Shown here: piece by piece, positions 1-64,000 of the stretch
Layout: every line of letters starts with the position of its first letter
Position numbering within the stretch: position 1 is the first letter of the stretch
Assembly (NCBI RefSeq): GCF_902809865.1
Contig: NZ_CADDWH010000001.1
Coordinates: 3,658,001 to 3,722,000 of the forward strand
Length of the DNA stretch: 64,000 nucleotides
Source: Halobacillus sp. Marseille-Q1614
GTDB taxonomy: Bacteria > Bacillota > Bacilli > Bacillales > Halobacillaceae
Reading direction: 5' to 3'
Notes under the pieces: model-generated
Told to the model about the DNA's origin: nothing
Database searches by the model: none
The model's input: only the letters and a program-made list of their open reading frames with translations
Made by a program: the position numbers and the translations under genes

Positions 1-882
1 AGTGTTCAGACGAGTGTAGAATACTGCCCGGCATTTTTAGGGTATACGGCTCTGCAGACCTTTCATAAAGGAGCCTTTGCCGTGCACGGCGGTCTTGCGG
101 TCATTGCAGAACAATGGGGTGAATTTATTAAGCAGCAGGGAAGTGATGTATTTAAAAGACACCCTGTATTTGAAGTATCAAAGGAAGGGGACACCTTCAA
201 GCTGTCCACAAAAAGAAATCAGGCGTTCTATAGTAAACGGGTGATTTTAAATAATTCCGTTCATAACTTTCCTTCTGTCGTCAATGATGAATTGCTGAAG
301 CGGGCGTATGTGAGAAAAAGCAAAGAGCAGGAGCGGAAAGCATGGGGAGCGTTTATCATTCATGGCGGTGTAAAAGAGAAAGTCTTTAAAAATACGGACA
401 GCCTTTATCATCAATTTATTGACCCAGATAACTCTGAAGCATTACACGATGGAGGCCAATTCTTGCTGTCACTTTCAAGCAGGGGAGATACAACAATGGC
501 ACCAGAAGGCATGCGTTCCTTTACGTTATCGACCCATACGGTTATTGAGAAGTGGTGGGAGAGACAGGAATATGACAACAATAAGCAAGCGATGACTGAT
601 AATCTGCTTTCTACGGTTAATCATTATTTTGATGGATTTACTGACAGCTTGGATCTCGTCCTGCCAGGGACACCGGTTACTTTTCAGAAATGGTTAAGAC
701 GGGATCAGGGAAAAGTCGGAGGGTATGCACCTGATGGCCGCTTCAGCTGGCTGCGCAGTTATTCCGCCCGTACTGGAATTCCTGACCTTTATCAATGTGG
801 GGATACGGTTTTCCCGGGGGCCGGGACGCTTGGAGTTACTTTATCAGGACTCATAGCAGCGAGGTTAATTACAAAAGATTGA
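1..882 (+). CDS. FAD-dependent oxidoreductase, phytoene desaturase (CrtI) family, 3' part only
   Basis: The frame is open from the first base of the window, so the N-terminal part with the Rossmann FAD motif lies outside; 293 residues are visible. The C-terminus carries the family's FAD-contacting end, GDTVFPGAG followed by GVTLSGLIAARL, at about visible residues 269-289. This pattern is typical of CrtI/CrtN/CrtO-like flavoproteins that desaturate or isomerise carotenoids and related lipids. A GTG at 82 could be mistaken for a start, but the reading frame continues upstream with family-like sequence. No carotenoid gene is visible beside it, so the substrate is unknown. Family is fairly sure, exact reaction is not. 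Confidence 0.75.
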   Translation, partial: SVQTSVEYCPAFLGYTALQTFHKGAFAVHGGLAVIAEQWGEFIKQQGSDVFKRHPVFEVSKEGDTFKLSTKRNQAFYSKRVILNNSVHNFPSVVNDELLKRAYVRKSKEQERKAWGAFIIHGGVKEKVFKNTDSLYHQFIDPDNSEALHDGGQFLLSLSSRGDTTMAPEGMRSFTLSTHTVIEKWWERQEYDNNKQAMTDNLLSTVNHYFDGFTDSLDLVLPGTPVTFQKWLRRDQGKVGGYAPDGRFSWLRSYSARTGIPDLYQCGDTVFPGAGTLGVTLSGLIAARLITKD

Positions 883-936
883 GGAATGATAAAAAGGGTA
901 TATAAGTGTTAACCAGATATTAAAGGAGGAGCGATC

Positions 937-1113
937 ATGACAGGTATTGAGGGTGAACTGCCGGGTTTTCAATCAAACCCTAATGATATAGGAAAATGCA
1001 GCAGCTGTGGAATCATCTTGAGATCACGTCATGAGAAGGAAGTTATGATGTGTAAGGATTGTCAGAATCGTCATAGAGACCGTGAAGATATTGTGGGTAA
1101 AGATAAGAAATAA
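937..1113 (+). CDS. 58-residue zinc-ribbon-like protein
   Basis: The ATG at 937 sits 7 bases after a strong AAAGGAGGA site (922-930). The protein has two Cys pairs, CSSC (about residues 21-24) and CKDC (about 39-42), the spacing of a small treble-clef or zinc-ribbon knuckle, and a charged C-terminal tail. It lies 54 bp after the flavoprotein and is closed by a terminator at 1141, so both may share a transcript. I do not recognise a named family. Zinc binding is inferred from the cysteines, and the role is unknown; small ribbons of this kind often bind nucleic acid or a partner protein. Confidence 0.6.
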   Translation: MTGIEGELPGFQSNPNDIGKCSSCGIILRSRHEKEVMMCKDCQNRHRDREDIVGKDKK

Positions 1114-1140
1114 AGAGATCAGTCAGGAAATATACGTAAA

Positions 1141-1169
1141 GGCCCCAGGGGCTAACCCAGGGCCTTTTT
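1141..1169 (+). terminator. Rho-independent terminator after the zinc-ribbon gene
   Basis: GGCCC (1141-1145) pairs with GGGCC (1160-1164), GGG (1148-1150) pairs with CCC (1156-1158) around loop GCTAA, and a run of five T follows. Confidence 0.8.
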
Positions 1170-1255
1170 GTATGGGGAAATATTGTTTCTTTACATAATA
1201 GGCAAAAGAATGATAGGGTAAGCAATTGTGTGAAAAAGAAAAAAAGGAGTGCCAT

Positions 1256-2782
1256 ATGAATAAAAATCAAAGCAGTCGAGTAGACTGGCCTGTCTTTATA
1301 ATTAGTGGAGGGGCTTTAATTCTGTTCGTTATTTTTGCTCTTATTAATATTACATGGATTGAAAATTTTGTTAATCAAACGTTCGCTTGGTCAGCTAAAT
1401 ACTTCGGAGGATTCTGGCAGCTGCTAATGCTTGCCACCTTCCTGGTAGGGATTTGGCTTGCTTTCTCCAAGTATGGAAAAATCAGAATGGGAAATTTGGA
1501 AAAACCGGAGCTCAGCCTGTATAAGTGGCTGTCTATTATTATGGCCACACTGCTGGCCGGCGGTGGTGTGTTCTGGGCTGCAGGAGAGCCAATGTACCAC
1601 TTCCTTACTGTTCCACCATACCTTTCTCACAGAGGAATCGAAGCAGGAACAGCAGCTGCTGTAAACCCTGCCTTAGCTCAAAGCTTTATGCACTGGGGAT
1701 TTTTAGCCTGGGCGATCCTCGGAACCATTAGTGCGGTAATTATGATGTATGGGCATTATCAAAAAGGAATGCCGTTAAAGCCACGTACACTTCTCTACCC
1801 GATTTTTGGTGAAAAGCTGCGTAACAGCTGGCTTGGTACATTGGTAGATGCTTTTTGTATAATTGCGGTTGCTGCAGGTACCATTGGGCCGATCGGTTTT
1901 CTTGGACTTCAGGCAAGTTACGGATTACAGGAGTTAATGGGGATTCCAGATACGTTCAGCACCCAGTTTTCCATCATTTTTGCTGTCGTCCTGATTTCTA
2001 CGGTTTCCGCAATTTCTGGTCTATATAAAGGAATTCAGCTGTTGAGCAGTTTCAATGTTCGCTTAGCTATAGGATTAATGGTGTTTATCTTGATTGTCGG
2101 TCCAGGAGGATTTATCGTTAACCATTTCATATCTTCCTTTGGTTTATATGTAGATCAATTTATTCCGATGAGTACGTACCGTGGAGATGCAGACTGGCTT
2201 TCATTATGGACGGTCTTCTTCTGGGGATGGTTCATTGGATATGGTCCGATGATGGCTATTTTAGTAAGCCGCATTTCCCGCGGAAGAACGATACGCGAAA
2301 TTATTGTCGCAGTATCCATCTTTGCACCAGTTATTTCTGCCTTCTGGTTCACAATTCTCGGAGGTTCCGGAATTTTCTTCGAATTGCAGAACCCAGGGTC
2401 GGTATCAGAGGCATTAAATGCAGCAGGTAATCATGCGGCTATGTTTGCGATTACGGAACAGTTCCCTCTGGCTTCCATTATCTCGCCGTTGTTCTTAGTG
2501 CTGACGGTTTTATTTGTTGTAACTACAAGTGACTCTATGTCTTATACAATCGCTATGGCAGTCATAGGCGAAGGAAATCCGAAAAAATGGCTGCGCATTT
2601 TCTGGTCAGTGATTATGGGGTCGATTGCCGCAATTCTTCTTGTTACGGGAGACAGCGGAATTACCCAGCTGCAGAACTTTATCGTCGTAACGGCTGTGCC
2701 GGTATCCCTGATCTTACTTCCTACGATCTGGCTGGCTCCCCGCGTGGCAAAACAAATGTGGACGGAACAGTATAAAAAATAA
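1256..2782 (+). CDS. BCCT-family betaine/carnitine/choline-type transporter
   Basis: This 508-residue membrane protein has about 12 hydrophobic segments and the BCCT signature RISRGRTIRE near residues 340-350. It would import a compatible solute such as glycine betaine with Na+ or H+. The start at 1256 is chosen because AAAGGAG (1243-1249) lies 6 bases before it; an upstream GTG at 1226 lacks a site. The aromatic box before the signature reads FFWGWFIGYGPMMA, whereas BetP-like carriers have YWAWWISWSP there, so two of the Trp positions are Phe and Tyr. That suggests a substrate other than plain glycine betaine, but this is inference. The gene is single, with its own terminator. Confidence 0.9.
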   Translation: MNKNQSSRVDWPVFIISGGALILFVIFALINITWIENFVNQTFAWSAKYFGGFWQLLMLATFLVGIWLAFSKYGKIRMGNLEKPELSLYKWLSIIMATLLAGGGVFWAAGEPMYHFLTVPPYLSHRGIEAGTAAAVNPALAQSFMHWGFLAWAILGTISAVIMMYGHYQKGMPLKPRTLLYPIFGEKLRNSWLGTLVDAFCIIAVAAGTIGPIGFLGLQASYGLQELMGIPDTFSTQFSIIFAVVLISTVSAISGLYKGIQLLSSFNVRLAIGLMVFILIVGPGGFIVNHFISSFGLYVDQFIPMSTYRGDADWLSLWTVFFWGWFIGYGPMMAILVSRISRGRTIREIIVAVSIFAPVISAFWFTILGGSGIFFELQNPGSVSEALNAAGNHAAMFAITEQFPLASIISPLFLVLTVLFVVTTSDSMSYTIAMAVIGEGNPKKWLRIFWSVIMGSIAAILLVTGDSGITQLQNFIVVTAVPVSLILLPTIWLAPRVAKQMWTEQYKK

Positions 2783-2810
2783 GGACTGGTCTCATAAGTC
2801 CGAAAAGAAA

Positions 2811-2847
2811 ACCCTCGAAGAGAATGAAATTTCTCCAAGGGTTTTTT
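2811..2847 (+). terminator. Terminator after the BCCT gene
   Basis: ACCCT (2811-2815) pairs with AGGGT (2838-2842) in an imperfect stem that includes GAGA/TCTC, followed by a T run. Confidence 0.7.
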
Positions 2848-2945
2848 CTTTTGTGTTCTTTTTTTAACAACTGAGGCTGATCAGACCGTGGAGAGCGAGT
2901 CGTTTTCCCGTCTGCCCAAAGTGTAGGGATGATGTGGAGACCTCC

Positions 2946-3566
2946 TTAGCTTTGTTTAAGAACGGCTCTTACAGGACTCCCGTCCGCTTCTTCCATTTTT
3001 AAAGGAAAGGCAGTCAGCTCATAGACTCCCGGAGCTACATGATCAAGCACCAATCCTTCAAGAATGAAAATATCAGCTGCGTATAAGCTGTGGTGTCCCG
3101 GCAGCTCTTTACTTGTTTCTGGATCTACCGATGGAGTATCCACTCCAATAAGGTGAATCCCTTTTTCCTTTAAGAAAAGACCGGTGTCTTCACCAATCAC
3201 TGTATAGGATGGGGGGAACTGCTTGCGGTCTTTCCAGCTTAATGTTCGAAATAACAACTTTTCGACACCGTTAAAATCAAACGGCTCAAGATCATCGGCA
3301 GTGATTACATCTTTACCTTCCATATTGAGCACAAGTGCGTTTCCGGCAAACCGGTCAAGCGGGAGGGCGGCCGCTTTTTCTCCATCATTATCATAATGAA
3401 AAGGGGCATCCACGTGTGTGCCTATATGGTTGCTCGCTTGAAACTGGCCGACATTCACGGAGCCTGTATCTTCCATACCCCAAGTTAATTTATATTGAAA
3501 AGGTTCATCGCCAGGCCAGGGGGGAGTGCCGCTGTTAAGAGTCATAGAAATATCGATCCACTTCAT
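2946..3566 (-). CDS. kynB: Kynurenine formamidase KynB
   Basis: A 206-residue cyclase-family hydrolase that converts N-formylkynurenine to kynurenine plus formate in tryptophan breakdown. The metal-binding signature HIGTHVDAPFH is at residues 47-57, with His47, His51 and Asp53 as expected zinc ligands and His57 as the likely base. Length matches the bacterial KynB family. It is the second gene of a two-gene operon: its start is 11 bases after the kynU stop, with AAGGAGG just before the ATG. No tryptophan 2,3-dioxygenase gene follows, so formylkynurenine must come from an enzyme encoded elsewhere. Confidence 0.93.
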   Translation of the reverse strand: MKWIDISMTLNSGTPPWPGDEPFQYKLTWGMEDTGSVNVGQFQASNHIGTHVDAPFHYDNDGEKAAALPLDRFAGNALVLNMEGKDVITADDLEPFDFNGVEKLLFRTLSWKDRKQFPPSYTVIGEDTGLFLKEKGIHLIGVDTPSVDPETSKELPGHHSLYAADIFILEGLVLDHVAPGVYELTAFPLKMEEADGSPVRAVLKQS

Positions 3567-3577
3567 CGTTTTCCTCC

Positions 3578-4843
3578 TTATGCTATAATGTCGCGTTCAT
3601 TTTTAAACTGCTTGTACTTTTTCTGTTCCATAATATCTTTTAAAATCATTACCGTGTCATAGACGTCTTCATAGGAAACGTAAAGAGCGATAGGCGCCAG
3701 TCTTATGACATTTGGTGAACGGAAATCAGGAATAACGCCTTCCTGTTTGAGCGCCTTACAAATACTCGCGGCTTGCGGGTGGACCAGGCTTACGTGGCCG
3801 CCGCGTGCATCATCATTAACCGGATTGGCAATGGAAAACGTATCTTCCGGCAGGTGATCTTGGATTAGATCCATCAGAAGACGGGTTAATTTCAGCGATT
3901 TTTCCCTAAGGGTTTCAATTCCTGCTTCATTAAATATTTCCAGCGAGCCAAGCAGCGGAGCAGAGCTTAATATGTGCGGCGTGCCGATTTGAAAGGCGCC
4001 TGCTGTGTCTGCTGGTGTTAAATCATGATCCATATCAAATTGCTTATCTTTGCTGGAGCTGAACCAGCCGGCCAGTCCCGGTTTTTGGCCGAGGTGTTTT
4101 TCATGGACAAACAATCCTCCAACACCGCCAGGTCCGCTGTTTAAGTATTTATACGTACACCATACCGCAAAGTCGACATTCCAATCGTGAAGCTCGTGAG
4201 GCAGGGATCCAATCGAATGAGCTAAATCAAACCCTGTAATGATGCCGTGGGCATGAGCTGCATCAGTCAGCTTCTTCATATCTAACAGCTGGCCGCTTCT
4301 ATATAGAACAGAAGGAAGCAGCATGACGGCGACTTCATCATTCATTTGTTGAATAATCTCGTCCTCACTGAGAGTATAGCCATCCTCGCTGCCAACCTGG
4401 ATAAGGTGATTTTCAGGTGAATAGCCGTGAAGCTCAAGCTGGCTTTTGATGGCATATATATCTGATGGGAAATTGAGCGCATCCGATAATATTTTCGTCC
4501 GCCTGCCTTTTGGCTTGTAAAAGGTAGCCAGAAGCTGATGCAGGTTTGTCGTAATAGATCCTGTATTAATTACTTCATGAGCATGAGCTCCCACTAAGGG
4601 GGCTGTCATTTCGCCGATTTTCTCCGACATATAATACCAAGGCTGCTTTCCGGACATCCACCCTTCGATGCCATGCTCTTTCCAGTCTTCAATAGAAGTG
4701 AGTACAGCTTTTTCAGCTCTTTTTGACAGCAGTCCTAACGAATTACCATCCATATAATATGTGCCTTCCTGAATATAAAACTCATCCTTAAATGAGCGGA
4801 GTTTGTCTCGTTCATCAAGCCTTAAGATTTCATGTCTATCCAT
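3578..4843 (-). CDS. kynU: Kynureninase KynU
   Basis: A 421-residue PLP enzyme of the aminotransferase class V fold that cleaves kynurenine to anthranilate and alanine. The PLP lysine is Lys232 in [12 protein letters not shown], and the Asp that pairs with the pyridine nitrogen is in GFDLAHS (Asp206). Full length for the family. It is the promoter-proximal gene of the kynU-kynB unit. A possible sigma-A -10 element (TATAAT on the minus strand, 4863-4868) lies just upstream, with a poor -35. A GGAGGGG site precedes the ATG. Anthranilate could feed tryptophan or other products; nothing in the window decides which. Confidence 0.95.
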
Positions 4844-4868
4844 TCCATCCCCTCCTATGTTTATTATA

Positions 4869-5157
4869 AAGTAAAAACGGCGTGTGAAAATAATATAAAA
4901 GAAAAGTCGGTTTTTTTCAGGATACCCATCGCAGAAAAAGACTTTGTTTTTTTTTGAGGGCTTAATTAATCGAACTTCCTAGTTACTACAGCCTTCTTGC
5001 GAAAATCGCGCTTGCCTTGGATCACTCCTTTGTAGTGCAGGAGTCTCGCGGTATTAGCACAGGTACTAAAAAAGGTCTTCTTATCTGATGCTGGCTGGGA
5101 TTAGGGGATTTTCTTCACGTTCTGACGGAATGTTCTATAACGAATTTCCGAATCTTT
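4869..5157. other. Intergenic stretch with decayed repeat sequence
   Basis: No open frame with a ribosome binding site is seen. Around 5036-5060 it contains a GAGTCTCGCGG-like core that also appears, on either strand, in other intergenic spans of this window, so it is probably an eroded copy of a dispersed Bacillaceae repeat. Confidence 0.4.
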
Positions 5158-5198
5158 TAAAAGGAAAAAGAAAAAGCCGAGTGATCCGCCCGGCTTTT
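5158..5198 (-). terminator. Terminator of recQ
   Basis: On the minus strand, AAAAGCCG (5198-5191) pairs with CGGCTTTT (5179-5172), followed by a T-rich tail. It begins two bases after the recQ stop. Confidence 0.75.
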
Positions 5199-5200
5199 CA

Positions 5201-7345
5201 TTATTCCATATATCCGTGTTTTACTAATACGGCTTTAACCATTCGATAGGTATAGTCTTCGGGTAAAGCTTCTTTTAATGGCTTCAGCCTTTTTTCATCC
5301 ATTTTACTACGGGCCATTAGTACAGCTTCTTCCTGGTCGGGAGAGAACCATTCATCCCAATCGACGTCAGCACCTTCTTTCATGCAGCGAAAGATGTGTT
5401 TCTCAATCGTTTGGACACTCATCTCTCTCTTATCAGCAATTTCCTCAATCGTTAATTCGTCCTCTTTCCAAAGCTTAAAGGAAATCTCATGACTTGGACC
5501 TTCACCCGTGTCTTTAGATGGCCTCTTTTTAAAGACAGGCTGCGATTGAGGGGAGGGGCGGTCTCCAGCTTCTTCGGCCCATGGAATCAGTATTTCGAGA
5601 AAGCTTTCTCCATACTGTTCAAACTTTTGTTCCCCGACCCCTTTAATGTTAAGCATTTCTTCACGATTTTTCGGCAGGTAAATGGTAAATTCCTTTAAAG
5701 TGGCATCGGAGAAAATGACGTAAGGGGGCAGGTTGTTTTCTTCGGCAATTTGTTTTCTTAAGTTTCGAAGCTCTTCAAATTGCGCCTCATTATAATCCGT
5801 TTCCTGATGAGAAGTCGTCGATTCAACAAGCATGCGCACCTCTCGTTCTCCTTTTAAAACGGCAACCGATTCCTCGGTCAGCTGTAAAGTCGGATAGCGT
5901 CCCTGGCCAGGACTCAAAAGCCCTTCTGCAGTAAGGAAGCTGATGAACTGGGTCAGCTGCTTTTCCGTGTAGTGGGATAAAATACCGTAAGTAGAAAGCA
6001 TGTGAAATCTAAACTGTTTCACGCGCTGGTCAGACGATCCGCGCAGAACTTTAGCGGTTAGTCCTGACCCGAATTTCTCGCCCATTCGCTTCACGCATGA
6101 CAACACCATTTGCGCTTCCCGGGTCATATCTTCATCTTCGCCTTCATGTAAACAGTTGGAGCACTTTCCGCAGGCTTCGTAGTGATAAGGATCCTTAAAG
6201 TAATCAAGAATGTATTCCTGCAGGCACATATGGGTGTGACAGTAATTTACCATTGATTGGAGTTTTCCGTACTCGTCCTGTTTCTTTTCATCATCCATCA
6301 TCGATTGATCAATTAAGAAGCGCTGAAGGTGAATATCCTGGCCGGAAAATAATAAAACACAGTCTCCGTTTTCACCATCACGGCCGGCACGGCCGGCTTC
6401 CTGGTAATAGGCTTCTAAATTCATCGGCATTGAGTAGTGAACCACATAGCGTACGTTTGATTTATCGATTCCCATCCCAAATGCATTGGTGGCTACAATT
6501 GTCGTAATTTCATCTTGAACAAACTGGCTTTGGGATTTTTGCCTCTGCTGCTCACTCATGCCTGCGTGATACTTGCCAATCGAATATCCCTTTTTCTCTA
6601 GAAAGTTCTGCAGGAAATCGGCATCTTTACGTGTGGATGTATAAATAATGCCGGCATCATTCGGCCGCTGTTTTAAATATTCCAGTAAAAATTCACGCTT
6701 GTCCCGGCCTTTTATAATGCGAAACGAAAGATTATCTCGTGCAAAGCCGGTATTAACGACAGATTGATCGGATACGCCGATTAACTTCTGAATGTCGGCA
6801 ATGACCTCTTTAGTAGCTGTTGCTGTTAATCCCATCACTACAGGGAGGTTGGGAATCTTATAAAGGGTAGGGACGATTGACCGGTAGCTGGGCCTGAAAT
6901 CGTGTCCCCACTGGGAAATACAGTGAGCCTCGTCAAAAGCGACCAGGGAAAGATTGATTCGTTTTAGTGTAGAAAGGAACCCGCCTGAATCAAACCGTTC
7001 AGGAGCTACATAAACAAACTTATAGCGGCCCTTTTCAATATCGATCATTCGCTGCTGCTGTTCTTCAAACGACAGGGAGCTGTTAATATAAGTGGCAGCG
7101 ATGCCATAGGAAATAAGAGCATCCACCTGGTCTTTCATTAAAGATATTAAAGGAGAAATTATAACAGCCGTGCCTTTAAGAGTTAATGCGGGGATCTGAT
7201 AACATAACGATTTCCCGCCACCTGTAGGCATAACGGCCAGAGTGTTTTTCTGCTCAAAGACGTTCTGAATAACCTCTTCCTGTCCAGGACGGAAAGAAGG
7301 GTATCCATAATAATCCTGAAGTATTTGCTGAGCTTGTTCTATCAT
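5201..7345 (-). CDS. recQ: ATP-dependent DNA helicase RecQ
   Basis: A 714-residue superfamily 2 helicase that unwinds DNA 3' to 5' in recombination and fork repair. Visible in order: Walker A with Lys45 (MPTGGGKSLCYQ), DEAH box at 138-141 followed by the RecQ aromatic loop CISQWGHDFRP, motif VI QEAGRAGRDG near 320, the RQC zinc cluster with CGKCSNC near 395, an HRDC domain at about 515-590, and a C-terminal helix-turn-helix segment that includes LTIEEIADKREMSVQTIEKH. This long form with the HTH tail is usual in Bacillaceae. The gene is monocistronic and faces away from the MDR gene. Confidence 0.96.
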   Translation of the reverse strand: MIEQAQQILQDYYGYPSFRPGQEEVIQNVFEQKNTLAVMPTGGGKSLCYQIPALTLKGTAVIISPLISLMKDQVDALISYGIAATYINSSLSFEEQQQRMIDIEKGRYKFVYVAPERFDSGGFLSTLKRINLSLVAFDEAHCISQWGHDFRPSYRSIVPTLYKIPNLPVVMGLTATATKEVIADIQKLIGVSDQSVVNTGFARDNLSFRIIKGRDKREFLLEYLKQRPNDAGIIYTSTRKDADFLQNFLEKKGYSIGKYHAGMSEQQRQKSQSQFVQDEITTIVATNAFGMGIDKSNVRYVVHYSMPMNLEAYYQEAGRAGRDGENGDCVLLFSGQDIHLQRFLIDQSMMDDEKKQDEYGKLQSMVNYCHTHMCLQEYILDYFKDPYHYEACGKCSNCLHEGEDEDMTREAQMVLSCVKRMGEKFGSGLTAKVLRGSSDQRVKQFRFHMLSTYGILSHYTEKQLTQFISFLTAEGLLSPGQGRYPTLQLTEESVAVLKGEREVRMLVESTTSHQETDYNEAQFEELRNLRKQIAEENNLPPYVIFSDATLKEFTIYLPKNREEMLNIKGVGEQKFEQYGESFLEILIPWAEEAGDRPSPQSQPVFKKRPSKDTGEGPSHEISFKLWKEDELTIEEIADKREMSVQTIEKHIFRCMKEGADVDWDEWFSPDQEEAVLMARSKMDEKRLKPLKEALPEDYTYRMVKAVLVKHGYME

Positions 7346-7445
7346 CGGTGATCATCCTTTATTCATGCTCCCCTTATCGTATCATGTTTCAAATCAATAG
7401 AGAGGGGAAAATTATGTAGACGATTTACTTTAAAGGAGTGGTTTT

Positions 7446-8384
7446 ATGAAAGCCATTGTTATAGAGCAGTATGGAGGATCGGATCAGTTGAAAGAAAAGG
7501 ACATGCCGATTCCTGAAATAGAAGAAAGCCAGGTGCTGGTGGAGTTATATGCAACTTCCATTAACCCAATCGACTGGAAATTAAGAGAAGGATATTTACA
7601 GGAAAAGTTAGATTTTGAATTTCCGATTATATTAGGCTGGGATGCCGCAGGGATTGTGAAAAAGACCGGCTCGAAAGTCAGCAAATTTAAAGAAGGAGAC
7701 CGTGTCTTCTCCCGTCCTGAACTATCTCGACTTGGGACTTATGCCGAGTATGCCGCGATTGACGAGCATGTACTGACACATCTTCCGGAGGAAATCTCCT
7801 ATGAACAGGCTGCTGCTGTGCCTTTGGCCGGTCTGACAGCCCGTCAGTGTTTAGTAGACGCTGCCGGCATAGAAGAAGGGGATAAAGTTCTCGTTCACGC
7901 CGGTTCAGGCGGAGTAGGGCATTATGCGATTCAAATCGCTAAATCGTTTGGAGCTTACGTTGCGGCCACGGCCAGCGGAAAGAATCAGGACTGGGTCGAA
8001 AAATTAGGTGTCGATCGATTTATCAATTATAAAGAAGAAAATTTTGAAGAAGTATTAGATGACTTCGACATTGTTCTTGATACGCTTGGCGGAGATATTC
8101 AGGAAAAAAGCTATAAGGTTCTAAGAGAAGGAGGACGAATGGTTTCAATCGTTCAGCCTCCTGAACAGGAAACGGCTGATAAGCACGGGGTGAAAGGTGA
8201 GTTTGTCTGGCTCGAACCAGATGGAGAAAAACTGGCCCAGCTGGCAAATCTAATGATCAAAGGTGAATTAACTTCTAAGATTGAAAACACCTATCCATTA
8301 AGTGAAGAAGGCTTGCGAAAAGCCCATGAAGTCAGTGAAAGCCACCATGCAGCCGGTAAAATTGTCATAAAGATAAAAGGGTAA
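7446..8384 (+). CDS. NADP-dependent MDR-family reductase (zinc-less quinone oxidoreductase type)
   Basis: A 312-residue medium-chain dehydrogenase/reductase. The N-terminal GroES-like half contains SINPIDWKLREG, as in quinone oxidoreductase-like members, and lacks the catalytic zinc Cys/His set. The Rossmann half has AGSGGVGHYAIQIAK near residues 155-169. It probably reduces a quinone or an enone with NADPH. A good AAAGGAG site precedes the ATG, and a clean terminator follows, so it is a single-gene unit. The physiological substrate cannot be read from sequence. Confidence 0.85.
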   Translation: MKAIVIEQYGGSDQLKEKDMPIPEIEESQVLVELYATSINPIDWKLREGYLQEKLDFEFPIILGWDAAGIVKKTGSKVSKFKEGDRVFSRPELSRLGTYAEYAAIDEHVLTHLPEEISYEQAAAVPLAGLTARQCLVDAAGIEEGDKVLVHAGSGGVGHYAIQIAKSFGAYVAATASGKNQDWVEKLGVDRFINYKEENFEEVLDDFDIVLDTLGGDIQEKSYKVLREGGRMVSIVQPPEQETADKHGVKGEFVWLEPDGEKLAQLANLMIKGELTSKIENTYPLSEEGLRKAHEVSESHHAAGKIVIKIKG

Positions 8385-8389
8385 GCAGG

Positions 8390-8430
8390 CACTTATGCTC
8401 TCAATTTTGAAGAGGGCATAAGTGTTTTAT
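8390..8430 (+). terminator. Terminator after the MDR gene
   Basis: CACTTATGC (8390-8398) pairs perfectly with GCATAAGTG (8415-8423), followed by TTTTATTT. Confidence 0.8.
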
Positions 8431-8668
8431 TTAATATTTGGCACTTTTAAACACTTTGTTGATATTATTTAGAAAAAGCAAGGGGTTCTGCAAGACTTCT
8501 GCTAATAAAAGACGGCCTGTAACCCTGCATAGAGGTCACGATCGTAGAGAAGCAGGAACCGGGATTAAGTTCGGTACATCCTTTACCGATATCGAATGAC
8601 TCCACATGATGTGGTGACGCTTAAAAACGAGCAGACTCTCCATTATATGGCAAATATTTAATAATTTT
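8431..8668. other. Non-coding leader region before the ATP-grasp operon
   Basis: No plausible gene is seen. It holds short inverted repeats (CGGTA/TACCG near 8571-8587 and CCACA/TGTGG at 8602-8614) and an AAAAACGAGCAGACTC motif related to the window's dispersed repeats. Whether any of this is transcribed is unknown. Confidence 0.35.
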
Positions 8669-8698
8669 TTGACTATTCTATAATTTTGAGGGTATAGT
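8669..8698 (+). promoter_or_regulatory. Candidate sigma-A promoter of the ATP-grasp operon
   Basis: TTGACT (8669-8674), 18 bases, then TATAGT (8693-8698), 35 bases before the first start codon of the operon. Confidence 0.5.
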
Positions 8699-8732
8699 TT
8701 TTACATAGCAGTCTCGAGAGGGGAGAGTATCC

Positions 8733-10190
8733 ATGTTGAAAAATTATCAAACAGGGTCTTTTTTCGATGAAATGATGAATCAAGAGGGTAAGCCGAAAAA
8801 TCATTATGAGTCTTTTTATAAGTTAATTGCCGATACTTCTGAAGATGAGTTAAGAGAAAAACATGAGACTGCGCAGCTAAGCTTTTTGAGGCAGGGGATA
8901 ACGTTTACGGTTTACAGTGACGAAGGTGGAACGGAACGAACGATGCCTTTTGATTTCGTGCCGATTATCATTCCGGAAGAACAGTGGAAGACGATTGAAA
9001 AAGGCATGGAACAAAGAATGAAAGCTTTAAACTGCTTTTTGGATGATATTTATAAAGATCAAGAGATTGTGAAGGATGGAATTATCCCTGAAGAACTCAT
9101 TAGGGACAACCCTTATTATTACGAAAAACAGGTGTCCGGATTAGAAATCCCATTGAATAATCATATTTTCTTAGCGGGTATTGATCTGATTCGGGATGAG
9201 CATGGAGAATATCGTGTCCTCGAAGATAACTTACGCAACCCATCCGGCATGTCGTACGTTTTTCAAAATCGCTATGTTATGAGACAAGTTTATCCTGAAC
9301 TGTTCTTCCAGCATTCGGTTCAGTCATTAGAAATTCAATTTAAAGAGCTTCATGGTGCATTGCTCAGTCATGCTCCCGACCATACGAACTCCCCACAGCC
9401 TTGTGCAGTCCTGCTGACGCCGGGAATGTACAATTCGGCTTATTATGACCACGTGTTTTTAGCTCAGCAGATGGGCATAGAATTAGTAGAAGGACGAGAT
9501 CTGGTTGTTAAAGATGATATCGTTTACATGAAAACGATACGTGGATTAAAACGCGTCGATATTATATACCGCCGGATCGATGATGACTTTTTAGACCCGG
9601 AAGCTTTCCGTCCGGATTCGGCTTTAGGAGTATCGGGACTTTTGCGGGCTTATCGTAAAGGGAATGTAGCAATATTAAACGGAATTGGGAATGGAGTGGC
9701 CGATGATAAGGCGATGTACGCTTACGTTCCACAAATGATTCAGTACTACTTGAACGAAGATCCGATTATTAAAAATGTAGATACTTACTTTCTTCGCGAC
9801 CCCGAACAGTTAGAATATGTAATTGAAAATCTCGAAAAGCTTGTCGTTAAGAATGTGGGAGCTTCGGGGGGCTACGATATGCTGATTGGTCCGCACTCTA
9901 CGGAGGAGGAGCGAAGCATGTTCCGCAGAAAGATCATCGAGACGCCAAATCAGTATATTGCCCAGCCGACGATTAAATTGTCTAGAGCCCCTGCCTTTCA
10001 AAAAGGAGAATTCTATCCTTGTCACGTGGATTTACGTGTTTTCGTTATGAATGGTGAGAAAACGCATGTCCTTCCTGGCGGACTATCGCGGGTAGCTCTG
10101 AAAAAAGGTTCTCTAGTTGTTAATTCTTCCCAAGGCGGCGGAGGAAAAGATACATGGGTCCTAACAGAAGGGGGAAATGGCCATGCTTAG
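8733..10190 (+). CDS. Circularly permuted ATP-grasp type 2 protein
   Basis: A 485-residue protein of the CP-ATP-grasp (DUF404/DUF407) family. Family-typical segments are LLTPGMYNSAYYDH (about 225-238), IIYRRIDDDFLDP (about 275-287), NGIGNGVADDKAMYAYVP (about 313-330) and VVKNVGASGGYDML (about 369-382). ATP-grasp enzymes join a carboxylate to an amine through an acyl-phosphate, and this family is predicted to form peptide or amide bonds; no substrate has been shown for this lineage to my knowledge. It is the first gene of a tight three-gene operon with the alpha-E and transglutaminase genes and overlaps the next one. GAGGGGAG precedes the ATG. Confidence 0.92.
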   Translation: MLKNYQTGSFFDEMMNQEGKPKNHYESFYKLIADTSEDELREKHETAQLSFLRQGITFTVYSDEGGTERTMPFDFVPIIIPEEQWKTIEKGMEQRMKALNCFLDDIYKDQEIVKDGIIPEELIRDNPYYYEKQVSGLEIPLNNHIFLAGIDLIRDEHGEYRVLEDNLRNPSGMSYVFQNRYVMRQVYPELFFQHSVQSLEIQFKELHGALLSHAPDHTNSPQPCAVLLTPGMYNSAYYDHVFLAQQMGIELVEGRDLVVKDDIVYMKTIRGLKRVDIIYRRIDDDFLDPEAFRPDSALGVSGLLRAYRKGNVAILNGIGNGVADDKAMYAYVPQMIQYYLNEDPIIKNVDTYFLRDPEQLEYVIENLEKLVVKNVGASGGYDMLIGPHSTEEERSMFRRKIIETPNQYIAQPTIKLSRAPAFQKGEFYPCHVDLRVFVMNGEKTHVLPGGLSRVALKKGSLVVNSSQGGGGKDTWVLTEGGNGHA

Positions 10191-11154
10191 CCGGGTAGCC
10201 GACTCATTATACTGGATGTCGAGAAATATTGAGCGTTCAGAAAACAATGCTAGAATCTTAAGCGCCCAGATGATTCATATGCTTGAGGCTTCCGATCAGA
10301 ATGTATTGGACCGGGACTGGGAAGAGATTCTTGAAATCTGTGCTTCCAAACAGGATTATTATAATCATTACGTACGTCTGAACAGGGATACGATCCTTCA
10401 GTATCTTACGTTAAGCCCGATGAATAACAATGCCCTGCAGAATACGGTTAACTTTGCCAGGGAAAACGCCCGCGCCACCCGTGATATTATTCCGGACGAA
10501 TTATGGCAGATGATTAACCGTTTTTATTTGGAGAAGCAGAGCCAGGTCGATCAGCCGTTTACTCCTCCTGTTATTCAGAGCCACTTAAAAGATGTCATCA
10601 CTATGTCGATGACGTGTCAGGGAATTATCGAATCTACCATGACACGCGGCACCCCTTATGCTTTTATTAAGATCGGTAAATGGATAGAGCGTGCAGAGAA
10701 AACGGCACGCATTTTAAACGTTATTTGTGAAAAAACTCTGCGGGAGAAGAATAGTACAGACTCTCAATCGTATTATTACTGGCTGACGGCTTTGCAAATT
10801 GTCAATGGCTACGATTCATTTATAAAAGACCACCCGCCGACAATGAACCCGCAGGAAGTTCTGACTTTTCTTATTGAAGAAGAAAAATTTCCTCGTTCTA
10901 TTCGCTATTGTGTAGATCATATTTTAGAAACAATTCATAATCTAGAAGCAGGCAAGAGGTCTCATTATTCAGAGGACTTATTCCAGCTGTTAACGGACAT
11001 TAAGGCAGAAATTAACGATACAGATATTTCAGGTATGTCGATGGAAGAGCTAATGGTCTTTCTTGATAGATTCCAGGACAATTGCCACCAGCTCAGCCGT
11101 GTCTTCTCGATGACCTATTATTTAGTCAATCCTGTACGTGCTACTCAATCGTAG
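10183..11154 (+). CDS. Alpha-E domain protein (DUF403)
   Basis: A 323-residue all-helical protein that starts MLSRVADSLYWMSRNIER, the standard opening of alpha-E proteins. That opening and the spacing from AAGGGGG decide for the ATG at 10183 over the ATG at 10177. Its start overlaps the end of the ATP-grasp gene by 8 bases, suggesting translational coupling. Alpha-E proteins are nearly always encoded next to circularly permuted ATP-grasp and transglutaminase-like genes and are thought to work with them, but the activity is not established. Conserved acidic and Arg residues occur in RNIERSENNAR and KWIERAEKTAR. Confidence 0.92.
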   Translation: MLSRVADSLYWMSRNIERSENNARILSAQMIHMLEASDQNVLDRDWEEILEICASKQDYYNHYVRLNRDTILQYLTLSPMNNNALQNTVNFARENARATRDIIPDELWQMINRFYLEKQSQVDQPFTPPVIQSHLKDVITMSMTCQGIIESTMTRGTPYAFIKIGKWIERAEKTARILNVICEKTLREKNSTDSQSYYYWLTALQIVNGYDSFIKDHPPTMNPQEVLTFLIEEEKFPRSIRYCVDHILETIHNLEAGKRSHYSEDLFQLLTDIKAEINDTDISGMSMEELMVFLDRFQDNCHQLSRVFSMTYYLVNPVRATQS

Positions 11155-11175
11155 GGGAAGAAGGAGAGTAAGTCT

Positions 11176-12030
11176 ATGAAGTACCAAATTGAGCACACAA
11201 ACTGGTTCCACTATGAAACTCTCGTTGACCAAAGTATGAATGATATTCGACTTAAGCCGAGGAACGATGAGTGTCAGAGGCTGTTGTCGTATCGAACAGA
11301 GGTCACTCCTGTTTCTACCACAAAGGAGCATACAGACATCTGGGGAAATCACGTGGAATCATTCTTTATTGCTCACAAGCACAATGAATTAATTGTAAAG
11401 ACGAATTCTGTAGTCAGCATACAGAAAAGCCCGCTGATCTATATGCTGAAGTACACGGATCAAATGCGCCGTATCTTTAACTCCCAGCTATTTAATGATC
11501 ACTATCTGCATTATATAAATGAGTCGCCGTATACCTTTTTATATAAAGAACAGGTAGATGAAATTGTTCAGGCTGTTGGGGGAGAAGTGGGTGATCCCCT
11601 TCAGTTTGCCTTAGACCTTATGGGTTATTTAAATGGTTCGATTGCTTATGACGGTACTGCTACTCACGTAGGAACGAAAGCTTTTGAATCATGGCCTTTA
11701 AAAGCGGGTGTCTGCCAGGATTATGCTCATGTCATGCTTGGGGTGCTTCGGGCGAAGGGGATTCCAGCAAGGTATGTCAGCGGCTACTTATATGTAGGCG
11801 AAGACTCCGCATTAGTCGGTGATGCAGCGACTCACGCCTGGGTAGAAGTTATGGTTCCTGGTATTGGATGGCTCGGCTTAGATCCCACGAATAATGTAGA
11901 AGCGCTGGAGAATCACATTCGCATCGGCACCGGCCGGGATTATGCAGATGTCAGCCCACTTCAGGGTGTTTATAGAGGAGGCGGGCAGAAGTCTGATGTT
12001 AAGGTAAGTGTTACTCTCTTAGAACAGTAA
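11176..12030 (+). CDS. Transglutaminase-like cysteine peptidase with Bact_transglu_N domain
   Basis: A 284-residue protein. Residues about 1-80 form the N-terminal domain typical of bacterial transglutaminase-like proteins. The catalytic core has Cys180 in AGVCQDYAHVML, His220 in THAWVEV and Asp236 in GLDPTNN, a complete papain-like triad. Such proteins usually hydrolyse rather than crosslink peptides. It is the last gene of the operon, 21 bases after the alpha-E gene with its own AAGGAGA site. Context suggests that it cuts or trims the product made by the ATP-grasp partner. No signal peptide is visible, so it probably acts in the cytosol. Confidence 0.92.
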   Translation: MKYQIEHTNWFHYETLVDQSMNDIRLKPRNDECQRLLSYRTEVTPVSTTKEHTDIWGNHVESFFIAHKHNELIVKTNSVVSIQKSPLIYMLKYTDQMRRIFNSQLFNDHYLHYINESPYTFLYKEQVDEIVQAVGGEVGDPLQFALDLMGYLNGSIAYDGTATHVGTKAFESWPLKAGVCQDYAHVMLGVLRAKGIPARYVSGYLYVGEDSALVGDAATHAWVEVMVPGIGWLGLDPTNNVEALENHIRIGTGRDYADVSPLQGVYRGGGQKSDVKVSVTLLEQ

Positions 12031-12078
12031 AACAAAAAGAAGGGGATCGGTAGTGACCCCTAAAAGTTAGAGTTTTTA

Positions 12079-12810
12079 TTATGCAGCTGATTGGCTGGTT
12101 TGAGTTCGGTATTGTATGGGACTTAAACCAGCCAATTTTGCTTTTACGCGTTCATGATTATAGTAGTCCACGTAGACCTCGAGCTTTCTTTTAAGCGCTT
12201 CATAAGAAACCAGTTCTTCTCCGTAATACATTTCTTGTTTGAGGATCCCGAAAAAATTCTCCATGGCCGCATTATCTGCGCAGTTTGCTTTCCTGGACAT
12301 ACTTTGAAAGATTTGATGTTTCTTTAATGTTTTCACCCACGTGTTGTGTTGATAATGCCAGCCTTGATCGGAGTGGATGGTTGTCCGGTATTCGGCTTCC
12401 GTTTGAATGGTATCCAGCCGAATGGGCGTATGGAACCTGCGTTTTAATCGATTATGAGCCACTTTCCCGACCGTACCTTTGTACGATTTATACCGGGATT
12501 TACGGGTGGATTTTTCACATATCAATCCGAGCGTACTCATGATCCGTTGAACTTTTTTATGGTTGATGATATACCCCTGGTTTCTAAGTTCGAAGGAAAT
12601 GCGGCGATAGCCATAGGTTCCGTTGTGCTTATGGAAGAGGTTCGTAATCATTTCTTTCCACTCTTTATTCGGATCTTCCTTCTTGAACTGCTTTCTCTGG
12701 TAATGATAAGTGGCTTCAGGAATGTCCACTCTTCGTAAGGCATCTTTTAATTTGAATCCTTCTTTTTTGAGTTCGAATACCAGCGCTGTTTGTGCTTTCG
12801 AGATAGGCAT
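12079..12810 (-). pseudogene. IS3-family transposase OrfB with internal deletion
   Basis: The 243-residue frame keeps the N-terminal HTH-like region (about 60-120, with YGYRRISFELR and NHKKVQRIM), the second Asp (Asp148 in HSDQGWHYQ) and Glu184 in DNAAMENFFG, spaced as in DD35E enzymes. Family members carry about 50-60 residues between the RRFHTP segment and HSDQGW, including the first catalytic Asp in a VTD motif. Here RRFHTP (125-129) runs almost directly into IHSDQGW (145-151). The first Asp is therefore lost by an in-frame deletion, and the protein should be inactive. Confidence 0.85.
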
Positions 12811-13309
12811 TCGGATTCTCCTGAAAAGCTTTTAACTTTTTTAGATAGGAATTCTCTAAACGCAGGAGTTCATTTTCACGTTCTAATTGTTCTTCACGAG
12901 TTAATTCTTTAGCTGATTTGGTTGACTTTTTCTTATGATTTTTTGACATAGAGGGCCGTCCTTTCGCTTTTTCTTGGAGGCCTCCGATCCCTTCCTTCCG
13001 AAAAATGTTGGACCAGTTCGCAATTAACGCAGGGTTGTTCAATTGGAAGGCAATCGCAGTCTCCTGATGAGAAGCGCCTGTCTGTTTCATAAAGTTTAAT
13101 ACATCCAGCTTGAATTGGACAGGGTAGACTTGTTTCGAATGCTTCCTTTTTAAACCTTCTTCTCCGAAGGCTTGATAAGCACGAACCCAGCGTAAAATTT
13201 GAACATCACTAGGGATCGAGTACTTCTTAGCTAATAAAGCGTACCCTAGATGACCTTGGAAGTACTCCGTTACCACCTGTAATTTAAATTTCTCACTATA
13301 CTTTGACAT
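12716..13309 (-). pseudogene. IS3-family transposase OrfA, frame-damaged near the overlap
   Basis: A 197-residue frame with two helix-turn-helix repeats (about 1-55 and 60-115) and a C-terminal leucine zipper-like coil including LERENELLRLENSYLKK, which normally binds the IS ends. A slippery A AAA AAG heptamer lies at 12842-12836, as used for -1 frameshifting to OrfB. However, OrfB sits in the +1 rather than the -1 frame. One lost A in the GAAAG at about 12795-12799 would explain this: restoring it makes OrfA end in KHKQRWYSNSKKKDSN and puts OrfB in the -1 frame. Confidence 0.75.
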
Positions 13310-13428
13310 ACAAAAACACCCCGGTAGTTAGATTATTAACTCTAACTTCCGGGGTGCACTACCTTCCCGGCTTGGGAACCCCTTCTTTTTTAATAATTGG
13401 TTTAATTTAAATGACGTTGTAGAGTAAA

Positions 13429-13489
13429 AGGGAATTTGCGAGACTCCTGTGAAAAAAGCGTTCATCCACGGAAAGCGAGTGAATTCCCT
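13429..13489. repeat. Dispersed hairpin repeat, GCGAGACTCCTG type
   Basis: AGGGAATT (13429-13436) and AATTCCCT (13482-13489) close an element that contains GCGAGACTCCTGTG and CCACGGAAAGCGAGTG. The same core words recur in other intergenic spans of the window. Confidence 0.6.
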
Positions 13490-13520
13490 GAAAATCAACA
13501 GTGAAATTTAATTAGAGCTA

Positions 13521-14837
13521 TTAATTTTGATACCGTTCACTAGTGCGGGGTGCTTTAAAGTAGGAAATCCCCCATCCAGCAAGTCCCCCAATCAGTGCAG
13601 GAACAATCCAGCTTAAGCTGAAATCAGAAAACGGAAGGGACATAATTAATGGTTCTGCAAAACTCATAGTAAGACCAAATTCAACCAAACCGTCATACAG
13701 GCTTACGACAGCTGTTAAGAGAACAGCCCCGCGGTATACATAAGGCGAATGGTTAAATAATTTTCCGATAAACGTAAGAATGACGAGCACAATCGTAATT
13801 GGATAAAGGAAAACAAGAACAGGAACAGAGTAAGCAATGATCTCGTTCAAACCTAGGTTGGATACCGCAAAACTTACGATAGTAATCAGTGTAATGACAG
13901 CTTTATAAGATAGCTGTGGAAATCTCTTAGAGAAGAACTGGCCGCAGGCTACGGTCAGCCCTACACATGTTGTAAAGCACGCAAGCAGCACAATGACGCC
14001 AATAAGCAAAGTTCCGACGTTTCCATACATCAGGCTGGCAGCCGCAGAAAGGACAGCACTCCCGCTTTCATAGGTCCCCTCAGATGCCATTTTGGCACCG
14101 ATCCATCCAATACAAATATATACAGAAGCGAGACCGAGTGCTGTTACAAAGCCGGCTTGCAGAGAACGGTACGTAATTTCTTTTGGATCAGTAACTCCCC
14201 GCTCTTTCAATGCTGTAATGACAATGATTCCAAACGCTAGCGCCGCAATCGCATCCATTGTTAAATAACCTTCAATGAATCCTGCGGAAAATGGCTGAGC
14301 ACTGTATTTTTCAACAGGCGGCTGGACTTCTCCGTTCAATAGAAAAAAGCTGCCGACGACTAAGCTGATAATCGCAAGGAACAGAGCGGGAGTTAGATAT
14401 TGACCCACTGTGTCAACAAGCTTGCTCGGGTTTAAACTTGTAATAAAGACGAGAACGAAGAATATAACGGTAAAGACCAATAGCCCTAAACCGTTAATAC
14501 CTCCGATCCACGGAGCGACACCCATTTCAAATCCAACGTTGGCGGCTCTTGGAATTCCAAAGAACGGACCGATCGCCAGATAAATAATAGATGTAAAAAT
14601 AACAGCGAACATAGGGTGGACTCTTCCGGCTAATTCGATCGCTCCATTTTTCACGAGTGATATGGCGGCAACTGTAACAATTGGCAGCCCTACACCGGTT
14701 AAGACGAAGCCAATAATGGCCGGCCAATACAAGGTTCCGGCCTCCATCCCTAAAGTAACCGGGTATATTAAGTTACCTGCTCCAAAAAATAAAGCAAACA
14801 GCATGAAGCCGATAAAGACTGTATCTCTTTTTTGCAT
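13521..14837 (-). CDS. brnQ: Branched-chain amino acid:cation symporter BrnQ
   Basis: A 438-residue LIVCS-family carrier with about 12 membrane segments that imports leucine, isoleucine and valine with Na+ or H+. The family opening FIGFMLFALFFGAGNLIYP is at residues 9-27, and the PFFGIPRAANVGFEMG segment is near residues 91-106. Length fits. Monocistronic, with a good promoter at 14951-14979 and about 100 bases of leader. The gene runs toward the IS element, and no clear terminator is seen after it. Confidence 0.95.
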   Translation of the reverse strand: MQKRDTVFIGFMLFALFFGAGNLIYPVTLGMEAGTLYWPAIIGFVLTGVGLPIVTVAAISLVKNGAIELAGRVHPMFAVIFTSIIYLAIGPFFGIPRAANVGFEMGVAPWIGGINGLGLLVFTVIFFVLVFITSLNPSKLVDTVGQYLTPALFLAIISLVVGSFFLLNGEVQPPVEKYSAQPFSAGFIEGYLTMDAIAALAFGIIVITALKERGVTDPKEITYRSLQAGFVTALGLASVYICIGWIGAKMASEGTYESGSAVLSAAASLMYGNVGTLLIGVIVLLACFTTCVGLTVACGQFFSKRFPQLSYKAVITLITIVSFAVSNLGLNEIIAYSVPVLVFLYPITIVLVILTFIGKLFNHSPYVYRGAVLLTAVVSLYDGLVEFGLTMSFAEPLIMSLPFSDFSLSWIVPALIGGLAGWGISYFKAPRTSERYQN

Positions 14838-14950
14838 AAAGCATTACTCCTCAAATGATAGTCATTCTTTTGTTAAGAACTTCTCAGAGACGCTTAAAGA
14901 AGTCATTAAATTCCATAAAAAACCTGCCATCAACATTTGTCACAGGCGTA

Positions 14951-14979
14951 ATCGTACCAATGTCAAAAAATTATGTCAA
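14951..14979 (-). promoter_or_regulatory. Sigma-A promoter of brnQ
   Basis: On the minus strand TTGACA (14979-14974), 17 bases, TACGAT (14956-14951). The remaining bases of the 14838-15138 gap hold nothing else I can name. Confidence 0.6.
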
Positions 14980-15138
14980 CGTATTTTTTAGTAAATTTCG
15001 AAAAAGTGGTTTAGTACTTTTTGGAAGGTGTATTATAAGGAAAACATATTGCCCAATCAATATGATTTACATTGCCTCAAAGCGTCTATAGAATATTGAC
15101 ATATGATGAAGATTTAAATAGGAGAGTAGGTTCTTTTT

Positions 15139-16989
15139 ATGATAGATTCGCTATTATTGAATTTAACATTGATAGGGCTTCTGGGAGTGGGTTCTCAGTG
15201 GCTGGCCTGGCGGTTTCGGCTGCCGGCTATTGTGATTATGTCGATTGCCGGGCTTTTAGCCGGTCCGATTATTGGATTAATTGATCCACAGGCAGATTTT
15301 GGAGAACTCTATCGTCCGATTATATCTTTAGCTGTAGCGGTGATATTATTCGAAGGCAGCTTAAATCTGGACGTTAAAGAAGTAAAAGGTTTAGGGCGTC
15401 CTGTGTTTCGAATCGTCACGGTTGGAGCGTTTATCAGCTGGATTTTAGGGTCGTTTGCCGCTCACTATGTGGCAGGTCTGTCATGGGCGGTCGCTTTTGT
15501 AATTGGAGGGCTGTTTATCGTAACAGGTCCTACTGTCATTCTTCCTTTATTAAGGCAGGCCAAATTAAAGCCGAGACCTGCTAAGATCTTAAAGTGGGAA
15601 GGTATTATTATCGACCCGATTGGAGCTCTTTTAGCTGTATTTGCTTTTGAGATTATTGAGTTTCTCATCGGTCATAATGGAACGATCTCGTCTCTCGTCA
15701 CCTTTTTCCTGGCTTCTATCTTTGCTGTCCTGTTAGGTTACGGATTAGGAAAAGGGATTGGTATTATGTTCGAGCGTGGGTATATTCCTGAGTTTCTTAA
15801 GTCTCCAGTTGTGTTTGCGGCTGTTATCCTGTGCTTTACACTGGCAGATGAAGTCACTCACGAAACTGGCCTGTTATCGGTAACAGCGATGGGGATGACG
15901 CTGGCCAATATGCATATCTCTTCCATATCAGATATGCGTCACTTTAAAGAGAATATCTCTCTCTTGTTTATATCCACTATTTTCGTGATGCTGACCGCTT
16001 CATTGAATAGAGAAACGCTTCTTGAAATATTTAATCCACAGATCATTGGCTTTGTACTGCTCATGCTGTTTATTGTCCGCCCGCTGTCCATCTTTGTATC
16101 GACATGGCGAACCGATCTTTCCAAGTCGGAGAAGCTGCTGGTGAGCTGGATCGCTCCAAGAGGAATTGTGGCTCTTACGGTAGCTGGTTATTTTGCAAAT
16201 GTACTGCTGGATGCCGGGTTTGAAGATGCTTCTATTTTGATATCTTTAACCTTTGCTCTAGTATTCACTACAGTAGTCGCCCATGGCTTTTCTATCGGAT
16301 GGCTTTCGAAAAAGCTCGGCCTGTCAATGGAAGGGCCTCCTGGAGTGTTAGTAGTAGGAGGGAGTCCATTTACAACCGGGCTGGCCAGTGTACTTGAAGA
16401 GTTAAAAGTACCTGTTATGATAAGCGATTCTTCCTGGGAGAGGCTGGCGAACGCCAGATCGAAAGGTTTAAAGACCTACCATGGGGAGATCTTATCCGAG
16501 CAGACGGAATATCATCTCGAAATGACCCCGTACGAATATATGGTGGCAGCGACCGAGTACGATTCCTACAACGCCCTTGTCTGTACAACGTTTGTACCCG
16601 AGTTTGGCCGCAGCAATCTCTATCAGCTGAGTTTAAGAAAACAGCAGCAGGGAGATAACTTAGAAGATCTCGGCCGTACGATCGGCGGTAAAGTATTAAT
16701 TGGACAATCGGCTTCCTGGGAAGAATTAAATCGTCTTATTAAAATGGGATATATATTCAGGAAGACAACGATAACCGAACAGTTTAAGTATATGGATTAT
16801 TTAAAGAATATGAATGAAGGGGCCATGATGGTTTTTGTCAGAAAACCTTCTAAGAAAATTGAGTTCTTTAGCAATGAAAGCCAGCCGAAAGTGGAGACGG
16901 GAGATGTTATTGTGTCTCTAACTCCGCCGAATAAAGAAAAAGAAAAAATTCGGGAAAAGCTGGAAAACCAGAGGAATGGGAAGAAGTAG
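15139..16989 (+). CDS. NhaP-type (CPA1) Na+/H+ antiporter with C-terminal TrkA-N-like domain
   Basis: A 616-residue protein. Residues about 1-395 form a 12-13 segment CPA1 antiporter domain with FEGSLNLDV near 73-81, GPTVILPLLRQAK near 130-142 and the paired acidic site IIDPIGAL near 156-163, which bind the exchanged ions. Residues about 400-600 are a soluble nucleotide-binding-like (TrkA-N) domain starting PPGVLVVGGSPFTTGLA, probably regulatory. The long form with this tail is common in halophilic bacilli. It should expel Na+ and help keep pH. The ATG has AGGAGAG upstream. Monocistronic. Confidence 0.92.
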   Translation: MIDSLLLNLTLIGLLGVGSQWLAWRFRLPAIVIMSIAGLLAGPIIGLIDPQADFGELYRPIISLAVAVILFEGSLNLDVKEVKGLGRPVFRIVTVGAFISWILGSFAAHYVAGLSWAVAFVIGGLFIVTGPTVILPLLRQAKLKPRPAKILKWEGIIIDPIGALLAVFAFEIIEFLIGHNGTISSLVTFFLASIFAVLLGYGLGKGIGIMFERGYIPEFLKSPVVFAAVILCFTLADEVTHETGLLSVTAMGMTLANMHISSISDMRHFKENISLLFISTIFVMLTASLNRETLLEIFNPQIIGFVLLMLFIVRPLSIFVSTWRTDLSKSEKLLVSWIAPRGIVALTVAGYFANVLLDAGFEDASILISLTFALVFTTVVAHGFSIGWLSKKLGLSMEGPPGVLVVGGSPFTTGLASVLEELKVPVMISDSSWERLANARSKGLKTYHGEILSEQTEYHLEMTPYEYMVAATEYDSYNALVCTTFVPEFGRSNLYQLSLRKQQQGDNLEDLGRTIGGKVLIGQSASWEELNRLIKMGYIFRKTTITEQFKYMDYLKNMNEGAMMVFVRKPSKKIEFFSNESQPKVETGDVIVSLTPPNKEKEKIREKLENQRNGKK

Positions 16990-17031
16990 AAAAAAGGTAA
17001 AAATGCTACTTCTCCCAGCTAGGAGAAGGCT

Positions 17032-17067
17032 AAAAAGCGTCACGATCCATGATCGTGACGCTTTTTT
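17032..17067. terminator. Bidirectional terminator
   Basis: A 16-bp perfect stem (17032-17047 with 17051-17066, loop CAT) flanked by A and T runs serves both the antiporter gene and the convergent small gene, whose stop codon it overlaps. Confidence 0.9.
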
Positions 17068-17248
17068 ATTCTGGTGCTTTTGCCAGCTGCTGTTTTAAAT
17101 CTTTTAATTGATCTTCCATCTGGGCGAGCTGTTTTTCGGCATTTTCCACGTTACCGCCGGCGGCGTCCAGTTTTTCTAGATCCCCTTGAATGCGTATATA
17201 ATCTGATTTCAGAAACGCGATTTCATCTCTTATTTCCTGTTTGGTCAT
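17066..17248 (-). CDS. SE1832-family small coiled-coil protein
   Basis: 60 residues beginning MTKQEIRDEIAFLKSDYIR, then a Glu/Lys/Leu-rich stretch predicted to be two helices in a coiled coil. It resembles small conserved Firmicute proteins annotated as SE1832 family, function unknown. Of two close ATGs the one at 17248 is chosen, 8 bases after AAAGGAG. Stands alone, convergent with the antiporter gene. Confidence 0.75.
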   Translation of the reverse strand: MTKQEIRDEIAFLKSDYIRIQGDLEKLDAAGGNVENAEKQLAQMEDQLKDLKQQLAKAPE

Positions 17249-17366
17249 CGTCATCACTCCTTTAGTAACTATTGTAGAGGAATAGCGATAGTCCAACAAT
17301 GGTTTGAAAATTCTGAATAAAGCATGGTGAAATATATCTAATGGTACTAGAGAGAGAGGCATTTTG

Positions 17367-18221
17367 ATGAATATAGCTCAGTTTAAAGATATTCACCAAT
17401 TTAAAATAAACACACATCCACTACTTTTAGAAAAAGAATCAGAGAATAATCTGCCTTTAGGAATATTAGGGGAACTTTCCAATAATCCTTCCCGTTATCA
17501 TCATCAGGAGACCTTATTGACAGTTGAAGAAAACAGCCAGCCTCATTATTTAACGATGAGGACCCCACCGCATTTGTGGATCCTTCCATCAGTTTCCGGT
17601 GTTTCAAGAGAGGCAATAAAAGTGTTAGCTGATTATCTTTATAAAAATGGCCAAGACGTTCCTGGAGTTTTAGGTGCTGCTCATATCGTCAATTGGTTTG
17701 TGGAAGAATGGACGAAGCGAACGGGCAGGAGAGCAGAGCTTCACATGAAGCAGGCTATTTATGAGTTGGAGCAAGTGAATAAAGAAAAGAAGGGAGATGG
17801 TAAGCTGGCCGTCGCAAAGAGCAGTGATCTTAACTGGATCTCTGAATGGTTTGAGCAGTTCTATAAAGAGGCTCAGGAATTATCCCAGGTACCCTATGCG
17901 AAGCAGACAGCCAAAAGATTACTAGATGCGCAAAAGGTGTATGTTTATCAGGTTAACGGGAAAAATGTATCCATGGTTTGTCACAGCCGTTCTACGATCA
18001 ATGGAGCGACAATCAATGGGGTATTTACACCAGATCAGTACAAAAGAAAAGGCTACGCTACTTCAGCTGTGACTCAGCTCAGTGAGAAACTGCTGAAGGA
18101 AGACAAAAAATTCTGTTCACTGTATACGGACTTATCTAATCCTACTTCCAATTCTATCTATACAAAAATCGGGTATAAGCAAGTGGGGGAATCACTCGTT
18201 TATCACTTCCTTGAAGGTTAA
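17367..18221 (+). CDS. GNAT-family N-acetyltransferase
   Basis: A 284-residue protein whose C-terminal part (about 140-284) has the GNAT fold, with an acetyl-CoA loop recognisable as YKRKGYATSAVTQL near 228-241 and a closing segment NPTSNSIYTKIGYKQVG. The first half is a divergent N-terminal domain seen in two-domain GNATs of Firmicutes. Acceptor unknown. The ATG at 17367 is preferred over the overlapping TTG at 17364, with AGAGAGAGG upstream. Monocistronic. A weak stem plus T run at 18235-18256 may terminate it. Confidence 0.85.
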   Translation: MNIAQFKDIHQFKINTHPLLLEKESENNLPLGILGELSNNPSRYHHQETLLTVEENSQPHYLTMRTPPHLWILPSVSGVSREAIKVLADYLYKNGQDVPGVLGAAHIVNWFVEEWTKRTGRRAELHMKQAIYELEQVNKEKKGDGKLAVAKSSDLNWISEWFEQFYKEAQELSQVPYAKQTAKRLLDAQKVYVYQVNGKNVSMVCHSRSTINGATINGVFTPDQYKRKGYATSAVTQLSEKLLKEDKKFCSLYTDLSNPTSNSIYTKIGYKQVGESLVYHFLEG

Positions 18222-18471
18222 AAAACTGTCTAGGTCGTTTCTTACAACGATTTTTTACAATTATTTAGAATTACGAGTATTTGTAACCTTTTAGAAGCAT
18301 TATTAATCTTTATGTAATATAGCAGACTATTTTGAAGCAGGTCTGTTTAAATACTATGTAAGGGGCATTTATCCTCTTACAGTCCGTTTGTAGGTTCTCA
18401 TAATATTCTGTATGATTTTAAGTAATTGGGCTAAAATCCTTACTATAGGCTCACCAGAGGGGGCAAAACAT

Positions 18472-19032
18472 TTGAAATTTTTCAGAGCATTAGACAAAGT
18501 CATCCTTAAAATAGAAGAATTTATTTTAGGATATGCTGTTCTTATTATCGCTCTCATGGTTGTAGGAAACGCCGTTACACGAGCATTATTCAGCTATTCT
18601 ATTTTCTTCGCAAATGAAGTCAGCAAAATTGCTATTATTGTTGCCACATTTATGGGGATCAGTTATGCGGCGAGAAAAGGCCGTCACATAAGCATGTCAG
18701 CTTTCTACGATTTAGCTCCTTTCAAAGTAAGAAAGGTCGTATCGGTATTTATTCATCTTTGTACGGCAGGTGTTCTCTTTACGCTGACTTACTATTCCTA
18801 CTACTATGTCATAAGCGTTTATAATTCAGGTACAGTAACACCAGCATTAGAAATGCCTGAGTATCTTGTTTACGTACCGATTCCTCTAGGATTTTTGCTC
18901 GGGGGGATACAATTCTTGCGAAATGCGTGGGTGAACCTTCGTGACCGTGAGCACGTTTATTTAGGAACAGATGCAAAGGATTACAATGACGAAGAAAAGC
19001 CTAAAATCGATGAGGCTACAGGACATCTATAA
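18472..19032 (+). CDS. TRAP transporter small permease (DctQ)
   Basis: About 186 residues with four membrane segments (about 20-42, 50-70, 92-114, 132-152), the layout of DctQ subunits. A TTG start at 18472 is proposed because AGAGGGGG (18456-18463) lies 8 bases upstream; an ATG farther up at 18412 has no site and would add 20 residues without family likeness. It forms a TRAP system with the next two genes, 36 bases apart from DctM. TRAP systems take up organic acids, often with Na+. Confidence 0.9.
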   Translation: MKFFRALDKVILKIEEFILGYAVLIIALMVVGNAVTRALFSYSIFFANEVSKIAIIVATFMGISYAARKGRHISMSAFYDLAPFKVRKVVSVFIHLCTAGVLFTLTYYSYYYVISVYNSGTVTPALEMPEYLVYVPIPLGFLLGGIQFLRNAWVNLRDREHVYLGTDAKDYNDEEKPKIDEATGHL

Positions 19033-19068
19033 ACCAAATATCAAATTCACATAGAGAGGGATAACGAC

Positions 19069-20334
19069 ATGGCCGCAACCTTACTATCGATCATGGTGGT
19101 CCTTTTGTTATTGAATTTCCCGATGATGATTCCGCTTATGGTGGCTCCTCTTATCGGTGTATTCTTATTTTTTCCCAATATGGACCCTATGATTTTAATG
19201 CAGCAATTTGCTACAGGTATTGAAGCATACGTACTTCTAGCTGTACCTCTATTTATTTTTGCTGCTGATATAATGACAGCAGGAAAAACATCTCGAAGAT
19301 TATTAGACTTTATTGGATCGTTTATTGGACATATCAGAGGCGGTTATGCCGTAACGACAGCTGCTGCCTGTACATTGTTTGGCGCCATTTCAGGCTCCAC
19401 CCAGGCTACTGTAGTAGCGGTTGGGAAGCCGATGCGTGAACGTTTACTTAGAATAGGTTACAAAGATTCATCCGCGATTGCTTTAATCATTAACTCTAGT
19501 GATGTAGCTTTACTTGTTCCTCCAAGTATCGGAATGATCATGTATGGCTTAGTTTCTGGAACTTCTGTTGGCGATCTGTTTATTGCAGGAATCATACCAG
19601 GTATTATTGTTTTCTTAAGCTTTGCTATTTTCAGTATTATCTATGCAAAAAGAGCCAATATACCACTAGCGGATAAAGCGACATGGAGCGAGCGGTTCAA
19701 GTTTACACGTAAAGCTTTATTGCCGCTTGGATTCCCAGTCATTATTATCGGCGGAATCTATTCAGGACTCTTCAGCCCTACAGAAGCAGCCGGGGTCTCT
19801 GTCCTCTATGCTTTTATATTAGAAGTTGTTATTTATCGATCCATTCATATAAAAGAGCTGCCGGCAATTGCAAGATCAACAGGTCTGGTAACCTCCGCCG
19901 TATTCGTACTGGTAGCAGGAGGACAAGCGTTTACTTGGGTTATATCATTTGCCCGGATTCCGCAAATGATTACAGATACTGTGTTAGGAACTGATCCTAC
20001 AGCCGTTTATGTATTGATTATGGTTACCATCTTCTTCTTTATTGGCTGTATGTTTGTAGATCCTATCGTCGTAATATTGGTACTTACTCCAATTTTCTAC
20101 CCGGCAGCTATGAGTGCGGGTGTCGATCCGGTTCACTTAGGAGTGGTCATTACATTCCAGGCCGCTTTAGGTTCTGCCACACCGCCATTTGGGGTCGATA
20201 TCTTTACGGCGAGTGCCGTCTTTAATAAACCGTACCTTGAGGTTATTAAAGGTACCCCGCCTTATATCATAATGATGGTGATAATTTCTGTTTTATTGAT
20301 TTACTTTGAAGAACTTTCTCTCATTCTTTTATAG
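19069..20334 (+). CDS. TRAP transporter large permease (DctM)
   Basis: 421 residues, about 12 membrane segments, typical DctM length. Family-typical segments are FGAISGSTQATVVAVGKPM (about 104-122), SDVALLVPPSIGMIMYGLVS (about 144-163) and ALGSATPPFGVDIFTASAVF (about 365-384). It is the ion-coupled channel part of the DctQ-M-P uptake system. AGAGAGGG precedes the ATG. Middle gene of the operon. Confidence 0.95.
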   Translation: MAATLLSIMVVLLLLNFPMMIPLMVAPLIGVFLFFPNMDPMILMQQFATGIEAYVLLAVPLFIFAADIMTAGKTSRRLLDFIGSFIGHIRGGYAVTTAAACTLFGAISGSTQATVVAVGKPMRERLLRIGYKDSSAIALIINSSDVALLVPPSIGMIMYGLVSGTSVGDLFIAGIIPGIIVFLSFAIFSIIYAKRANIPLADKATWSERFKFTRKALLPLGFPVIIIGGIYSGLFSPTEAAGVSVLYAFILEVVIYRSIHIKELPAIARSTGLVTSAVFVLVAGGQAFTWVISFARIPQMITDTVLGTDPTAVYVLIMVTIFFFIGCMFVDPIVVILVLTPIFYPAAMSAGVDPVHLGVVITFQAALGSATPPFGVDIFTASAVFNKPYLEVIKGTPPYIIMMVIISVLLIYFEELSLILL

Positions 20335-20380
20335 AGCCGGGGGAAAGCTAAAATAAATAAAAAATTGGGAGGTCATTATC

Positions 20381-21448
20381 ATTTTAAACAAAAAGAAGAT
20401 GTTAGGATTAGTTGCAGCGTCGGCTATGAGCTTAATGCTGGCTGCCTGTGGTCAAAATGAAGAGGGCAACGGCGGTGATGGCGGCGGAGAAAGTTATAAC
20501 TGGAGATTCGTTACGGAGGAAGTAGAAGGCCAGGGTCAATATGAGTATGCTGAAGAATTCGCTAAGCGCATGAAAGAAAAGTCAGATGGACAAGTGAACA
20601 TCGACGTTTATGAATTTGGCGGACTAGGCAGTGAAACTGACCAAGTAGAACAGCTCCAGAATGGAACCGTTGAAATGGCGGTTATGTCGCCAGGCTTTAC
20701 AGGAAACATGGTAAATGAAGGGCAGATTTTTGCATTGCACTTCCTATTTCCTGACGATGTTGAAAAAACACAGGAAATCTTAAACACGAGTGAAGCTTTA
20801 AATACTGATCTGCGTGAGAGATATGAAGAACATAGTATTACACCGCTATCGTACTGGACAGAGGGAGCGATGCAGTGGACATCCAACACTCCTATCGAAA
20901 GCCCTGACGATTTCCAGAGCTTCAAAATGCGTACACAGGATTCTCCTTTAATTCTTGAGTCCTACAAAGCGTATGGGGCTGACCCGACTCCGATGAGCTG
21001 GTCTGAGCTGTACACCGCTTTAGATCGTAATACAGTAGATGGTCAGGAAAACCCAATCTTCTTTATTGGAGATGCTTCATTCCACGAAGTACAGGATTAT
21101 ATGACCATTTCCAATCATAATAATTATGTGGCCATGACTACTGTAAACACAGACTGGTTTAATGGTCTTCCAGAAGAAATGCAGGAAATGGTAAATGAAA
21201 CAACAGAAGAAATGCAACAGTGGGCGTTTGATGAGCAGCAGGCTCAAAACGAGGAATGGCTGGAAACCATCAAGAATGATGAAGAAAACCAAACAGAGAT
21301 TATCGAGTTAACAGAAGAACAGCGAGAAGCTTTCCGTGAAAAAGCGATGCCTATCCGTGATTACTATATTGAAAATGTCTCTGGAGTAGATGGAGCTATT
21401 TTAGAGAAATTAGAGAAGGAAATTGAAGAAGCTGAATCAGCAGAATAA
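20381..21448 (+). CDS. TRAP transporter substrate-binding lipoprotein (DctP)
   Basis: A DctP-family extracytoplasmic receptor. The lipobox LMLAAC ends about 23 residues in, followed by a Gly/Glu linker and the binding domain (for example VEMAVMSPGF and a WSELYTALDRNTVDGQEN segment in which the Arg that binds the substrate carboxylate is expected nearby). The first ATG is at 20399, but then the signal peptide lacks its basic start. An ATT at 20381, 7 bases after GGGAGGT, adds MLNKKK and gives a normal lipoprotein leader, so ATT initiation is proposed. Substrate unknown, probably an organic acid. Confidence 0.88.
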   Translation: MLNKKKMLGLVAASAMSLMLAACGQNEEGNGGDGGGESYNWRFVTEEVEGQGQYEYAEEFAKRMKEKSDGQVNIDVYEFGGLGSETDQVEQLQNGTVEMAVMSPGFTGNMVNEGQIFALHFLFPDDVEKTQEILNTSEALNTDLRERYEEHSITPLSYWTEGAMQWTSNTPIESPDDFQSFKMRTQDSPLILESYKAYGADPTPMSWSELYTALDRNTVDGQENPIFFIGDASFHEVQDYMTISNHNNYVAMTTVNTDWFNGLPEEMQEMVNETTEEMQQWAFDEQQAQNEEWLETIKNDEENQTEIIELTEEQREAFREKAMPIRDYYIENVSGVDGAILEKLEKEIEEAESAE

Positions 21449-21454
21449 TAATAA

Positions 21455-21489
21455 AGACCGCTTCCTTTAAACAAGGAAGCGGTCTTTTG
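21455..21489 (+). terminator. Terminator of the TRAP operon
   Basis: AGACCGCTTCCT (21455-21466) pairs with AGGAAGCGGTCT (21474-21485), then TTTT. Confidence 0.85.
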
Positions 21490-21623
21490 TGTTGTAGAGA
21501 GAATGTTTATTTTCTCCTTCGGTGCGAGAACCACTCGATTCCAAGGAGAATCCCTTTACTTAAAAAGATCCTGCTTCTAGGTGGAGTACAGTCTTTTTTT
21601 CTGTCTGGCTCCACTCGCAATTT

Positions 21624-22814
21624 TTATTGCGGGGCCTGCCATGGTTCCGTCTGCACCCGGTAATCTTTCCATGTTAACAGAATGACTATAATAAAAAGAA
21701 AGCTTGACATTTTAAAGAGAGCAGCAGTGTCTACGAAAGCATAAACAAAGCCAAGGATAAGAGCACTTAGACCGATTCCAAGGTCAATGGAAGAGTAAAA
21801 CATTCCGTTAGCAATACCGCTTCGCTCAACCGTAGTCTTCGAAATGACCCAGGCTTGAAAAGCAGGCATCATCGAGCCGTATCCTGCTCCAAAGAGAGCA
21901 CCGGCCAGCACTAGATCCAGATTAGAATCAGCCAGAGCTAAAATCCACATAGCGATAAAAGATAAGGCCGAGCAGACCATAATGAGTTTCCAGGGGCCAT
22001 GCTTATCAAAATATTTCCCTGTAATCGGACGGGCTAAAGTCGCCAGAAGGGCATTGAAGAAATAAAACAAAAATACTCCGTCTAACCCTTGCTCTACACC
22101 GAAGATCACAATATATGTGACGATCGAGCCATAGCCGAATGTCGTTAAGAAAGTAACCAAAGCAGGGTAGCCGCTTCTTTTTTCAATCAGCGCTCCTACA
22201 AAGGAAAAACGCGGCGGCTGTTTTTGGTTATAGTATACGCTCTCTGGCGTCTTAAAAGAGGTCAAACTAAATAATAAGATAGCAATGATCCCTAACCCTG
22301 CAGAAATCCAGACGAGTAAGTAGAAATCATAGTTTTGATAAAGGTAAATCCCGAGGCTTGGCGCCATAATCATTCCAATAGTAATCGATAAACCAAAATA
22401 GCCCATCCCTTCTCCTACACGTCGTCTTGGCACTATATCCACAGCGGCTGTCCCATTTACAGTGGTGGACCAGCCCCATGCTAGTCCGTGAGCAAAACGG
22501 ATAATGAGCACCAAAACAACGATTTGGGTAATAGGGTATAACAGAGTCATCGCTAATAACGAGACAGCCCCGATCAAGACGAGAAGCTTCCGTTTGCTTG
22601 TCATGAGAATATGACCGGTAATAGGGCGGATTAAAATAGCAGCAATGGAAAACATCGTCGTCACTAATCCAATTTGCAGTTCACTTCCGCCGATCGATTC
22701 TATGTAAGGTGGAAGGTTCGGCAGCAGCATCTGAAAGCTCATAAATGTAAATAAATTCGCTAGTATTAAAAAGATAAACGGCCAGGTCCAAAGCTTATTA
22801 GACGCTCGATCCAT
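21624..22814 (-). CDS. Major facilitator superfamily transporter
   Basis: 396 residues with 12 predicted membrane segments and the MFS pattern of two six-helix halves (RPITGHILMTSKRK between helices 2-3 and RPITGKYFDKHGPWK at the matching place in the second half). Start at 22814, since AAGGAAGG lies 8-9 bases upstream; the earlier ATG at 22847 has none. Probably a drug or metabolite exporter, not assignable further. Transcribed after the AI-2E gene but separated by that gene's terminator. Confidence 0.88.
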   Translation of the reverse strand: MDRASNKLWTWPFIFLILANLFTFMSFQMLLPNLPPYIESIGGSELQIGLVTTMFSIAAILIRPITGHILMTSKRKLLVLIGAVSLLAMTLLYPITQIVVLVLIIRFAHGLAWGWSTTVNGTAAVDIVPRRRVGEGMGYFGLSITIGMIMAPSLGIYLYQNYDFYLLVWISAGLGIIAILLFSLTSFKTPESVYYNQKQPPRFSFVGALIEKRSGYPALVTFLTTFGYGSIVTYIVIFGVEQGLDGVFLFYFFNALLATLARPITGKYFDKHGPWKLIMVCSALSFIAMWILALADSNLDLVLAGALFGAGYGSMMPAFQAWVISKTTVERSGIANGMFYSSIDLGIGLSALILGFVYAFVDTAALFKMSSFLFIIVILLTWKDYRVQTEPWQAPQ

Positions 22815-22848
22815 AATGATTCCTTCCTTTCTGTACATGTCAAACATA

Positions 22849-22877
22849 TAAAACCCGCTATACCAGTGATAGCGGGT
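22849..22877 (-). terminator. Terminator of the AI-2E family gene
   Basis: Minus strand ACCCGCTA (22877-22870) pairs with TAGCGGGT (22860-22853), followed by TTTTATA. Confidence 0.75.
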
Positions 22878-22891
22878 GAGAGAACAGACCT

Positions 22892-23965
22892 TTAATCATG
22901 AGCTGCTTTGCGGTTGTCCAGCCACTCCTGGTAGAAATGACTGATAATCGTTTTTATGACAGCATAGGCCGGAATGGCAAACAGCAATCCGAGAAAACCA
23001 GCCAGGCTTCCCGCTGCTAAAATGACCGTAATGATCGTAAGCGGATGGATGTTCAAAGCTTTTCCCATAACATTAGGAGAAACGAGGTTTCCTTCCAGCT
23101 GCTGAGCGATAATCATAATAATCGCTACATAGACAGCCATGATCGGCTCCTGAAAAAGGGCGACGAGAATAGCGGGAATCACCGCTAAGAACGGTCCGAC
23201 AAACGGGATTACATTCATCAGCATCGCAAAGAGAGCCAGTGTCAATGAATACTCTAAGCCGATGATAAGGTACCCGACAAGTAAGATCAATCCTACAAAC
23301 ACACTAACAATTAACTGCCCGATAATAAATGAATGAAGCGTATGGTCCAATGACTTAGCCAGACGATCGAAGCTTCCGGCAACCCGCAGGTTCATAAATT
23401 GTTTTAAGAAAGGAACAAGCTTATGTCCATCCTTAAGCATAAAGAAAAGGAAAAATGGAATAAGCACGAGGCCGAATACAAAACCGACAAGCTGGCTGAC
23501 GACGTTAATGATAACACCCGGCGCTGCATCCAGCGAATCCTGTAACGTTTGAACCACATTTTCGAGAGCACTGTTAAACTGATCAGGAATGATATCCTGG
23601 TTTTGCTGCCAGTACGTTATCGTTTCTGTGATCATTTCACCCATGCGGGGGATGTTTTCAACAAGCCGGCTGAACTGCTGCTGGGCAATAGGCGCAATAA
23701 ACTGAACGACTAGAAAACCAGCCAGAATGAACACGAGGAAGATGACCAGAATGGAAGCCAATCTTGGAACTTTATAATGCTCAAGCAAGTGCATCAGCGG
23801 TCTTGAGATATAAAATAAAATCGCACCGCCGATGAGCGGAAACGCTATCGCAGCGGCATATGTAAGAAATGGTTTAAAGAAGAAGCTGATTTCATGTAAC
23901 AGCAGAATAAGCAAACACAACAATATACCTGATACTAACACTTGGAACCAACGTTTATGAATCAT
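22892..23965 (-). CDS. AI-2E family (UPF0118) membrane transporter
   Basis: 357 residues with about 8 membrane segments, a soluble helical region after the third (about 95-145), and conserved stretches MNVIPFVGPFLAVIPAILVA (about 230-250) and GNLVSPNVMGKALNIHPLT (about 284-302). These mark the AI-2E exporter family. Despite the name most members do not export AI-2; relatives from halophilic bacilli have been reported to exchange Na+ or Li+ for H+, which would fit this genome. That role is inference. AAAGGTG precedes the ATG. Confidence 0.88.
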   Translation of the reverse strand: MIHKRWFQVLVSGILLCLLILLLHEISFFFKPFLTYAAAIAFPLIGGAILFYISRPLMHLLEHYKVPRLASILVIFLVFILAGFLVVQFIAPIAQQQFSRLVENIPRMGEMITETITYWQQNQDIIPDQFNSALENVVQTLQDSLDAAPGVIINVVSQLVGFVFGLVLIPFFLFFMLKDGHKLVPFLKQFMNLRVAGSFDRLAKSLDHTLHSFIIGQLIVSVFVGLILLVGYLIIGLEYSLTLALFAMLMNVIPFVGPFLAVIPAILVALFQEPIMAVYVAIIMIIAQQLEGNLVSPNVMGKALNIHPLTIITVILAAGSLAGFLGLLFAIPAYAVIKTIISHFYQEWLDNRKAAHD

Positions 23966-24229
23966 TACTTCACACCTTTTTTTAAAATTCGTTTACTGGC
24001 GGTACCCTAATTTCGCTATTCAATAACCAAAATATTCTATAGTAAAGTATACAATAAGAGAGAAGGTTACGCTCATAAGAATAACTGAGGTTGTAAGAAG
24101 ATAGTATAATGGATGTGATAGGAGGCTCGGGCGGGCGTTCGCAAAAAAAGAGAAGGCGATTCCTATACCTATCCACTGTGAGGTTTAATAGAGCAGGAAA
24201 TATTTTTTTATAGAAAAGGATGAATTTTT

Positions 24230-25465
24230 ATGAAAGAAGAATTGCTTACCCGATTTATTAACTATGTAAAAATCGATACACAGTCGAATTTAGAAAGTGA
24301 AACAACACCTTCAACAGAAGGGCAATGGGATTTGGCGCAAAAGCTAGTTGATGAATTAAAAGAAATCGGAATGGTGGAAGTAACGATTGACGAGAATGCT
24401 TACGTTATGGCGACACTTCCTGCGACTACAGATGAAAATGTTCCGGTTGCCGGCTTTTTAGCCCATATCGATACTGCTACTGACTTTACCGGAAAAAATG
24501 TGAAGCCGCAGGTCATAGAAGATTATGATGGCAGCGATATTCAATTGAATGAAAATGTGGTACTGTCTCCTGAAGATTTTAAAGAGCTTTCTACATATAA
24601 AGGACATACGCTGATTACAACAGATGGAACGACACTGCTTGGGGCGGACAATAAAGCAGGGGTGACAGAAATCATGACAGCTATGCATTACCTTATTCAG
24701 CACCCGGAAATTAAGCATGGGAAAATACGTGTCGCCTTCACTCCGGATGAAGAAATCGGAAAAGGCCCTCATAAGTTTGATGTGGAGCGGTTTGGAGCGG
24801 ACTTTGCTTACACTATCGATGGGGGACCTCTAGGGGAACTGCAATATGAAAGCTTCAACGCGGCTGCTGCTAAAATTACGTTTCATGGAAACAGTGTTCA
24901 TCCGGGTACTGCTAAAGGAAAAATGCTCAATGCCTCTAAGATGGCCGTTGAATTTATTAATCAGCTTCCTGAAGAATCAGCGCCGGAGCATACGAGTGAT
25001 TATGAAGGGTTTTATCATCTCGTTTCTTTCGAGGGTGATGTTGAAAAAGCCCAGCTTTACTACTTAATTAGAGATCACGATAAAAAGAAGTTTGAAGATA
25101 AGAAAACAGTCCTTGAATCAATTGCCCGGCATGTAAAAGCTAAATACGGCGAAAGAGCTGTGGAGCTTGAGCTTGAAGACCAGTATTACAACATGAGAGA
25201 CAAAATTGAACCAGTAAAAGAGATTGTCGACACGGCCCGCCAGGCGATGGAGAACCTTGGAATTGAATCGATCATTGAGCCGATCCGCGGAGGAACCGAT
25301 GGATCTCAGCTATCTTATATGGGACTGCCGACTCCTAACATTTTTACAGGTGGAGAAAATTTTCACGGTAAATACGAATATATTTCTTTAAACAATATGG
25401 AAAAGGCTGTGCGTGTAATAGTGGAAATCATCCGGCTGCTAGCTGCAGGAAACTCATCGAAGTGA
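24230..25465 (+). CDS. pepT: Peptidase T (tripeptide aminopeptidase)
   Basis: A 411-residue M20B metallopeptidase that removes the N-terminal residue from tripeptides in the cytosol. Zinc ligands are visible: His79 and the base-activating Asp81 in [12 protein letters not shown], Asp in [11 protein letters not shown] (about residue 140), Glu pair in [10 protein letters not shown] (about 174-175), Asp in [10 protein letters not shown] (about 197) and the final His in [11 protein letters not shown] (about 379). Full length. AAAAGGATG before the ATG. Monocistronic. Confidence 0.96.
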
Positions 25466-25522
25466 ATAGATACGTCTTTGCTTTCGCATAATGAAGGAAG
25501 GGAAAGGTTTATAAAAAATTAA

Positions 25523-25550
25523 TTGACAAATAACGGTACCGTGCTATTAT
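25523..25550 (+). promoter_or_regulatory. Sigma-A promoter of the riboswitch-terC unit
   Basis: TTGACA (25523-25528), 16 bases, TATTAT (25545-25550) with a TG one base before it. It points into the riboswitch. Confidence 0.75.
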
Positions 25551-25561
25551 AAGTAAAGAAT

Positions 25562-25690
25562 ATTGCGATTCCTAAAGGGGAGTAGCTTTTGACAGTAAAG
25601 TCGTCATTACGGGAGAAATCCCCGGCTTTATTGGCAACGGACGTTGTTAGCGAGACCTTTACCCACGCTGGGGTAAAGGTCTGTTTTTTT
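25562..25690 (+). promoter_or_regulatory. yybP-ykoY (Mn2+) riboswitch with intrinsic terminator
   Basis: The aptamer carries the conserved AAAGGGGAGTAGC loop (25573-25585) and the closing TTAGCGAGACC side (25647-25657). It is followed by a 12-bp perfect terminator stem (25653-25664 with 25671-25682) and seven T. Known members sense manganese and turn on exporters when metal is high. The TerC-family gene behind it is the classic partner, which supports the call. Confidence 0.92.
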
Positions 25691-25742
25691 GATCTTTACC
25701 TTTGTGGTAGGGATCATTTTTTTTGAAAAGGAGAGAAAAAAA

Positions 25743-26516
25743 ATGGATGCTCAATTATTGATCGAGTATGGATGGGTATTAATCGTACTCGTCGGTTTAG
25801 AAGGCATACTTGCTGCTGATAATGCTCTTGTTTTAGCTATTATGGTTAAACACCTGCCGGAAGATAAGCGTAAGAAAGCCTTATTTTATGGACTGGTAGG
25901 GGCGTTTATTCTTCGATTTGCCTCCTTATTTGTTATCTCATTTCTTGTGGACGTATGGCAGGTGCAAGCGCTCGGTGCCGCGTACTTATTATTTATTTCC
26001 GGGAAGCACTTATATGATAAATGGCGCACGAAGAACCTTGCGCAGGATGAACCCGCCGAAGACGTGGAAGATAAAAAGGAAGGTTCAGGCTTCTGGATGA
26101 CTGTTTTAAAAGTAGAATTGGCTGACTTAGCTTTTGCTGTCGACTCTATTTTAGCAGCAGTAGCATTAGCCATTGTACTTCCAGAGACGCCGCTTCCTGA
26201 TGTAGGAAGTCTTGATGGAGGACAGTTTGCGGTTATTTTAACGGGTGGTATGATCGGCATCATTATCATGCGTTTCGCAGCAAATGTATTTGTTAACTTA
26301 CTTCATTCCCGGCCTGGTCTGGAAATTGCGGCCTTTGTCATTGTAGGATGGGTAGGGGTTAAGCTGGTAATTGCTACATTAGCTCACCCTAACATTCAAG
26401 TATTGGATGAACACTTTGCTCACTCAACAGCATGGAAGATTATTTTCTATACGGTCCTTGTTGGAATCGCTGCAGCCGGCTGGTTCTTATCAGGGAAAAA
26501 GAAAACAGAAGCATAG
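25743..26516 (+). CDS. TerC/YkoY-family integral membrane protein, probable manganese exporter
   Basis: 257 residues, about seven membrane segments. Acidic membrane motifs typical of TerC proteins are GLEGILAADNALVLA (about 19-33) and ELADLAFAVDSILAAVAL (about 124-141). Start at 25743, which has AAAAGGAGAG upstream; an earlier frame start at 25689 lies inside the riboswitch T tract. Control by a yybP-ykoY riboswitch supports a role in exporting Mn2+ or loading metal onto exported enzymes. Confidence 0.92.
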   Translation: MDAQLLIEYGWVLIVLVGLEGILAADNALVLAIMVKHLPEDKRKKALFYGLVGAFILRFASLFVISFLVDVWQVQALGAAYLLFISGKHLYDKWRTKNLAQDEPAEDVEDKKEGSGFWMTVLKVELADLAFAVDSILAAVALAIVLPETPLPDVGSLDGGQFAVILTGGMIGIIIMRFAANVFVNLLHSRPGLEIAAFVIVGWVGVKLVIATLAHPNIQVLDEHFAHSTAWKIIFYTVLVGIAAAGWFLSGKKKTEA

Positions 26517-26524
26517 GTTAGGTT

Positions 26525-26555
26525 GCTGTCGAGAGAATCTCGACAGCTTTTTTTC
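26525..26555 (+). terminator. Terminator of terC
   Basis: GCTGTCGAGA (26525-26534) pairs with TCTCGACAGC (26538-26547), then eight T. Confidence 0.9.
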
Positions 26556-26639
26556 TCTTTAGATTTTTAAAAGTTAATTACTTCGTTTGCCAGGTTTCTT
26601 CACTCCCGAGATCATCTAGATGGAGATGACTTTTTTACT

Positions 26640-26745
26640 TCACAGGAAGCAAAAACCCGCGAGCCTCCTGCGGAAAAACGAGCGATCCGAGATCACGCAG
26701 CGTGGTTATTTTAGCTCACCAGGGTTGCTGTTCTGTTTTGTGAGC
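26640..26745. repeat. Decayed dispersed repeat, GCGAGCCTCCTGCGG type
   Basis: The stretch has CCCGCGAGCCTCCTGCGGAA followed by AACGAGCGATCCGAG, matching core words of the elements near 13430, 36700 and 54040. No gene is seen in 26556-26811. Confidence 0.45.
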
Positions 26746-26811
26746 TGACATTCCACTTTAATTCTTATATTCTGATATAGTTAGGAAAAAGAACTAAAGG
26801 AGAGGTGTTGG

Positions 26812-27003
26812 ATGGGAAAAGCTGCGAATCATCCGGCCGACCAGTTTATTTATGTGAAGAATCGGATCCATATGCTCAATCAGGTGGTATCGACAATGGA
26901 TCCTGAACAAATAGATATGGATGATTACAACCGTGTTCTTGAAATGCTTGAACAGCTTCACACGAAGATGACACGGTTTAAAAAAGATTGGCAGGAGGAG
27001 TGA
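26812..27003 (+). CDS. SE1561-family small protein
   Basis: 63 residues, mostly helical and charged, opening MGKAANHPADQFIYVKNRI, resembling the short Firmicute proteins called SE1561 family; function unknown. AAAGGAGAGG precedes the ATG. The stop is 7 bases before the OsmC gene start, so the two form an operon. Confidence 0.75.
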   Translation: MGKAANHPADQFIYVKNRIHMLNQVVSTMDPEQIDMDDYNRVLEMLEQLHTKMTRFKKDWQEE

Positions 27004-27010
27004 GAAGATT

Positions 27011-27457
27011 ATGGCATTGCATCATTTTCATTTAAAAGCAGATTGGCCGGGAGGACGCAATGAAGTCGGCTATATTGAATCAGACAAACTTAAGACCAAA
27101 ATATCGATCCCTAAAGAAATGGATGGACCGGATATAGGAACCAATCCCGATGAAATGCTGCTAGGAGCGGCAGCCACCTGCTATATCATCAGCCTCGGAG
27201 CAATGATTGAGAGAGCGGGGCTTCCTTTAGCTGAAATGAACATGGACTCTGAAGGTATTGTGGATGTGACGGATGGAATTTTCACTTATAAAAAAATCAT
27301 CCACCGGCCGAAGGTTTATTTGACGAACGAAGCAGGGAAGAAGGAATTAAAGAAACTAAACCTGCTTGTCGAAAAAGCAGAAACCAGCTGCATGATTTCT
27401 AAGGCTATTGCAGGAAATGTAGAGCTTGAGCTGCAGGCTGAGACAGGCATTAAATAA
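27011..27457 (+). CDS. OsmC/Ohr-family peroxiredoxin (SACOL1771 type)
   Basis: 148 residues with the OsmC fold and its two redox cysteines, Cys57 in GAAATCYIIS and Cys127 in AETSCMIS. Such proteins reduce organic hydroperoxides with dithiol help. Second gene of a pair with the SE1561-type protein; GGAGGAG overlaps the end of that gene. Terminator follows at once. Confidence 0.9.
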   Translation: MALHHFHLKADWPGGRNEVGYIESDKLKTKISIPKEMDGPDIGTNPDEMLLGAAATCYIISLGAMIERAGLPLAEMNMDSEGIVDVTDGIFTYKKIIHRPKVYLTNEAGKKELKKLNLLVEKAETSCMISKAIAGNVELELQAETGIK

Positions 27458-27458
27458 G

Positions 27459-27487
27459 AAAACCCACGCGATACGCGTGGGTTTTTG
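27459..27487. terminator. Bidirectional terminator
   Basis: AAAACCCACGCG (27459-27470) pairs with CGCGTGGGTTTT (27474-27485). It serves the OsmC gene and the convergent alpha-glucosidase gene. Confidence 0.88.
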
Positions 27488-27488
27488 T

Positions 27489-29141
27489 TTAGAATAAGTA
27501 AACTCTCGCTTCATATGGAGCTAATTCTACGGAGGTTGTTTCTTCGTCTTTCACTTTAACGTTGGAAAGCAGAAGATTTTCCGCTGTAAGGAGATCTTCA
27601 CTTTCAAAAATCGCCTGTTCAGCTGTTAAGTTTGTAAGGATAAGGGCGGTTTGATCCTCCATTGAGCGGGTGTACGCATACACTTGTGGGTGCTCAGGAT
27701 CGAGAAGATCATATGTTCCATAAGTGAACAGCTCATGCTTTTTCTTAAGGCTGATTAATTGCTTGTAGTAAGATAGGATCGAATCGTCATCTTTCAGCTG
27801 TTTTGCTACATTGATTTCTTTGTAATTCGGGTTTACTTTAATCCAAGGCTGCCCTGTCGTAAAGCCGGCCTGCGGTTCATCGCTCCACTGCATAGGTGTG
27901 CGGCTGTTATCCCTGGAAGTACTCCATAGAATCGGGAGGATCTCTTCATCCGTCAGCCCTTCCGCTTTTTTATTATCATAGAGATTTTTCGCGGCCACGT
28001 CATCGTAATCATCGATGGAAGGGTAAGCAACGTTGGTCATGCCGATTTCCTGTCCCTGATAAATAAACGGCGTTCCCTGCATGAGGAAGTACATCGTCGC
28101 CATCGCTGTTGCACTTTCGTACCAGTAGTCTTCATCGTTACCCCACGTCGATACGACACGGGCTTTATCATGGTTTTCAATAAACAGAGCGTTCCAGCCG
28201 TTATTCTCTAAGGCTTTTTGCCAGCGGGTAAGGGCATGCTTCAGGCCGACGACATCAAGCTGCTGCTCGGCATCCTGGTCCCACAAATCCAAATGCTCAA
28301 ATTGAAAGACCATATCCATTTTACCTTCTTCACCGACCCACTGGTGAGCTTCTTCAGCACTAACCCCATTGGCCTCACCGACGGTTAATGCATTTTTCTT
28401 TCCATATGTCTTGTCTTTGAATTCTTGTAAAAACTCATGAATGCCCTCCTGGTTCATGTGCATATCAAAGGAAGACACATAAGGCTTGCCTTCAGGGTTC
28501 GGCAGGTCCGGGAAACCTTCCCGTTTTTTAATATGACTGATCGCATCGATTCTAAATCCATCAATGCCTTTATCAAGCCACCAGTTGACCGTGTCGAATA
28601 AAATATCGCGAACCTCTTCATTTTCCCAGTTTAAATCCGGCTGTTTTTTCGAAAAAAGGTGAAGATAGTACTGATCCGTTTTCTCATCGTACTCCCAGGC
28701 GGACCCTTCAAAAATGCTCTCCCAGTTATTCGGTTCCTTGCCGTCTTTGCCGTCACGCCAGATGTACCAGTCCCTTTTAGGGTTATCTTTTGAGGAGCGA
28801 GACTCAATAAACCACGGATGCTCATCACTCGTATGGTTAAGCACAAGATCAATGATTAATTTCATGCCGCGTTTATGAACCTCCTTAAGCAGCTTGTCAA
28901 AATCATACATGCTGCCAAACTCCCCAAGAATATCCTGATAGTCGGAAATATCGTATCCATTATCGTCTTTCGGCGACTTATACATCGGACATACCCATAT
29001 AAAATCAATACCAAGATCCTGTAAATAATCGAGGCGCTCAATCATTCCCTGAATATCGCCGACTCCATCACCGTTTGAATCCTGAAAGCTGCGGGGATAA
29101 ACCTGATATCCAATGGCTTCTTTCCACCAAACTTTTTCCAT
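27489..29141 (-). CDS. GH13 alpha-glucosidase (oligo-1,6-glucosidase family, predicted alpha-1,4 type)
   Basis: 550 residues from ATG 29141, which has GTGAGGT upstream. A GH13 TIM-barrel enzyme that releases glucose from short maltose-type or isomaltose-type sugars in the cytosol. Nucleophile Asp199 in DGFRIDAI, acid/base Glu256 in TVGEANG, stabiliser Asp325 in FIENHDKAR, and the subfamily segment QPDLNW at 167-172. The residue after the nucleophile is Ala200. In this subfamily Ala there goes with alpha-1,4 activity and Val with alpha-1,6, so maltose-like substrates are favoured. A LacI-type operator lies upstream. Confidence 0.92.
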   Translation of the reverse strand: MEKVWWKEAIGYQVYPRSFQDSNGDGVGDIQGMIERLDYLQDLGIDFIWVCPMYKSPKDDNGYDISDYQDILGEFGSMYDFDKLLKEVHKRGMKLIIDLVLNHTSDEHPWFIESRSSKDNPKRDWYIWRDGKDGKEPNNWESIFEGSAWEYDEKTDQYYLHLFSKKQPDLNWENEEVRDILFDTVNWWLDKGIDGFRIDAISHIKKREGFPDLPNPEGKPYVSSFDMHMNQEGIHEFLQEFKDKTYGKKNALTVGEANGVSAEEAHQWVGEEGKMDMVFQFEHLDLWDQDAEQQLDVVGLKHALTRWQKALENNGWNALFIENHDKARVVSTWGNDEDYWYESATAMATMYFLMQGTPFIYQGQEIGMTNVAYPSIDDYDDVAAKNLYDNKKAEGLTDEEILPILWSTSRDNSRTPMQWSDEPQAGFTTGQPWIKVNPNYKEINVAKQLKDDDSILSYYKQLISLKKKHELFTYGTYDLLDPEHPQVYAYTRSMEDQTALILTNLTAEQAIFESEDLLTAENLLLSNVKVKDEETTSVELAPYEARVYLF

Positions 29142-29203
29142 TCTAAAAAACCTCACTTTGTAGAAAACCTATTATTTTTCTTTGTATACCACTATTATTT
29201 ATT

Positions 29204-29219
29204 GCGCAAACGTTTTCGC
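29204..29219 (-). promoter_or_regulatory. LacI/GalR-family operator (MalR- or CcpA-like)
   Basis: GCGAAAACGTTTGCGC on the minus strand is a near-palindrome centred on CG, the form bound by LacI-family regulators. It is about 63 bases before the alpha-glucosidase start, so control by sugar is likely. Which regulator binds is unknown. Confidence 0.65.
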
Positions 29220-29294
29220 TGGTTGTTTCATATATTAATCGATTTTGCGGCCTTTTACAATAGATTTGGCTGAATTTTATAACAGGTCAGGAGG

Positions 29295-29371
29295 GGGAGG
29301 CGAAAGCCGGGAAAGTGGGCGTAAGCGCCAAAAAAACCGGTGCCGAACGCTGAAAAGAACAGCCGAACCGT
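29295..29371 (+). ncRNA. Possible structured RNA: three hairpins in a row
   Basis: Within a gap lacking a believable gene there are GGC-GAAA-GCC (29299-29308), GGCG-TAAG-CGCC (about 29318-29329) and a longer arm with CGGT/ACCG and GCTG/CAGC (about 29338-29371). The stretch is richer in G+C than its flanks. It may be a leader RNA, or the hairpins may be chance. I cannot match it to a known class. Confidence 0.25.
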
Positions 29372-29460
29372 CAATAGAAGGCAGCACTCCTCAAAAAGGT
29401 TTCAACAAAACATGCCCTCATTGGATAAAATCTCCTCTGTTCAGAATTCCCCTCACTGGT

Positions 29461-29481
29461 TATAATAGGAACAAACGTTCG
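29461..29481 (+). promoter_or_regulatory. -10 element and LexA (SOS) box of uvrX
   Basis: TATAAT (29461-29466) is followed by GGAAC-AAAC-GTTCG (29468-29481), which fits the Bacillus LexA consensus GAAC-N4-GTTC. The box covers the expected start of transcription. Confidence 0.85.
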
Positions 29482-29503
29482 CAAATGTGGAGAGTGAAGG
29501 AAA

Positions 29504-30760
29504 ATGGATTATTCAGTTTACCCTCGTCATGATGTACTGTGCATTGATATGCGCTCCTTTTATGCCAGTGTAGAGTGTACGAGGCGGGGCCTTGATCCAA
29601 CAACAGCATTGCTCGCTGTGGTAGGCGACCCGAATCGAAGCGGCAGCATTGTGCTGGCCGCATCTCCGGCATTAAAGAAAAAGCACGGCATCAGCAATGT
29701 CAGCCGTTTTTTTGAATTGCCGGATGATCCTCAGCTTGTGGTTGCCCAGGCACATATGGGAGATTACTTGGAAGTATCCGTGGAGATTACAAAAATGATG
29801 ATGAATTATGTGCCGGCTGAAGCGATTCACGTCTATTCCGTGGATGAACTGTGGGTGACGATTGATGGACTGGAAAAATTATATGGATCTCCTTATGACA
29901 TCGCCCGTATGATTCAGGATAATATTCGTGATCAATTCGGAATTGAGTGTGTCATTGGAATTGGCGACAATAAATTTCTAGCAAAGGTCGTAATGGATAT
30001 TCACGCGAAAAAGGCGGAAGACGGGATTGCCGAGTGCCGGTATGAGGATGTGAAACGTCTGCTGTGGCCGACGCCGATTGAAGACATTTGGGGAATTGGC
30101 TCCCGCATGATGCGGAACCTAAACCGATTAGGAATCGTAACGCTCGGCCAGCTGGCAGAGTATCCGTTAAAGTATATGAAGAAACATTACGGCATTATGG
30201 GGGAACAGCTTCATTGGCATGCGTGGGGCGTGGACTTAAGTCCTGTGGTCGGGAATTTCACAAAAACAGAGCAAAAAGGGTACGGTCACGGGATCACGCT
30301 GCTTCGCGATTATACGGGAGAGGAACTGCCGACGGTTCTTCTTGATTTATGTGAGGAAGCCTGCCGCCGGGCGAGGAGAGACAGCCAGGCGGGAAGGACC
30401 GTCCACCTTTCTGTAGCTTATGCAAGCGAATTTGGCGGCGGCTTCAGCCGGTCGATTTCCATTGATCAGCCCACGAATATTACGATGGATATGTACCATA
30501 TTTGTATGCGCCTGTTCCGCACATTCTACGATGGAGAGAGCCAGATTCGGCGTACGAGTGTCACCCTGACGAATCTTGAAGAAGATGTTGCGACCCAGCT
30601 CACTCTTTTTGACGACCGTCCAAAACAAAAGGACATCGGAAAAGTGATGGATCAGATTCGCGACAAGTATGGATCGATGGCTATTTTAAGAGCAAGCAGC
30701 TTTACCGATGCGGGAATTACCCCTGATCGAAGCAAAAAAATCGGCGGTCATTATGCGTAA
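29504..30760 (+). CDS. uvrX: Y-family DNA polymerase, UvrX/YqjW type
   Basis: 418 residues. Palm carboxylates are visible as Asp15 in CIDMRSFYASVE and the Asp-Glu pair in YSVDELWVTID (about 117-118); the thumb helix-hairpin-helix IWGIGSRMMRNLNRLGI is near 196-212, and the little finger follows. The family carries out error-prone copying past damage. The LexA box at its promoter makes it an SOS gene. In many Bacillaceae it is paired with a small yolD-like gene; none is seen here. GTGAAGGA precedes the ATG. Confidence 0.93.
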   Translation: MDYSVYPRHDVLCIDMRSFYASVECTRRGLDPTTALLAVVGDPNRSGSIVLAASPALKKKHGISNVSRFFELPDDPQLVVAQAHMGDYLEVSVEITKMMMNYVPAEAIHVYSVDELWVTIDGLEKLYGSPYDIARMIQDNIRDQFGIECVIGIGDNKFLAKVVMDIHAKKAEDGIAECRYEDVKRLLWPTPIEDIWGIGSRMMRNLNRLGIVTLGQLAEYPLKYMKKHYGIMGEQLHWHAWGVDLSPVVGNFTKTEQKGYGHGITLLRDYTGEELPTVLLDLCEEACRRARRDSQAGRTVHLSVAYASEFGGGFSRSISIDQPTNITMDMYHICMRLFRTFYDGESQIRRTSVTLTNLEEDVATQLTLFDDRPKQKDIGKVMDQIRDKYGSMAILRASSFTDAGITPDRSKKIGGHYA

Positions 30761-30768
30761 AATCAATA

Positions 30769-30795
30769 AAACCAGAGCAGCATGCGCTCTGGTTT
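30769..30795 (+). terminator. Probable terminator of uvrX
   Basis: ACCAGAGC (30771-30778) pairs with GCTCTGGT (30786-30793) with flanking A and T; the T run is short. Confidence 0.55.
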
Positions 30796-30863
30796 ACAAG
30801 GTGCCCATGTACGTAGGCCGAGGTGTGTTAAAGGATAATCTTCACTGAATAAATAGACTTTCC

Positions 30864-30995
30864 TTATTTGTAGAAAGAAGCACCAACGATGATCAAAAGA
30901 ATAAATAGAACAACGATTAGCGCGAAGCTGCTTCCTTTTCTGTAACCGCCGTAGCAGCCGCCGTAACCGCCGAATCCACCATATCCGTAACTCAT
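30864..30995 (-). CDS. YjcZ-family sporulation-linked small membrane peptide
   Basis: 43 residues: a Gly/Tyr-rich start [18 protein letters not shown], a short basic turn RKGSS, then one hydrophobic segment (about 24-40) ending FYK. This is the standard build of YjcZ/YczM-type peptides made in large numbers in spore-forming bacilli. GGTGGTGAGG lies before the ATG. Localisation to a spore or forespore membrane is inferred from the family. Confidence 0.88.
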
Positions 30996-30999
30996 AACC

Positions 31000-31271
31000 T
31001 CACCACCTTTTTTACTCGATACGATACTTTATGTGATCAAAAATAAATGGGAAAGGCATTTGACTATATCCTCTGCGAAATTCCCTCAGCCAAAAGGGAA
31101 CGGTCTGGCAGATATTCGTGTTTTTCTAAGTACAGGTACGACAGACGATCATAGATCCCAACTCCTTAAATCAAATTTATCTTAATTATTCTTTAAAAAT
31201 TAGTGCATAAAGTTTCACTTGCAGACTAGTTTTTATGAGATCAATAAGGAACGAATTTAATTGAAAAATAA
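31000..31271. other. Intergenic stretch without a recognised gene
   Basis: AT-rich, no frame with a ribosome site. A CTCAGCCAAAAGGGAACGG piece near 31087 may be repeat debris. Confidence 0.4.
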
Positions 31272-31312
31272 GGAAAACATAAAAAGAAGGATAAGCTAGC
31301 TATTTTAAAAGT

Positions 31313-31418
31313 AAAGGAGTATGAAAATGCAGTTCAGCAAACACAGTCGATTATCGATAGCCTGACACCGAGAATAGCACAAATTGAGCAAGAGGAACCT
31401 CAGTACAAACAACAATAA
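31313..31418 (+). pseudogene. Remnant of a DUF1657 gene (C-terminal part)
   Basis: One frame reads EYENAVQQTQSIIDSLTPRI then EQEEPQYKQQ and a stop. This is the typical end of DUF1657 proteins of spore formers. The open frame begins at 31272 without any start codon, and the good AAAGGAG site (31313-31319) instead leads to an out-of-frame ATG giving only 12 residues. The first half of the gene is gone. Confidence 0.65.
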
Positions 31419-31501
31419 AAAGTGTCTGTTATTCTAATTTATTGGCCGAATGATGGTGAACAGACCTCTGCTGATCAACTAAAGGATAAGGGGAATCATT
31501 C

Positions 31502-31690
31502 ATGACCGCTGGTTCAGATGTAAAACAATTATTAGCCACCATCAAGAATCTTGAAGCGGGTTTATCAACGCTTGCCTTGAAGACACTTGATGAAACAGAA
31601 AAAAGGGTTTTTCATGAAGAGATGCTGAGAATGGCTGAAGTCAAAGAAGAATTGATGGAACGGATCAGGAAGAGGGGAAGGCCAGTATAA
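31502..31690 (+). CDS. DUF1657 small protein
   Basis: 62 residues, two helices, opening MTAGSDVKQLLATIKNLEAG as in DUF1657 proteins. In Bacillaceae these come next to DUF421/YetF genes and inside spoVA-type spore operons that raise heat resistance. Compared with the usual family its C-terminus is short and lacks the EEPQYK end that survives in the upstream remnant. AAGGATAAGGGG precedes the ATG. The yetF-like gene begins 26 bases later. Confidence 0.7.
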   Translation: MTAGSDVKQLLATIKNLEAGLSTLALKTLDETEKRVFHEEMLRMAEVKEELMERIRKRGRPV

Positions 31691-31716
31691 GGGGTTTTAA
31701 TGAAAGGGTGATATAA

Positions 31717-32577
31717 ATGGTGGATTGGTTGTCCGTCCTCCTGCGAGGGGTCTTGTTCTTAGTAGCCTTACTGCTAGTAACGAAGCTTTTAGGAAAGAAA
31801 CAATTATCCGAGCTCTCATTTTTCGAATATGTATCAGGGATCACTATTGGAAGTATCGCTGCGGAAGTCATCATGGGACTGGAAAATAACATATGGCACG
31901 GATTGTTAGGAATAGCTGTGTTTGCTTTTATTCCTTTTCTTTTTGAAATCCTTTCATTACACAGTAAAAAAATAAGAGATTTTGTTGAGGGCAAAGGAAC
32001 AGTAATTATTAAAGAAGGAAAGATTTTAGAAAAAAAGTTAAAGAAGGAAAAATATACGATAGATGAGCTTCTCCAGCTGCTTAGGGAAAAAGATGTTTTC
32101 AATATCAATGAGGTAGAATACGCCACACTTGAAGCAGACGGTAAACTCAGTGTTTTACTGAAAAAGGAGAATCGTCCTGTCACAGGGAAGGACCTTGGAC
32201 TTAACCAATCCAATGAGAAAGAAACTTTTACTGTAATCATGGATGGAGAATTTCAAGACCAACAACTCGCTGCAGCTGGGAAGACCCGTGCATGGGTGGA
32301 AGGAGAGCTAAATCAATTAGGGATGCCCGTTGATAACATATTTCTTTGCCAAATTGACTCTCATGGGCAGTTTGCTGTAGATGTTTACGATGATAAGATA
32401 CAAATTCCATCTCCACAAGAGAAGCCTCTTTTGCTTGCGAGTCTGAAAAAGTGCCAGGCCGACTTTGAGTTATTTGCGCTGGCTGCCAGGGATAAGGATG
32501 CCAAAAAAATATACGAAAAGAATGCTCAAAAGCTTCAAGTTTCCCTGGATAAACTTACCCCTTTACTGAAAAGTTAA
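31717..32577 (+). CDS. DUF421/YetF-family membrane protein with DUF1657-like tail
   Basis: 286 residues. Three membrane segments (about 5-25, 38-55, 62-82) with the YetF core KQLSELSFFEYVSGITIGSI at 29-48, then a soluble DUF421 domain to about 225. The last 45 residues, LLASLKKCQADFELFALAAR and on, look like a DUF1657 domain fused at the end. Such DUF421-DUF1657 proteins belong to the spoVA-linked spore set; a structural or lipid-domain role in spore membranes is proposed but unproven. GAAAGGGTG precedes the ATG. Confidence 0.85.
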   Translation: MVDWLSVLLRGVLFLVALLLVTKLLGKKQLSELSFFEYVSGITIGSIAAEVIMGLENNIWHGLLGIAVFAFIPFLFEILSLHSKKIRDFVEGKGTVIIKEGKILEKKLKKEKYTIDELLQLLREKDVFNINEVEYATLEADGKLSVLLKKENRPVTGKDLGLNQSNEKETFTVIMDGEFQDQQLAAAGKTRAWVEGELNQLGMPVDNIFLCQIDSHGQFAVDVYDDKIQIPSPQEKPLLLASLKKCQADFELFALAARDKDAKKIYEKNAQKLQVSLDKLTPLLKS

Positions 32578-32614
32578 ATGTTAGGATAGGAGTACAACCA
32601 ATATTTACTGCTGT

Positions 32615-32656
32615 AAAAGCCTCTCATTTTATAGATATAGATGAAAGGCTTTTATT
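32615..32656 (+). terminator. Terminator of the yetF-like gene
   Basis: AAAAGCCT...TCAT (32615-32627) pairs with ATGA...AGGCTTTT (32641-32653), one bulge per arm, then T-rich. Confidence 0.75.
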
Positions 32657-32781
32657 TGTATATAACAGCTTTTTTACCCTGCTGTTTTTAAAAAAAATAA
32701 CTTTTCATTCAATAGGAAGGAAGCCTAATGCGTTGCGGTTAACTTCTTTTTCGTTTATATTAGTAATACAATCGCATATAT

Positions 32782-32928
32782 TTTCCTTCGGGGTCGGGTG
32801 AAAGTCCCAGCCGGCGGTAATGAACCTAGAGTTCCGAGCCCGCGACGGGGAGGCAGCAGCTATGCGTCTCCCCCTGATTTGGTGAATATTCCAAAGCCGA
32901 CAGTGAAAGTCTGGATGGGAGAAGGAAG
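32782..32928 (+). promoter_or_regulatory. FMN riboswitch (RFN element)
   Basis: Conserved RFN blocks are present in order: TTCGGGGTCGGGTGAAAGTC, CCGGCGGTAATG, GAGCCCGCGA, the GATTTGGTGAATATTCCAAA region, and GCCGACAGTGAAAGTCTGGA then TGGGAGAAGGA. It binds FMN and stops rib transcription through the terminator at 33008. Confidence 0.97.
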
Positions 32929-33007
32929 CAGAACGTCTGTGGTACGAATTTTCTGGATTTGTGCCCTTTATTCGGCGTACCTTATTATTTTATTGACTAT
33001 AATAATT

Positions 33008-33046
33008 CAAAACCCTGGGGAAGTGTATCTTCTTCAGGGTTTTTAA
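33008..33046 (+). terminator. Riboswitch-controlled attenuator of the rib operon
   Basis: AAAACCCTG with GGAAG pairs with CTTC and CAGGGTTTT (33008-33020 with about 33030-33043), then a T-rich tail. It lies between the aptamer and the ribD site. Confidence 0.85.
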
Positions 33047-33069
33047 TTTTTATACGCGGAGGTGAGGAA

Positions 33070-34164
33070 ATGGATCGCGATGAGAAATATATGCAGATGG
33101 CCATTGAAATGGCAAAAGTCACGGTCGGCCAGACGACGCCTAACCCTTCGGTCGCAGCCGTTGTCGTCTGTGATAATCAGGTGGTCGGACTTGGAGTCCA
33201 CGTTAAAGCGGGAGAACCACATGCAGAAGTGCATGCTTTAAAGATGGCCGGTGAAAAGGCAGAAGGGGCAGAAATCTTTGTTACGCTGGAGCCGTGCAGC
33301 CATTACGGAAAAACTCCGCCGTGTGCGCAGGCTGTCGCAGACGCAGGGATTAAGAGGGCGGTTATTGCTTCAGGTGACCCGAACCCTCAAGTGAGCGGAA
33401 GAGGTATTGAGATGATGAAGGAGTCCGGCGTTGAGGTGAAAACAAGCGTCCTTAAGGAAGAAGCAGACCAGCTCAATCGCGCATTTTTTCACTACATCCA
33501 GTCGAAACGCCCATATGTCAGGCTGAAGTCAGCGATCAGTATGGACGGGAAAATTGCTACTTCTACTGGGGAAAGTCAGTGGATAACTGGAGAAGAAGCA
33601 AGAAAAGACGGTCATCAATATCGTCATCAATCGGCTGCTATCTTAGTAGGAGTGAACACGGTTTTAATGGACAATCCTAAGTTAACGGTTCGTCTTGAAG
33701 GCGGTGGAAAGCAGCCTGTCCGAATTATCCTCGACACTCACCTCCGTACACCTCCGGCAGCCCAGTTAATAGCGGATGATACAGCACCTACTTGGGTTTT
33801 TACAGGTTCACAAGTTGCAGAGGAAAAGATTGCTTCCTTTCAGTCTTCCTCACATGTAAAAGTGATTCAGCTTGAGACGGAACAAATCGAAATAGACGAT
33901 GTTCTCTCTGTACTGGGAGAAAGAAATATTACTTCCTTATTAGTAGAAGGAGGAGCAACGATTGCCGATGCCTTTGTTCGCGCGGGGGTCGTTAATGAGA
34001 TGGTCATCTATATGGCACCTAAGTTGATCGGCGGTAAAGAGGCGTTGACGTCGGTTGCCGGAAAAGGGATAAGCAACCTGAAAAACGTAGAAGAATTTGA
34101 GTTTATCTCATCAGAAATGATCGGAAAAGATATAAAAATTACAGCCGTAAAAAGGGAGGGGTAG
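33070..34164 (+). CDS. ribD: Bifunctional riboflavin deaminase-reductase RibD
   Basis: 364 residues. The N-terminal deaminase domain has the zinc set in EPHAEVHAL (about 48-56) and EPCSHYGKTPPCAQA (about 75-89). The C-terminal reductase domain starts VRLKSAISMDGKIATSTG near 148-165. It turns the first pyrimidine intermediate of riboflavin synthesis into the ribityl-amino form with NADPH. The start at 33070 follows GGAGGTGAGG; the longer frame upstream runs through the riboswitch. First gene of the rib operon, 3 bases before ribE. Confidence 0.97.
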   Translation: MDRDEKYMQMAIEMAKVTVGQTTPNPSVAAVVVCDNQVVGLGVHVKAGEPHAEVHALKMAGEKAEGAEIFVTLEPCSHYGKTPPCAQAVADAGIKRAVIASGDPNPQVSGRGIEMMKESGVEVKTSVLKEEADQLNRAFFHYIQSKRPYVRLKSAISMDGKIATSTGESQWITGEEARKDGHQYRHQSAAILVGVNTVLMDNPKLTVRLEGGGKQPVRIILDTHLRTPPAAQLIADDTAPTWVFTGSQVAEEKIASFQSSSHVKVIQLETEQIEIDDVLSVLGERNITSLLVEGGATIADAFVRAGVVNEMVIYMAPKLIGGKEALTSVAGKGISNLKNVEEFEFISSEMIGKDIKITAVKREG

Positions 34165-34167
34165 AAA

Positions 34168-34815
34168 TTGTTTACCGGAATAGTAGAAGAAATCGGCACC
34201 GTAAAAGGAATAAAAACAAAAACCGAAGCTATGCAGCTTAGCATCCAGGCTAAAGATATTTTAAATGACATCAACTTAGGGGACAGCATTTCGATTAACG
34301 GAGTCTGCTTAACCGTAACAAGCTATACCGATCAGAGTGCCGAGTTTGATATTATGCCTGAGACCTACAGGGCGACAAATCTACACGAATTAAACCAAGG
34401 CAGCAAGGTTAATCTCGAACGTGCAATGGCAGCAGGCGGACGCTTTGGCGGTCATCTCGTATCTGGCCACATTGATGGCACGGGACAGATCGTAAGTAAA
34501 AAGCCTGAATCCAACGCCGTCTATTATGAAATAGAATTACCTGATGAACTTATTCATTACTTCGTATATAAAGGGTCAATTGCTGTCGATGGAACAAGCC
34601 TGACAGTTTTTGGGGTGAATGAAACTCGAGTAACTATCTCGCTCATCCCTCACACGATGGACCATACTGTTTTAGGAAACAAGGAGCCGGGCGACCGGGT
34701 CAATATAGAGTGCGATATGATTGGGAAATACGTCGCTCATTTTCTCGGACAGGACAAAGAGACGAAACAGTCAACAATGTCCAAAGATTTTCTAAAAGAG
34801 AACGGATTTGCATAA
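34168..34815 (+). CDS. ribE: Riboflavin synthase alpha chain RibE
   Basis: 215 residues with two similar lumazine-binding barrels (about 1-97 and 98-190), each starting with the MFTGIVEE / HIDGTG type of segment. It joins two lumazine molecules to give riboflavin. It starts with TTG at 34168, supported by AAAGGGAGGG 7 bases upstream and the family-typical [12 protein letters not shown]. Second gene of the operon. Confidence 0.96.
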
Positions 34816-34832
34816 ATGGAAGGAGCCTCGAA

Positions 34833-36026
34833 ATGTTCGATTCAATAGAATTAGCAATAGAGCGTCTGAAACAAGGCAAGCTGGTTATCGTCTGTGATGA
34901 TGAAGACCGTGAAAACGAAGGAGATCTAATTGGTCTCGCCGAGCATGTTACCCCTGAAATGATTAATTTTATGATTACACGCGGCCGAGGACTGGTTTGT
35001 GCGCCGATTACTGGTGAATTAGCGGAAAAGCTGGAGCTGATGCCGATGGTAAATAACAGCACAGATCCACACCGTACGGCTTTTACAGTGAGCATTGACC
35101 ATAAATCTTCCACTACGGGTATTTCAGCAGATGAGCGGGCATTAACCATTAAAGAGCTGCTGAATCCTGAAGCCAGCGCCGAGGATTTCCAGAAACCAGG
35201 ACACATTTTCCCGCTGATCGCAAAAGATGGCGGCGTGCTGCGCCGAGCCGGCCATACAGAAGCAGCCGTCGATCTTGCTGTACTGGCAGGAGCTAAGCCG
35301 GCCGGAGTTATTTGTGAAATAATTAAAGATGACGGCACGATGGCCCGTGTTCCTGATTTAAGGAAAATGGCGGATGAATTTGATATCCCGATGATTACCA
35401 TCGCTGATTTAATTCAGCACCGCCACCGTCACGAAGATCATGTGAAACGTGAGGTTGAAATTAAGCTGCCTACCGAATACGGAGACTTTCGCGCGGTTGC
35501 TTACAGTAACGATATCGATAATAAAGATCATATTGCGTTGATCAAAGGAGAAGTAAAACCAGACGAACCGACTCTCGTTCGAGTTCACTCGGAATGCCTG
35601 ACAGGGGATGTGTTTGGATCTTTCCGATGTGACTGCGGACCGCAGCTTCATAACGCGTTAAGACAAATTTCCGAGAACGGAAGCGGTGTCCTCCTTTATA
35701 TGCGCCAGGAAGGCAGAGGAATCGGCCTTTTAAATAAGATGTTTGCCTACAAGCTGCAGGAGGAAGGGTTAGATACAGTAGAAGCCAACGAAAAACTAGG
35801 CTTCGGACCAGACCTTCGCGATTACGGAGTTGGTGCACAGATTTTAAGAGAGCTTGGCATTTCAAAAATCAAACTGCTGACCAACAATCCAAAAAAAATC
35901 TCCGGCTTAAGCGGCTACGGCCTCGAAGTCGTCGAGCGTGTACCCATCGAAATGCCATCAAGAAAAGAAAACGAACTCTACCTAAAAACAAAACAATCCA
36001 AAATGGGACACCTGTTTCATTATTAA
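34833..36026 (+). CDS. ribBA: DHBP synthase / GTP cyclohydrolase II RibBA
   Basis: 397 residues with two enzymes. About 1-200 is 3,4-dihydroxy-2-butanone-4-phosphate synthase with acidic loop [12 protein letters not shown] (about 22-33). About 205-397 is GTP cyclohydrolase II with zinc cysteines in [17 protein letters not shown] (about 252-268) and RQEGRGIGL (about 290-298). Together they supply both starting parts of riboflavin. The start at 34833 follows GGAAGGAG; a longer frame from 34710 only overlaps ribE. Confidence 0.97.
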
Positions 36027-36045
36027 AAGAAAAGCGGAATCGGCC

Positions 36046-36120
36046 TGATAGACACGACACGCATAAGCAAGATGCCGCAATCGGGTGATTTTTCCCGATG
36101 TAGGTAGATTGCTTATGTTG
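36046..36120. repeat. Hairpin repeat, TAGACACG...GCATAAGC family, copy 1
   Basis: TAGACACGACACGCATAAGC (36049-36068) matches the copy at 53829-53848 at 19 of 20 positions. GCATAAGC (36061-36068) is partly answered by GCTTATG (36111-36117), with an inner ATCGGG/CCCGAT hairpin. It sits between ribBA and ribH. Confidence 0.7.
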
Positions 36121-36158
36121 CGGACAATTGATTGAAAATAAAAAGGAGCGATTGATTT

Positions 36159-36629
36159 ATGGTAAAGAAACTTGAAGGTAACTTAGTAGGAAGCGGATTA
36201 AAAGTAGGTATTGTTGTTGGACGTTTTAACGATTTCATTACAGGACGTCTCTATGAAGGGGCTGTGGATGCCTTAAAACGCCATGGTGTTGATTTGGACG
36301 ATGTTGAGGCAGCCTATGTACCAGGTGCTTATGAGATCCCAATGGTCGCTGGAAAAATGGCCAACTCGGGTAAATACGATGCAGTTATTACTTTAGGAGC
36401 GGTTATACGTGGATCGACTCCACACTTCGATTATGTTTGTGGAGAAGCGGCTAAGGGCATTTCTCAAGCCTCTATTCAAAGCGGTGTACCTGTTATCTTT
36501 GGTGTAATCACGACTGATACCATTGAACAGGCCATTGAGCGTGCGGGTACGAAAGCCGGAAACAAAGGCTGGGAAGCAGCGACAGCAGCGATTGAGATGG
36601 CAAACTTAAACCGTTTATTTGAAGTTTGA
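36159..36629 (+). CDS. ribH: 6,7-dimethyl-8-ribityllumazine synthase RibH
   Basis: 156 residues of the lumazine synthase fold, with [17 protein letters not shown] (about 24-40), the phosphate-binding [14 protein letters not shown] (about 82-95; His92 is the catalytic His of the family) and a standard C-terminus. It joins the ribityl-amino-pyrimidine and butanone phosphate and packs as a 60-mer cage with RibE. AAAAGGAG precedes the ATG. It is 132 bp behind ribBA, spaced by a repeat element, and is the last gene of the operon. Confidence 0.97.
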
Positions 36630-36684
36630 CTCTGTACCAAGTTAGTTGGTTTTAAAAAGCAAGACATTCTTTTTCCCTATCACG

Positions 36685-36815
36685 CAGAGCGGCGGGAGAG
36701 AAAACTATGAAGGCTTCTTCGGAAAAACGAATGAGCCGAGCTCCGCAGAGCGTTTTTTCGAGGATGCTCGGGCGCTTGTCCGCGAAAAGCGAGATGGTTT
36801 TCTCTTCTGAAGCCA
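36685..36815. repeat. Dispersed hairpin repeat, GCGAAAAGCGAG type
   Basis: AGAGAAAAC (36697-36705) and GTTTTCTCT (36797-36805) enclose GGAAAAACGAATGAGCCGAG and CGCGAAAAGCGAG, core words shared with other elements in this window. No gene in 36630-36947. Confidence 0.55.
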
Positions 36816-36838
36816 AACACAAACTAGTTTTATAGCTA

Positions 36839-36868
36839 AAATCCTCTAAGTTGTCTTAGAGGATTTTT
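36839..36868 (+). terminator. Probable terminator of the rib operon
   Basis: AAATCCTCTAAG (36839-36850) pairs with CTTAGAGGATTT (36855-36866), loop TTGT, then TT. Confidence 0.75.
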
Positions 36869-36947
36869 AATAGCGACAATTGATTAAAATACTGTCAAAT
36901 AGGGTAATGTGAATAGGATAGAACAATTACGCAGAAGGAATGAAAAC

Positions 36948-38378
36948 ATGGGAACGAAAGTCGTCTGGTTTCGAAGGGATTTACGGCTAAATGACCATAC
37001 AGCATTAGTTCACGCACTTGAAAATCTACAAGAGCAGGACGAGCTGTTATTATTATTCCATATCCATCCTAAGCTGATTGAAGAATTTACAATCAGGCAT
37101 GACTATTTCTTTCAGACACTTAAAGCTCTAACAAAAGAGTGTGAGAAGCTGAAGGCTCCCGTTCATTTTCTTTATGGAGAAATAGAAGAGGCTTTTGCGG
37201 AACTGCTTCAAAACCTGCCCAATATTGAAGCTGTTTATTTTAATTTTGATGAAACGGGTTTTGGCAAAGACCGGGATCATCACATTACAGAATGGCTGCA
37301 CAGACAGGAAATCGCTGTACATAGCTTCACGGACCACCATATCCATTCCGCCCGCGAAATACAGAAAAAGGATGGCGGCTTCTATAAAGTTTTCTCTCCT
37401 TATTTTAAAAAGTGGCAGCAGCTGACTAAACCAAAACCTGCCGAAGTGAAGAAGCAGAAGCTAAAAGAATATGCTGTTGATTACAGAAGTTTTTTTAATA
37501 AAGGAGAAGCAGAGTGGCAGTCGCTTCAGAAAAAATTTCGCTATAACGGGAAAGATATAGGTGAGCGTTCGGCTCTCAAGAGGCTCGATCTCTTCTTGGA
37601 CGGAGCCATATATGATTATGATAAGGATCGGGATTTTCCAGCAGTTGACGGAACCAGTTTAATGTCACGCTACTTAAGAACAGGGTCCATTTCTGCACGT
37701 ACGATTTATCAAAAGCTTCTGGAAGAAACGGATGGAAGAAAAGGACAGAAAGGTATAGAAACTTATATAAAAGAGCTGGCCTGGCGTGATTTTTATAATA
37801 TGAATTATCATTTTTATCCGCAGGCAGAAGATGAAGAAATGGTAGGGAAATACCGGGGAATCTCCTGGAATATGGATGAAGAGTACTTAGAACGATGGAA
37901 AAAGGGGCAGACGGGTTACCCATTGATTGATGCGGCAATGCGCCAGCTTAATGAAACGGAATGGATGCACAATCGGCTGCGCATGGCTGCAGCTTCCTTC
38001 CTAACGAAGGATTTGCTTATGGATTGGCGGATCGGTGAGAGATATTTTAAAGAACGCCTTGTCGATTACGAGCCGGCCTCCAATATTGGGGGCTGGCAGT
38101 GGGCAGCTTCAACAGGCACAGACCCTGTCCCTTATTTCCGCGTCTTTAATCCAACGAGGCAGTCGGAACGCTTTGATCCGCATGGCCGTTTTATTAAAGA
38201 ATGGGTTGCTGAGTTAAAGGATGTTGAAAAGAAGTACATCCATGAGCCTCATCTCATGCCAGGTGAAGCTCAGCAGAAAGCCAACTGCATCATAGGTCAG
38301 GATTACCCAGAACCAATAGTAGACCATAAAACGATGAGAAAGAAAGCGATTGAACGCTTTGAAAAAATAATAGATTGA
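36948..38378 (+). CDS. phrB: Deoxyribodipyrimidine photolyase (class I CPD)
   Basis: 476 residues. N-terminal alpha/beta domain starts KVVWFRRDLRLNDHTAL. The C-terminal FAD domain has the conserved ELAWRDFYNMNYHFYP (about 285-300), TGYPLIDAAMRQL (about 323-335), WMHNRLRMAAASFL (about 340-353) and ASNIGGWQWAASTGTDPVPY (about 380-399). It splits UV-made cyclobutane dimers with light, using FAD. Start at 36948 with GAAGGAA upstream. It lies right after the FMN-controlled rib operon but behind that operon's terminator. Confidence 0.96.
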   Translation: MGTKVVWFRRDLRLNDHTALVHALENLQEQDELLLLFHIHPKLIEEFTIRHDYFFQTLKALTKECEKLKAPVHFLYGEIEEAFAELLQNLPNIEAVYFNFDETGFGKDRDHHITEWLHRQEIAVHSFTDHHIHSAREIQKKDGGFYKVFSPYFKKWQQLTKPKPAEVKKQKLKEYAVDYRSFFNKGEAEWQSLQKKFRYNGKDIGERSALKRLDLFLDGAIYDYDKDRDFPAVDGTSLMSRYLRTGSISARTIYQKLLEETDGRKGQKGIETYIKELAWRDFYNMNYHFYPQAEDEEMVGKYRGISWNMDEEYLERWKKGQTGYPLIDAAMRQLNETEWMHNRLRMAAASFLTKDLLMDWRIGERYFKERLVDYEPASNIGGWQWAASTGTDPVPYFRVFNPTRQSERFDPHGRFIKEWVAELKDVEKKYIHEPHLMPGEAQQKANCIIGQDYPEPIVDHKTMRKKAIERFEKIID

Positions 38379-38394
38379 ACAGGAGGAATATAAA

Positions 38395-39636
38395 ATGACA
38401 ACACACCAAAATCAATTAGAAAAGTATGCAGCACTGGCACTTAAAAAAGGAGTAAATTTACAAAGAGATCAAGGTCTGCTCATTAACGCTCCTGTAGAAG
38501 CAGCAGATTTAGTGCGGATTCTTACAGCAAAAGCCTATGGAATGGGAGCGAAAAACGTCCACGTAGAGTGGAGCGATGAAATCGTCAGCTATATGAAAAT
38601 GAAAAATGCTCCTTTAAGTGTGCTTGAGAATTTTCCTAAATGGAAGGTAGATGCGCTGGAGGGCATGGTCAAAGACGGATACTCTTTGCTTACGGTATAC
38701 GGACCTAACCCGGATTTATTAAAAGGGGTGAAGCCAGAGCGCATCTCCAAAGCGAATAAAGCAAGCGGAGAAGCCTTGACCAACTACCGCGAATATATTA
38801 TGAATGATAAGGTGACATGGTCGATTGTCGCTTATCCTCAAGAGTCCTGGGCGAAGAAAGTTTTCCCGGATGATTCCGCAGAGAATGCTCAAAATAAACT
38901 TTGGGAGCAGATCTTCCATATTACTAGAGTAGATCAGGATGATCCGGTGAAAGCGTGGGAAAAACATAACGAAACCTTGAGAAAAGCCAGAGAGTTTTTA
39001 AATCTTAAGCAATATAAGCGCCTGCATTATACAGGTCCGGGTACTGAATTAACAATAAGCCTGGTAGAAGACCATATTTGGCATGGAGGATCGACCACTT
39101 CAGAGAATGGTATAGAGTTTAATCCGAATATGCCGACAGAAGAAGTATTTACAATGCCGCATAAATACGGAGTTCAGGGAACCGTAAGCAGCACGAAACC
39201 GCTGAGCTACGGAGGCAATTTAATCGAGAACTTTTCACTGACATTCGAAAATGGTAAAGTTGTCGACTACTCAGCAGAATCCGGTGAGGAAACGCTGAAA
39301 CACTTGCTGGAATCCGATGATGGAGCGAAACGTTTAGGAGAGGTTGCACTCGTGCCTAATGAATCTCCCGTATCTGCGTCTGGGAACATTTTTTTCAACA
39401 CGCTGTATGATGAAAATGCCTCCTGCCACTTAGCATTAGGAAAGGCTTATCCAACCAATGTAAAAGGCGGCTCAAGGATGAGCAAGGAACAGATGGATCA
39501 GCATGGGGTCAATGACAGTATCGTCCACGAAGACTTCATGATGGGGTCCGCTGAACTTGATATTGATGGTGAAACAAAAGACGGCCAGTTCGAACCGATT
39601 TTTAGAAAAGGAACGTGGGCTGTCGATTTTGAATGA
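38395..39636 (+). CDS. M29-family aminopeptidase
   Basis: 413 residues, full length for the AmpS/PepS type of metal-dependent aminopeptidase. Metal ligand regions are GIEFNPNMPTEEVFTMP (about 242-258), LVPNESPVS (about 321-329), NASCHLALGKAYP (about 341-353) and GVNDSIVHEDFMMGS (about 372-386, with His and Asp ligands). It trims N-terminal residues from peptides in the cytosol. It follows the photolyase by 16 bases with AGGAGGA before the ATG, so the two may be co-transcribed. Confidence 0.94.
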   Translation: MTTHQNQLEKYAALALKKGVNLQRDQGLLINAPVEAADLVRILTAKAYGMGAKNVHVEWSDEIVSYMKMKNAPLSVLENFPKWKVDALEGMVKDGYSLLTVYGPNPDLLKGVKPERISKANKASGEALTNYREYIMNDKVTWSIVAYPQESWAKKVFPDDSAENAQNKLWEQIFHITRVDQDDPVKAWEKHNETLRKAREFLNLKQYKRLHYTGPGTELTISLVEDHIWHGGSTTSENGIEFNPNMPTEEVFTMPHKYGVQGTVSSTKPLSYGGNLIENFSLTFENGKVVDYSAESGEETLKHLLESDDGAKRLGEVALVPNESPVSASGNIFFNTLYDENASCHLALGKAYPTNVKGGSRMSKEQMDQHGVNDSIVHEDFMMGSAELDIDGETKDGQFEPIFRKGTWAVDFE

Positions 39637-39645
39637 GCTTTTACG

Positions 39646-39677
39646 ACAAGCGGGCGGGCAGGCCCGCTTGTTTTTTT
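39646..39677 (+). terminator. Terminator of the M29 peptidase gene
   Basis: ACAAGCGGG (39646-39654) pairs with CCCGCTTGT (39663-39671), then six more T. Confidence 0.9.
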
Positions 39678-39875
39678 GTGAAAGGAGTCCTGATCGTAAA
39701 TTCCTGTTAATCAAGACTTTTATGTTACAGTTTAACAGATTCGTTACGGTTTGATTAAAACACTATAAAAAGTAGTCTCTAACCGTTTCATTTGTGTTAA
39801 AATGGTATAGAATAGGTTTTAAACTAGATAGAACTGTGTAAATATGTAGTATAGAAAATTAGAGGGTGAAAACTA

Positions 39876-40889
39876 ATGAAGCGTGATGCTATCTTTGATA
39901 ATGCGAAAATATTGCTGATTTTTCTCGTGGTCTTCGGCCATATGATTCAGCCGACTACCAACGAATCCAGCGGAATGTACACCTTATATACGTGGATTTA
40001 TACCTTTCATATGCCTGCGTTTATCTTTCTAGCCGGTTTCTTTGCGAAAGGTTCAGGCAATAAAAATTATATATTTAAACTGGCGAAGAAACTTATTCTG
40101 CCTTATCTTATCTTTCAGACGATCTATACAGTCTTCTTCCTGTTTATCGGAAAAAATGAATGGCTGAACGCACCATTTACGCCGCACTGGTCTCTATGGT
40201 TCTTATTCAGTCTATTCTGCTGGCATATCCTGTTAGCCGTATTTAAGAGAATTCCTCCAATGGTTGGAATTACGCTGTCTATAGTGATCGGTGTGTCTGT
40301 AGGGTATGTGACCGATATTGGGCATGACTTCAGCTTATCCAGGACTTTTGTCTTCTTCCCGTTCTTTTTAATCGGCTACTGGCTGACGAAAGAACAAGTG
40401 AAAAGCTGGAGAAGACCTGCTGTACGTACAGCGAGTGTGGGAATCATGGCAGCAGTTGCGGTGTTTATCGCGCTTGCTCCGGAATTTGATTCAGGCTGGC
40501 TGCTTGGATCTAAATCATATGAAACACTGGGCGCCCCGGAAATCGGCGGTGTATATCGATTTGGAGTTTATGTAATAGCTGCCCTCATGAGTATGAGCCT
40601 GCTTTCCTGGGTTCCAAACAAGCATTACAGCTTTACCGCATTGGGGGGTCAGACGCTATATGTCTATCTGTTGCACGGATTTATCGTTCAGCTGTTTAGA
40701 CAGATGGAATGGGTACAAGTCAATAACGTTATTGATATAGCCCTTTACCTCGTGCTGTCAGGTGTTATCGTTTACCTGTTATCAACGAGTACGATTCGAA
40801 CCCTCACCCAGCCTTTCATCGAAGGAAGGGCACAGCTGTTAAGAAAACAGTGGGCTCAGATCAACAACGATTCATACAGAATGAACTAA
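39876..40889 (+). CDS. Acyltransferase-3 family integral membrane protein
   Basis: 337 residues with about 10 membrane segments. The opening AIFDNAKILLIFLVVFGHMI carries the family His (about residue 23), and TFHMPAFIFLAGFFAKGSG follows near 48-66. Such proteins move acetyl or other acyl groups across the membrane onto sugars, teichoic acids or peptidoglycan; B. subtilis YkrP is a likely relative. Acceptor unknown. GAGGGTG precedes the ATG. Confidence 0.85.
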   Translation: MKRDAIFDNAKILLIFLVVFGHMIQPTTNESSGMYTLYTWIYTFHMPAFIFLAGFFAKGSGNKNYIFKLAKKLILPYLIFQTIYTVFFLFIGKNEWLNAPFTPHWSLWFLFSLFCWHILLAVFKRIPPMVGITLSIVIGVSVGYVTDIGHDFSLSRTFVFFPFFLIGYWLTKEQVKSWRRPAVRTASVGIMAAVAVFIALAPEFDSGWLLGSKSYETLGAPEIGGVYRFGVYVIAALMSMSLLSWVPNKHYSFTALGGQTLYVYLLHGFIVQLFRQMEWVQVNNVIDIALYLVLSGVIVYLLSTSTIRTLTQPFIEGRAQLLRKQWAQINNDSYRMN

Positions 40890-40914
40890 AAAATGAATAA
40901 TTCGGACAAACCAG

Positions 40915-40978
40915 CCTCCCTTCACGGTTAAAAATTTTCTCTTGTGGAAAAATACCAAAAAGAAGGGAGGTATTTTTT
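40915..40978 (+). promoter_or_regulatory. Anti-Shine-Dalgarno hairpin / terminator overlapping a ribosome site
   Basis: CCTCCCTTC (40915-40923) is perfectly complementary to GAAGGGAGG (40962-40970), which is the ribosome site of the next gene. The right arm is followed by TATTTTTT up to the ATG. The fold could end the upstream transcript, hide the ribosome site, or both. Confidence 0.55.
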
Positions 40979-41638
40979 ATGAAAAAAATACTTATGGTGG
41001 TTACCAATGCAGAAAAATTGAACGACCGTGAAACAGGTCTATGGCTTTCAGAGTTTGTCGAGCCTTCTACTGAATGGAGAGACTCCGGTTTTGAAATTAC
41101 AGCAGCGAGCATAAAAGGCGGAAAAATTCCGATTGACCCAAATAGCTATACCAATGAACTTCCTCGCGTCTGGGACGGAGTGATGGAGCCGATAAACGAT
41201 ACGAAAAAGCTTTCTGAAGTTAATCCTGAATATTATGATGCGATCTTCTTTTGCGGAGGACATGGAGCAGTCGTTGACTTTCCAAACAATAAAGAAATCG
41301 AATCATTAATTGCTCATTTCTCGAAAAACAAAAAGCTGATTGGTTCGATTTGCCACGGACCTGCTGCATTTGTCGGCACTAAAGGAGAAGACGGCCAAAC
41401 TTTCATTAACGGTGTTAAAATGACAGGTTTTTCTAATAAAGAAGAAAAAGCCGTTGAAATGGAGGAAGCTGTACCGTTTCTGCTAGAAAATGAACTGAAG
41501 GAATCGGGCGCACACTTTCAAGCGAAAGGACCGGAAGAGAGTTATGTGGTCGTAGACGGCCAATTTATTACCGGTCAAAATCACCGCTCCACCTATGAAA
41601 TTGCCCAGGTCTTTAAAGAACATCTAGAAAAAGCATAA
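40979..41638 (+). CDS. DJ-1/PfpI (class I glutamine amidotransferase-like) protein, glyoxalase III/Hsp31 type
   Basis: 219 residues. The nucleophile elbow is Cys125 in SICHGPAAF with His126 beside it, Glu18 is in ETGLWLSE, and GGHGAVVDFP (93-102) supplies the oxyanion loop. These mark the Hsp31/YajL branch that detoxifies methylglyoxal or repairs glycated molecules. GGGAGGT lies 8 bases before the ATG but is part of a hairpin. Monocistronic, with a terminator after it. Confidence 0.9.
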   Translation: MKKILMVVTNAEKLNDRETGLWLSEFVEPSTEWRDSGFEITAASIKGGKIPIDPNSYTNELPRVWDGVMEPINDTKKLSEVNPEYYDAIFFCGGHGAVVDFPNNKEIESLIAHFSKNKKLIGSICHGPAAFVGTKGEDGQTFINGVKMTGFSNKEEKAVEMEEAVPFLLENELKESGAHFQAKGPEESYVVVDGQFITGQNHRSTYEIAQVFKEHLEKA

Positions 41639-41662
41639 TAGAGCCTTTAATTAAGAAATGCC

Positions 41663-41694
41663 AGGCTGTCGATTAAGTTCTGACAGCCTTTTTT
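41663..41694 (+). terminator. Terminator of the DJ-1 gene
   Basis: AGGCTGTC (41663-41670) pairs with GACAGCCT (41682-41689), then T5. Confidence 0.85.
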
Positions 41695-41810
41695 GTGTTT
41701 TCCAAAGTATAGGGCGAGATAGTAGTTTTCCTAAGGCGGAGGTAGAGAATACCTGGGACGCCTGCGCCGAGACCCCTAAAGTTAAGGTCTTCTCTTTCGA
41801 AGTTGACACA

Positions 41811-41850
41811 AAAAAGCTTGTAGAAAAACTCATGGTTTCTCTACAAGCTT
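41811..41850 (-). terminator. Terminator of the YjiH-type gene
   Basis: Minus strand AAGCTTGTAGA (41850-41840) pairs with TCTACAAGCTT (41824-41814), followed by TTTTG. Confidence 0.8.
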
Positions 41851-41872
41851 AGACCGCTAATCATGGATAACC

Positions 41873-43228
41873 TTAGAAAATAATATGGGCAATCAGCGCA
41901 ATGATAGGCAGCGTGATAATGGTACGCAGCAGGAAGATAATAAAGAGATCTTTCATACTGACAGGCACCTTAGAACCAAGCAGCAGTCCACCGACCTCTG
42001 ACATGTAAATTAACTGGGTAACCGATAAGCTGGCAATCACAAATCGCGTCATTTCACTTTCAATACCAGATCCGATAATCGCCGGCAGGAACATGTCCGC
42101 GAAACCAACTAAAATTGTTTCCGAAGCTGCCTGGGCGTGAGGAATCTGAAGCAGCTCCAGGATAGGAATAAAAGGATAGCCCAGCCAGCTGAACACCGGC
42201 GTATACTCGGCAATCACAAGAGCTATCGTACCAAGTGCCATAACGATCGGTGCCACACCCATCCACATATCTAGAATGTTCTGACCGCCTTCTTTGAAGA
42301 ACTTCTTAGGCCCGCTGGCTTTACTTCCTCTTTCTACGGCTTGTGCATATGCGTAAGAAAAAGCGTTATGTTCTTGAGGAATTGTTTCTTCAATATCATC
42401 GGCTTCTTCGGTTACATACGTATCAGCTTTTCTTGAAAGCGGCGGAATCCGCGGCATGATAAGGGCAGCCACAAACCCGGCGATAGCAACAGTAATATAA
42501 AATGGAATAAACATATGCGCAAGGCCGACCTCAGAAATAACGACTAAACTAAACGTAATGGAAACAATTGAGAAGGTTGTCCCAATAACTGCCGCTTCAC
42601 GTTTTGTGTAATATCCCTCTTCGTACTGTTTACTCGTTAGCAGAACACCAATGGTTCCATCACCAAGCCATGAAGCTAATGCATCGATAGAAGAACGGCC
42701 TGGAAGCTTAAATAAAGGACGCATGACTTTCGTTAACAGCACGCCAAACATTTCCAGTAAACCGAAGTTCAGCAGAAGCGGCAGGAATAATCCAGCAAAT
42801 AAGAATACAGCAAAAAGGACGTGCAGAAGGCTGTCTAACAGCAGACCGCCTGTGTTCTCTGAGATGACCGCTTCCGGTCCGATCTGGAAATAAACCATGA
42901 TGGCAAAAATCATTCCTAAGACCCGGGTAATGACCCAAATCATCGGTACGTTAAATAAAGACTTAAAGAAGGGTGTCTTATTTAGTTTTTCAGGGCCGAT
43001 TATTTTGACAATTACCGTAATGATAGCTGTAAGCGAAATAATCAGCATCATAATCAGTGACAAGTAATTAACCAAAGTATCCTGGACCCATGTCGCTAAT
43101 ATTGCGATTAAAATCGTGACACTTTCAGAACTTGGATTATAGAAAGGGACCATAAAAAGAAGGATCCCGATTAAAGAAGGTATAATAAACTTCAAATGTG
43201 AAGAAGCTTTAAAATCACTTGCTTTCAT
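41873..43228 (-). CDS. YjiH-family membrane protein with nucleoside-recognition (Gate) domains
   Basis: 451 residues, about 10-11 membrane segments, with the first Gate-like unit containing GRSSIDALASWLGDGTIGVL and the second VGFADMFLPAIIGSGIESEM. Members of this family are poorly studied carriers; related proteins act in spore formation or nucleoside transport. The start at 43228 follows CGGGAGAG; a longer frame upstream has no site. Monocistronic. Confidence 0.82.
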   Translation of the reverse strand: MKASDFKASSHLKFIIPSLIGILLFMVPFYNPSSESVTILIAILATWVQDTLVNYLSLIMMLIISLTAIITVIVKIIGPEKLNKTPFFKSLFNVPMIWVITRVLGMIFAIMVYFQIGPEAVISENTGGLLLDSLLHVLFAVFLFAGLFLPLLLNFGLLEMFGVLLTKVMRPLFKLPGRSSIDALASWLGDGTIGVLLTSKQYEEGYYTKREAAVIGTTFSIVSITFSLVVISEVGLAHMFIPFYITVAIAGFVAALIMPRIPPLSRKADTYVTEEADDIEETIPQEHNAFSYAYAQAVERGSKASGPKKFFKEGGQNILDMWMGVAPIVMALGTIALVIAEYTPVFSWLGYPFIPILELLQIPHAQAASETILVGFADMFLPAIIGSGIESEMTRFVIASLSVTQLIYMSEVGGLLLGSKVPVSMKDLFIIFLLRTIITLPIIALIAHIIF

Positions 43229-43360
43229 AATAGTGCTCTCCCGTCTTAATAATGTAAAGAATAAATATACAGCGTTTTTTATTTTAATACGATTTAGGTG
43301 AAATGCCAATAGAAAATATTGCCTTTTGCATTATTCGCTAAGAGTTTAGAAAATCCTCTA

Positions 43361-44230
43361 TCATTTTGTAAACCTTTTCAAAATTTGATCTACAGATGGA
43401 CCATAACTTTCTCCAAACATGTTCAAATGGACCAACAAATAAAAAAGCTGATATAACGGACGGATATCTTCGTAATCCGATGGAAGGGGAGAAACCTCTT
43501 TATAAGCTGTATAAAAATCTTGAGAAAAACCACCGAACAGCTCTGTGAAGGCAAGCTCAAAGCAAGGGTCTCCATATAAAACAGACGGATCTATAAGATA
43601 CGGCTCCCCTTTAGGTCCGGCAATGAAATTTCCGCCCCATAAATCTCCATGAAGAAGAGAGGGGGAAGGTGATGCTGGTATCCAGACGTCTAAATGCTCT
43701 ATCAGCCATTCTAAATTTTTCTGCCGGGAAAGAGGCAGGTTTCCTTTATCTAATCCGATCTCCAGCTGTTCTTTTAACCGGCAGTCCCGATAATATTCAA
43801 GCCAGGTGTTTCTCCATTCATTTGGCTGATCCATTGTCCCCACAAAAGTAGGGAGTCCAAAACCGTAGCGGTCCGCTTTATGGTTATGCATTTCAGCTAA
43901 TTTTCTTCCAAGAACTTCGGCGGTATGTGGACGGTCTTCGCCTTCCACCCATTTCATAGCAAGCATTGCTGCTTCCCCTTGCTTCGGCTCATCATAGTAA
44001 TAAACTTCGGGAACGGCGGCAGTTCTGGTTTCTTTAATTAACTTCAGTCCTTCCGCTTCTGCTTTAAAAAAGTGAGAAGGGACATTTTGATTTCCTTTTA
44101 TAAAATATTCCTGTTCTTCTGTTTTTACATAAAAGGCCTGGTTAATATCTCCGCCGCTGACCTGATGAACATTTTTAACAGCGGATGAATCACCTAATGC
44201 TTGTACGACTCGCTCGATATCTTTTTTCAT
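43361..44230 (-). CDS. Fructosamine/ketosamine-3-kinase family protein
   Basis: 289 residues of the aminoglycoside-phosphotransferase-like kinase fold. SGGDINQAFYVKT (about 25-37) forms the nucleotide loop, LLHGDLWGGNF (about 191-201) holds the catalytic Asp and Asn, and IDPSVLYGDPCFELAFT (about 212-228) the metal Asp. The enzymes phosphorylate sugars attached to protein amines so that the adduct falls off. With the DJ-1 protein nearby this hints at a deglycation function, an inference. Start preceded by AAAGGAGG. Confidence 0.92.
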   Translation of the reverse strand: MKKDIERVVQALGDSSAVKNVHQVSGGDINQAFYVKTEEQEYFIKGNQNVPSHFFKAEAEGLKLIKETRTAAVPEVYYYDEPKQGEAAMLAMKWVEGEDRPHTAEVLGRKLAEMHNHKADRYGFGLPTFVGTMDQPNEWRNTWLEYYRDCRLKEQLEIGLDKGNLPLSRQKNLEWLIEHLDVWIPASPSPSLLHGDLWGGNFIAGPKGEPYLIDPSVLYGDPCFELAFTELFGGFSQDFYTAYKEVSPLPSDYEDIRPLYQLFYLLVHLNMFGESYGPSVDQILKRFTK

Positions 44231-44266
44231 TTACAGCCTCCTTTTTATTTCATGAGCTCTGCTTAT

Positions 44267-45157
44267 TTAATGAAATAATCCGGGTTTGGTATTCAGCTCT
44301 TTTTGGAAGGCATGCACTGTATGAATTTCTTCAAAGCCCAGCTGGCGGTAAAGGTGTTCAGCACGTTCGTTATTGACGCGCACCGAAATTGTTACAACCT
44401 TTAAGTTGAAAACGTAAAACGCATACTGCAGGGCGTGTTCAAGAAGGGAAGTGCCGACTCCTTTGCTGCGCGCCGAAGGGTCAACGTTAACGAAACAGAT
44501 TTCCCCTTCCTCTGGTGTTACGCTTTCAAAGTACAGATACCCGGCTAAAGAACCTTCCTCTTTATATCCCCACAGCTTATTTCTTTCTTTTTGAGACAGT
44601 TCGATCATTTCGTTCATTGTATAGTAAGCTGCTGATGGATGGAGCTGGCTGAGGTTAGAGTAGTCATATTCCTGTATTTCATCGATGCTCGTATTCTTTT
44701 CCTGAGAGGGAGAATAATTGGCGGAATGGAGAGCCAGTGTTTTTTCTGTATTGTACTTCTCAAAATCATGTCGTTTTGTAAAAGCAAGAAGCTCTTTATT
44801 GGCTTCAAAGCAGGCAACTTTAACGACTTCAAAATGGAGCTGCATCGTAAGGGAAGCTTTATCCCATAAGCGCTCAATCACTTCATCTCCATTTCTCGTA
44901 GAAAAAGGTCCAAGCAGCCGGCACAGCTTTTGCTCGAAAAAAGGGAGAATGCCGAGAAACCCGATGACTTCTTCTCCTTCCCAAGCGACATAAGCTAAAG
45001 CCTCATGGAACTGGGTGAGTGTCCATATCTGTTCGAAGATCTCATTAGGATCTGAAGCCAGCCAGGCAACGTAATGGTGATCCTGTTCGTTCATTTTATG
45101 TAACCATTCAGCGATCGTATGGAGCTGTTTGACCTCAAGCTCTTGAATTTGCATCAT
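44267..45157 (-). CDS. GNAT-family N-acetyltransferase
   Basis: 296 residues. The C-terminal GNAT core has the acetyl-CoA motif VDPSARSKGVGTSLLEHAL (about 225-243) and the closing VNNERAEHLYRQLGFEEI (about 259-276). The N-terminal half looks like a second, degenerate GNAT domain. Two adjacent ATGs (45157, 45154) both suit AAAGGTGAG upstream. It lies ahead of the fructosamine kinase gene on the same strand with a 36-base gap, so co-transcription is possible. Acceptor unknown. Confidence 0.87.
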   Translation of the reverse strand: MMQIQELEVKQLHTIAEWLHKMNEQDHHYVAWLASDPNEIFEQIWTLTQFHEALAYVAWEGEEVIGFLGILPFFEQKLCRLLGPFSTRNGDEVIERLWDKASLTMQLHFEVVKVACFEANKELLAFTKRHDFEKYNTEKTLALHSANYSPSQEKNTSIDEIQEYDYSNLSQLHPSAAYYTMNEMIELSQKERNKLWGYKEEGSLAGYLYFESVTPEEGEICFVNVDPSARSKGVGTSLLEHALQYAFYVFNLKVVTISVRVNNERAEHLYRQLGFEEIHTVHAFQKELNTKPGLFH

Positions 45158-45227
45158 TACAATCTCACCTTTCTTCCTTTTGCTAAAAGCATGCCATAAG
45201 CAGGGAGGGGAGTAAAGGAAATCATTA

Positions 45228-45261
45228 GAAAAGCCAACCAGTGCGGGAAGCTGGTTGGCTT
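45228..45261 (-). terminator. Terminator of the metalloprotease gene
   Basis: Minus strand AAGCCAACCAG (45261-45251) pairs with CTGGTTGGCTT (45241-45231), then TTCTAA. Confidence 0.75.
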
Positions 45262-45282
45262 ATGGGTAATTATTTAGCTTAT

Positions 45283-47406
45283 TTATTCTTTATTGGGCCC
45301 TTTTTCTTTGTACTCAATTTCGTACTCAAATGGTACAGGATTTAGTTCATCCTGTGGAGCCGCATAGTAAGTCGTCATATACGTCTTACCTGGGCGGAAT
45401 GCTTTTTGAATATCAAGAGCATCCTCTTCGGTAATATTGAATGGATCCACTTCGATCACCTGGTGATCCCCATCTTCATTTTCTTTAATGAAAGTCACAC
45501 CATAGTTCACGTAGTTTTCTTTTAGTTCATTTTCGTTGACGAAATCTTCCTGGATGTCATTGCTGCCATCGTAAGAGATGCCTGCTTCCGGAATAGAGAT
45601 ATCTTTAATGAACCAGCCAGAATCAGTATAACCCCAGTCAGTCAGGTAGCGGAAAGAAACAAGAACTTCTTCTCCTGCATATTCGCTAAGGTCAAACGTT
45701 TCATCTACATATTCATCAGTATGACCCGTAAATCCAGGGACATTTTCTTTGATTTTCGGATATCCTTGATCCACTACATCGGAACGAGTGTTTTCGTTTT
45801 CAAGAGAAGTCCACGTTTCGCCATTATCAGTAGAAACCTGTACAACTCCAAAGTCCCACTGCTCTTCAATATCTAAATAGTGTTCAAATTGAAGAGTAGG
45901 GTTATCTGCACTTGTAAGATCGGCTTCAAAAATCAGCTTGTTATCAGCCTCATCACTTTTGCCTCCCCATAGGACTTCTTCGCCGCTTCCTAAAGGATCT
46001 TCAGTTGTTTCCCACTGGATCGGCATGAAGTCAATACCATTAAAGCTGAAGTCTGTTACTTTTTGGCCGGGTTCAATATTGAATTCTTTAAAGTCCGTAC
46101 CCCAGGCAGGGACACCATCTTTTTCATACTGTTTTGCTTCCTCAAAGTTTACTGTCATACCGCGTGGCTCATCTTGACCGTTTACAGGCAGGTCGCGAAG
46201 GTCAATATTCTCAAAACCGTGGATTCCGCCTTTGTATTCTTCATCATCTAACACTAAAGCAGAGCTGAAATCCTGATAGACTTCGTTAAAAGTAACATCA
46301 AGACCAAATTCTTCGTAGGCTTTTTCAAAGCTTTCAATACTGTTTAGTTCACTTAAGGCTACAGAACGGATAAATTCTGGTCCAAATCTTTCGTAGTTAT
46401 AAAGAGTGAACAGCTGAACTAAACCGTAATCAGCAATCGTTTCAGGACCTGTTTCGGCACCCTGGTGCTCATCCCAGCTTGTCAAAGAGTTTTCCGGGTG
46501 GTCAAGCAGGAAGTTGATCGATCCGCTGTCCAGGCCATAACCGCCTAGGAACTCAGAGAATGTAGACATTCCTTCGTTCAGCCAGGAAGTTTCATCACTG
46601 TCATTATCAGAGTGGATTAAGTGCTGTAATTCATGAATGGTTGTTCCAAAGAAGGTGCTTTCTAAGCGTGTATCCCAATCTCTGGAATCGATGGTAATCA
46701 TGTTACGGTCAGTATAATTTTCAAGAGTCTGCCAGAAGAAACCGGCAACGAAGAATGGATATTCCGGATCATAGTAGTTATCGTCTTTGACGTTATCTAC
46801 CATAAGAAGGACTTTATCGCCCTCACCTTCATAATAACCTTCAGGCACATAGCCAAGCTCTTCTAATAGCGAGTTACTGCCATCCAGACTGTCAGGAGTG
46901 CCGAAGAAGTCTGTAGCGACAGGGTACATATTGCTGTCAAACTCAGCAGCCATTTTATCGACTTGTTCCTGAGTAATCTTGTGAGCAGGGCGTTCATCAT
47001 CTTCAGGGAAAGCGAGGTCGTTCGCAACCCAAACCTCAACGTGTTCACCAACACTGCGAAGCGTAAATTCTTTAAAAGCAAGATCACGGTCGAGGAATGA
47101 TTTTGTTCCTCCATCATATGTAAAATTACTGTCGGAGCTGCTTGAATCGTCTCCCGCTGCATCCTCATTAAAATCAGTTTCCGCAGCATTCTCTTTTACC
47201 TTTTGGTTAGCCTCTTGCTTAAACCCAGGCTGCTCAGATTGTTTTTTAAGCAGACCATCAATATCGATACGGTCGCCATAACGTTCGGTGTTCCAATTTT
47301 TATATTCAGATTCTGCACTAACGTTTGTAGCTGCTGAAGGAGCAAACAGAGACAATGTTAATGCACTGACTGAAAGCAATGCTGTCATCTTTTTCTTCAT
47401 GTGCAT
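45283..47406 (-). CDS. Secreted zinc metalloprotease, immune inhibitor A-like (M6/M30 type)
   Basis: 707 residues with a clear Sec signal peptide (MHMKKKMTALLSVSALTLSL, cleavage near residue 31 after VSA). A charged propeptide-like region follows. The zinc site is IHELQHLIH with His258, Glu259 and His262, and the downstream WLNEGMS (275-281) supplies the third ligand. The C-terminal part (about 470-620) is a beta-rich MAM-like domain with VQVSTDNGETWTSL and SGWFIKDISI, as in InhA proteases. The protein is rich in Asp/Glu, as usual for secreted proteins of salt-loving bacteria. GGAGGG precedes the ATG at 47406. Monocistronic. Confidence 0.88.
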   Translation of the reverse strand: MHMKKKMTALLSVSALTLSLFAPSAATNVSAESEYKNWNTERYGDRIDIDGLLKKQSEQPGFKQEANQKVKENAAETDFNEDAAGDDSSSSDSNFTYDGGTKSFLDRDLAFKEFTLRSVGEHVEVWVANDLAFPEDDERPAHKITQEQVDKMAAEFDSNMYPVATDFFGTPDSLDGSNSLLEELGYVPEGYYEGEGDKVLLMVDNVKDDNYYDPEYPFFVAGFFWQTLENYTDRNMITIDSRDWDTRLESTFFGTTIHELQHLIHSDNDSDETSWLNEGMSTFSEFLGGYGLDSGSINFLLDHPENSLTSWDEHQGAETGPETIADYGLVQLFTLYNYERFGPEFIRSVALSELNSIESFEKAYEEFGLDVTFNEVYQDFSSALVLDDEEYKGGIHGFENIDLRDLPVNGQDEPRGMTVNFEEAKQYEKDGVPAWGTDFKEFNIEPGQKVTDFSFNGIDFMPIQWETTEDPLGSGEEVLWGGKSDEADNKLIFEADLTSADNPTLQFEHYLDIEEQWDFGVVQVSTDNGETWTSLENENTRSDVVDQGYPKIKENVPGFTGHTDEYVDETFDLSEYAGEEVLVSFRYLTDWGYTDSGWFIKDISIPEAGISYDGSNDIQEDFVNENELKENYVNYGVTFIKENEDGDHQVIEVDPFNITEEDALDIQKAFRPGKTYMTTYYAAPQDELNPVPFEYEIEYKEKGPNKE

Positions 47407-47678
47407 GAAACCCTCCTAGTGGAAATTATTTCGAGACCCGCAATATCTATTATAATGTGTACAGGCTAAATATTCAAAATATTTTGAATAGTAAAATGGA
47501 AGGATTTTTCACTGAAAAGGTCCTTTAGTTCGTCATACTTTTGTACCTTTAATAGGTGTAAATAACTGTTTTTACCAGAAAATTCGACAAAATTTCAGGG
47601 GTTCCGCTGAAAAGGTTTAAGGGAGAAGGGTTAAGGAAATTGTATAAAAAATGTAAGCCAATAGAGAGGGGGAGAGAG

Positions 47679-49325
47679 ATGAATCAGCGGGCGAAATACA
47701 TATCCATTTATCGAGTAACAGTGATCGTCTGGATGTCCCTGAAATTTCTCATCCAAATCTTCTGGTTTAAAAATACGCACAGGATCTGGGACCAGGAAAC
47801 GAAGCGAAAATGGGAAAGGCTGCTGGTTAAGCAGGCAGAAGAATACCGCAGGAAAGCTATTAAGCTTGGCGGGCTGCTGATTAAATTCGGGCAGTTTTTA
47901 AGCTCTCGGGGCGATTTGCTTCCCCGGGCGTTTATTCTTGAGCTGGAAGGGCTGGTTGACCGGGTCGAGCCCGTCCCTTTTAAATATTCAAAACGGACGA
48001 TGGAAGAGGACTGGAATACGTCTCTTGAGGAAGTGTTCCGCCATATTGACGAAAAACCGGTAGCGTCAGCGTCTATAGGAGAAGTGTACCGGGCGGAGCT
48101 GCTTGATGGGACTTCGGTTGCTGTAAAAGTCCAGCGGCACCGCGTGCGGGAAATCTTTCAAATGGACTTTAAGGCACTGAGAATTGTGTTCTTTATTTTA
48201 TCGAAGTTTACTAGATATGGTAAGAAGGCGGATTTACCAGCCCTTTATCGTGAAGTAGTTGCAGTTATTACAAACGAGCTGGATTTTACCATGGAGCTGG
48301 AGAATGGCAATCATTTCAGAAGAAGATTCAGGGACTTTGAGAAAGTGTATATCCCGGAATACTATAGCGAATGGTCAACGAAGCGGATATTGGTGATGGA
48401 ATGGATTGAAGGGGCGAAGATTACGGATCTTACCTTTATAAAACGCCATCAGATTGATCGCAGAGCGGTAGCCAAGCTGCTGTTTGATTTGTGTGTGGAG
48501 CAGTTTCTGTTTGCCGGGATGTTTCACTCAGATCCGCACCCCGGAAACCTTATGCTGAAAGCGGATGGAACCGTTGTTCTCCTCGATTTCGGGATGGTGG
48601 GAGAAATAAAACAGCGCGATGCCAACTCTATTCGCCTCATGGTCCAGGGTTTTATTTTGGACGATTATGACCGCGTCATCGATGCCCTTTGGGAGATGGA
48701 TTTTCTCCTTCCAAACGCCGATACAGAGCAAGTGAAAAAGCTGATTAAACAGACGACGGATATGTATTTGGATGGGGATTTCGATAAGCTGGATGCCCAT
48801 CTCATGAATGACATCTTAAGTGATGTGCAGCAGTTCGTGAAAGAACAGCCAATTCAGCTGCCGGCGGACTACGCTTTTTTAGGAAGAGCGACTTCAATTA
48901 TCGTCGGTGTTCTAACGTCTGTTTATCCGCAAGTGGATTTAGTAGAGTGGGGACGGCCTGTGATTAAAAAATGGATGACAGGCGAAGCGTCAAACTTCTC
49001 CCTTTACAAACAGGTAGCAAAGGATACAGTGAAACCATTAATGTCTCTCCCGCGGGCACTAATTGAGTATTTAGTCGACGGTGATAAAGAAAGAGAATGG
49101 AAAACGGAAACCCATCAGCAGACACTCTTTCACCAGTTTTATCTTTTCTATTCCCTGATCTCCTTTATGATGATTGTAGCTGGTACAGGAGGGATTCTTT
49201 ATCTCAACATAACCGGATGGTCGGATTATCTGCCTTTTGCCTGGACAATAGCGGTTATTGGATTTGGCACCCTGTTAATGATCGGCATCCGCCATTATAC
49301 GATGATTAAAAAAATTAGAAGATAA
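47679..49325 (+). CDS. ABC1/AarF/UbiB-family atypical kinase
   Basis: 548 residues. The KxGQ-type motif is in LLIKFGQFLSSRGDLLP (about 65-81), the Lys of the ATP site in VAVKVQRHR (about 147-155), and the catalytic loops HSDPHPGNLML (about 285-295) and VLLDFGMVGE (about 303-312). Two membrane helices lie at the C-terminus (about 490-545). Relatives support quinone synthesis or lipid handling. Start at 47679 after GAGGGGGAGAG; the upstream frame from 47640 has no site. Followed by a phasin-like gene 17 bases away, a common pairing. Confidence 0.92.
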   Translation: MNQRAKYISIYRVTVIVWMSLKFLIQIFWFKNTHRIWDQETKRKWERLLVKQAEEYRRKAIKLGGLLIKFGQFLSSRGDLLPRAFILELEGLVDRVEPVPFKYSKRTMEEDWNTSLEEVFRHIDEKPVASASIGEVYRAELLDGTSVAVKVQRHRVREIFQMDFKALRIVFFILSKFTRYGKKADLPALYREVVAVITNELDFTMELENGNHFRRRFRDFEKVYIPEYYSEWSTKRILVMEWIEGAKITDLTFIKRHQIDRRAVAKLLFDLCVEQFLFAGMFHSDPHPGNLMLKADGTVVLLDFGMVGEIKQRDANSIRLMVQGFILDDYDRVIDALWEMDFLLPNADTEQVKKLIKQTTDMYLDGDFDKLDAHLMNDILSDVQQFVKEQPIQLPADYAFLGRATSIIVGVLTSVYPQVDLVEWGRPVIKKWMTGEASNFSLYKQVAKDTVKPLMSLPRALIEYLVDGDKEREWKTETHQQTLFHQFYLFYSLISFMMIVAGTGGILYLNITGWSDYLPFAWTIAVIGFGTLLMIGIRHYTMIKKIRR

Positions 49326-49342
49326 CAAAGGAGGAAATGTAA

Positions 49343-49654
49343 ATGAGCAGTATATTACGAAAAGGATTTTATTTAGGACTGGGAGCAGCAATCAGGGGTA
49401 AAGAGAAGTTTGAAAAAGTCTTAAATGAAATGGTGAGTAAAGGTGAGGTTTCACCAACAGAAGCGAGAGAAATGCTGAACACTTGGGTCGAAAAAGGTGA
49501 GCAGAAAAACAGTGACTGGAGCGAACTGGCCCAGTCCCGGATGCAGACCCGGCTTAAGAATCTGGGGTTTGTGACTCGCGAAGAATATGAGAGGCTTGAA
49601 GCGAGACTGGAACGTCTTGAGAACCAGCAGAGCAGCAACGGAGATCACCTGTAA
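49343..49654 (+). CDS. Phasin-like small coiled-coil protein
   Basis: 103 residues, opening SSILRKGFYLGLGAAIRGKE and ending in a coiled coil (EEYERLEARLERLENQ). It resembles the phasin-superfamily proteins often encoded just behind ABC1 kinase genes in Firmicutes. It may bind the membrane or the kinase; no direct evidence. AAAGGAGG precedes the ATG. Second gene of the unit. Confidence 0.75.
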   Translation: MSSILRKGFYLGLGAAIRGKEKFEKVLNEMVSKGEVSPTEAREMLNTWVEKGEQKNSDWSELAQSRMQTRLKNLGFVTREEYERLEARLERLENQQSSNGDHL

Positions 49655-49670
49655 AGGGTGATCTTTTTTA
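49642..49670 (+). terminator. Terminator of the kinase-phasin operon
   Basis: AGATCACC (49642-49649) pairs with GGTGATCT (49657-49664), then T5. The stem overlaps the stop codon. Confidence 0.82.
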
Positions 49671-49868
49671 ATCTGCAACTGTTGCTGCCTTGAGAAGATA
49701 AAAATGACGTCAGAAAATATCCCAAAAGCCGGCAGAATCAAAATATAAACTTCCGGGTGCCACCGGTTAAGAGTCTCATTGGACCGCACCTCGATTTTCC
49801 CTGCGAGGTAGTAGCTGTCGTGAAGACAATGAGTGAGCGGACCTGCGTTCCTATTTTCAAGCAGCGGG

Positions 49869-51101
49869 TTAGAAAAAGGACCAGCTGGCTGGTTTTTCAG
49901 GGGAGGTAAATAACTTAATCGCCTGCTTTATCCCTTGCTCATGTCCGGTTAACTCTGCCTTTTTATAATCAAGAAGCTTCTCAAGAGAAATACATCCCAT
50001 CAGAAGGGAAGACAGCTCGGCGATATCAATAGATAAAGTGACCGCACCCGCCGTATCGCTGGCCGTTTCGGAAGCTTGTCCATTTCTAAAGGAATACCAG
50101 TAAGACTGCTGCTCATTTAAAAGAGAATCGTTTACTTTAAAGTGGATGGGGACCTTCGCCTGGCCAAACGAATGATCATAGATATAGTTCATAAATAAGC
50201 GCAGGTCGCTGATCCGGTACATAAGCCCCGTGCCGCTTTCCTGAGTCTTATGATAGAGGCGGTGGATCATTCTGTCAGACTGATAGCGCGGGTCTTTTAA
50301 AAAGAATCCGAAGTCCTCATCAAAGGAAGGAAAGGTGACGACATCGACTTGATCTTTCTGCAGGTGAAAAAAGTTCATAAAAGCATGGAAGGCCTCGTTT
50401 GTTAACGTAAACCAGTCGATCACTTTCAGCTCTTGGTGAAAATCTGTCTCGTGTTTCATTTCATAGACGAGGTATCCTTTTAAATGACCGTTTTCTCGGT
50501 AGCCAATGGTATGGGTATGCTCTGCTGAAATGTATCGAAACTCGTAATCCTGCTTGTCACTGGCTCCGTGGGTGTCCTGCGCCCAGTCATGATAGACTTT
50601 CTTAATCTCCTCGACATGAGAAGAATTCAGTGGAACGACTGAGTCAATGCCTTCCTGGTAAGGCGCCTGTTCTGGTGAAAAACGATACACGTGCAGCTGG
50701 GGCCCTGAACCGAACCCCATTTTCCGGTAAAAGTCAGGCCGGAACGGATAAAGCTGGACAAGGGGGAATCCTTGTTCGTTCGCTTCTTTAATCACGTGGG
50801 TGATTATATGTTTAGCGATGCCTCGTTTCTTATATGGAAGGTCGACAGCTAAAGTGCCGATACCTGATGAAGGGATCGTCTGCCCATACACATTCATTGG
50901 AAAAGCATAATGAATAAAGCCCCCGAGAAGCTGTTCGTTTTCGTAAACCCCGTAATGGGAAACGTTCTCGTATTTCTCCATCTTTTCCCTGTGTTCTGCT
51001 GCATTTTGTTTATCTTCTTCTGTGGTTAAACCCATCACCGGATAGCAGCGGCTTAGGATTTCTGTAAACCCGCGAAAGTCGGTTGTTCTTCGAATCTCCA
51101 T
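49869..51101 (-). CDS. Eis-like GNAT acetyltransferase with C-terminal sterol-carrier-like domain
   Basis: 410 residues in three parts: an N-terminal GNAT domain (about 1-150) with LAVDLPYKKRGIAKHII as acetyl-CoA loop and FYRKMGFGSG closing it, a second GNAT-like domain (about 155-290), and an SCP2-like C-terminal domain (about 295-410). This is the build of Eis proteins, which acetylate amines such as aminoglycosides or lysines on proteins. The natural substrate in bacilli is unknown. It lies 4 bases after the YwaF-like gene on the same strand. Confidence 0.9.
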   Translation of the reverse strand: MEIRRTTDFRGFTEILSRCYPVMGLTTEEDKQNAAEHREKMEKYENVSHYGVYENEQLLGGFIHYAFPMNVYGQTIPSSGIGTLAVDLPYKKRGIAKHIITHVIKEANEQGFPLVQLYPFRPDFYRKMGFGSGPQLHVYRFSPEQAPYQEGIDSVVPLNSSHVEEIKKVYHDWAQDTHGASDKQDYEFRYISAEHTHTIGYRENGHLKGYLVYEMKHETDFHQELKVIDWFTLTNEAFHAFMNFFHLQKDQVDVVTFPSFDEDFGFFLKDPRYQSDRMIHRLYHKTQESGTGLMYRISDLRLFMNYIYDHSFGQAKVPIHFKVNDSLLNEQQSYWYSFRNGQASETASDTAGAVTLSIDIAELSSLLMGCISLEKLLDYKKAELTGHEQGIKQAIKLFTSPEKPASWSFF

Positions 51102-51105
51102 CTGG

Positions 51106-51837
51106 TCACTTCCTTTTCAACAAGTAGATACCTTTATAGAATACTAATAATAGAAAGAAAAAGCTAAGGGCGGTCAACCCTAAATTAAAGAGGTAGGCAA
51201 ACCCGGAACCTAAATAGTTTAATAATGTGCCTTCTATCGGAGGATAGGAGAGATATAAATAATTCGTGCCCATCCAGTTATTAAAAAAGCCCATAAGAAC
51301 GGCATAGCCAACGAGATAAATGTAAGCTTCCAATGTCACTTTTAGACTGATTGGAACTTTTATCGAGAGAAGAAGGAAGAGACTCGTCCAAACAATTGCC
51401 ATATGCTGAATAAAAAATTTCCAGAAACGAAAATGTTCATAATCATAAGGAAGATCAGGCGTGATTAAGGCTAATGCAGCGGGTACGATACCGATGAAAA
51501 AGTTTACTTGAATCAGTTTTGGGTGATATGTCAGTAAGCCGATCATGCCGATAATCGAAGCAATGCCGCATAAGTGAAGCGGTAAATAGAGAGCGCTGAA
51601 GAAAAATCCGTGAGCCAATGCCCAGGCCTGGTAACTCAGCTCGCAGATAAACAACAGATTGAAAAGCAGCCATTTTATAATCGTATGAGTGCGGGTGCCG
51701 CGCTTAAGATATTTAGAATAATGAAGTAAAAATACGGTGCCTAAGGCAAACATAACGAGCATGACCAGGTGGCTGTAACCAAACGTTTCAAATGGATGAG
51801 CGCTGTAAGCTCCTAACCATTGTTTCATGTTTTCCAC
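51106..51837 (-). CDS. TIGR02206/YwaF-family membrane protein
   Basis: 243 residues with about seven membrane segments. It begins MENMKQWLGAYSAHPFETFG and has PLHLCGIASIIGMIGLL (about 86-102), the conserved spot of YwaF proteins. Function unknown. First gene of a pair with the Eis-like gene, stop and next start 4 bases apart. Confidence 0.85.
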   Translation of the reverse strand: MENMKQWLGAYSAHPFETFGYSHLVMLVMFALGTVFLLHYSKYLKRGTRTHTIIKWLLFNLLFICELSYQAWALAHGFFFSALYLPLHLCGIASIIGMIGLLTYHPKLIQVNFFIGIVPAALALITPDLPYDYEHFRFWKFFIQHMAIVWTSLFLLLSIKVPISLKVTLEAYIYLVGYAVLMGFFNNWMGTNYLYLSYPPIEGTLLNYLGSGFAYLFNLGLTALSFFFLLLVFYKGIYLLKRK

Positions 51838-51901
51838 ATCCTAGAGTTACAGATTTTCCTGTGCTATGATTCTATCATACTAGACGTAGGAGGAATCGCC
51901 T

Positions 51902-52110
51902 ATGCCAAAAGTGAATTACTTTACGTGCAAACACTTCGTTACAACATGGAATCCAAATTTTCAAAGAGGTTGCCGGGCTTACGGGATTAAATGCCGTCTC
52001 CTGTTGTCGCTTCTGCAACAGGAACAGGTTGTCTGCAATATCAGTCGAAAAAGTCTGTAATCAGGCGAAAACCAGCGGATTCTTCCTCTAACTTGGATAT
52101 GAAGCTGTAA
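51902..52110 (+). pseudogene. Frameshifted small Cys protein (annotated in relatives as uracil-DNA glycosylase-like)
   Basis: After a strong TAGGAGGA site the first frame reads MPKVNYFTCKHFVTTWNPNF, then QRGCRAYGIK, and quickly loses likeness. From 51991 a second frame reads MPSPVVASATGTGCLQYQSK and ends at 52110. Together the two halves match a small family with the pattern CxxF...GCxAYGxK...MPSxVVxxSxGxxCLxY. A small deletion near 51986-51991 has broken the gene, unless it is a sequencing error. The original protein would be about 68 residues, with three conserved cysteines possibly binding metal. Confidence 0.65.
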
Positions 52111-52204
52111 AATAGATGAAATGCAGAATTTCGTATCGTCTCTATGAATAAAGTATGGTATGCTGAGAAATATTTAGAATAGAGTGAGGGGAGATGACTA
52201 ATTA

Positions 52205-53542
52205 ATGAGTAGAGAGAACTGGGGATCCAGGTTAGGGTTTATGCTTGCAGCCATGGGATCAGCTGTCGGGCTGGGCAACATATGGCGTTTCTCTTTTGTA
52301 GCTGGAAACAATGGAGGAGGCGCTTTTTTAATTCTATATTTACTTTGTGTTCTGCTGATTGGTATCCCGCTGTTACTTTCTGAAGTAAGTATCGGCCGAA
52401 AAGCGCAGAGCGATGTCGTAGGATCCTTTAAAAAATTAGCACCAGGGACGCCATGGTTCTTGACCGGATTCTTCGGAGTATTAAGTGCGTTTTTAATCCT
52501 CGGCTTCTATAGCGTAGTGGCCGGATGGGCCATCTACTATTTCATTCAGTACGTAACTGGAAGCTTTGCTGCACAGCCAGAAGCAGGCTATGGAGGAGCA
52601 TTTGGAGAATTCATATCAAATTCCTGGTACCCATTATTTTGGACCGCACTATTTATGGGACTTACGATCTTTATCGTAGTCAGCGGTGTTAAAAAAGGTA
52701 TAGAATCTGCTAATAAAATCTTTATGCCATTACTAGCCATTATATTAATTGTTTTAGCTTTCTATAGTATATCTTTTGATGGAGCAGCCGAGGGACTGAG
52801 ATTCTTATTCTCGCCAGACTGGTCAGCTTTCAGTGATCCATCCATTTATATCGCAGCTTTAGGGCAGGCCTTTTTCTCATTAAGTATCGGAATGGGAGCC
52901 ATGTTAACGTATGGAAGCTACCTGTCTAAGGAGCACAAGCTTCCTGGTGCCACACTTGGTATCGGCATCATGGATACCTTTTTTGCTGTAGTGTCAGGGC
53001 TCGTTATTTTCCCGGCCGTGTTTGCTTTTGGAATAGATCCTGCTTCTGGGCCGCCGTTGGTATTTATCACATTGCCGACGATCTTTGAACAAATTCCGCT
53101 TGGCGGCATCGTTGGAGTGGTCTTCTTCTTCGCGCTGATCTTAGCCGCTCTATCTTCTTCTGTATCCATTTTAGAAGTTCCGACGGCTTACTTTATGCGT
53201 GTCTTTAACTGGTCTCGCCGCTTTACAACTATTCTGATGGGATCCATCATGTTTGTGCTTGGAATTGTGGTATCGTTAGGGTTTGGTATCTGGGCAGGCG
53301 TCACGCCAATCGGGGAAAGAAATATCCTTGATTCGATGGACTATGTAGCCTCCTATATCTTCCTGCCGCTTGGCGGTCTGGCGATGATTTTATTTGTAGG
53401 CTGGTACTTTACAAAACAGCAGGCGCTTGAAGCAACAGACTTTACTGGTTCTGCTGTTGGAAACGTATGGTATTTCATTGTGAGATATTTTGCACCAATC
53501 GGTATTATTCTTGTCTGCTTAAACTCGCTTGGCATTATCTAA
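52205..53542 (+). CDS. Sodium-dependent NSS/SNF-family amino acid transporter
   Basis: 445 residues, about 11 membrane segments of the LeuT fold. The opening GSAVGLGNIWRFSFVAGNNG (about 18-37) contains the unwound TM1 with the Na+ and substrate sites; FSLSIGMGAMLTYGSYL (about 223-239) is TM6. It imports an amino acid with Na+, suitable for a salt habitat. AGGGGAG lies 13 bases before the ATG. Monocistronic. Confidence 0.94.
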   Translation: MSRENWGSRLGFMLAAMGSAVGLGNIWRFSFVAGNNGGGAFLILYLLCVLLIGIPLLLSEVSIGRKAQSDVVGSFKKLAPGTPWFLTGFFGVLSAFLILGFYSVVAGWAIYYFIQYVTGSFAAQPEAGYGGAFGEFISNSWYPLFWTALFMGLTIFIVVSGVKKGIESANKIFMPLLAIILIVLAFYSISFDGAAEGLRFLFSPDWSAFSDPSIYIAALGQAFFSLSIGMGAMLTYGSYLSKEHKLPGATLGIGIMDTFFAVVSGLVIFPAVFAFGIDPASGPPLVFITLPTIFEQIPLGGIVGVVFFFALILAALSSSVSILEVPTAYFMRVFNWSRRFTTILMGSIMFVLGIVVSLGFGIWAGVTPIGERNILDSMDYVASYIFLPLGGLAMILFVGWYFTKQQALEATDFTGSAVGNVWYFIVRYFAPIGIILVCLNSLGII

Positions 53543-53616
53543 GATATTCTTTAAAAACCCGAATGATTGACATGAGACCACTGAAAAACTGAAGATCTAT
53601 GAAAGGTAGAATATTA

Positions 53617-53663
53617 AAAAGCGGTCTGTGTGGAATTTAATTTCCACACAGACCGCTTTTCTT
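53617..53663 (+). terminator. Long terminator after the NSS transporter gene
   Basis: A 19-bp perfect stem, 53617-53635 with 53642-53660, loop TTTAAT. Confidence 0.88.
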
Positions 53664-53818
53664 CTAATTTTAAGAGATTTGTGGCCTATAATCCTTCATA
53701 AGTTTAACGATTCGTTTCACATTAGCTTTGAAAATCGCCATCGCACCTTGAATGTTGACGGTCTAACATCGAATCCCTCACTTTTATGTATTACTTTCAT
53801 TGTAGAACAAAGGCTTAA

Positions 53819-53918
53819 AGCGCCCTGGTAGACACGAAACGCATAAGCAAAACGGCCGGAGGAAGGTGGCCTTCCCTTCCGCAGGGCGGATGGCTTATGA
53901 CGCGAGTGTCTGGGCGCT
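53819..53918. repeat. 100-bp hairpin repeat, TAGACACG...GCATAAGC family, copy 2
   Basis: AGCGCCC (53819-53825) pairs with GGGCGCT (53912-53918), GACAC (53831-53835) with GTGTC (53906-53910), and GCATAAGC (53841-53848) with GCTTATG (53893-53899), giving a long imperfect hairpin. It shares a 20-base arm with the copy between ribBA and ribH. Confidence 0.8.
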
Positions 53919-54018
53919 GGAGCTGGATGTCGCACTTTTAAACATATACATCCACAGCTTGGAAATTTCCTAGACAACAAGAAAAAAGAGTGACCTCTGT
54001 TGATTTCACGATGAGCGA

Positions 54019-54123
54019 TCGGTGGTGACGCCTGCGGGAACAGCGCGAGCCTCAGCTAACTTGGTCAAGTGATCTTCTTGACCAAGTTAGCTGAGGCCGT
54101 GCCCGCGGCAAGCATCCACCGAC
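54019..54123. repeat. Long hairpin element with a 21-bp perfect stem
   Basis: 54049-54069 pairs perfectly with 54077-54097 around the 7-base loop TGATCTT. Outer pairs are GCGGG (54034-54038) with CCCGC (54102-54106) and GGTGG with CCACC near the ends. This is the fullest copy of the GCGGGAACAGCGCGAG-type dispersed repeat in the window. Confidence 0.8.
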
Positions 54124-54462
54124 AAGCGGTTCGGAACAACAAACTTTAAGATTAGAAAGGACTTTTTCAGTGGCCTCGGTTGACATTCGGTTTTTTTCTA
54201 TACATAAACAGCCTCATATTACCAGAAAAAAGTAAGAGAAACTGCGCGACTTCTGAGAAAAAACGAGCAGGCTCCCCTTTTCGGAATTGGTGTTTATTTA
54301 CTCTTGATTTTTAATGTCGTTTCGTATTAGAATCGCGAATGAAAAAATCTCCTAAAGTCATACTTTTTAAATGCATGGCTTGGGCATTTATTGAATAGAG
54401 TAGATTAAATGTCGGGGAAGGACATTTAATTATTGCTTAGTTAAAGGAAAAGGAGAGAAACC

Positions 54463-54717
54463 ATGAAAGAAGTGCTTGAAGAGGTGTACAGTCCTTGCTA
54501 TGGCTCCATTAAAGATGTTTTGGTTGGTGAGGATGCCTATGTTTATGAATGGGAACCATTGTTTCTGATTGAAACAGCAGATAAGGAAGTGGTCGAGGTT
54601 TCTATTGGCGTGAGCGGCACCATTAAGCAAGTAGACATGCAGCCTGGGCAAGAAGTAACGCCTAAATCTTTACTGACCATTTTGCAAGATGATTTGCTTA
54701 TTCCAGGCAGTGATTAA
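54463..54717 (+). CDS. Stand-alone biotinyl/lipoyl-like domain protein
   Basis: 84 residues that look like one lipoyl/biotinyl barrel. VYSPCYGSIKDVLV (8-21) is the first half and VGVSGTIKQVDM-like sequence the mirror half, with ETADKEVVEV between. Lys41 stands 11 residues before the final Gly of VSG, exactly where E2 proteins carry the lipoyl lysine (DKA). It could be modified by lipoate or biotin and act as a small carrier. No carboxylase or E2 gene is adjacent, so the partner is unknown. AAAGGAGAG before the ATG. Confidence 0.7.
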   Translation: MKEVLEEVYSPCYGSIKDVLVGEDAYVYEWEPLFLIETADKEVVEVSIGVSGTIKQVDMQPGQEVTPKSLLTILQDDLLIPGSD

Positions 54718-54724
54718 TGATAGA

Positions 54725-54772
54725 AGAAAGCCTTTATTTTAGATAAGGATGTCTAAAATAAAGGCTTTCTTA
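54725..54772 (+). terminator. Terminator of the lipoyl-like gene
   Basis: A 19-bp perfect stem, 54725-54743 with 54752-54770. It starts just after the stop codon. Confidence 0.85.
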
Positions 54773-54858
54773 TTGATAATGGCAAAAGACACCGGTAGCT
54801 GGCGCATGTTATGATAGATGCGGATGTTTGATAACATTACAAAAGGAGTCATTAGCTT

Positions 54859-55176
54859 ATGGCAATATCAAATCAAACGATTCTAAAAAAGATGTCTAGT
54901 GAGATACAGGAAGCAATGCTGAACCATGGAGATGATCATAAGTTCAGGGAGCATGTGCGTGCGGTTCGATTATTGGCGGACCTGGTGCTGGAACAGGAGA
55001 CTTCGCCGTCTGGACCATCAGCTTCAACATTAAAAGAGAGCTCGGTTCAGGAGCCGACGGTGGAAGAGATCCGGCGAATGATGGGGAGTGATGCCCCGGT
55101 TCAAAAACCTTCCGCTCAAGAGGAGAAACCGAAAGGGCATGATGGAGCGAACGGCTCGTCCATTTTTGACTTTTAA
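54859..55176 (+). CDS. ywdI: YwdI-family protein
   Basis: 105 residues. A helical N-terminal half (about 1-50, with HKFREHVRAVRLLADLVLEQ) and a Ser/Pro/Glu-rich disordered rest that ends in SSIFDF. It matches YwdI of B. subtilis in build and place, followed by ywdK as there. Role unknown. AAAGGAG precedes the ATG. Confidence 0.82.
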   Translation: MAISNQTILKKMSSEIQEAMLNHGDDHKFREHVRAVRLLADLVLEQETSPSGPSASTLKESSVQEPTVEEIRRMMGSDAPVQKPSAQEEKPKGHDGANGSSIFDF

Positions 55177-55189
55177 GGGGGGAATAGAC

Positions 55190-55561
55190 ATGATGAAAGT
55201 ATTTTTGCTGTTAAGTGTGCTTAATGGTTTTTTATCTGTGGCTTTAGGAGCGTTTGGCGCTCATGGGTTAGAAGGGAAAGTTTCGGCTAAAGGATTGAGC
55301 CAGTGGGAAAAAGCGGTCGACTATCAAATGTTCCACACGATGGCTCTGTTTGTAACAGGCTTATTAATGAGCAAAATCCAGACCGGCCTAATGACAGGAG
55401 CGGGATGGTTCTTCTTAGTTGGAATTATTTTATTTTCCGGAAGTCTGTATATCTATGCGCCGACAGGAATTAAGACATTTGCTATGATTACGCCTGTAGG
55501 AGGCTTATTTTTCTTGATCGGCTGGATTTTGCTTGGCATTGCAGTCGTTCGATACATTTAA
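55190..55561 (+). CDS. ywdK: YwdK, DUF423 membrane protein
   Basis: 123 residues, four membrane segments, with the DUF423 signature SVALGAFGAHGLEG (about 14-27) and YQMFHTMALF (about 43-52). Function unknown. Start at 55190 after AAGGGGGG; a longer frame from 55088 overlaps ywdI without a site. Shares an operon with ywdI. Confidence 0.9.
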   Translation: MMKVFLLLSVLNGFLSVALGAFGAHGLEGKVSAKGLSQWEKAVDYQMFHTMALFVTGLLMSKIQTGLMTGAGWFFLVGIILFSGSLYIYAPTGIKTFAMITPVGGLFFLIGWILLGIAVVRYI

Positions 55562-55806
55562 AAATAGAGGATTGTTGTAAAAATAAATAAGATAATCGCG
55601 CGCAGCAGCTGACTGATACTCGAAGTCAGCTGCTCTTTTTTATATTCAACAAAGCTTTCTATAAGCAGACTGATGGTAAGTACGTAAAACATAAGGAGTA
55701 TGATCCACTCATGCTCCAAGTGAAATAACGCGACAAACGCGAGTATGACGGCGACGAGTATAGCGGCCAGCTGTAATTGGATGAAAGGTGCATAGGGATG
55801 TCGCAT
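55558..55806 (-). CDS. Small membrane protein, unrecognised
   Basis: 82 residues with about three hydrophobic segments (10-28, 32-50, 66-82) and a basic/acidic link EYKKEQ. I do not recognise a family. A site GGAAAGGGGTGAG precedes the ATG, and it follows gerQ by 30 bases on the same strand, so it may be co-transcribed with cwlJ-gerQ. Its 3' end overlaps the last 4 bases of ywdK, and the ywdK terminator lies inside it. Confidence 0.65.
   Translation of the reverse strand: MRHPYAPFIQLQLAAILVAVILAFVALFHLEHEWIILLMFYVLTISLLIESFVEYKKEQLTSSISQLLRAIILFIFTTILYF
55604..55641 (+). terminator. Terminator of ywdI-ywdK, inside the convergent gene
   Basis: AGCAGCTGACT (55604-55614) pairs with AGTCAGCTGCT (55624-55634), then CTTTTTT. 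Confidence 0.8.
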
Positions 55807-55836
55807 TCGCTCACCCCTTTCCTATAGTTCATAAAT

Positions 55837-56385
55837 TTAGCGTCGTGGAGGATACTGGGCCATGGGACTGCCATTGAACGGATAACTGTAATTGATTTCC
55901 TCATCGAACGTAATGTAGTCAAGGTAAATCATAAGAAGGATATATCTTTTGCCGTTTTGCGGATCGCTTAAGATGATATGGTCGCGGCCTGCAGCTTCAA
56001 TGATCCCGCGAAATACTTTAGCATTCCACTCGTCATTATTTTCAAAAGTCATATAGACCGTTCCTTCTTTGCCGCGGTTAAGCCTTAAGATATTTTCGAT
56101 ATAGGATTGTTCGGTAGGAAGCATTCCGCCGTTCATCCCGCCGCCGTTGGACATATAAGGAACCTGCATGCCCTGGACTCCTTGCATGCTCGTTCCGTTT
56201 CCTCCGTTCATCCCCTGCAATCCCTGCGCCCCGCCGCTGTAGGTGCCAGGGTAATAGGGCATTCCCTGCATGCCGTTCATGCCGTTCATTCCCTGCATCC
56301 CTGGCATTCCCTGCATGCCGTTCGTTCCGTTCATGCCATTTGATCCTTGCGCACTTTGGGATCCCTGCTGCTGATTATTTGCCAA
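55837..56385 (-). CDS. gerQ: Spore coat protein GerQ
   Basis: About 182 residues. The N-terminal half is a low-complexity stretch of Met, Gly, Asn and Gln (GMNGTNGMQGMPGMQGMNG); the C-terminal half (about 90-170) is the conserved GerQ domain with EQSYIENILRLNRGKEGTVY. GerQ is a coat protein crosslinked by transglutaminase and needed to hold CwlJ in the spore. A TTG start at 56385 is preferred: AAGGAG is 8 bases upstream, while the GTG at 56394 abuts the site. Directly follows cwlJ, as in B. subtilis. Confidence 0.93.
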   Translation of the reverse strand: MANNQQQGSQSAQGSNGMNGTNGMQGMPGMQGMNGMNGMQGMPYYPGTYSGGAQGLQGMNGGNGTSMQGVQGMQVPYMSNGGGMNGGMLPTEQSYIENILRLNRGKEGTVYMTFENNDEWNAKVFRGIIEAAGRDHIILSDPQNGKRYILLMIYLDYITFDEEINYSYPFNGSPMAQYPPRR

Positions 56386-56406
56386 TCTGATCACTCCTTA
56401 ACGTAA

Positions 56407-56829
56407 TTAGTAAATGGTTGGACAGTCTGCTCGTGTAGGAGCAAAGAAACAGTGTGATTTATACCGGCCGACGTTACTCTGGCCGTACCAGGTTGCTGGA
56501 CAGGCTCCTTGCGGCATAAAGAACCACAAGGTATTTGTTGCGGGGTGGAACCTTTCTCCGTTAATGACTCTCCTGGCCAGCTGCTTATCCTTCTCCCTGG
56601 CTCTCTGATAGAAGTAGCCTTTTTGGGTGGCTTCAAATCCCCCTGGACTTTGGAACACCATCCTTTGAATGCTGCGGATATCTTTAAAATCCAGGCATTC
56701 TGCGCGAACACGGTTAATTCCGGTGTTCCCCACCATCAACATTCCCAGCTTCCCATCTCCTTCGGCTTCAGCTCTTATTAATCTGGCAAGCAGATTTACA
56801 TCTTGCTGGTTGTAGGGAACGACAGCCAC
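56407..56829 (-). CDS. cwlJ: Spore cortex-lytic hydrolase CwlJ
   Basis: 140 residues of the SleB/CwlJ hydrolase domain. The catalytic Glu is in LIRAEAEGDGKLGML (about 13-27), with GYFYQRAREKDKQLARRVIN and the closing WYGQSNVGRYKSHCFF typical of CwlJ. It breaks down spore cortex during germination, in B. subtilis needing Ca-DPA and GerQ. The GTG at 56829 is chosen since B. subtilis CwlJ starts at the matching MAVV point; an upstream ATG at 56868 would add 13 unlike residues. No signal peptide, as expected. Confidence 0.94.
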   Translation of the reverse strand: MAVVPYNQQDVNLLARLIRAEAEGDGKLGMLMVGNTGINRVRAECLDFKDIRSIQRMVFQSPGGFEATQKGYFYQRAREKDKQLARRVINGERFHPATNTLWFFMPQGACPATWYGQSNVGRYKSHCFFAPTRADCPTIY

Positions 56830-56977
56830 GCTGTCACCTCGCTTCCCGGTAAACTGACTCTCTAACACTATATGTACGGGTCTGGGGAGGATATGTATAA
56901 AAAAGCGAGAAAGGTGAGACGTGTTTAGGAGGGTTGTTGTAAGATACTAGTAAAGTACCTAAGGAGGCCTTTAGAAT

Positions 56978-57646
56978 ATGAGAGTCTTATACATAGAGGA
57001 TGACCTTGAGATCGGAGATTGGGTCGAAAGAAAACTGAAGGAGCATTCTTTTGATGTCGACTGGTTCCAAACCGGGCTTGAGCTGCCGGAAGAATTAAAT
57101 GCATACGATGTGGCCATTTTAGACGTAATGCTTCCGGGATTGGACGGCTTTTCTTTAGGACGCCGTTTAAAAAGAAATAATCCGCAGCTGCCTGTCATTA
57201 TGCTGTCAGCAAGAACAGCGATTGATGACAAACTAGAGGGATTAGAATTTGCAGATGATTATATGACGAAGCCGTTTCATCCCGAAGAACTGATCAAACG
57301 GATTGAAATACAGCTGCGGAAATTTGAAAGGACCATTGATCAGACACTTTCGATCGGGCATTTAACCGTGTACCTCGATCAGCAGGTTATTAAAAATAAC
57401 GAAATTGATGAAGAAATATTACTGACGGGAAAACAGTTTCATATCTTTAAATTTTTCCTCAGACATTTAAACCAGATTTTAACGAAGGAACAAATATACG
57501 AAGGCGTGTGGGGGGAGCCGTACCGGGAAGGGGATAAATCCCTCATGGTTCACATCCGGCATTTGCGTGAAAAGATTGAAAAAGATCCATCCTGCCCAAA
57601 AATTATCGAAACCATCCGTGGGATAGGCTATCGGGTGAAGGGATGA
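56978..57646 (+). CDS. OmpR-family response regulator
   Basis: 222 residues: a receiver domain (about 1-115) with the phosphorylated Asp in VAILDVMLPGLDGF (about residue 51) and Lys in DDYMTKPFHPEE (about 100), then an OmpR winged helix (about 125-222) ending IIETIRGIGYRVKG. Stop and kinase start overlap as ATGA, so the two are co-translated. It probably binds the 11-bp-spaced repeats at 59019 that precede the ABC genes. TAAGGAGG lies before the ATG. Confidence 0.95.
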   Translation: MRVLYIEDDLEIGDWVERKLKEHSFDVDWFQTGLELPEELNAYDVAILDVMLPGLDGFSLGRRLKRNNPQLPVIMLSARTAIDDKLEGLEFADDYMTKPFHPEELIKRIEIQLRKFERTIDQTLSIGHLTVYLDQQVIKNNEIDEEILLTGKQFHIFKFFLRHLNQILTKEQIYEGVWGEPYREGDKSLMVHIRHLREKIEKDPSCPKIIETIRGIGYRVKG

Positions 57647-58989
57647 AAAAGTGGTTACAGTCGCTTCAGGTTAAGTATTTATTTATCGTTTTACTCGCCG
57701 TGCTGGCACTGCCGATTGCCTTGCCGCTCACCTCACTGGTTGTCTATTTCCCTGGGATATTATTAGAAGAAGATCTGCCCTATGGTAATGCCGAACAGTA
57801 TGAAGAAAGGTGGCATGAGGAAGCGCGCAGTCTCGAAGATGCCGATTCTGAAGAAATAAGCCAGAGAATCGAGAAGCTGTCCGAAGAATTTCCGGAGTCC
57901 GGCATGTTCTGGGTTAACAGTGAGGGCAAAACGGAAGATATCATTCGTTATGAGGGGGATCTTCCTGACCAGTGGAGCTCTTCATATACCATTGAGTTTA
58001 TGAAATATAATTTTGACTCAGACCCTTTTACGGTAGTTGCTTTTATCGGAGAAGGTGAGAATGATCAGGGATTTATGGTCACACAAATTGATCGTCTCTA
58101 CATCGGTCCGCCTGTGCAGCGGCTGGATAACTGGTACAGCATTGCTTTTTTTATAGCTATCTCTATTATTATGATCGGATTTTTTACATTATCGTGGCTC
58201 TTCTTTAGAAAAGTCCATAAACGCTTATTGAAGCTGAAGGATGCCATGGAGGATCAGGGTGAAAGTGGCATTCCATTACCTGTAAAAATTTCAAATGATG
58301 ATGAAATTGGCCAGCTGGAAACCAGCTTTAACCGGATGATTAAGCAGCTGGAAGAAGGAAAGAAGCGAGAGCAGCAGGAAGAAAACATTCGCCGTGACTT
58401 AATTGCCAACCTTTCTCATGACTTACGGACACCGTTAACGACAATCCGAGCCTCACTGTCTGATATAAGCGGAGAAGTTTCGAGCAGGGAAGCTCAGGAA
58501 AAACTCACATCTGTTTATCAAAAAATCGATTACCTCAGTCATTTAATTGATAACCTGCTTTCCTTAACACTTTTAACTGGTAAAAAGTATCCTTATCATC
58601 CGAGCCATGTGGAAATGAACAGAATGATGAAGGAAATCGCCGCTCACTGGTATCCGACATTGGAGCAGAGAGGGATAGACATTGAATTCGTAACGGACGG
58701 CACGGTTTATTGGCATATTGATCCTAATTGGATGGAGCGGATTTTTGATAATTTAATGCAGAACCTTATCCGCTATGCTTCTGAAGGGAAATACGTCCGG
58801 ATTACAGTTAAAGAGAATGAGCTGTTTCTTGAAGATCGCGGACCGGGGATGAAAGGGGAGAAAGTGGAAGAAGGGGCCGGGATCGGCCTTTCGATCGTCG
58901 AATTAATGGTTAAAGAAATGAATCTTCAATTAAAAATTAACTCAAGTGAAAAAGGAACCCGTATTACGATTTCACGACAGGATGTCTAG
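57643..58989 (+). CDS. Sensor histidine kinase
   Basis: 448 residues: membrane helix (about 12-36), an acidic extracellular sensor of about 130 residues, second helix (about 165-188), HAMP (about 190-240), HisKA with the phospho-His in NLSHDLRTPLTTIRASL (about 262), and an ATPase domain with DNLMQNLIRYASEG (N box) and DRGPGMKG / GAGIGLSIV (G boxes). The long outer domain sets it apart from BceS-type kinases that sense through their transporter. The signal is unknown, perhaps an antimicrobial peptide given the ABC genes behind it. Confidence 0.94.
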   Translation: MKKWLQSLQVKYLFIVLLAVLALPIALPLTSLVVYFPGILLEEDLPYGNAEQYEERWHEEARSLEDADSEEISQRIEKLSEEFPESGMFWVNSEGKTEDIIRYEGDLPDQWSSSYTIEFMKYNFDSDPFTVVAFIGEGENDQGFMVTQIDRLYIGPPVQRLDNWYSIAFFIAISIIMIGFFTLSWLFFRKVHKRLLKLKDAMEDQGESGIPLPVKISNDDEIGQLETSFNRMIKQLEEGKKREQQEENIRRDLIANLSHDLRTPLTTIRASLSDISGEVSSREAQEKLTSVYQKIDYLSHLIDNLLSLTLLTGKKYPYHPSHVEMNRMMKEIAAHWYPTLEQRGIDIEFVTDGTVYWHIDPNWMERIFDNLMQNLIRYASEGKYVRITVKENELFLEDRGPGMKGEKVEEGAGIGLSIVELMVKEMNLQLKINSSEKGTRITISRQDV

Positions 58990-59014
58990 AGTTTAAAACT
59001 AGGCATCTTTTTTT
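58981..59014 (+). terminator. Terminator between the kinase and ABC genes
   Basis: GATG-CTAG (58981-58989) pairs with CTAG-CATC (58999-59007) with one mismatch, then T7. It overlaps the kinase stop, so the ABC genes need their own promoter. Confidence 0.65.
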
Positions 59015-59018
59015 GCCA

Positions 59019-59076
59019 AATTTAAACAAAATTTAAACAAAACCTTTCCCGATATTTAAATTGCGGCGGCTACTAT
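59019..59076 (+). promoter_or_regulatory. Direct repeats and activator-type promoter of the ABC operon
   Basis: AATTTAAACAAA occurs twice (59019-59030 and 59030-59041) at an 11-bp period, with a third TTTAAA at 59055-59060. A TACTAT -10 (59071-59076) follows without a good -35. OmpR-type regulators bind such same-face direct repeats. Binding by the regulator at 56978 is inferred. Confidence 0.55.
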
Positions 59077-59095
59077 GAAAAGTGAGGTGATAATC

Positions 59096-60034
59096 ATGAG
59101 TGAAACAATCATTCAAACGAACGGATTAGTAAAAACTTTTAAAAAAACAAACGTAGTCGACAGGGTGGAGCTTACGATAAAAAAGGGAGACATTTACGGT
59201 TTTTTAGGTCCTAACGGAGCCGGGAAAACAACGACGATCCGCATGCTCCTCGGATTAATGAAGCCAAGTGCCGGGAGTATTTCAATCTTCGGGAAAGATT
59301 TAAAAACCAATAAAATTGAAATTCTTAAAAAAATAGGCTCGCTTGTAGAGTCGCCTTCCTATTATGAGCATTTAAGCGGAAGAGAGAATTTAGAAGCTTT
59401 ACGAAAGATCCTGCAGGTTCCTAAACCACGGATTGATCAAGTACTAGCCATTGTCCGTTTAACAAAAGATGCAAAACGGCCGGTAAAAGAATACTCTCTG
59501 GGGATGAAACAGCGTCTTGGCATAGCGTCTGCGCTGCTTGGAGAGCCGGAACTTCTCATTTTGGACGAACCGACGAACGGGCTTGATCCATCCGGCATTC
59601 ATGAAATCAGGGAGCTGATTAAATCACTGCCTGAAAAATATGGCATGACGATCATGATTTCAAGCCACTTATTAAGCGAAGTGGAGCAGATGGCGACACA
59701 GGTAGGGATAATTTCAAAGGGGCAGCTGATTTATCAGGATTCAATTATACGTCTTAAAAATAAAGCCAAACCGCTGGTCCGCTTAAGAGTCGGCAATGGA
59801 GAAGCTGCCAAAAGAAAGCTTTTTTCCTATGGATATGTGGTCGATTTTGAAGAGGACTATATCTTTGCAGACGCAGGCAGTGATGAGGAAGTTTCCAGCT
59901 TGGTCGCTGCTCTTGTTAAAGAAAAGTTTCCGGTTTACCGGGTGGAGGAACAGCGCCAGTCGCTTGAAGATATTTTCTTAGACTTAACGAAAGCAGAAGA
60001 GGAGGAGACTTATGGTTCATCTTCTGCAAGCTGA
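59096..60034 (+). CDS. ABC transporter ATP-binding protein (BcrA/lantibiotic-immunity type)
   Basis: 312 residues. Walker A GPNGAGKTTTIRM (about 40-52), signature YSLGMKQRLGIASALL (about 137-152), Walker B ELLILDEPTNGLDPSG (about 155-170), then a C-terminal extension usual in drug and lantibiotic exporters. It powers the two permeases encoded next. Start at 59096 after GTGAGGTGA rather than 59075. Overlaps the next gene by 23 bases. Confidence 0.93.
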   Translation: MSETIIQTNGLVKTFKKTNVVDRVELTIKKGDIYGFLGPNGAGKTTTIRMLLGLMKPSAGSISIFGKDLKTNKIEILKKIGSLVESPSYYEHLSGRENLEALRKILQVPKPRIDQVLAIVRLTKDAKRPVKEYSLGMKQRLGIASALLGEPELLILDEPTNGLDPSGIHEIRELIKSLPEKYGMTIMISSHLLSEVEQMATQVGIISKGQLIYQDSIIRLKNKAKPLVRLRVGNGEAAKRKLFSYGYVVDFEEDYIFADAGSDEEVSSLVAALVKEKFPVYRVEEQRQSLEDIFLDLTKAEEEETYGSSSAS

Positions 60035-60716
60035 TTTATTAAAAGTAAAAAGAAAATGGTTCTGGTTTCTAGTTTTTCTAGGACCGTTTGGAGTGATTGG
60101 TCTTCAGGTCGTCAACTACGGCCTTCGCTATGAATGGATTACATCGCAAAGCTCTGATCACTGGGCTACACTTATTCAAAGTGTGAATATGTTCGTCGCC
60201 CCGGCCCTGCTGCTTGGGATGACAATTTTAGCCTCACAGATCGCTTCAATTGAACATAAAGAAACCGCGTGGAAGCAGCTCCTTGCCCTTCCTGTAAAAA
60301 GACGGGATGTCTTTGTATCCAAATTTATTATCACAAGCGGAATGATTTCTGTGTCTTCCATTCTTCTGTTTATCGGAACGATTGCTCTAGGGGTCGGCCT
60401 TGGATTTGGCTGGGAATTTGAAGTCGGTGCCGTATTAAAAAACAGTTTTTATCCGTTTTTTGCGGGACTGCCAGTATTAGCCCTGCAGCTATGGATATCA
60501 ATTGTGCAGAAAAACCAAGCGGGTCCTTTAGCGATCGGGATTTTCGGGGCGGTGTTTTCCACATATTCCTACAATGCTCCTGACTGGCTGTTCTGGAAGT
60601 GGCCGCTGCTTTTTCCAGAAAAAGATCCTCTGCCGTATGTAGGTCTAGGTTTACTCGTGGGACTGGTTATTCTCGCAGCCGGTGTCATCGATTTTAAAAG
60701 GAGGGATATTGCGTGA
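60012..60716 (+). CDS. ABC-2 type permease, first
   Basis: 234 residues, six membrane segments, with the family stretch IASIEHKETAWKQLLALPVK (about 77-96), as in NisE/SpaE/MutE-like permeases. With its partner it forms the channel of an exporter that most likely removes a peptide antibiotic from the membrane. Start overlaps the ATPase gene; GAGGAGGAG lies upstream inside it. Ends with an overlap onto the second permease. Confidence 0.88.
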   Translation: MVHLLQADLLKVKRKWFWFLVFLGPFGVIGLQVVNYGLRYEWITSQSSDHWATLIQSVNMFVAPALLLGMTILASQIASIEHKETAWKQLLALPVKRRDVFVSKFIITSGMISVSSILLFIGTIALGVGLGFGWEFEVGAVLKNSFYPFFAGLPVLALQLWISIVQKNQAGPLAIGIFGAVFSTYSYNAPDWLFWKWPLLFPEKDPLPYVGLGLLVGLVILAAGVIDFKRRDIA

Positions 60717-61438
60717 TGCTGCGTTCGTTACTAGCTTCTGAAATACTAAAGATAAGAAAAACGAAAGTATTTAGCCTGCTTTTCATTAGCCCAATTATGG
60801 CGGCAATTGTTGGTTATTTCGTAGAGATTCCTGTCGAAGGTCAAGCAGGGTGGGCTCTTCTTCTAGCGATGATGAGTGCAGCACATTCCCTGTTAATTCT
60901 TCCTTTAATGATCAGTGTTTTCTCAGGATTTGTCTGCCGCTATGAACATCAGAGCGGGGGATGGAGACGCTTGTTCAGTATGCCGGTTGCGAGACAGGAG
61001 ATTTACCTGGCTAAGTTTATCATCGTCTTTGGGCTGGTAGCCCTCAATCAGCTGATGTTTTCGATTGTATATATAGCTGCTGGTTATTTCCAAGGTGTGG
61101 GAGGCAGTGTGCCAACAGAGATTCTTCTTAAATGTTTACTAGGAGGACTTATCGCGGCAATGCCGCTGATTGCTCTTACGCTGTGGTTTTCAGCGATGTG
61201 GTCGAGTTTTGCTGCCCCTTTTACATTAAACGTTATCTTAACACTGCCGAATATGCTTGTTGCTAACTCAGATACCTTCCGTCCATGGTATCCATGGGTC
61301 CAGCCGTTTGTGATGATGCAGGCGGAGGAAGAAGGCTTTTTCTCAGTTCCGGTTGAGTCACTGCTCGTTGCGGTAGGAGTAGGTTTCATCCTCTTTTATA
61401 TAGGTGGAAGCCTGAGTATTCAAAAGAAAGCCGTTTAA
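60713..61438 (+). CDS. ABC-2 type permease, second
   Basis: 241 residues, six membrane segments, similar in build to the first permease (YEHQSGGWRRLFSMPVARQE at about 83-102 matches its HKETAWKQLLALPV part). Either GTG 60713 or ATG 60716 can start it; AAGGAGG at 60698-60704 suits both. The set ATPase plus two related permeases is the LanFEG pattern. Last gene of the operon. Confidence 0.88.
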   Translation: MMLRSLLASEILKIRKTKVFSLLFISPIMAAIVGYFVEIPVEGQAGWALLLAMMSAAHSLLILPLMISVFSGFVCRYEHQSGGWRRLFSMPVARQEIYLAKFIIVFGLVALNQLMFSIVYIAAGYFQGVGGSVPTEILLKCLLGGLIAAMPLIALTLWFSAMWSSFAAPFTLNVILTLPNMLVANSDTFRPWYPWVQPFVMMQAEEEGFFSVPVESLLVAVGVGFILFYIGGSLSIQKKAV

Positions 61439-61454
61439 ATAATTGGCTTGTTAA

Positions 61455-61660
61455 AGGTATTGTGTTGAAAAAGTGAGTTTCGGTATGCGGAGACTGGAGA
61501 AAGGAGCGGAGGGAACAGCTCGCTTTTCATGGGTGGACGCCGATCCTCTTCGGCCTTTTCGCCCTGCTCAGAAGAAGGTGCTGGGAGGATTCGGTGGTTC
61601 CCAGCCACCTTTCGTTGAGGGAAAAGCTTCCGGTAATCATTGAAAAGTGAAGAGGTATTT
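61455..61660. repeat. Repeat-like intergenic sequence
   Basis: Gene-free stretch with GC-rich short palindromes (for example GCCGATCCTCTTCGGC, about 61538-61553) and words such as GGAACAGCTCGC that resemble the dispersed elements near 54040. Eroded copy likely. Confidence 0.4.
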
Positions 61661-61689
61661 GATAATGAGAGGGCAGGGGAATGTATAAA

Positions 61690-61724
61690 AAAGCTGGCGA
61701 GATATAGTCTCGCCAGCTTTTTTT
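61690..61724. terminator. Bidirectional terminator
   Basis: AAAGCTGGCGAGA (61690-61702) pairs with TCTCGCCAGCTTT (61708-61720), flanked by A and T. It serves hemQ and possibly the ABC operon. Confidence 0.9.
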
Positions 61725-61729
61725 CGATA

Positions 61730-62467
61730 TTAAACGTGTAAGAATTTTGGTACTTCATCCGTTTTTAAGATGTTGCCGACATAGAAAGATCCAAAGTCGC
61801 CATAGCGGGAAGTGACTGTATCAAAACGCATTTCGTAAACGAGCTTTTTGAATTGAAGAACGTCATGAGCAAACAGCGTCACACCCCATTCCCAGTCATC
61901 AAAGCCGATAGAGCCTGTGATGATCTGGCGGATTTTACCGGCATACTGGCGGCCGGTCATGCCGTGTTCGTACATAAGCTTGGCACGTTCATCTTTCTCA
62001 AGCACGTACCAGTTGTCATTCCCCTGACGGCGCTTGTCCATCGGATAGAAGCAGATGTGATTCCATTTAGGCAGAATCGGCTTGAGACGTCCTTGGATTT
62101 CTGGATCATTCTCGTCCGCGCTGCCCATGTAGTTGGAAAGCTCTACGACGGAAACGTAGGAATAGTCTTTTGAAGAGAATTCGGCCAGTTTGGATTTATT
62201 GAAAGCTGTTTCGATTTCATTTAATTCTTCCATTGTCGGACGTAAAATCATCAACAGAAAATCTGCTTTCTGCCCGACAATTGTGTATAATGCATGGCTT
62301 CCTTGCTTGCTTCTCTCAGTATCTTCCCATTTTCCGATAAGCTGCTGAAATTCACTGATCGCCTGGTCGCGCTCTTCACTGCTCGCGCGCTTCCACGCTG
62401 TCCAGTCGATGGAACGGAAATCGTGCAGGCAATACCATCCATCCATTGTTACTACCGCTTCTGGCAT
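61730..62467 (-). CDS. hemQ: Coproheme decarboxylase HemQ
   Basis: 245 residues of the chlorite-dismutase fold. It oxidatively removes two propionates of coproheme III to give heme b in the coproporphyrin pathway of Gram-positives. The radical-forming Tyr is Tyr141 in CFYPMDKRR, and the axial heme ligand is His168 in [12 protein letters not shown]; both lie 4 residues before the positions known in Geobacillus HemQ (145 and 172). AAAGGAG precedes the ATG. Divergent from pta, as in B. subtilis ywfI-pta. Confidence 0.96.
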
Positions 62468-62599
62468 GGTGTGATCGCTCCTTTATAATAAATGTTCTAG
62501 TATAATTTCATCCTTTTTTAATATAACATAACTGACGTTTATTAATCATTTCTGCTAATTTGAAAGTATTGTGAACGAAAAAATAGGGTAAAGTGAAGA

Positions 62600-62665
62600 T
62601 GTAATCGCTTCCCCCGAAATTTTCCTATCGAAACACTTTTCATTAAACACAAAACGTCTTATTAT
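62600..62665 (+). promoter_or_regulatory. Candidate cre site and sigma-A promoter of pta
   Basis: TGTAATCGCTTCCC (62600-62613) fits 10 of 12 fixed positions of the CcpA cre consensus. TTTTCA (62637-62642), 17 bases, TATTAT (62660-62665) is a fair promoter. The cre would lie near -66, where CcpA activates pta in B. subtilis. Confidence 0.4.
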
Positions 62666-62696
62666 ATAGTACAGAACAGAAATGGAGGGTTCATTA

Positions 62697-63668
62697 ATGA
62701 GTAACCTATTTGATACTCTAAAAGATAAAATGAGTGGGAATAGTAAGAAAATTGTATTCCCAGAGGCAATGGACGAACGGATTCTAACAGCTGTCAGTAA
62801 GCTGGGTGCAGAAGGTTTTGTGAGCCCTGTACTAGTCGGAAACAAAGAAGAAATAACACAGAAGGCTGCAGAAGTTGGTGTCGATGTGTCCACTTCTGAA
62901 ATTCTTGATCCGGCAAATTATGAAGCTTTCGCCGAAATGGTAGCAAGCTTCGTAGAACGCCGTAAAGGAAAAGCGACGGAAGAGCAGGCCCGCGAAATTC
63001 TTCAGGACGGCAACTACTTCGGAACAATGCTCGTGTATATGAACAAAGCGGATGGTCTTGTCAGCGGAGCTGCGCACTCCACAGCTGATACGGTGCGCCC
63101 GGCGCTGCAGATTATTAAGACAAAGCCTGGGATTAAGAAAACATCCGGCGTATTTATCATGGTCCGCGATGAAGAAAAGTACGTTTTTGCTGACTGTGCG
63201 ATCAATATTTCACCAGACAGCCAGGACTTAGCGGAGATCGCGCTAGCCAGTGCCGATACGGCAGCACTGTTTGACATCGATCCGAAAGTAGCGATGTTAA
63301 GCTTTTCCACAAAAGGGTCTGCTAAATCTCCTGAAACGGAAAAAGTAAACGAAGCCGTTGAACTTGCGAAGCAGCAAAACTCTGATCTATTGATCGACGG
63401 AGAATTCCAGTTTGACGCTGCGTTTGTTCCATCCGTAGCTGAGAAGAAAGCACCAGATTCTCCACTTAAAGGCGAAGCCAATACGTTTATTTTCCCTAGC
63501 CTTGAAGCTGGAAACATCGGCTATAAAATTGCCCAGCGTTTAGGCAACTTTGACGCTGTCGGCCCGATCCTGCAAGGCTTAAACCAGCCGGTCAACGACT
63601 TATCACGCGGCTGTAACGCTGATGATGTTTACAAGCTGGCGATTATTACAGCAGTACAATCTTTATAA
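62697..63668 (+). CDS. pta: Phosphate acetyltransferase Pta
   Basis: 323 residues, the short bacterial form (EutD-like single domain). It swaps acetyl between CoA and phosphate, making acetyl phosphate for overflow acetate production. KIVFPEAMDERILTAV (about 18-33), GLVSGAAHSTADTVRPALQI (about 121-140) and SFSTKGSAK (about 202-210) are conserved active-site parts. Start at 62697 after GGAGGG; the ATG at 62682 overlaps the site region. Monocistronic. Confidence 0.97.
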   Translation: MSNLFDTLKDKMSGNSKKIVFPEAMDERILTAVSKLGAEGFVSPVLVGNKEEITQKAAEVGVDVSTSEILDPANYEAFAEMVASFVERRKGKATEEQAREILQDGNYFGTMLVYMNKADGLVSGAAHSTADTVRPALQIIKTKPGIKKTSGVFIMVRDEEKYVFADCAINISPDSQDLAEIALASADTAALFDIDPKVAMLSFSTKGSAKSPETEKVNEAVELAKQQNSDLLIDGEFQFDAAFVPSVAEKKAPDSPLKGEANTFIFPSLEAGNIGYKIAQRLGNFDAVGPILQGLNQPVNDLSRGCNADDVYKLAIITAVQSL

Positions 63669-63685
63669 AAAGTATTTGCAGATGA

Positions 63686-63716
63686 AACCCGGAGGTGTTG
63701 GCCTCCGGGTTTTTTG
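63686..63716 (+). terminator. Terminator of pta
   Basis: AACCCGGAGG (63686-63695) pairs with CCTCCGGGTT (63702-63711), then T4. Confidence 0.9.
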
Positions 63717-63890
63717 TGCAGGGAGCTGAATAGATTTGGCCGGATTTTTTTGAGATTTTCTACGAACCGGAATTTCACTGTACATATTTAACCGCTTATC
63801 AGCCAGAATAAGCCGCTGATAGAATTTCAGATAAAAGAAGGAAAATATTGCTTACAATGGAATTAGGGTAAAGTAAGCGAGGTGATAGTG

Positions 63891-64000
63891 GTGAATGTAA
63901 AAATTGACTTAGATGGGAATTATGATCAGACATCAGTTACCATTCATGCTAAAGAGTGGAGTGAGGAGCTTGAGCAGCTTGTACAAATGATCAATGGATC
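63891..64000 (+). CDS. Probable LytTR-family transcriptional regulator, N-terminal part
   Basis: The frame starts with GTG at 63891 after GAGGTGA and runs off the window. The 36 full codons read VNVKIDLDGNYDQTSVTIHA and continue KEWSEELEQLVQMING. That opening is like small Bacillaceae regulators with a C-terminal LytTR DNA-binding domain that are often followed by a DUF3021 membrane gene. The diagnostic domain lies beyond the edge, so this is a guess from the start alone. Confidence 0.45.
   Translation, partial: MNVKIDLDGNYDQTSVTIHAKEWSEELEQLVQMING

Follow-up and report, generated by a model that had tools for sequence, protein, structure and literature searches.

The three-gene operon described here, on the plus strand of the window (the whole 64,000-nucleotide stretch of Halobacillus DNA that was analysed), probably builds an amide-linked molecule and then cuts it when nutrients run short. 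It is an ordinary member of an already known kind: Anbu and the genes that accompany it entered the literature in 2008-2009, and their role was still unconfirmed in 2017, as far as the available portions of PMC6376114 and PMC5666114 state. The features of the locus are:

8663 to 8677, plus strand: CodY-box-like palindrome AATTTTTTGACTATT, with three mismatches, overlapping the -35 hexamer
8669 to 8698, plus strand: promoter-like TTGACT-18-TATAGT, 10 of 12 consensus matches
8733 to 10190, plus strand: circularly permuted type-2 ATP-grasp ligase, 485 aa (Pfam CP_ATPgrasp_2, 6.8e-157)
10177 to 11154, plus strand: alpha-E protein, 325 aa (Pfam Alpha-E PF04168, 9.7e-76)
11176 to 12030, plus strand: transglutaminase-fold cysteine hydrolase, 284 aa (Pfam Transglut_core, 4.1e-21; Bact_transglu_N, 2.9e-18)
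12034 to 12048, plus strand: left arm of the native intrinsic terminator (inverted-repeat pair I5, 93% complementary; folding)
12049 to 13363, minus strand: IS3-family element, not part of the operon (NF033516 match; terminal inverted repeats)
13376 to 13390, plus strand: right arm of the native intrinsic terminator (pair I5, as above)

The trio and its predicted chemistry

All three reading frames are intact in the window's ORF list. The first two genes share 14 bp, the gap between the second and the third is 21 bp, and these coordinates together with the Pfam matches bear out the initial annotation of the locus as an ATP-grasp, alpha-E and transglutaminase trio of overlapping or closely spaced genes. 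The overlap argues for co-expression of the trio. The 485-aa protein matches only ligase families in Pfam; the synthetase fold is present without a fused amidase domain. Its predicted structure superposes on nucleotide-bound ligases, and the candidate ATP-site residues, chosen by conservation and not by superposed coordinates, are intact, so that the loss of ATP-binding residues once named as grounds for doubt was not seen. In the alpha-E protein, the ER motifs E19-R20 and E171-R172 are both kept in 12 of 12 aligned proteins (window counted). The third protein is a transglutaminase-like cysteine peptidase by its Cys-His-Asp triad within the transglutaminase core; Cys180, His220 and Asp236, correctly reported as intact, recur in all 91 aligned transglutaminase rows (window counted). 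A long hydrophobic segment was found in none of the three trio proteins. A PADLOC search with these proteins gave no match at E 0.01, and a reading of the trio as a defence system was rejected on this basis.

We propose, at about an even chance of being right, that the trio is a cytosolic make-and-break amide system, analogous to glutathionylspermidine synthetase/amidase and switched on at amino-acid or nitrogen limitation. The ATP-grasp ligase would form the amide by turning a carboxylate into an acyl phosphate and coupling it to an amine, most likely one on a small peptide or on a conjugate of peptide and polyamine. The transglutaminase-fold protein would be the matching thiol amidase or peptidase, cutting or transferring the same amide, and the alpha-E protein may hold the two enzymes together or carry an intermediate, a role that would account for the many relatives in which it is fused to the transglutaminase. 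The system would work in the manner of bifunctional glutathionylspermidine synthetase/amidase, but its enzymes are separate and the amidase fold is another: compared with that enzyme and with trypanothione synthetase-amidase, the candidate amidase here is a separate transglutaminase-fold protein, and the alpha-E protein has no counterpart there. The initial annotation had likewise suggested an amide that is made and then trimmed. That idea fits the ligase fold, the triad, the conservation of the trio in 80 of 80 relatives and the 27 fusions described below, but it is an older one and not new to this locus.

Several observations speak against the make-and-break model. According to the available text of PMC6376114, neither glutamine nor glutamate stimulated phosphate release by the Yersinia ligase, for which simple ATP hydrolysis could account, and pull-downs with Anbu as bait showed no specific binding of the remaining operon proteins. 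The loosely predicted fusion, the chance-level CodY site of the window and the expression data of PMC5666114, all treated below, also count against it.

Among known proteins, we know of no alpha-E or transglutaminase partner for YgiC and YjfC of E. coli. These two are peptide-spermidine ligases by the title of a reference, at only 10-13% identity. The solved structure 3N6X is Mfla_0391 of Methylobacillus flagellatus, and its title names only a putative function. The Rlo operon of Pseudomonas aeruginosa has a comparable make-up: as given in the accessible part of PMC12239564, it combines a RimK-like ATP-grasp with an inactive membrane-anchored transglutaminase and a secreted aspartic peptidase. 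By contrast, the triad is intact here and the trio proteins have no long hydrophobic segment.

Anbu in the genome and beside related trios

The Anbu operon, as described in the portions of PMC6376114 and PMC5666114 at hand, shares these three families and their order with our locus, where the catalytic residues are intact. Our locus has the ATP-grasp fold, the alpha-E protein and the transglutaminase of the four-gene operon, but no Anbu was found in it. The genome (completeness 99.99%) was searched with the PF00227 profile at E 1, and the single match is HslV, which scores 295 bits to solved HslV and adjoins hslU. The same profile also matches in Synechococcus elongatus, which we take to have Anbu and no HslV. 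As the initial annotation had stated for the operon, no Anbu gene was found.

That the absence is a peculiarity of this locus, as had been implied, is not supported: none of the examined Bacillota neighbourhoods shows Anbu beside the trio. Each of the 80 relatives fetched has the trio, its genes overlapping or lying close together, and there was no sign of Anbu within ~9 kb of it. Absence looks like the rule in Bacillota, normal for the relatives of this strain and not a loss. Plasmids of Deinococcus, Hymenobacter and Sinorhizobium likewise carry trios for which no Anbu is annotated within 6 kb. For a hidden Anbu, 18 of the Bacillota genomes with a second or weak PF00227 match were searched again, and two of the weak matches were inspected. 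The one in genome G337 is a CorA-like transporter by eye, and that in G105, a genome without a CP_ATPgrasp_2 match, is a protein in a phage-like neighbourhood. An Anbu motif matched twice in 88 loci (L042 and L062), and neither protein is Anbu-like by eye.

The operon had been described as ending directly at a terminator, which is not quite accurate: the IS3-family insertion now splits the native terminator. The element is 1315 bp long, begins 18 bp past the last stop codon of the trio and ends in 26-nt terminal inverted repeats (81% complementary); three other genomic copies align on both sides of a ~158 bp gap, and the window copy is apparently internally deleted. The terminator arms are parted by 1.3 kb; when they are rejoined, the folding energy lies between -23.1 and -29.0 kcal/mol, according to the way in which three junction nucleotides are counted. 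A consensus scan of the operon region gave five terminator-like sites compared to 4.4 in shuffles, no excess, and the site at the operon end reads on the minus strand. Loss of Anbu through the insertion was rejected because a brnQ homologue follows the trio in 14 of 15 Halobacillus/Thalassobacillus loci, 12 of them with a distance below 1 kb and two (L008 and L013) with one of ~2 kb; the fifteenth (L004) ends before the brnQ position could show. Locus L008 has one extra ORF between the trio and the brnQ homologue.

Transglutaminases can transamidate, and HslVU is retained in the genome. Both points favour protein tagging, in which the ligase would make a peptide tag, the transglutaminase would attach it through isopeptide bonds as a transamidase, and a peptidase (Anbu, the M14-type pair described below or, in Halobacillus, a general protease such as HslV) would remove or degrade it. 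However, HslV cannot be a specific partner because PF00227 matches in 334 of 398 sampled Bacillota genomes, whereas the full-length ligase (CP_ATPgrasp_2) occurs in nine. The available text of PMC6376114 credits this tagging/de-tagging hypothesis to a 2009 paper; no tag or tagged protein is described in the parts of the literature available. We consider tagging unlikely.

Fusions, partner hydrolases and neighbouring genes

The alpha-E protein is fused to the transglutaminase in 27 of the 80 relatives, a difference from the Anbu operon. The predicted fusion has no fixed interface (pTM 0.53), and the fusion as a rigid complex was rejected. On a quick tree with SH-aLRT support only, fusion requires at least three label changes; it may have had one origin.

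Four of the nine ligase-bearing Bacillota genomes belong to the class of the window, Bacilli, and have no partner hydrolase. In the other five, two AstE/AspA-like (M14-type) hydrolase genes stand in tandem, again in contrast to the Anbu operon, and the second member sometimes lacks the zinc-ligand motif. This Halobacillus genome has no match to the AstE/AspA-like PF24827 at E 0.1. Such a pair beside the trio is not named in the accessible parts of the literature searched; the 2009 paper of Iyer and colleagues may describe it.

Extending the make-and-break model, we tentatively suggest that the trio could be a self-sufficient, starvation-controlled amide module with an exchangeable hydrolase slot, filled by Anbu in Proteobacteria and Cyanobacteria and by the AstE/AspA-like pair in some Bacillota outside Bacilli, and empty in Bacilli. 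There the transglutaminase, often fused to alpha-E, would do the cutting alone; NtrC and CodY, two unrelated regulators of the same module, would have been recruited independently. If this reading is true, Anbu would hydrolyse the amide of a single conjugate, of a small molecule or a peptide, and would not be a protein-degrading proteasome. Bacilli have the trio in its smallest form, without a proteasome-like partner to confuse assays, and in salt-tolerant genera that are culturable and harmless. The fusion would indicate which proteins work together, the M14-type pair the type of bond cut and the CodY signal the timing.

In the neighbourhood clustering, no uptake system was shared by trio loci beyond related genera. 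An antiporter-like gene, so named by eye, formed the most widespread of the transporter-like clusters, with three genera. The trio might instead be the core of a dedicated small-peptide or natural-product pathway, for which short precursor peptides would escape our clustering of ORFs of at least 90 aa. But no exporter or tailoring family of that size recurs near the trio beyond related genera, and starvation control suggests a housekeeping role; we regard such a pathway as very improbable.

The upstream region and proposed nutrient control

Under the make-and-break model, the trio would be expressed on amino-acid or nitrogen limitation, via CodY in many Bacilli. CodY-box-like sites are enriched upstream of the trio (28 of 81 regions compared to 33 of 419 controls). 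Support for the candidate CodY site comes from this enrichment in relatives, since the window site alone is at chance level (11 such sites per 64 kb; 8.4 +/- 2.9 expected). Such sites occur in 15% of 47 Halobacillus control regions, and upstream of the trio in 0 of 12 Lysinibacillus and 0 of 4 Paenibacillus. Jeotgalibacillus, in contrast to the three mismatches here, has a 15-nt box without mismatch. On this comparative ground, CodY may also act in this strain. The enrichment parallels the published nitrogen-starvation control of the operon in Proteobacteria (P. putida and B. cenocepacia). According to the portion of PMC5666114 available, neither Anbu nor its operon partners changed in expression under various conditions, apart from Anbu under nitrogen limitation.

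The control by nitrogen in these two species and the upstream CodY-like boxes are also consistent with amide salvage, in which nitrogen or amino acids would be released catabolically from isopeptides or gamma-glutamyl amides in starvation and the ligase would re-conjugate them for storage or transport. The deacylase-family partners in five Bacillota genomes and the co-occurrence with urea genes in marine metagenomes (PMC3597751, in the part available) point the same way. An ATP-consuming ligase would nevertheless be an odd core for salvage, and uptake systems show no wider recurrence near the trio, as stated above; we find this alternative quite unlikely.

Rfam covered the window with a single match above threshold, an FMN riboswitch far from the operon. 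Promoter-like sites are not in excess in the region (10 compared to 10.9 in shuffles). In alignment A1, TATAGT is kept in 7 of 11 Halobacillus upstream rows, five of these with TTGACT and two with TCGACT. TnrA/GlnR, SigL and SigB were rejected as regulators, as consensus motifs gave no clear overall enrichment; TnrA/GlnR-like sites with at most one mismatch were present in 17 of 81 regions and 47 of 419 controls. These sites occur in 7 of 12 Lysinibacillus and 2 of 2 Domibacillus.

The three genes and their interrupted terminator

The initial annotation placed three genes in the window (G000:C1:3658001-3722000 in the 3.98-Mb genome), and this placement was confirmed by the ORF coordinates, which are listed with the insertion element that follows:

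8733-10190, + strand: circularly permuted (CP) ATP-grasp ligase
10177-11154, + strand: alpha-E protein
11176-12030, + strand: transglutaminase-like protein
12049-13363: IS3-family element with 26-nt inverted repeats, beginning 18 bp past the operon's last stop codon

Pfam assigned the first protein to CP_ATPgrasp_2, the second to Alpha-E, and the third to both Bact_transglu_N and Transglut_core, with every score well over the curated cut-off, and none of the three proteins matched NCBIfam at E 0.001. The ligase places the window in Halobacillus: among the loci seen, it showed 93% identity to that of H. massiliensis. The transglutaminase triad was intact, as claimed earlier: Cys180, His220, and Asp236 are present in the window protein and conserved throughout a 91-row alignment comprising this protein, 53 unfused, 27 fused, and 10 more distant relatives, and are in register with 3ISR when the transglutaminase is aligned to it. 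No long hydrophobic segment was found in any of the three proteins (maximum 19-residue mean of 1.05), which is why we take the system to be cytosolic. Elsewhere in the window, an FMN riboswitch was detected at 32780-32930 (100 bits).

The IS3-family element parts the two arms of the operon's native terminator and leaves the coding region intact. Its flanking triplets are ATC and TTC, with no exact target duplication. Three other genomic copies match the element on either side of a gap of ≈158 bp, so the window copy seems to be internally deleted. Folding of the rejoined terminator arms gave between -23.1 and -29.0 kcal/mol, the value varying with the treatment of the 3 junction nt, and a similar, unbroken hairpin is present in two of the fetched loci (L007 and L081). 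Readthrough from the operon into the element is possible. The window operon is a clean, IS-marked member of an already known class, and its interest is raised by the comparative results on the alpha-E/transglutaminase fusion, an M14-type hydrolase pair, and CodY-like sites.

Anbu, the M14-type pair, and the trio in relatives

Comparable operons in other phyla often carry a fourth gene for the proteasome-like peptidase Anbu. None was found in this genome, where a search with PF00227, the proteasome family that includes HslV, returned a single gene. This gene scored 295 bits to solved HslV and lies between a xerC-like gene and hslU, with a codY-like gene past hslU (xerC and codY were named by eye). 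The search for Anbu thus depends on the sensitivity of PF00227, which was judged from its match in Synechococcus elongatus, which we take to have Anbu without HslV.

Absence of Anbu looks normal for relatives of this genome. The best 80 of 134 ligase relatives in named genomes were retained, and every one has the complete trio, with separate genes in 53 and with alpha-E fused to the transglutaminase in 27. An Anbu motif gave nothing convincing in their loci, which extend at most 9 kb on each side and less at some contig ends. In a set of 398 Bacillota genomes, which shares at least one member with the 80 relatives (Chryseomicrobium aureum, G169, very likely the same as L062), 38 gave a match to the ligase family at E 0.001; of these, 23 exceeded the cut-off and only 9 were full-length. 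In the other 29 of the 38, the CP_ATPgrasp_2 match was weaker and incomplete and fell in open frames of ≈430-890 aa; these are probably a different group. No HslV-like gene adjoined the trio in the eight full-length neighborhoods that were searched (phmmer, HslV query, E 1) or in that of the window. The ligase is present in 117 plasmid records, six of which were examined: no annotated Anbu lies within 6 kb of the trio on the Deinococcus, Hymenobacter, and Sinorhizobium plasmids, and the arrangements on the Caballeronia, Acidithiobacillus, and Azospirillum plasmids differ from the trio.

Two further loci were recorded. A 222-aa proteasome-family-like protein occurs in phage-like surroundings (L150, 1474-2142) in G105, a genome of the window's class that gave no CP_ATPgrasp_2 match. 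In H. massiliensis (L003, 6314-8786), a further ligase (67% identity to the window protein) and a further alpha-E (58%) are encoded immediately 5' of the full trio, with no additional transglutaminase; blastn detected no remnant of this pair in window 8385-8732.

In four of the nine full-length Bacillota genomes, those of the window's class, no partner hydrolase was seen. In the other five, outside that class, two adjacent succinylglutamate desuccinylase/aspartoacylase (M14-type) genes lie directly 3' of the trio:

L118, L121, L123, L124, L125: M14-type pair beside the trio

The L118 transglutaminase was located through the 91-row alignment. Four of the ten pair proteins were run against Pfam, and all four matched AstE_AspA_cat; the other six were assigned by clustering and alignment. 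A profile built from nine of the ten scored 285-468 bits in exactly the five pair-bearing genomes, largely by construction, and the tenth protein, left out of the profile, scored 285 bits. Matches at 1e-10 in 35 other genomes all reached ≤125 bits, and this gap implies that the pair subfamily is restricted to the trio operon within the 398-genome sample. The second copy reads RGNE in three of the five pairs, in place of the HGDE of the remaining seven proteins, and so has probably lost zinc in those three; one of the RGNE copies is fused to a methyltransferase. PF24827 had no match in the window genome at E 0.1. We read the lineages as having one amide-hydrolase slot that is filled differently in each. 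No description of an M14-type pair beside the trio was found in the literature searched, which did not include the key 2009 paper.

Alpha-E and a proposed mechanism

Two ER motifs, E19-R20 (W-x2-R-x2-E-R) and E171-R172 (G-x3-E-R), are present in all 12 aligned alpha-E proteins, including that of the window. Both motifs persist even in the three shortest proteins (222-233 aa), which come from three of the pair-bearing Bacillota and lack the C-terminal part. In the tree built from the ligase, all alpha-E/transglutaminase fusions (27 of 80 loci) fall within one 31-row clade with an SH-aLRT of 97 (no bootstrap). In the predicted structure of one fusion (L042), confidence is mostly good in both domains and low in the linker. 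We infer that alpha-E and the transglutaminase are physical partners without a fixed interface.

By structure, the ligase groups with enzymes that form a bond between an amine or polyamine and a peptide or gamma-glutamyl carboxylate, and some of those ligases have a partner thiol amidase that reverses the bond. In this system, the role of thiol hydrolase would fall to the transglutaminase-fold protein and that of coupler to alpha-E; in other lineages, an extra hydrolase would be supplied by Anbu or by the M14-type pair.

Candidate nitrogen-related regulation

Matches to a CodY box consensus with ≤3 mismatches occur 5' of the operon in 28 of 81 regions compared to 33 of 419 control upstream regions of the same loci, and with ≤2 mismatches in 11 of 81 compared to 3 of 419, where the rows are related and the counts are not independent. 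Shuffled versions of the palindrome, 41 in all, reached counts of no more than 10 (≤3 mismatches) and 2 (≤2 mismatches). The signal was strongest in Jeotgalibacillus (6/6, one box perfect; controls 0/35) and was also present in Thalassobacillus (3/4), Planomicrobium (3/5), Planococcus (6/16), and Halobacillus (5/11, compared to 15% of 47 controls), with no sites in Lysinibacillus (0/12) or Paenibacillus (0/4); in 6 of 21 genera, half or more of the species have a site. The window site (8663-8677, 3 mismatches) overlaps the -35 and, taken alone, is at chance level.

Published data sets also bear on nitrogen. In Proteobacteria, Anbu and the ligase of P. putida are 4.44 and 3.99 log2 higher, respectively, on nitrate than on ammonium (PMC8050072), and an NtrC-dependent list for B. 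cenocepacia gives values of -8.2 for the ligase, -9.4 for alpha-E, and -9.4 and -6.0 for two transglutaminase-domain proteins (PMC5491218). The domains co-vary with urea genes in marine metagenomes (PMC3597751). The agreement of two unrelated regulators, of which the CodY part is predicted, is a hint and the best available clue to function. Separately, TnrA/GlnR-like sites (≤1 mismatch) lie 5' of the operon in 7 of 12 Lysinibacillus and 2 of 2 Domibacillus loci, where CodY-like boxes are absent, and may represent an alternative nitrogen control in these two genera.
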